Source of the DNA: Nitrospinota bacterium
GTDB taxonomy: Bacteria; Nitrospinota; Nitrospinia; JACRGO01
Length of the DNA stretch: 12,753 nt
Assembly: GCA_016212295.1 (NCBI GenBank)
Contig: JACRGO010000124.1
Coordinates: 1 to 12,753 of the forward strand
Direction: 5' to 3'
Positions 1 to 12,753 of this stretch are shown piece by piece; the first letter of the stretch is position 1, and the number at the start of each line of letters is the position of its first letter. The position numbers and the translations under genes were made by a program. The notes beneath the pieces are model-generated. The model ran no database searches, had not been told where the DNA came from, and saw only the letters and a program-made list of their open reading frames with translations.

Positions 1-177
1 GACGCCCTGACCTCCCGGCGGGTCTATAAGAAGGCCTTTGACCAGGACCTGGCCCGCGACATTATTCTGAAGGAAGAGGGGAAACACCTGGACCCCGACG
101 TGGTGCGGGCCTTCCGTGACTGCTGGAAGGGCTTCATGCAGATAAACGAGGAATTCAAGGACACGGCCATGTAACAA
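1..177 (+). CDS. C-terminal end of an HD-GYP domain protein (partial)
   Basis: The first reading frame is open from the window edge to a TAA at 175-177 and gives 58 residues. It begins DALTSRRVYKKAF and continues with GKHLDPDVVRAF. That is the usual end of an HD-GYP domain, in which an 'YDALTS-R-YK' helix is followed by 'G-HFDP-vV-AF'. Members with the full catalytic set hydrolyse cyclic di-GMP, often as response regulators with an N-terminal receiver. The HD and GYP motifs lie upstream of this window, so neither catalytic competence nor the N-terminal partner domain can be judged. Family assignment is fairly firm; function is inferred. Confidence 0.8.
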
Positions 178-342
178 AACTTAAATTTCAAAGCTCAAAA
201 TACAAATGCCAAATAACAAATAAATCTCAATAACCCAAATTACAAAGAACAAACAAGGAAATGTAATTGTTTTGGACATTCGGTAATTGTAATTTGTAGT
301 TTATTTGTAATTTGCTATTTGTCATTTGGGATTTTGTTATCC
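178..342. repeat. AT-rich inverted word repeat (CAAATNA units)
   Basis: The spacer between the HD-GYP fragment and xth is filled by a 7-base word. The left half reads as CAAATGC, CAAATAA, CAAATAA and looser copies on the plus strand. The right half (about 279-342) carries the complement, which on the minus strand reads CAAATGA, CAAATAG, CAAATTA and again CAAATTA. The two halves can pair as a long imperfect hairpin. Its right half ends about 28 bases before the chosen xth start, so it is probably in or just upstream of that gene's leader. Confidence 0.75.
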
Positions 343-369
343 CTTTGGTTTCAGCTTAAGGATTCCAAC

Positions 370-1122
370 ATGAAACTCATCTCCTGGAACGTCAACGGCA
401 TACGCGCTGTCCTGGGCAAGGGGTTTCTTGACTATGTAAACCGGGAAGACCCCGATGTCCTGTGCCTGCAGGAGACCCGCGCCCACCCCGATCAAGTCGA
501 CCTGGCCCTGGAGCAATTTCCCCACCACTACTGGAACAGCGCCGATAAAAAAGGATATTCCGGCACTGCGGTCTTCAGCAAAAAGGAGCCTCTGGCTCTC
601 ACCCGCGAAATAGGAATAGAAGAGCATGCGGGGGAGGGACGGGTCCTGGCGCTGGAATTTTCCGATTTTTTCCTGGTGAACGTCTATACCCCCAACGCGC
701 AAAACGAGTTGACGCGCCTCGATTACCGGATGGAGTGGGACCGGGATTTCTTGAAATATTTAAAGAAGCTGGAAACGAAAAAGCCGGTGGTTTTTTGCGG
801 CGACCTGAACGTCGCCCATAAGGAGATCGATCTCAAGAATCCGCAGGCCAATCGCGGCAACGCCGGGTTCACGGACGAGGAGCGGGAGGGGTTTTCCAAT
901 TACATCAAGGCCGGGTTCCTGGACGCCTTCCGCGAGTTTCATGAAGGTCCCGGCCACTACACCTGGTGGAGCTACCGCTTCAACGCCCGCGCCAGGAACA
1001 TCGGGTGGCGCATCGACTACTTCTGCCTCTCCGCTTCCTTACGGCCCCGCCTGAAGGACGCCTTCATCCGCTCCGAGGTCACGGGCTCTGACCACTGTCC
1101 CGTCGGGATCATCCTGGAGTAA
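370..1122 (+). CDS. xth: exodeoxyribonuclease III (AP endonuclease)
   Basis: This 250-residue protein belongs to the exonuclease III/Ape1 endonuclease-exonuclease-phosphatase family, which incises DNA at abasic sites and trims 3' blocks in base-excision repair in the cytoplasm. The catalytic set is visible in order: N7 in SWNVNG, E35 in LCLQET, Y106 in VYTPN, D145 and N147 in GDLNVAH, D216 in GWRIDYF, and D241-H242 in SDHCPVG. The frame is open from 319, but the ATG at 370 gives the family's normal start (MKLISWNVNG) and has AAGGA 8 bases upstream. Length matches the family (about 250-270). The window also holds nth, another base-excision enzyme, 5 kb away on the other strand; the two are not in one operon. 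Confidence 0.96.
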   Translation: MKLISWNVNGIRAVLGKGFLDYVNREDPDVLCLQETRAHPDQVDLALEQFPHHYWNSADKKGYSGTAVFSKKEPLALTREIGIEEHAGEGRVLALEFSDFFLVNVYTPNAQNELTRLDYRMEWDRDFLKYLKKLETKKPVVFCGDLNVAHKEIDLKNPQANRGNAGFTDEEREGFSNYIKAGFLDAFREFHEGPGHYTWWSYRFNARARNIGWRIDYFCLSASLRPRLKDAFIRSEVTGSDHCPVGIILE

Positions 1123-1227
1123 CGCCGCTCGTTTGCCTCCCTCGGCCACTGCATGGAAACTTATATTATTACGTTCAGAAATTTGTGTTTTCCGCGCAAA
1201 ACGCAAAGGCCCTTCCGGGCAAAAAAA

Positions 1228-1243
1228 TAAGTAGTTATACTTA
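1228..1243. promoter_or_regulatory. upstream dyad operator, imperfect copy
   Basis: TAAGTAG and ATACTTA flank a 2-base TT centre, giving a 7-2-7 dyad with one mismatched pair next to the spacer. The core GTAGTTNTAC is shared with the dyad centred 23 bases downstream, so the two would sit on about the same face of the helix. The 7-2-7 arrangement is the one used by NarL-type GerE domains, and a GerE protein is encoded just downstream. Confidence 0.6.
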
Positions 1244-1247
1244 CTCA

Positions 1248-1269
1248 AAATACGTAGTTCTACGTATTT
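1248..1269. promoter_or_regulatory. perfect 22-base dyad operator
   Basis: AAATACGTAG and its exact complement CTACGTATTT flank a TT centre, a perfect 10-2-10 dyad. Its centre (1258.5) lies about 43 bases before the start point predicted from the adjoining promoter, and its right end touches the -35 element. Activators that contact RNA polymerase commonly bind at this position. The most economical reading is autoactivation by the GerE-type protein at 1450, but another regulator is possible. Confidence 0.65.
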
Positions 1270-1295
1270 ACAATTGGAGAAAAACGTTGTAAAGT
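1267..1295 (+). promoter_or_regulatory. sigma70-like promoter of the small regulator unit
   Basis: TTTACA (1267-1272, 5 of 6 consensus bases) and TAAAGT (1290-1295, 4 of 6) are separated by exactly 17 bases. Transcription would start near 1302, leaving about 28 bases of leader before the ATG at 1330. The -35 overlaps the end of the perfect dyad at 1248-1269, which ties the promoter to that operator. Confidence 0.55.
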
Positions 1296-1329
1296 GTCCC
1301 CTACAAAAATAAAAAGAGAGGGAGCGGGA

Positions 1330-1443
1330 ATGTTTATGGACCAGGAAAAAACCAGACTGATAAGGTTTCTTACGGTCTCGTCAATCCTCTGCGTATTTAT
1401 TATTTGGCTCCTGTTCGGGATAATTGACTGGGCTTTGGCATAA
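1330..1443 (+). CDS. 37-residue single-span membrane peptide
   Basis: This short frame has a purine-rich ribosome site (GAGGGAG, 1317-1323) about 6 bases before the ATG. It encodes a charged N-terminus (MFMDQEKTRLIR) followed by one hydrophobic stretch at about residues 13-32 that contains C21 and W26, then D33-W34. It looks like a small inner-membrane protein with the charged end in the cytoplasm. I do not recognise a family. It lies 28 bases after the predicted transcription start and 6 bases before the GerE-type gene, so the two should be cotranscribed. It could be a membrane partner or sensor for that regulator, or a leader peptide that controls its translation. The methionine at residue 3 is an alternative start. 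Coding status rests on the ribosome site, composition and position only. Confidence 0.55.
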   Translation: MFMDQEKTRLIRFLTVSSILCVFIIWLLFGIIDWALA

Positions 1444-1449
1444 GTAAAA

Positions 1450-1653
1450 ATGAAAATTGGAAATAAATTGACGGAGCAGCAGTCGAAGGTCGGCAAGTTG
1501 GTTCAAGAAGGATTGTCGGAAGCGGAAATCGCCATCTTCCTTGGCGTCGGTGAAAAGACAGTAAAAAGGCATATCGAGAGCCTGTGCAAAAAGACCGGCA
1601 CAACGAACAGGAAGGAATTGGCAAGGAAAATTTCCCATGTAATAGACGATTAA
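1450..1653 (+). CDS. stand-alone LuxR/GerE-type DNA-binding protein
   Basis: The 67-residue product is almost entirely a GerE-type helix-turn-helix domain. The start LTEQQSKVGKLVQEGLSEAEIA matches the family's first helices. GVGEKTVKRHIESLCKK is the recognition-helix region, with the usual S/G-E-K-T-V-K-R-H pattern, and TTNRKELARK the last helix. No receiver, autoinducer or PAS domain is present, as in Bacillus GerE. The ATG has no good Shine-Dalgarno sequence and lies 6 bases after the stop of the 37-residue membrane peptide, so translational coupling is likely. Two 7-2-7 dyads upstream of the shared promoter suggest that it regulates its own unit, probably as an activator. What signal it answers to is not visible. 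Confidence 0.85.
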   Translation: MKIGNKLTEQQSKVGKLVQEGLSEAEIAIFLGVGEKTVKRHIESLCKKTGTTNRKELARKISHVIDD

Positions 1654-1767
1654 AATAGATTAATTCCTTTCGGTTTCGTCACGGACAGCTCTGTAATTCA
1701 ATAGTATAGAATTTCCATTTTTTTCGTTTATAAATCAAACAGCTGCATATTAGCGGCATCAGGCGAT

Positions 1768-1836
1768 AGTCATTGGTCAATAGTCATTTGTCATTGATAA
1801 ACAGGAAGACACCCTAATGGCCAGTGACCAATGACT
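1768..1836. repeat. inverted word repeat (AGTCATTGGTC)
   Basis: AGTCATTGGTCA at 1768-1779 is matched exactly by TGACCAATGACT at 1825-1836. Inside the left arm the word recurs with a period of about 10 bases (AGTCATTGGTCA, AGTCATTTGTCA). The loop between the arms has no other structure that I can see. Confidence 0.75.
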
Positions 1837-1930
1837 CTTTAAAGCCCGCCCGAAGGGCGATAAGTTCATATACCCCCTTGGATAATACTGGCAAAAAATG
1901 ATGTAAACACCTCTCCCATTAGTGGTTTCC

Positions 1931-1959
1931 TTGATACCAAGTTCCAATTTTGATAAGAT
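1931..1959 (+). promoter_or_regulatory. candidate promoter for the TPR gene pair
   Basis: TTGATA (1931-1936) and TAAGAT (1954-1959) are 17 bases apart, each with 4-5 of 6 consensus bases. The leader to the ATG at 2082 would be about 115 bases. The region is AT-rich, so a chance match is possible. Confidence 0.3.
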
Positions 1960-2081
1960 GCCAAGGGTGAGTTTGTATATCCTTTCAAATGAACTTTTAA
2001 CCTTGACTCTTGGATTTTTGAAATTTTTAGCATCGGCCCGCCTACCTTAATCCCTTCCAAGCGCGCGATTGAATTAAAATC

Positions 2082-3878
2082 ATGACTCAATTCAAAATTT
2101 TCCATAGCCGGTTTATTCTCATTGCCCTTCTCCTCTCTACATGGGGCTGCGTCACCACTTCCACCAAAGCAGGCGGCCCTACGGGAAAAACCTCGCCTTC
2201 GCTTCCATCCAAGCCGGCCGTGACGGATGCGCCCCCCTTTGAGAATGACAGCCAGGCCAGGGCCTATTATTACTTTTTGGATGGAGAAATTCACGAAAAG
2301 GAAAATAGCTGGAATGAAGCAGTTGACGCCTACAAGAACGCCATCCAAAACGATCCTAAGGCGCCTGTTTTGCTTCAAAAACTGGCCACTCTTTATTTGA
2401 GGTTGGGGGATTTCCAGAATGCGATCAGGACCTGCGAAGACGCCCATAAAATAGACTCTAAAAACGTCCCGATTCTGATGATGCTGGCTGGATTGTACGC
2501 AGGCGCCCGCGACTACCAGAAGGCCATTGGTTTATACAGAAAAATCATTGAAATCGATCCAAAGGAAGACCAGACCTATCTGTATCTTGGAACTATTTTC
2601 ACGGAAACCGGCAAACCGGAGGAGGCCATTAAAATCTTCAAGGAACTCCTGAAAATAGAACCGGAATCGGCCCTTGGCCTTGTGTCGCTTGGGACCGCCT
2701 ATTTTCGAGCGGGCCTTTTTTCTGAAGCGGAGGTGTACTTCAGGAAGCTGGTGTCCCTGCGGCCCACGTATGTAAGGGGACTTGAGGGCCTTGCCATCAC
2801 CCTCCAGGGCCAGGGCAGATATGATGAGTCCATAGAAATATATAAGAAAATAATGGAATACGAAGGGGAGGATTCGCGTCTGCGCGATATTCTCGGGCGC
2901 CTCTATATAATGAAAAACGCCCTGCCGGACGCATTGGAGCAATATAAAAAGTTCAGTGAATTCGAACCCGAAAACGTCAATGTCCACCTGAAGATAGGGC
3001 TTATTCATCTGGAGATGAAGGAGTACCAAAAAGCCCTTGATGAACTCATGCTCTTTCTTGCCAGCGAGCCTGAAAACCTTAAAGCTCATTACTATATAGG
3101 GGCGATTTACGAGGCCATGGGTAAAAAAGAGGAGGCGCTTCAGAAATTCCTGTTCATCGTGGAAAAAGAGCCCCAAAATCCGGATTATCGCTGGACAGCG
3201 GCCCGTATGTACGAAAAAATGGACCTCGGACAAAAGGCGCAGGAAATATTGGAAGAGGGGGTCCGCCTGGAGCCGGAAAACGACCTCTATTATTTTTATC
3301 TTGGACTTTTAAAATCCAAGGCCAAGGAATACGAAAAGGCCGAGACCTTTTTAAAGAAGGCAGCGGACCTTAAACCCAATAAGCCGCAGCATCACTACAA
3401 TCTCGGCGGGGTCTATGAAAGATTGAAAAAATTCGACGAGGCGGTTGCGTCCATGCAAAAAGTCCTCTCCATGGACCCCGATAATCCCGCGGCCAATAAT
3501 TTCATAGGTTATATGTGGGCGGAACAAAACAAGAACCTTGACCAGGCCCTGGCCCACGTCAAGAAGGCATTGGAAGTAGAACCGGAAAATGGATACTACC
3601 TGGACAGCCTGGCCTGGATTTACTACCGCATGGGCAAGCTGGAGGACGCCCTCAGGGAAATAGACAAGGCAGCCGAGATTTCAGAGCCGGACCCGGTGAT
3701 TTTCCACCATAGGGGAGTTATTCAATTTGGTATGAAGAAATACGGCGCCGCCTTGGAGTCCTGGCAAAAAGCCCTCTCTTTGCATGAAGAATCGCCCAGC
3801 GAGGATATTGATACCGCTGACCTTAAGGAAAAAATTCAAAAAGCGGCTGAGGCTTTAAAGGCGACTCAAAGGCCATGA
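2082..3878 (+). CDS. TPR-repeat protein, probable lipoprotein
   Basis: The 598-residue product starts with a signal sequence (hydrophobic residues 11-21) that ends STWGC, so C23 may be lipidated; the -3 residue is T, so the lipobox is weak. A proline/serine/threonine-rich linker runs to about residue 58. From about 60 to 585 it is a solenoid of roughly fifteen TPR units, with the usual Y-x-x-G/A, A-x-x-x-Y/F and DP-x-N/K signatures at 34-residue spacing (for example YEKAETFLKKAADLKPNKPQ). Such proteins act as protein-binding scaffolds in the periplasm or at the outer membrane; the partner cannot be named. The ATG has no strong ribosome site. The next gene follows after 6 bases and is also exported, so the two probably work together in envelope or lipoprotein traffic. 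Confidence 0.88.
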   Translation: MTQFKIFHSRFILIALLLSTWGCVTTSTKAGGPTGKTSPSLPSKPAVTDAPPFENDSQARAYYYFLDGEIHEKENSWNEAVDAYKNAIQNDPKAPVLLQKLATLYLRLGDFQNAIRTCEDAHKIDSKNVPILMMLAGLYAGARDYQKAIGLYRKIIEIDPKEDQTYLYLGTIFTETGKPEEAIKIFKELLKIEPESALGLVSLGTAYFRAGLFSEAEVYFRKLVSLRPTYVRGLEGLAITLQGQGRYDESIEIYKKIMEYEGEDSRLRDILGRLYIMKNALPDALEQYKKFSEFEPENVNVHLKIGLIHLEMKEYQKALDELMLFLASEPENLKAHYYIGAIYEAMGKKEEALQKFLFIVEKEPQNPDYRWTAARMYEKMDLGQKAQEILEEGVRLEPENDLYYFYLGLLKSKAKEYEKAETFLKKAADLKPNKPQHHYNLGGVYERLKKFDEAVASMQKVLSMDPDNPAANNFIGYMWAEQNKNLDQALAHVKKALEVEPENGYYLDSLAWIYYRMGKLEDALREIDKAAEISEPDPVIFHHRGVIQFGMKKYGAALESWQKALSLHEESPSEDIDTADLKEKIQKAAEALKATQRP

Positions 3879-3884
3879 TAATAA

Positions 3885-4748
3885 ATGCCCTCGAAACGCG
3901 CCCTGAAATCCGGAGTTTTTCCAGCCCTTGTCCTCTTTTTTCTTTGCGCCCATCTGCTCTGCCCCCTTGCCGGTAGAGCTTCCCCGGCGTCCGCTTCCGA
4001 AAACCCGCCGCCTAACCAAAGTCCGCGCACTCCCTCCGGCGCGGAAAAAATAGATAGCATCCTGCAACGCTCCAGTTCCCTTGGTTCCCTTTCCGGTTTT
4101 GCCGACATTAAAATCCATTCGCCGAAAATCAAAAAAAGCTTCAAGGCAGCCATACTTTTGCAAGGCGGGGAAAACGCCAGGATCGACGGCCTGTCCCCCT
4201 TCGGCGCCCCTGTCTTTAATTTGGTTTACATAAGGAACAATTTATTGGTCCATTTCCCCTCATCCGGCGCGGTCTATTTGGACTATGTGGAAACCGAGGG
4301 ATTGTTCCATCTACTGGACTTCCCCTCCACAGGCTATAGTTTAATTGAGCTTGTTTCCGGCTCCTTGCTGAGCCAAAGGACCAGAGGCGAAGCCACGCTG
4401 AAAGGGACGGCGGGCGGCGATGGATTTCTGCTCTCCGTCACGTCCCCGGATGACGGAGAACCTTGCGAGGTCAAACTCGATTCCGCGCTCCTGCCAAAAC
4501 AGGCGGACTTTTTAAAAAAAGGCGGAAGGCGCATATCCATTGTCTACTCCGATTACGAACCAACCGGCGATGGCGTCCAGTTTCCACGCCATTCCATCCT
4601 TCAAGTAAAAAAGGAAGATATTTCCGTGGAATTTTTTTTCAAGAGCGTGGATATACACAAGGAACTTTCCCCAAGCAGCTTCCGGGTCCCGGTCGATCCA
4701 GAATTTATTTTCATTGACCGCGAGGACCTCTTGGAGCAGTTGAAATAG
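3885..4748 (+). CDS. exported LolA/LolB- or DUF4292-like protein
   Basis: This 287-residue protein has an N-terminal signal sequence (hydrophobic at about residues 11-28, with candidate cleavage after the ASPASA stretch), then a proline-rich linker to about residue 50. The rest reads as a beta-rich domain. It opens with a helix (IDSILQRSSSLGSLSGFADIKI), continues with a strand pattern (FKAAILLQGGENARIDGLSPFG, then FNLVYIRNNLLVHFP) and ends with VDIHKELSPSSFRVPVDPEF. This order resembles the LolA/LolB barrel and the DUF4292 lipoproteins: 'RG-a-i', 'l-i-gPfG-p-f', then a late 'F-lp'. Lol proteins carry lipoproteins across the periplasm, but no diagnostic residue proves that here. The start is 6 bases after the TPR gene, so the two are probably cotranscribed. 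Fold assignment is by eye. Confidence 0.6.
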   Translation: MPSKRALKSGVFPALVLFFLCAHLLCPLAGRASPASASENPPPNQSPRTPSGAEKIDSILQRSSSLGSLSGFADIKIHSPKIKKSFKAAILLQGGENARIDGLSPFGAPVFNLVYIRNNLLVHFPSSGAVYLDYVETEGLFHLLDFPSTGYSLIELVSGSLLSQRTRGEATLKGTAGGDGFLLSVTSPDDGEPCEVKLDSALLPKQADFLKKGGRRISIVYSDYEPTGDGVQFPRHSILQVKKEDISVEFFFKSVDIHKELSPSSFRVPVDPEFIFIDREDLLEQLK

Positions 4749-4757
4749 GCGGAGGAT

Positions 4758-4881
4758 GTAAGAAAGTGGCAGAGGCACAAAGGCGCAGAGGCATAGAGGT
4801 TTTAAAAACCCGGCAATAACTTTCTTTTAATTTTCTAACTTTGTGCCTTTGCCCCTTTGTGCCCCTCTTCCTCTTTCCTAC
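4758..4881. repeat. inverted word repeat (AGGCACAA) between convergent genes
   Basis: The left arm (4758-4799) runs GTAAGAAAGTGG then AGAGGCACAAAGGCGCAGAGG. The right arm (4838-4881), read on the minus strand, runs GTAGGAAAGAGG then AGAGGGGCACAAAGGGGC, so the arms match over about 42 bases with a few changes and one 2-base gap. The inner word has a period of 8-9 bases. The right edge overlaps and supplies the TAG stop (4878-4880) of the minus-strand receiver gene. Lying between converging genes, it could end transcription in both directions, though it lacks a classic T-run. Confidence 0.8.
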
Positions 4882-5543
4882 GACTTCTTCCCCTCCGATG
4901 TATCTATTTCCTCCCTCCCGTGAAATTTCGTGGTGGTGATGGACTCGGCGCTGGACAATCTGTCCAATGCCTTGGAAATCCTCTGCGCGCTTTCCTTGCC
5001 CTTTTCAAACCAGACGCCGCACTTGGGGCAGGTTTTCATTTTTTCCAGAATCATGCCTATGGAGACCAGGGGATTGCGCACCTCGTGGTCCACTGACATC
5101 ATGGTGGCCCTTAAAATCCTCAACCTCTCCAGGTCGATGCATCTGCGCGTGAGTTGGGCTATTTTCAAATGGGCCTCGACACGGGCCACGAATTCCTTGG
5201 AGTGCTCCGCCACGTTGGACTTGTTTATAAAGTCGCAGGCCCCCAGCTTTAGCCCCTCTACCTCCATTTTTTCAAAATCGCTGTAAAATATAATTTCCGG
5301 CAACAGCCTGGTTTCCTCCCTGCCCCTCAATCGCCTGAAGACCTCGAAACCGTCGATTCCGGGCATTTTGATGTCCAGCAACACCAGGTCGTAATCGTTT
5401 TTTGCGCACATGGCCAGGCCTTGCTCTCCGTTTTCCGCGAGATCAAGCGCATGGCCTCCTTTTCTCAGGACATCCTTGGTGATGGCCCGAATGGTTGATG
5501 AATCATCTATCAAAAGAATTTTAGGGGTTTCTTCCGCCGGCAT
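4878..5543 (-). CDS. receiver domain fused to a DHp histidine domain, no ATPase
   Basis: Residues 7-125 form a receiver domain: acidic pair D13-D14, phosphoacceptor D57 in LVLLDIKMPG, switch residue S88 and lysine K108 in FINKS. Residues about 130-205 look like the dimerisation/histidine-phosphotransfer (DHp) domain of a histidine kinase, with H-box H153 in VDHEVRNPL and the second helix ending RISKALDRLSSAESITTTKF. The protein then stops at 221, so the whole HATPase_c domain is missing. C172-x-x-C175 (CPKC) sits in the DHp hairpin and could bind metal or sense redox state. It may relay phosphate between D57 and H153 for other kinases, or be a truncated hybrid kinase. The ATG has AGGAG 6 bases upstream. 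The stop codon lies in the edge of the adjacent inverted repeat. Confidence 0.88.
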   Translation of the reverse strand: MPAEETPKILLIDDSSTIRAITKDVLRKGGHALDLAENGEQGLAMCAKNDYDLVLLDIKMPGIDGFEVFRRLRGREETRLLPEIIFYSDFEKMEVEGLKLGACDFINKSNVAEHSKEFVARVEAHLKIAQLTRRCIDLERLRILRATMMSVDHEVRNPLVSIGMILEKMKTCPKCGVWFEKGKESAQRISKALDRLSSAESITTTKFHGREEIDTSEGKKS

Positions 5544-5565
5544 TTTACGCTCCTGTTTTTATTTT

Positions 5566-5704
5566 ATAGTAAACGCAAAAAATAAGTAGGCATGGGCCGC
5601 TATGGCATCCGACGGATAGTCAACGCTTTTTAAAGAAGCGCCTTTAATTTTTTCTATAAAATTGGGGCGTTTCAGCATGTCTACTTATTTTTTGCGTTTA
5701 CTAT
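5566..5704. repeat. 139-bp inverted repeat A, interleaved with B
   Basis: Arms of 29 bases at 5566-5594 and 5676-5704 are complementary with one mismatch. Each begins at its outer end with ATAGTAAACGC and continues AAAAAATAAGTAG. The element starts in the spacer upstream of the receiver-DHp gene. Its right arm lies inside element B, so the two pairings cannot form together as a nested fold. Confidence 0.85.
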
Positions 5705-5754
5705 CCGCTTCTTTGCCCTAAAAATTAAGGCGCTTTTTAAAAAACGTTGACTAT
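5616..5754. repeat. 139-bp inverted repeat B, interleaved with A
   Basis: Arms at 5616-5651 and 5721-5754 are complementary over about 34 bases, with one substitution and two single-base gaps. Each outer end reads ATAGTCAACG, nearly the same as element A, and the arm goes on through a GCGCCTT block. B has the same length as A (139 bases) and is shifted by exactly 50 bases. Its right edge supplies the TAG stop codon (5751-5753) of the J-domain gene. Confidence 0.85.
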
Positions 5755-6149
5755 AACTTCTCAACCTTTGAAAAAAATTCCATGAAATTATCCTGGCATT
5801 CTTGTATAAAGGCATTGAAATCAGCATCGTTGATGGTTTTTTTTGAATAGATTCCCCTGCGCTGGACCTTTCTCAATTTCCTCACCGCTGCGTGCTTGAG
5901 GTTATATTCCTTCTTCTTTCTCCTCTCCAATTCGAGGTCGTATTCCCGCTTCTTAACAGGGTCCAAAAGAAAACGGTACGCCTTGGTGGCGAGTTCAAAC
6001 AATTCAACGGCCCTGGGGTCCTCCGGCCGCCTGTCAGGGTGAAACTTGAGGGCAATGCGCCGGTATCCCTTCTTTACCGCTTCGATGGAACTGCCGTTTT
6101 CCATGCCTAGGACCATATAAAGATTATAATTTTTTAAGTCTTTTTCCAT
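5751..6149 (-). CDS. small J-domain (DnaJ-like) protein
   Basis: The chosen start gives 132 residues. Residues 8-71 form a J domain: YNLYMVLGMENGSS, then helix II with GYRRIALKFHPD (HPD at 37-39), then FELATKAYRFLLDPVKKREYD. J domains stimulate the ATPase of an Hsp70 (DnaK) partner in the cytoplasm. The C-terminal 60 residues are basic and helical (LERRKKKEYNLKHAAVRKLRK), then acidic with aromatics (FIQECQDNFMEFFSK). There is no G/F linker, zinc-finger or client-binding domain, so it is not a full DnaJ. The frame is open to 6218, but the ATG at 6149 puts the J domain at the N-terminus and reduces overlap with nth from 95 to 26 bases. It has no Shine-Dalgarno sequence and is probably translated by coupling to nth. 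Confidence 0.85.
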   Translation of the reverse strand: MEKDLKNYNLYMVLGMENGSSIEAVKKGYRRIALKFHPDRRPEDPRAVELFELATKAYRFLLDPVKKREYDLELERRKKKEYNLKHAAVRKLRKVQRRGIYSKKTINDADFNAFIQECQDNFMEFFSKVEKL

Positions 6150-6777
6150 GTGGGCACAATGAGAGAACAGGGCATTTTTCGCATTCAGGATTTCGCGCCG
6201 CGCAAAGCACCCGGCCATGCGCTATTAGAAGGAAGGAAAGCAGGCGCCACTCCTTTTGTGGCGCAAGTTCCATTAAATCAAATTCTATTTTATCAGGGCC
6301 TCTCTTATCCGAAATTCCCAGCCGCCCGGCCAGGCGCTTAACATGGGTGTCCACCACGATGGACGGCTTGCCGAAGGCGCTTCCAAGCACGCAATTAGCG
6401 GTCTTCCTTCCCACCCCCGGGAGCTGAATCAACTCTTCCATTGTGGATGGGACCATGCCGCCATGATTTTTTATCAGGTCCCGGCAGCAATTCCTGATGT
6501 TTTTCGCCTTGTTTTTAAAAAATCCCGTGGACCGGATGTCCTTTTCCAGCTCTTCAAGGGGAGCATCGGCATAGTCCTCTGGTTTTTTATATTTCTTGAA
6601 CAAGGACACTGTGACCAGGTTCACCCTTTTATCCGTGCATTGGGCGGAAAGGATGGTGGCCACCAGCAATTCAAGCGGACCCTTAAAATGAAGGGCGGTT
6701 CCAGCGCCGGGACAGGCCCTTTTCAACGTTTTTATAATCCCGCGGACCCTTACGGCCCTTTTGGTTTTGCTTTCCAT
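6124..6777 (-). CDS. nth: endonuclease III (DNA glycosylase/AP lyase)
   Basis: This 217-residue protein removes oxidised pyrimidines from DNA and cleaves the resulting abasic site. The helix-hairpin-helix is LPGVGRKTA, with catalytic lysine K125, and the catalytic aspartate is D143 in VVDTHV. The iron-sulphur loop is intact: C192-x6-C199-x2-C202-x5-C208, the exact Nth spacing for a [4Fe-4S] cluster. Length equals the usual 210-220. The ATG at 6777 was chosen because it gives the family's normal N-terminus; a TTG at 6795 would add six residues. TATAAT at 6785-6790 lies so close to this ATG that a very short leader or a start at 6795 is possible. Its last 26 bases overlap the J-domain gene. Confidence 0.95.
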   Translation of the reverse strand: MESKTKRAVRVRGIIKTLKRACPGAGTALHFKGPLELLVATILSAQCTDKRVNLVTVSLFKKYKKPEDYADAPLEELEKDIRSTGFFKNKAKNIRNCCRDLIKNHGGMVPSTMEELIQLPGVGRKTANCVLGSAFGKPSIVVDTHVKRLAGRLGISDKRGPDKIEFDLMELAPQKEWRLLSFLLIAHGRVLCAARNPECEKCPVLSLCPHGKRLKKL

Positions 6778-6837
6778 GTTGCTATTATACTTCAAATTGA
6801 CTTGCCAATTAACTATCCTGTAGATTAATAGAATAGG

Positions 6838-6925
6838 GTTCAGGTATCAGGTGACAGGATACAGGAAAAATTTTTCACATCCCACATGCCTTAATATCCT
6901 GGCGCCTGAGCCCTGATACCTGAAC
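6838..6925. repeat. inverted word repeat (CAGGTAT, 7-base period)
   Basis: GTTCAGGTATCAGG (6838-6851) is matched exactly by CCTGATACCTGAAC (6912-6925). Moving inward, the left arm continues CAGGTGA, CAGGATA, CAGG in a strict 7-base period. The right arm shows the same on the minus strand (TCAGGTA, TCAGGGC, TCAGGCG). It fills the spacer between divergent nth and the cytochrome-like gene, and a T-run (6926-6933) follows on the plus strand. Confidence 0.8.
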
Positions 6926-6945
6926 TCTTTTTTTGTTCCATTCCT

Positions 6946-7803
6946 ATGAAAAGGTTTCTCCTATGGTCCATTATCCTGGCTTTTTCCTGCGCATCCGTTC
7001 TAGGCGGAATCATGTTCGCCTATTCCAGGACGCGGGCGGGCGGAGAAGACCTTGGAAGGGCGCGGGAATACGCAAAACTGTTTCTCTTCCGGCGAGGATT
7101 CGTTGAGTCCCTGGACCAGGATGAAATATTCCGCCTTTACCAGCAGAAATGCTACAGACGTTGCCATGGCGAGGCGGCCATGATTACAGTTGTCCTGCCC
7201 CCCGCCGGGTGGATGCAGATAGTGGAAAGGATGCGCGTCCAGCAGGGAGTGGACATCTCAGGCCGGGAGGCAGACGCCATCATCCGGTATCTCGAACTCA
7301 AATACCCGTCGCAGCGCTCGAATGTTCCGTATTCCGTGCGCATGGAAATCAACAGAAGCCTGTGGAGGAACGATGTCGGGTACGGCGACTTGTACGTTGA
7401 TGTTATTTTCGGGACCCCGGTTTATTTTGACGCCATGAATGCCGGGGGCATGGCGGAGGAGTATGGGGCCAAGGAAAGCCTCGTGTTTATCGTCAGCCTC
7501 ACTGTGCATGAGGGAAGGGTCAAATCTTATCCAATGGAAAAACTGGCCTTCCTGAGGATAAACGGAAAGGAATATCCGCCCCTGGATGGCTGGAGGCTCA
7601 GGTTTGACACCGCTGACGGGCATCACCTGGAGGGTGTTTTGCGTTTTCCCAAAAAGGACCTTTCCGGAAAGAACATAGCGGGGCCTGGGACAAAAAGCAT
7701 GGAGCTTGTATTGAAAAACCTGGAGACAGACAAGGAGCGCGTCTACCAATGGGACCTTCCCATACGGTATCCAAGGGAATATGAAAATGCGCCGGAGCAA
7801 TAA
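6946..7803 (+). CDS. exported cytochrome c-like protein with a CX3CH motif
   Basis: The 285-residue product begins with a signal or anchor segment (hydrophobic at about residues 4-25). Residues 58-121 resemble a small class I monoheme cytochrome domain: IFRLYQQKC, a CH heme motif, a W-x-x-I-V-E-R-M-R stretch with M96 as candidate sixth ligand, then the closing helix READAIIRYLELKYP. The heme site is C69-Y-R-R-C73-H74, so there are three residues between the cysteines instead of two. Residues about 125-285 form an unrecognised, probably beta-rich domain (GDLYVDVIFGTPVYFDAMN, then MELVLKNLETDKERVYQWDL). Heme attachment is expected outside the cytoplasm but is not certain with this spacing. The ATG has no clear ribosome site. 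The next gene on this strand is a TlpA-like thioredoxin, a type of protein that often keeps apocytochrome cysteines reduced. Confidence 0.75.
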   Translation: MKRFLLWSIILAFSCASVLGGIMFAYSRTRAGGEDLGRAREYAKLFLFRRGFVESLDQDEIFRLYQQKCYRRCHGEAAMITVVLPPAGWMQIVERMRVQQGVDISGREADAIIRYLELKYPSQRSNVPYSVRMEINRSLWRNDVGYGDLYVDVIFGTPVYFDAMNAGGMAEEYGAKESLVFIVSLTVHEGRVKSYPMEKLAFLRINGKEYPPLDGWRLRFDTADGHHLEGVLRFPKKDLSGKNIAGPGTKSMELVLKNLETDKERVYQWDLPIRYPREYENAPEQ

Positions 7804-7805
7804 GA

Positions 7806-8094
7806 GCATGGCATGGCTTCGCTGCAAACAAAACTTTCTTAACCACAGATTGCGCAGATGAACTTATTGCCCTTCGGTCGGACTTTAAAGAATTGACATC
7901 CCCCTGGCCCCCTTTTTTAAGGGGGAATATCTCAAAAATTCCCCCCTGGCAAGGGGGGATCAAGGGGGGGTGTGCTCCATATATCTATTTGATTTTAAAA
8001 GATTAAAAATGGAAATTCCTATACTATTAATCTGTGCAATCTGCGTAATCTGTGGTTAAAAAAATTTTGGTTGCAGCCAAAGGCCGCGCCATGC
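7806..8094. mobile_element. MITE-like element with about 55-base terminal inverted repeats
   Basis: The left end GCATGGCATGGC...GCTGCAAACAAAA continues into TTAACCACAGATTGCGCAG. The right end, read on the minus strand, is GCATGGCGCGGC...GCTGCAACCAAAA and continues TTAACCACAGATTACGCAG. The arms therefore match over about 55 bases with few changes. The inner arm uses a 9-base word (CACAGATTN). No reading frame of note and no transposase lie inside, and I saw no clear target-site duplication. It begins 3 bases after the stop of the cytochrome-like gene. It fills most of the 340-base gap to the TlpA gene; the rest holds only that gene's leader. Confidence 0.7.
7898..7967. repeat. G/C-run hairpin core inside the MITE-like element
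   Basis: Two perfect 7-bp hairpins lie side by side: CCCCCTT-TTTT-AAGGGGG at 7908-7925 and CCCCCCT-GGCA-AGGGGGG at 7941-7958. A flanking CCCCCT run on the left and GGGGGGG on the right make a larger inverted repeat with a period of about 9 bases. It is nested in the CACAGATT arms and looks like a separate repeat family. Confidence 0.75.
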
Positions 8095-8143
8095 TATCAG
8101 TGAAATCCGTGGTTCCTAATACTTTGTTTTGTAAGGAGAAATT

Positions 8144-8674
8144 TTGAAATTTCTATGCGATAAGACAAGAACTCTTCTGTTGCTGGCCGCGCTGGCCGCG
8201 GCTTTTCCCTTTGCTTTCCTTGCTTGCGAAAAGATGGAGCAGGCCGGGGAGAAGCCCAAGCCCCTTGTTGAGGTCGCGCCGGATTTCAATCTCGAAGGGC
8301 TGGATGGCGGAACGGTTTCCATGAGCGGCCTGAAGGGGAGTCCGGTTTTTCTCAACTTCTGGGCCAGTTGGTGCATGCCTTGCCGCGAGGAAATGCCGGA
8401 CGTGGAACAAATCCACAGGATTTACGAAAAGAAGGGGCTTAAGGTGTTCGCCGTGAATTCAAAAGAGGAAGCCGCCGCCGCCAGAAAATTCCTGGAAGGC
8501 GCCGGGATTCATGTCCCGGTCCTCTTGGACAAAAAAGGAGAGGTGGGCGCGCTTTATAAAATTTTCGGCCTTCCCATGAGTTATTTTATTTACAGGGACG
8601 GCAAGGTGGCGAGTTCCATCATAGGCAAGATGACGTATCAGGACATGGACATCCATGTGAATGAAATACTTTGA
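8144..8674 (+). CDS. TlpA-like thioredoxin, probable lipoprotein
   Basis: This 176-residue protein has a signal sequence (hydrophobic residues 11-27) ending FLAC, so C28 may be lipidated and the protein anchored outside the cytoplasm. Residues 42-174 form a TlpA/ResA-type thioredoxin fold: APDFNLEGLDGGTVSMSGLKG, then FLNFWASWCMPC with active cysteines C77 and C80, and the cis-proline P144 in GLPMSYFI. Such proteins reduce disulphides in the periplasm, often those of apocytochromes or copper sites. The start is a TTG at 8144 supported by a strong AAGGAG site 5 bases upstream; no ATG in frame would keep the signal sequence. It lies downstream of the cytochrome-like gene, which may be a client, but a repeat element separates them, so cotranscription is uncertain. 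Confidence 0.92.
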   Translation: MKFLCDKTRTLLLLAALAAAFPFAFLACEKMEQAGEKPKPLVEVAPDFNLEGLDGGTVSMSGLKGSPVFLNFWASWCMPCREEMPDVEQIHRIYEKKGLKVFAVNSKEEAAAARKFLEGAGIHVPVLLDKKGEVGALYKIFGLPMSYFIYRDGKVASSIIGKMTYQDMDIHVNEIL

Positions 8675-8695
8675 ATTCTGGACTGCCGTACACAT

Positions 8696-8723
8696 CATGG
8701 CGCGGCATGGCGGCAAACAAAAT
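8696..8723 (+). repeat. solo copy of the MITE end motif (copy c)
   Basis: CATGGCGCGGC followed by GCAAACAAAAT repeats the end of the element at 7806-8094. It lies 22 bases after the tlpA-like stop and is inverted relative to the copy at 9791-9818; the two match at 23 of 28 positions. Confidence 0.7.
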
Positions 8724-8744
8724 AAATTTCGATGTATTCAAGCG

Positions 8745-9689
8745 CTAGGAAATCCTCCTGAAAATCAACACGCGGTGTTGAGGCTCAGGGGGGAAAAGGA
8801 CCCCGCTTAAATCAGCGTCCTCTTCCATTGAAAATGTTGACTGTTCCTTATAGGCGGCAAAATAGCCCGCCGCGTATTCATGCCGGCTTACGATAGCAAT
8901 ATATAGTTCAACGGACGGCGTTTCAAAAATATCTTTTTCAAAGGCATTGCCGGAGGGCGGCCAGGAGCATAGAACTGCTTGCGGCCCGTCAACTTTCAGC
9001 GCGGCAGAGGCGTCGAGGTCTTCCACCCGGTCAGGATATCTGATATTCTTGTCCCAGTTTTTATTGTCTGTGGCATGGACCTTAACGCCCGCCATGCCCA
9101 GTTCACTGCTCAGAGCCCCATCTCCTGCGGCCACTTCCAGAATCCTGCCGTATGGCTTTAAGAGCCGGACAAGCCCTGAAATAAACTCCCTGGTGTAGAC
9201 GCAATAGATTCCATGCTCTTGAAGCAGATTGGCGACAGCGCCCTTGTTTTTAATTATCCGCCATATCAATTTGGCTATGCCTAGCCTGGGACATCTCCGG
9301 ACCGAATACCGGTTAAAAAATAATTTATGCGCTATCCACAAATCCAATTTCGATATTTTTTTCGCTGAAATATGTTTGACCAGGGTTTTTAGTTTGGAGT
9401 GGATTTGGTAAAGCAGCAACCGGTCATCAACCGCGCCCAGGAGAATTTTTTTCATCGCCTTGGGGCTTTGGTTCCCGCTTTTCAGGATATTTCTTTTCTG
9501 ATTAAGGGCCTGCTCCATGTTTTTAATGGCCTCGGCAAGTTTATCCGGGGGCATGGACTTCATCAGATCCAAGGCCCTGGAATCCGCGTGCTTCCATTCC
9601 TTCTGGAAATTTTGCTCTTCCGATTGAATATCGGCCAGACCGCCAAAAACAATTTTGGACGCCGCTATAAGCTTCTGTTGGGTGTTCAT
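8745..9689 (-). CDS. putative SAM-dependent methyltransferase
   Basis: The product has 314 residues from the ATG at 9689, which has GAGAGG 9 bases upstream; the frame is open to 9749 but that extension has no ribosome site. Residues 1-150 are a charged helical region of unknown role. Residues about 160-280 look like a class I methyltransferase core: motif I EVAAGDG at 185-191, an acidic residue D208 at the end of the second strand (VKVHATDNK), and CSWPP at 241-245, where N6- and amino-methyltransferases carry a (N/D/S)PP(Y/F/W) motif. The substrate cannot be told. The weak core and absent fourth aromatic residue leave room for a non-catalytic member. The gene stands alone between two inverted copies of a repeat end motif. 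Confidence 0.7.
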   Translation of the reverse strand: MNTQQKLIAASKIVFGGLADIQSEEQNFQKEWKHADSRALDLMKSMPPDKLAEAIKNMEQALNQKRNILKSGNQSPKAMKKILLGAVDDRLLLYQIHSKLKTLVKHISAKKISKLDLWIAHKLFFNRYSVRRCPRLGIAKLIWRIIKNKGAVANLLQEHGIYCVYTREFISGLVRLLKPYGRILEVAAGDGALSSELGMAGVKVHATDNKNWDKNIRYPDRVEDLDASAALKVDGPQAVLCSWPPSGNAFEKDIFETPSVELYIAIVSRHEYAAGYFAAYKEQSTFSMEEDADLSGVLFPPEPQHRVLIFRRIS

Positions 9690-9764
9690 GCTAATTTGCC
9701 TCTCGTCCCCAGGGTCTCCATGGCGTTTTGATGCCAGCTCACCAGCCACTGAACGGCTTTACGA

Positions 9765-9788
9765 GGGTATTCGTGACATTCGTGTTCT
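9765..9788. repeat. short tandem word repeat (ATTCGTG)
   Basis: TATTCGTGA, CATTCGTGT and TC follow one another at a 9-base period in the spacer between the histidine kinase and the methyltransferase gene. It abuts copy d of the MITE end motif, the same arrangement of end motif then word repeat as in the element at 7806-8094. Confidence 0.55.
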
Positions 9789-9790
9789 TG

Positions 9791-9818
9791 ATTTTGGTTG
9801 CGGCGAAGCCGCGCCGTG
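9791..9818 (-). repeat. solo copy of the MITE end motif (copy d)
   Basis: On the minus strand it reads CACGGCGCGGC, TTCGCC, GCAACCAAAAT. It contains a perfect GCGGC-TTC-GCCGC hairpin and lies 14 bases after the stop codon of the histidine kinase, so it could affect the 3' end of that transcript, but no T-run follows. Confidence 0.7.
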
Positions 9819-9832
9819 TTCCTTGTGGTCAA

Positions 9833-12730
9833 TCAAATAAACCTCCTGACCCTTGGAATGAAGTCCTCCGCCATGAAGGGCTTGACCACGAAATCATTCG
9901 CCCCCTTCTGAAAGGCCAGCTTGCGGGTCTCTATTTTACTGTCGCTGGTCATCATGATAAACGGGATTGATTTTAATTTCTGGCTGCTTTTAGCGAAATC
10001 CAAAAGCTGGAACCCGTCCATCTCCGGCATTATGGTGTCTGAAATTATCAAGTGGGGCGTTTGTTCCTCAAGAATGCGGGCGGCTTTTTCACCGTTTTCG
10101 GCTTCCAGGAAATCGATGCCGGTTTCCGAGAGAAACTTAATCGCTATCAGACGCGAAAAGGCGTCATCGTCCACGATCAGGACCTTCGGCCTCACATCAG
10201 GCAGGTTTATATAGAAGGTCGTCCCCTCGTCCTTGGATAATTCCACTGTAAGAGAGCCGCCAAGGGCCTTTACTATATCACTGCAAAGTGGAAGCCCCAG
10301 GCCGGTCCCTTTTTCCCCTCTAGTCCCCTTCGTGGTTGTCTTGACGTCCGCCCTGAAAAGGTCCGGGACAATCCTGGGGTCCATTCCAATTCCGTTGTCC
10401 CTTACCGCGATCACGCTTGGTTTGCCTGGGGGACTGAAAATAGTGGCGCGGTTTCCCTCGTTGCAGAACTTTATGGCATTTGAAACAAGATTGTGGACCA
10501 CCTCGCCTATAAGGTCCATGTCTCCGTAAACCATGGTGGCTGGAGGTATCTTGTTTTCCAGGACCACGCCTTTTTCCCTGGCCATGTAGCTATAATCTCC
10601 CATGGCTGAAAGAGCGGTTAAGGACACGTCAAAGAATTTTTTGTTAAGAATTATTTTTCCGGTTTGCAGCCTTGCGATTTTAAGCAGTTCATCAACCATG
10701 TGGACAAGATTGTTCCCGGCGTTTATCGCCCTGGAAACCATTTCCTTGTGTTTAGGCGCCAGAGGGTCTTGCGCGTCATCATGCATTAATTTCATGAACC
10801 CAAGGATTGAGGCAAAGGGCGACTTCAAATCATGCGCGACAAGGGCGACGAATTTGTCCTTTATCTTCGTGGCTTCCTCGGCCTCTTCCTTGGCCCTGAC
10901 CAGGTCGCCTTCCACCTGCAACCGCTCCAGTTCAGCGGCCGCGCGGACCGCGAATATTTCAAGCATTGACACGGGGATATTAGGCGATCCCAGGCGCTTG
11001 CGGCCTATTATCGCCATCAGCCCCAGCGCGGAGCCGTCCGATTTTAAAAGAGGGGTCCCCAGGTAGCATTCCGCGCCCATTTCCTTCAGCATGGCGTCTT
11101 TTGGAAAAAGCTTGGCGATTGCGCCGGGATAGAAGCATAAGCCGCTGTTCCAGACCCTTTCGCACGGCGTGCCGTCCAAATGATATTCAAAGTTTTCGAT
11201 TATTTTTCCGTTGTGGCAAGCCGCGATGGTTCGCGCCTTTACTTCCTTGCGTGAAGTTATCTCCGCGATGTGGACGTATTCCATATCCAGCGTCTTGGAG
11301 AGGTATTGGACAAGGGAACTGAAAAAATCCTTTCCTGTGAATCCCGCCACTCCAGCGGCTATGTTTTTCAGCGTCTCCTCCGATTCCTTTCGCTTAGTGA
11401 TGTCATGCATAACACAGGTCATGTTTTCGATTTTGCCTTCCCCGTCCCGCGTCAGACAAGCAGATAAAAGGACCGGGATTTTAGAGCCGTCCTTTTTTAC
11501 AATGTATTTTTCCTCGCCGGTTATGTTTTCCTTTTGAACCAATTCCTTTATCCAATTATCTTCGTGGTCTTTTCCTCCCCGGCAGACGGCCTTGCACGGC
11601 ATGCCAATAAGCTCGTCCATTGTATAGCCGAACAGCCGGCTGGCTGCGTTGTTTGCCTTGGCAATAATGGCTTTATCGCATGTCTGGCAATCATTATTTG
11701 AAAGATCAATGACCAGCAAGGCGTCCATCATGGACGCGAAGATGCCTTCGACATAATCCCTTGAAAAAACGCTCTCCTGTAAATTTTTGGCCATTTTATT
11801 GAAGGCTTCCGACAGCATTCCGACCTCATCGCTTGATTTAACGCCGATTTGCTGGCGCAGGTCTCCCTGGCTGATCCTTCCCGCCATTTCGGTCAGGCTT
11901 GTTATTGGACCGGAAATGCTCCTGGAAATATAAATGGAAACAGCCATTGGCGCGAATGAGATAAAAATCATGGCAATGCCCAACAGATTTTTGAGGTGGT
12001 TGATTGGGGCATAAGCCTCCGCCTTGTCGATTTTAACCACGAGGCCCCAGTCAACGCCTTCAATATACCTGGTTGCGGCAAGCACCGCAGCTCCGCGGTA
12101 GTCCACAAAATCCGTGAAAAGATTTTCATTTTTAAGCAGCGCCTGGGTGATAGGAACGTCTTTTTTCGTTTTAGGGACTGTCCTTTTCAGCGTCGCGTCC
12201 TTATCAAATCTTAACGGCATGAGAAACAGGGCGTCCCCATTGGGGTCCCTTTTAGCGAGAAGCGTTTCCCCGGTCTTCCCTAGTCCGGAATAATCCATGA
12301 TGACGGAAGTAATGCTATGAAGATCGACCACTATTATTGCCACACCCAGGATGTCCTTTTCCTTGAGAACAGGGCCGGCAAAATAAATTTTTTCCGCCTC
12401 GCCGCCATGAAAGGAAAAAGAGTCAACAAAATTTCCCTTATTGCCGGCAAGGAAAAAATTTTTGTTGGAATGATCTTGCCCTATATGGGCCTGTTCCGTG
12501 GAGGCTACTATCTTTCCATTTAAATCCAGGATGGAAATCTCCCTGAATTCGTCTATCGCCGATAACGCGTCCCGCAGTATGAGGTTTATTTTGTCGCGGC
12601 GCCCGGCCACTGGATCAGTTAATATGTAGGCAGTCTTCCTCCGGGTTAAAATAGCGGTTGATAACCTTAACCCTTTAGCGGAGGAGAAACGGCCATGAAG
12701 AAGTCTATAGCAAAAAAGAGTTCCGGGCAA
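9833..12730 (-). CDS. hybrid histidine kinase (Cache-HAMP-PAS-GAF-kinase-receiver)
   Basis: Domains in order, counted from the TTG at 12730: an extracytoplasmic double-Cache-like sensor (about 25-240, with FREISILDLNGKIVAST and VDWGLVV); a membrane helix (about 247-268); HAMP (269-322); PAS (325-448) with an unusual cysteine set C348, C351, C379, C383; GAF (455-605); HisKA with H633 in VAHDLKSP; HATPase_c with N751, D778-N779-G780 and GTGLGL at 808-813; receiver with D854-D856, D898, T928 and K950. All kinase and receiver key residues are present, so it should autophosphorylate and pass phosphate to D898. The odd point is the N-terminus: Cache kinases begin with a membrane helix, and none is visible here. 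The frame stays open to the window edge, so the start is uncertain. The 3' neighbour is the methyltransferase gene, 143 bases away. Confidence 0.9.
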   Translation of the reverse strand: MPGTLFCYRLLHGRFSSAKGLRLSTAILTRRKTAYILTDPVAGRRDKINLILRDALSAIDEFREISILDLNGKIVASTEQAHIGQDHSNKNFFLAGNKGNFVDSFSFHGGEAEKIYFAGPVLKEKDILGVAIIVVDLHSITSVIMDYSGLGKTGETLLAKRDPNGDALFLMPLRFDKDATLKRTVPKTKKDVPITQALLKNENLFTDFVDYRGAAVLAATRYIEGVDWGLVVKIDKAEAYAPINHLKNLLGIAMIFISFAPMAVSIYISRSISGPITSLTEMAGRISQGDLRQQIGVKSSDEVGMLSEAFNKMAKNLQESVFSRDYVEGIFASMMDALLVIDLSNNDCQTCDKAIIAKANNAASRLFGYTMDELIGMPCKAVCRGGKDHEDNWIKELVQKENITGEEKYIVKKDGSKIPVLLSACLTRDGEGKIENMTCVMHDITKRKESEETLKNIAAGVAGFTGKDFFSSLVQYLSKTLDMEYVHIAEITSRKEVKARTIAACHNGKIIENFEYHLDGTPCERVWNSGLCFYPGAIAKLFPKDAMLKEMGAECYLGTPLLKSDGSALGLMAIIGRKRLGSPNIPVSMLEIFAVRAAAELERLQVEGDLVRAKEEAEEATKIKDKFVALVAHDLKSPFASILGFMKLMHDDAQDPLAPKHKEMVSRAINAGNNLVHMVDELLKIARLQTGKIILNKKFFDVSLTALSAMGDYSYMAREKGVVLENKIPPATMVYGDMDLIGEVVHNLVSNAIKFCNEGNRATIFSPPGKPSVIAVRDNGIGMDPRIVPDLFRADVKTTTKGTRGEKGTGLGLPLCSDIVKALGGSLTVELSKDEGTTFYINLPDVRPKVLIVDDDAFSRLIAIKFLSETGIDFLEAENGEKAARILEEQTPHLIISDTIMPEMDGFQLLDFAKSSQKLKSIPFIMMTSDSKIETRKLAFQKGANDFVVKPFMAEDFIPRVRRFI

Positions 12731-12753
12731 TGCCTGAAAGCCGGCAAGGAAGA
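12695..12753 (+). CDS. possible start of a divergent gene (partial)
   Basis: An ATG at 12695 is preceded, 8 bases away, by a textbook GGAGGAG (12680-12686). The frame stays open for 19 codons to the window edge and reads MKKSIAKKSSGQCLKAGKE. The product is basic and not recognisable. If real, it is divergent from, and overlaps, the first codons of the histidine kinase as drawn, which would mean that the kinase starts further in. The ribosome site is the only strong support. Confidence 0.35.
   Translation, partial: MKKSIAKKSSGQCLKAGKE

Follow-up and report, generated by a model that had tools for sequence, protein, structure and literature searches.

Gene content and putative promoter region of the unit

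A two-gene unit was identified on the forward strand of the window, the whole stretch of 12,753 nucleotides that was analyzed, flanked by an exonuclease-III-like gene on one side and a TPR gene on the other. The following features were assigned to it:

1224..1246, + strand: imperfect upstream dyad TAAGTAGTTATACTTAC, centre near -66 from the predicted transcription start
1248..1269, + strand: perfect 10-2-10 dyad AAATACGTAGTTCTACGTATTT, with the 7-2-7 core TACGTAG-TT-CTACGTA, centre near -43
1267..1272, + strand: -35 element TTTACA, overlapping the right arm of the perfect dyad
1290..1295, + strand: -10 element TAAAGT after a 17-bp spacer, assigned by consensus match only
1320..1324, + strand: probable Shine-Dalgarno sequence GGGAG of the peptide gene, read from the sequence
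1330..1443, + strand: 37-aa single-span membrane peptide MFMDQEKTRLIRFLTVSSILCVFIIWLLFGIIDWALA, span by hydropathy, without Pfam match
1450..1653, + strand: 67-aa stand-alone GerE (LuxR/NarL-type) DNA-binding protein lacking a receiver, by Pfam match and fold class

The initial annotation had described a 10-2-10 dyad with a copy 23 bp upstream, a -35/-10 pair with a 17-bp spacer, a 37-aa peptide and a GerE gene 6 bp further on, and all of these elements were confirmed in place.

The peptide has a best 17-aa Kyte-Doolittle mean of 2.79 and probably lies N-in, based on the positive-inside rule; a search of the Pfam families with E values up to 10 gave no match. The GerE gene starts 6 bp past the stop codon of the peptide gene. 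On inspection by eye, the GGGAG sequence is a fair Shine-Dalgarno site for the peptide, while the ATG of the GerE gene has none, which makes translational coupling to the peptide gene plausible. The 67-aa protein matches the Pfam GerE family (2.7e-10; 40.1 bits, cut-off 23.5) over profile positions 2-55 of 57. GerE is its only domain and no receiver was detected in it, which sets it apart from NarL/FixJ response regulators. A close relative of this protein (P0002) was found neither in viral contigs nor, outside this genome, in the phylum sample.

No response regulator gene was found among the neighbors of the dyads, and no terminator within approximately 200 nt after them. Two signaling genes occur elsewhere in the window on the minus strand, a hybrid histidine kinase (9833-12730; HAMP, PAS, HisKA, HATPase and REC domains, with a weak dCache match) and a REC protein without GerE (4878-5543). 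Both are candidate partners of the peptide.

The perfect inverted repeat at 1248-1269, AAATACGTAG-TT-CTACGTATTT, was found once in the window with up to three mismatches allowed, and not at all in 200 shuffles. The dyad at 1224-1246 precedes it by a step of exactly 23 bp; the two are 78% identical over 23 nt and have GTAGTTNTAC in common. Matches to the -35/-10 type were close to chance in this region (3 found versus 2.4 expected), so that support for the promoter comes from its position and not from the match itself. The transcription start is predicted near position 1302, which would put the centres of the two dyads near -43 and near -66, sites that would suit an activator. The proposal of the initial annotation that these are 7-2-7 operators of the GerE/NarL type at such a site was thus upheld, and the sequence evidence supports their being real NarL-type operators.

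Dyads elsewhere in the genome

The genome-wide scans were pattern searches, and the -35 hexamer was absent from the core query. Tandem dyads with the exact 23-bp step were located on contigs C78 (the window), C35, C46 and C1, and a single dyad on C204, a regulon-like spread; the initial annotation had named a dyad shared by other target genes as support for its model. In four of these five cases the dyad is directly adjoined by a -35-like hexamer, at the same offset as in the window. The hexamers at the dyads are:

C78: TTTACA
C35: TTTACA
C46: TTGACA
C204: TTGACT
C1: TTGCTT

Downstream of the C35 dyads lies a gene, cut off near the contig end, for a PAS protein whose N-terminus is hydrophobic. 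The C46 dyads are followed by a gene for a secreted-type protein that includes a poly-C tract, and the C204 dyad by a small ORF and then a gene for a secreted-type protein. The dyad-controlled secreted-type ORF of C46 (L037:1600-1640, genome G000) opens with a long poly-C, a possible site of phase variation. A two-mismatch match to the motif at C174:24323 apparently lies inside a gene and was dropped.

The bare palindrome TACGTAN4TACGTA, with one mismatch allowed, was found in six places versus four for a reversed-pattern control; five of the six are exact and all six have the GTT centre. The strength of the set lies in exactness, the GTT centre, spacing and promoter position.

The tandem dyads might also be copies of a small mobile repeat beside which the ORFs are incidental. 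C78 and C35 are nearly identical over approximately 45 bases spanning the dyads, and several of the dyad contigs end in insertion-sequence-like DNA. However, C46, C204 and C1 differ in sequence yet keep the dyads, the 23-bp step is constant in the tandem pairs, the -35 abuts at four of five loci, and the motif stands beside response regulator genes in other phyla. This explanation is considered very improbable.

The motif in other genomes

In a sample of 77 genomes of the phylum the exact motif was found only in this genome. A single scan of 84,980 species for the motif together with TTKAC gave 15 loci; by our own estimate, chance alone would give about one to three. They belong to Flavobacteriaceae and other Bacteroidia, Chloroflexi, Neomarinimicrobiota and one further bin. 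The motif TACGTAGTTNTACGTA thus recurs in Flavobacteriaceae, Chloroflexi and Neomarinimicrobiota, and also in phage contigs. Two Winogradskyella genomes searched with the pattern lacking the -35 hold 7 and 11 exact copies, compared with 0 and 1 for the reversed-pattern controls, which allowed up to one mismatch.

The motif lies between a response regulator gene and its neighbor in Neomarinimicrobiota (L169), while in Chloroflexi (L163) a response regulator gene is followed by the dyad and then by TadE-like genes. Tandem dyads, CTACGTAGTTCTACTTAGTTTATCTACGTAGTTCTACGTA, also precede ORFs in seven phage contigs (L076-L082), as though a host response regulator were being exploited. At L092 a dyad precedes a 155-aa ORF whose Cys/Ser-rich C-terminus resembles that of a modified-peptide precursor.

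Response regulator loci of Flavobacteriaceae

In five Flavobacteriaceae-type loci the gene of a REC+GerE response regulator lies immediately 5' of the dyads. The order is a full NarL-type response regulator, dyads, short terminator-ended transcripts and a single-span peptide. Such regulators are present in 31 of the 60 genomes of the family sample, and 29 of their loci were read. A palindromic dyad lies just downstream of the regulator gene in 21 of the 29 and nowhere else in those loci; a small single-span peptide, mostly of 32-47 aa, occurs in 22, and 17 have both. The peptides can be aligned, with a consensus of roughly FIIGLxIxxxxxISINILVNFF; that of L233 is distant and was excluded from the alignment.

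A strict intrinsic terminator was present 50-170 nt past the dyad for 10 of 38 dyads versus 7 of 540 random positions. Tandem dyad-driven short transcripts are predicted between the response regulator gene and the membrane peptide in L158-L162 and L206-L234; many are terminator-ended, with TAGGG near the 5' end, and they gave no match to Rfam families. These loci appear to work like the GacA-RsmX/Y/Z system, in which a GerE-type response regulator acts via an upstream dyad on short terminator-ended small RNAs. The window unit differs from that system, having neither a terminator-ended RNA nor an Rfam match. A literature search on the motif, on response regulators with small RNAs and on stand-alone GerE proteins found no description of this module of regulator, dyads and peptide; CrbR, a response regulator with a palindromic motif, surfaced in the same search.

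The window resembles the Flavobacteriaceae loci in the dyad, TACGTAGTTNTACGTA, and in the single-span peptide behind it, of 32-47 aa in those loci. It differs in that they have a full REC+GerE regulator upstream of the dyads and tandem terminator-ended short transcripts, and the likeness between the peptides is weak. Alignment of the window peptide to theirs gave 8.2 bits, a borderline value which 4 of 499 composition-preserving shuffles equaled. Topology and promoter type are common to the two groups; common descent would go beyond this borderline sequence likeness. The link that the initial annotation drew between a membrane peptide and a GerE-type regulator stands in part: peptide, response regulator and dyads recur together in another phylum, but the pairing with a stand-alone GerE protein does not. 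Ten further mini-GerE ORFs, taken from relatives and from genomes that carry the motif, all lack an upstream peptide and dyads, and the pair of the window is thus so far unique. The absence of the peptide beside these ten is a finding of the kind that the initial annotation had itself named as counting against its model.

Candidate regulators for the dyads

Four GerE proteins are encoded in the genome: the response regulators of C233 and C213, a 379-aa LuxR-like protein of C128, and the window protein. Scored against a profile of motif-linked GerE domains, they reached 79.6 (C233), 73.8 (C213), 38.4 (C128) and 19.7 bits (window), the window domain being the poorest of the four. The recognition helix reads RTVEKHK/R in the motif-linked response regulators, RTVEKHR, which is the same, in C233, and KTVKRHI in the window protein. 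Likeness to such a profile is only an indirect guide to DNA specificity, and may point to the response regulators.

The C233 regulator has an ortholog in a genus mate (55% identity), where AATGATTAGTACTACCTATTTACA follows its gene. Another relative (G002) has the order kinase, response regulator, two weak dyads 23 bp apart followed by TTTACC, and a second response regulator. Variant dyads thus lie beside regulators of the C233/C213 subfamily in two relatives of the window genome, and the window unit has the dyad type linked to C233-type regulators, sited at the -35. No dyad was found in the 3-kb neighborhood of C233 or C213.

The initial annotation had the 67-aa GerE protein activate its own unit. 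More broadly, this protein might bind the dyads and act as an activator or repressor, both of its own unit and at the remaining dyad loci. The peptide would then be a tether, a sensor or a translational control; the initial annotation saw in it a candidate for the input of the GerE protein. The GerE gene sits directly downstream of the dyads, and no genome sampled from the phylum other than this one has the exact motif or the stand-alone GerE protein, a joint distribution that would also fit the GerE protein as the binder. Small GerE proteins without a receiver exist in the phylum. Proteins of approximately 175 aa with an apparently membrane-spanning N-terminus and a GerE domain are common in the class, which makes membrane tethering of a GerE domain plausible. 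However, the recognition helix is unlike that of the motif-linked regulators, which carry both receiver and GerE domains, and the profile score is the lowest of the four (19.7 versus 79.6 and 73.8 bits); the ten other mini-GerE ORFs lack upstream dyads and peptide alike, and relatives tie the dyads to response regulators without such a protein. Self-activation was accordingly not borne out as first proposed, and autoregulation in any form is considered unlikely, if still worth weighing.

The 175-aa proteins, with a coiled stretch between the N-terminus and the GerE domain, are conserved and widespread in the class (L010, L011, L014, L015, L018, L019, L028, L030, L032 and L034). A 75-aa GerE protein of the genus mate was set aside, having neither dyad nor peptide. 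Bacillus GerE (1fse) is likewise a DNA-binding protein of approximately 70 aa without a receiver, but has low sequence similarity to the window protein. We know of no stand-alone mini-GerE regulator paired with a membrane peptide.

Proposed function of the unit

Based on these sequence comparisons, the unit is probably, by a modest preference, an output operon of a NarL-family two-component system, because the motif is tied to full response regulators elsewhere and the helix of C233 matches theirs while that of the window GerE protein differs. A phosphorylated response regulator, most likely C233 or its paralog C213, would bind both 7-2-7 dyads 23 bp apart and activate sigma-70 polymerase at the abutting -35. 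Activation would yield the 37-aa membrane peptide and, through translational coupling, the 67-aa GerE protein. For the peptide, the most likely role would be that of a connector at the membrane or a feedback element acting on a sensor kinase. The GerE protein may pass the signal on as a secondary regulator; EvgA and safA-ydeO of E. coli offer the model for this arrangement. Counting against an output operon are the lack of dyads near C233 and C213, the weak peptide likeness, the co-distribution of motif and GerE protein, and a palindrome count near that of the control.

EvgA belongs to the NarL family; SafA has approximately 65 aa compared with 37 for the window peptide, and YdeO is AraC-type whereas the window regulator is a bare GerE domain. 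In that system the two genes driven by the response regulator encode first a small membrane protein, which passes a signal to a further sensor kinase, and then a transcription factor (PMC5706723). The window unit likewise has a gene for a small membrane protein, single-span by hydropathy, and then one for a transcription factor. MgrB is a feedback membrane peptide of the two-component system PhoQ/PhoP (PMC2789325). It resembles the window peptide as a small membrane protein under two-component control (PMC2789325, PMC8404706), which is proposed for the latter, and differs in having 47 aa and PhoP control, the window peptide having 37 aa and no Pfam match. Both parallels serve as working analogies, not homologies.

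Under response regulator control, the GerE protein might instead be a dominant competitor or heterodimer partner which, lacking a receiver, damps the regulon of the activating regulator. Its fold class is that of NarL and DevR, and the operon sits behind dyads of the response regulator type, but its divergent recognition helix makes such a role doubtful. An equally speculative proposal is a widespread, so far undescribed signaling module in which a NarL-type regulator works with TACGTAGTTNTACGTA dyads and a membrane peptide of 32-47 aa that feeds back on signaling at the membrane. The window would be a reduced form of it, with a receiver-less GerE protein and the peptide together replacing the receiver as input.

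A two-gene unit that looks like an orphan is tied by these comparisons to a response regulator operator conserved across phyla, and, in Flavobacteriaceae at least, small single-span membrane peptides recur among the outputs of this operator. To our knowledge, most known examples of small membrane peptides tuning sensor kinases come from enterobacteria. With the recurrent signature of response regulator, dyads and peptide, such feedback could be sought in culturable marine Flavobacteriaceae.
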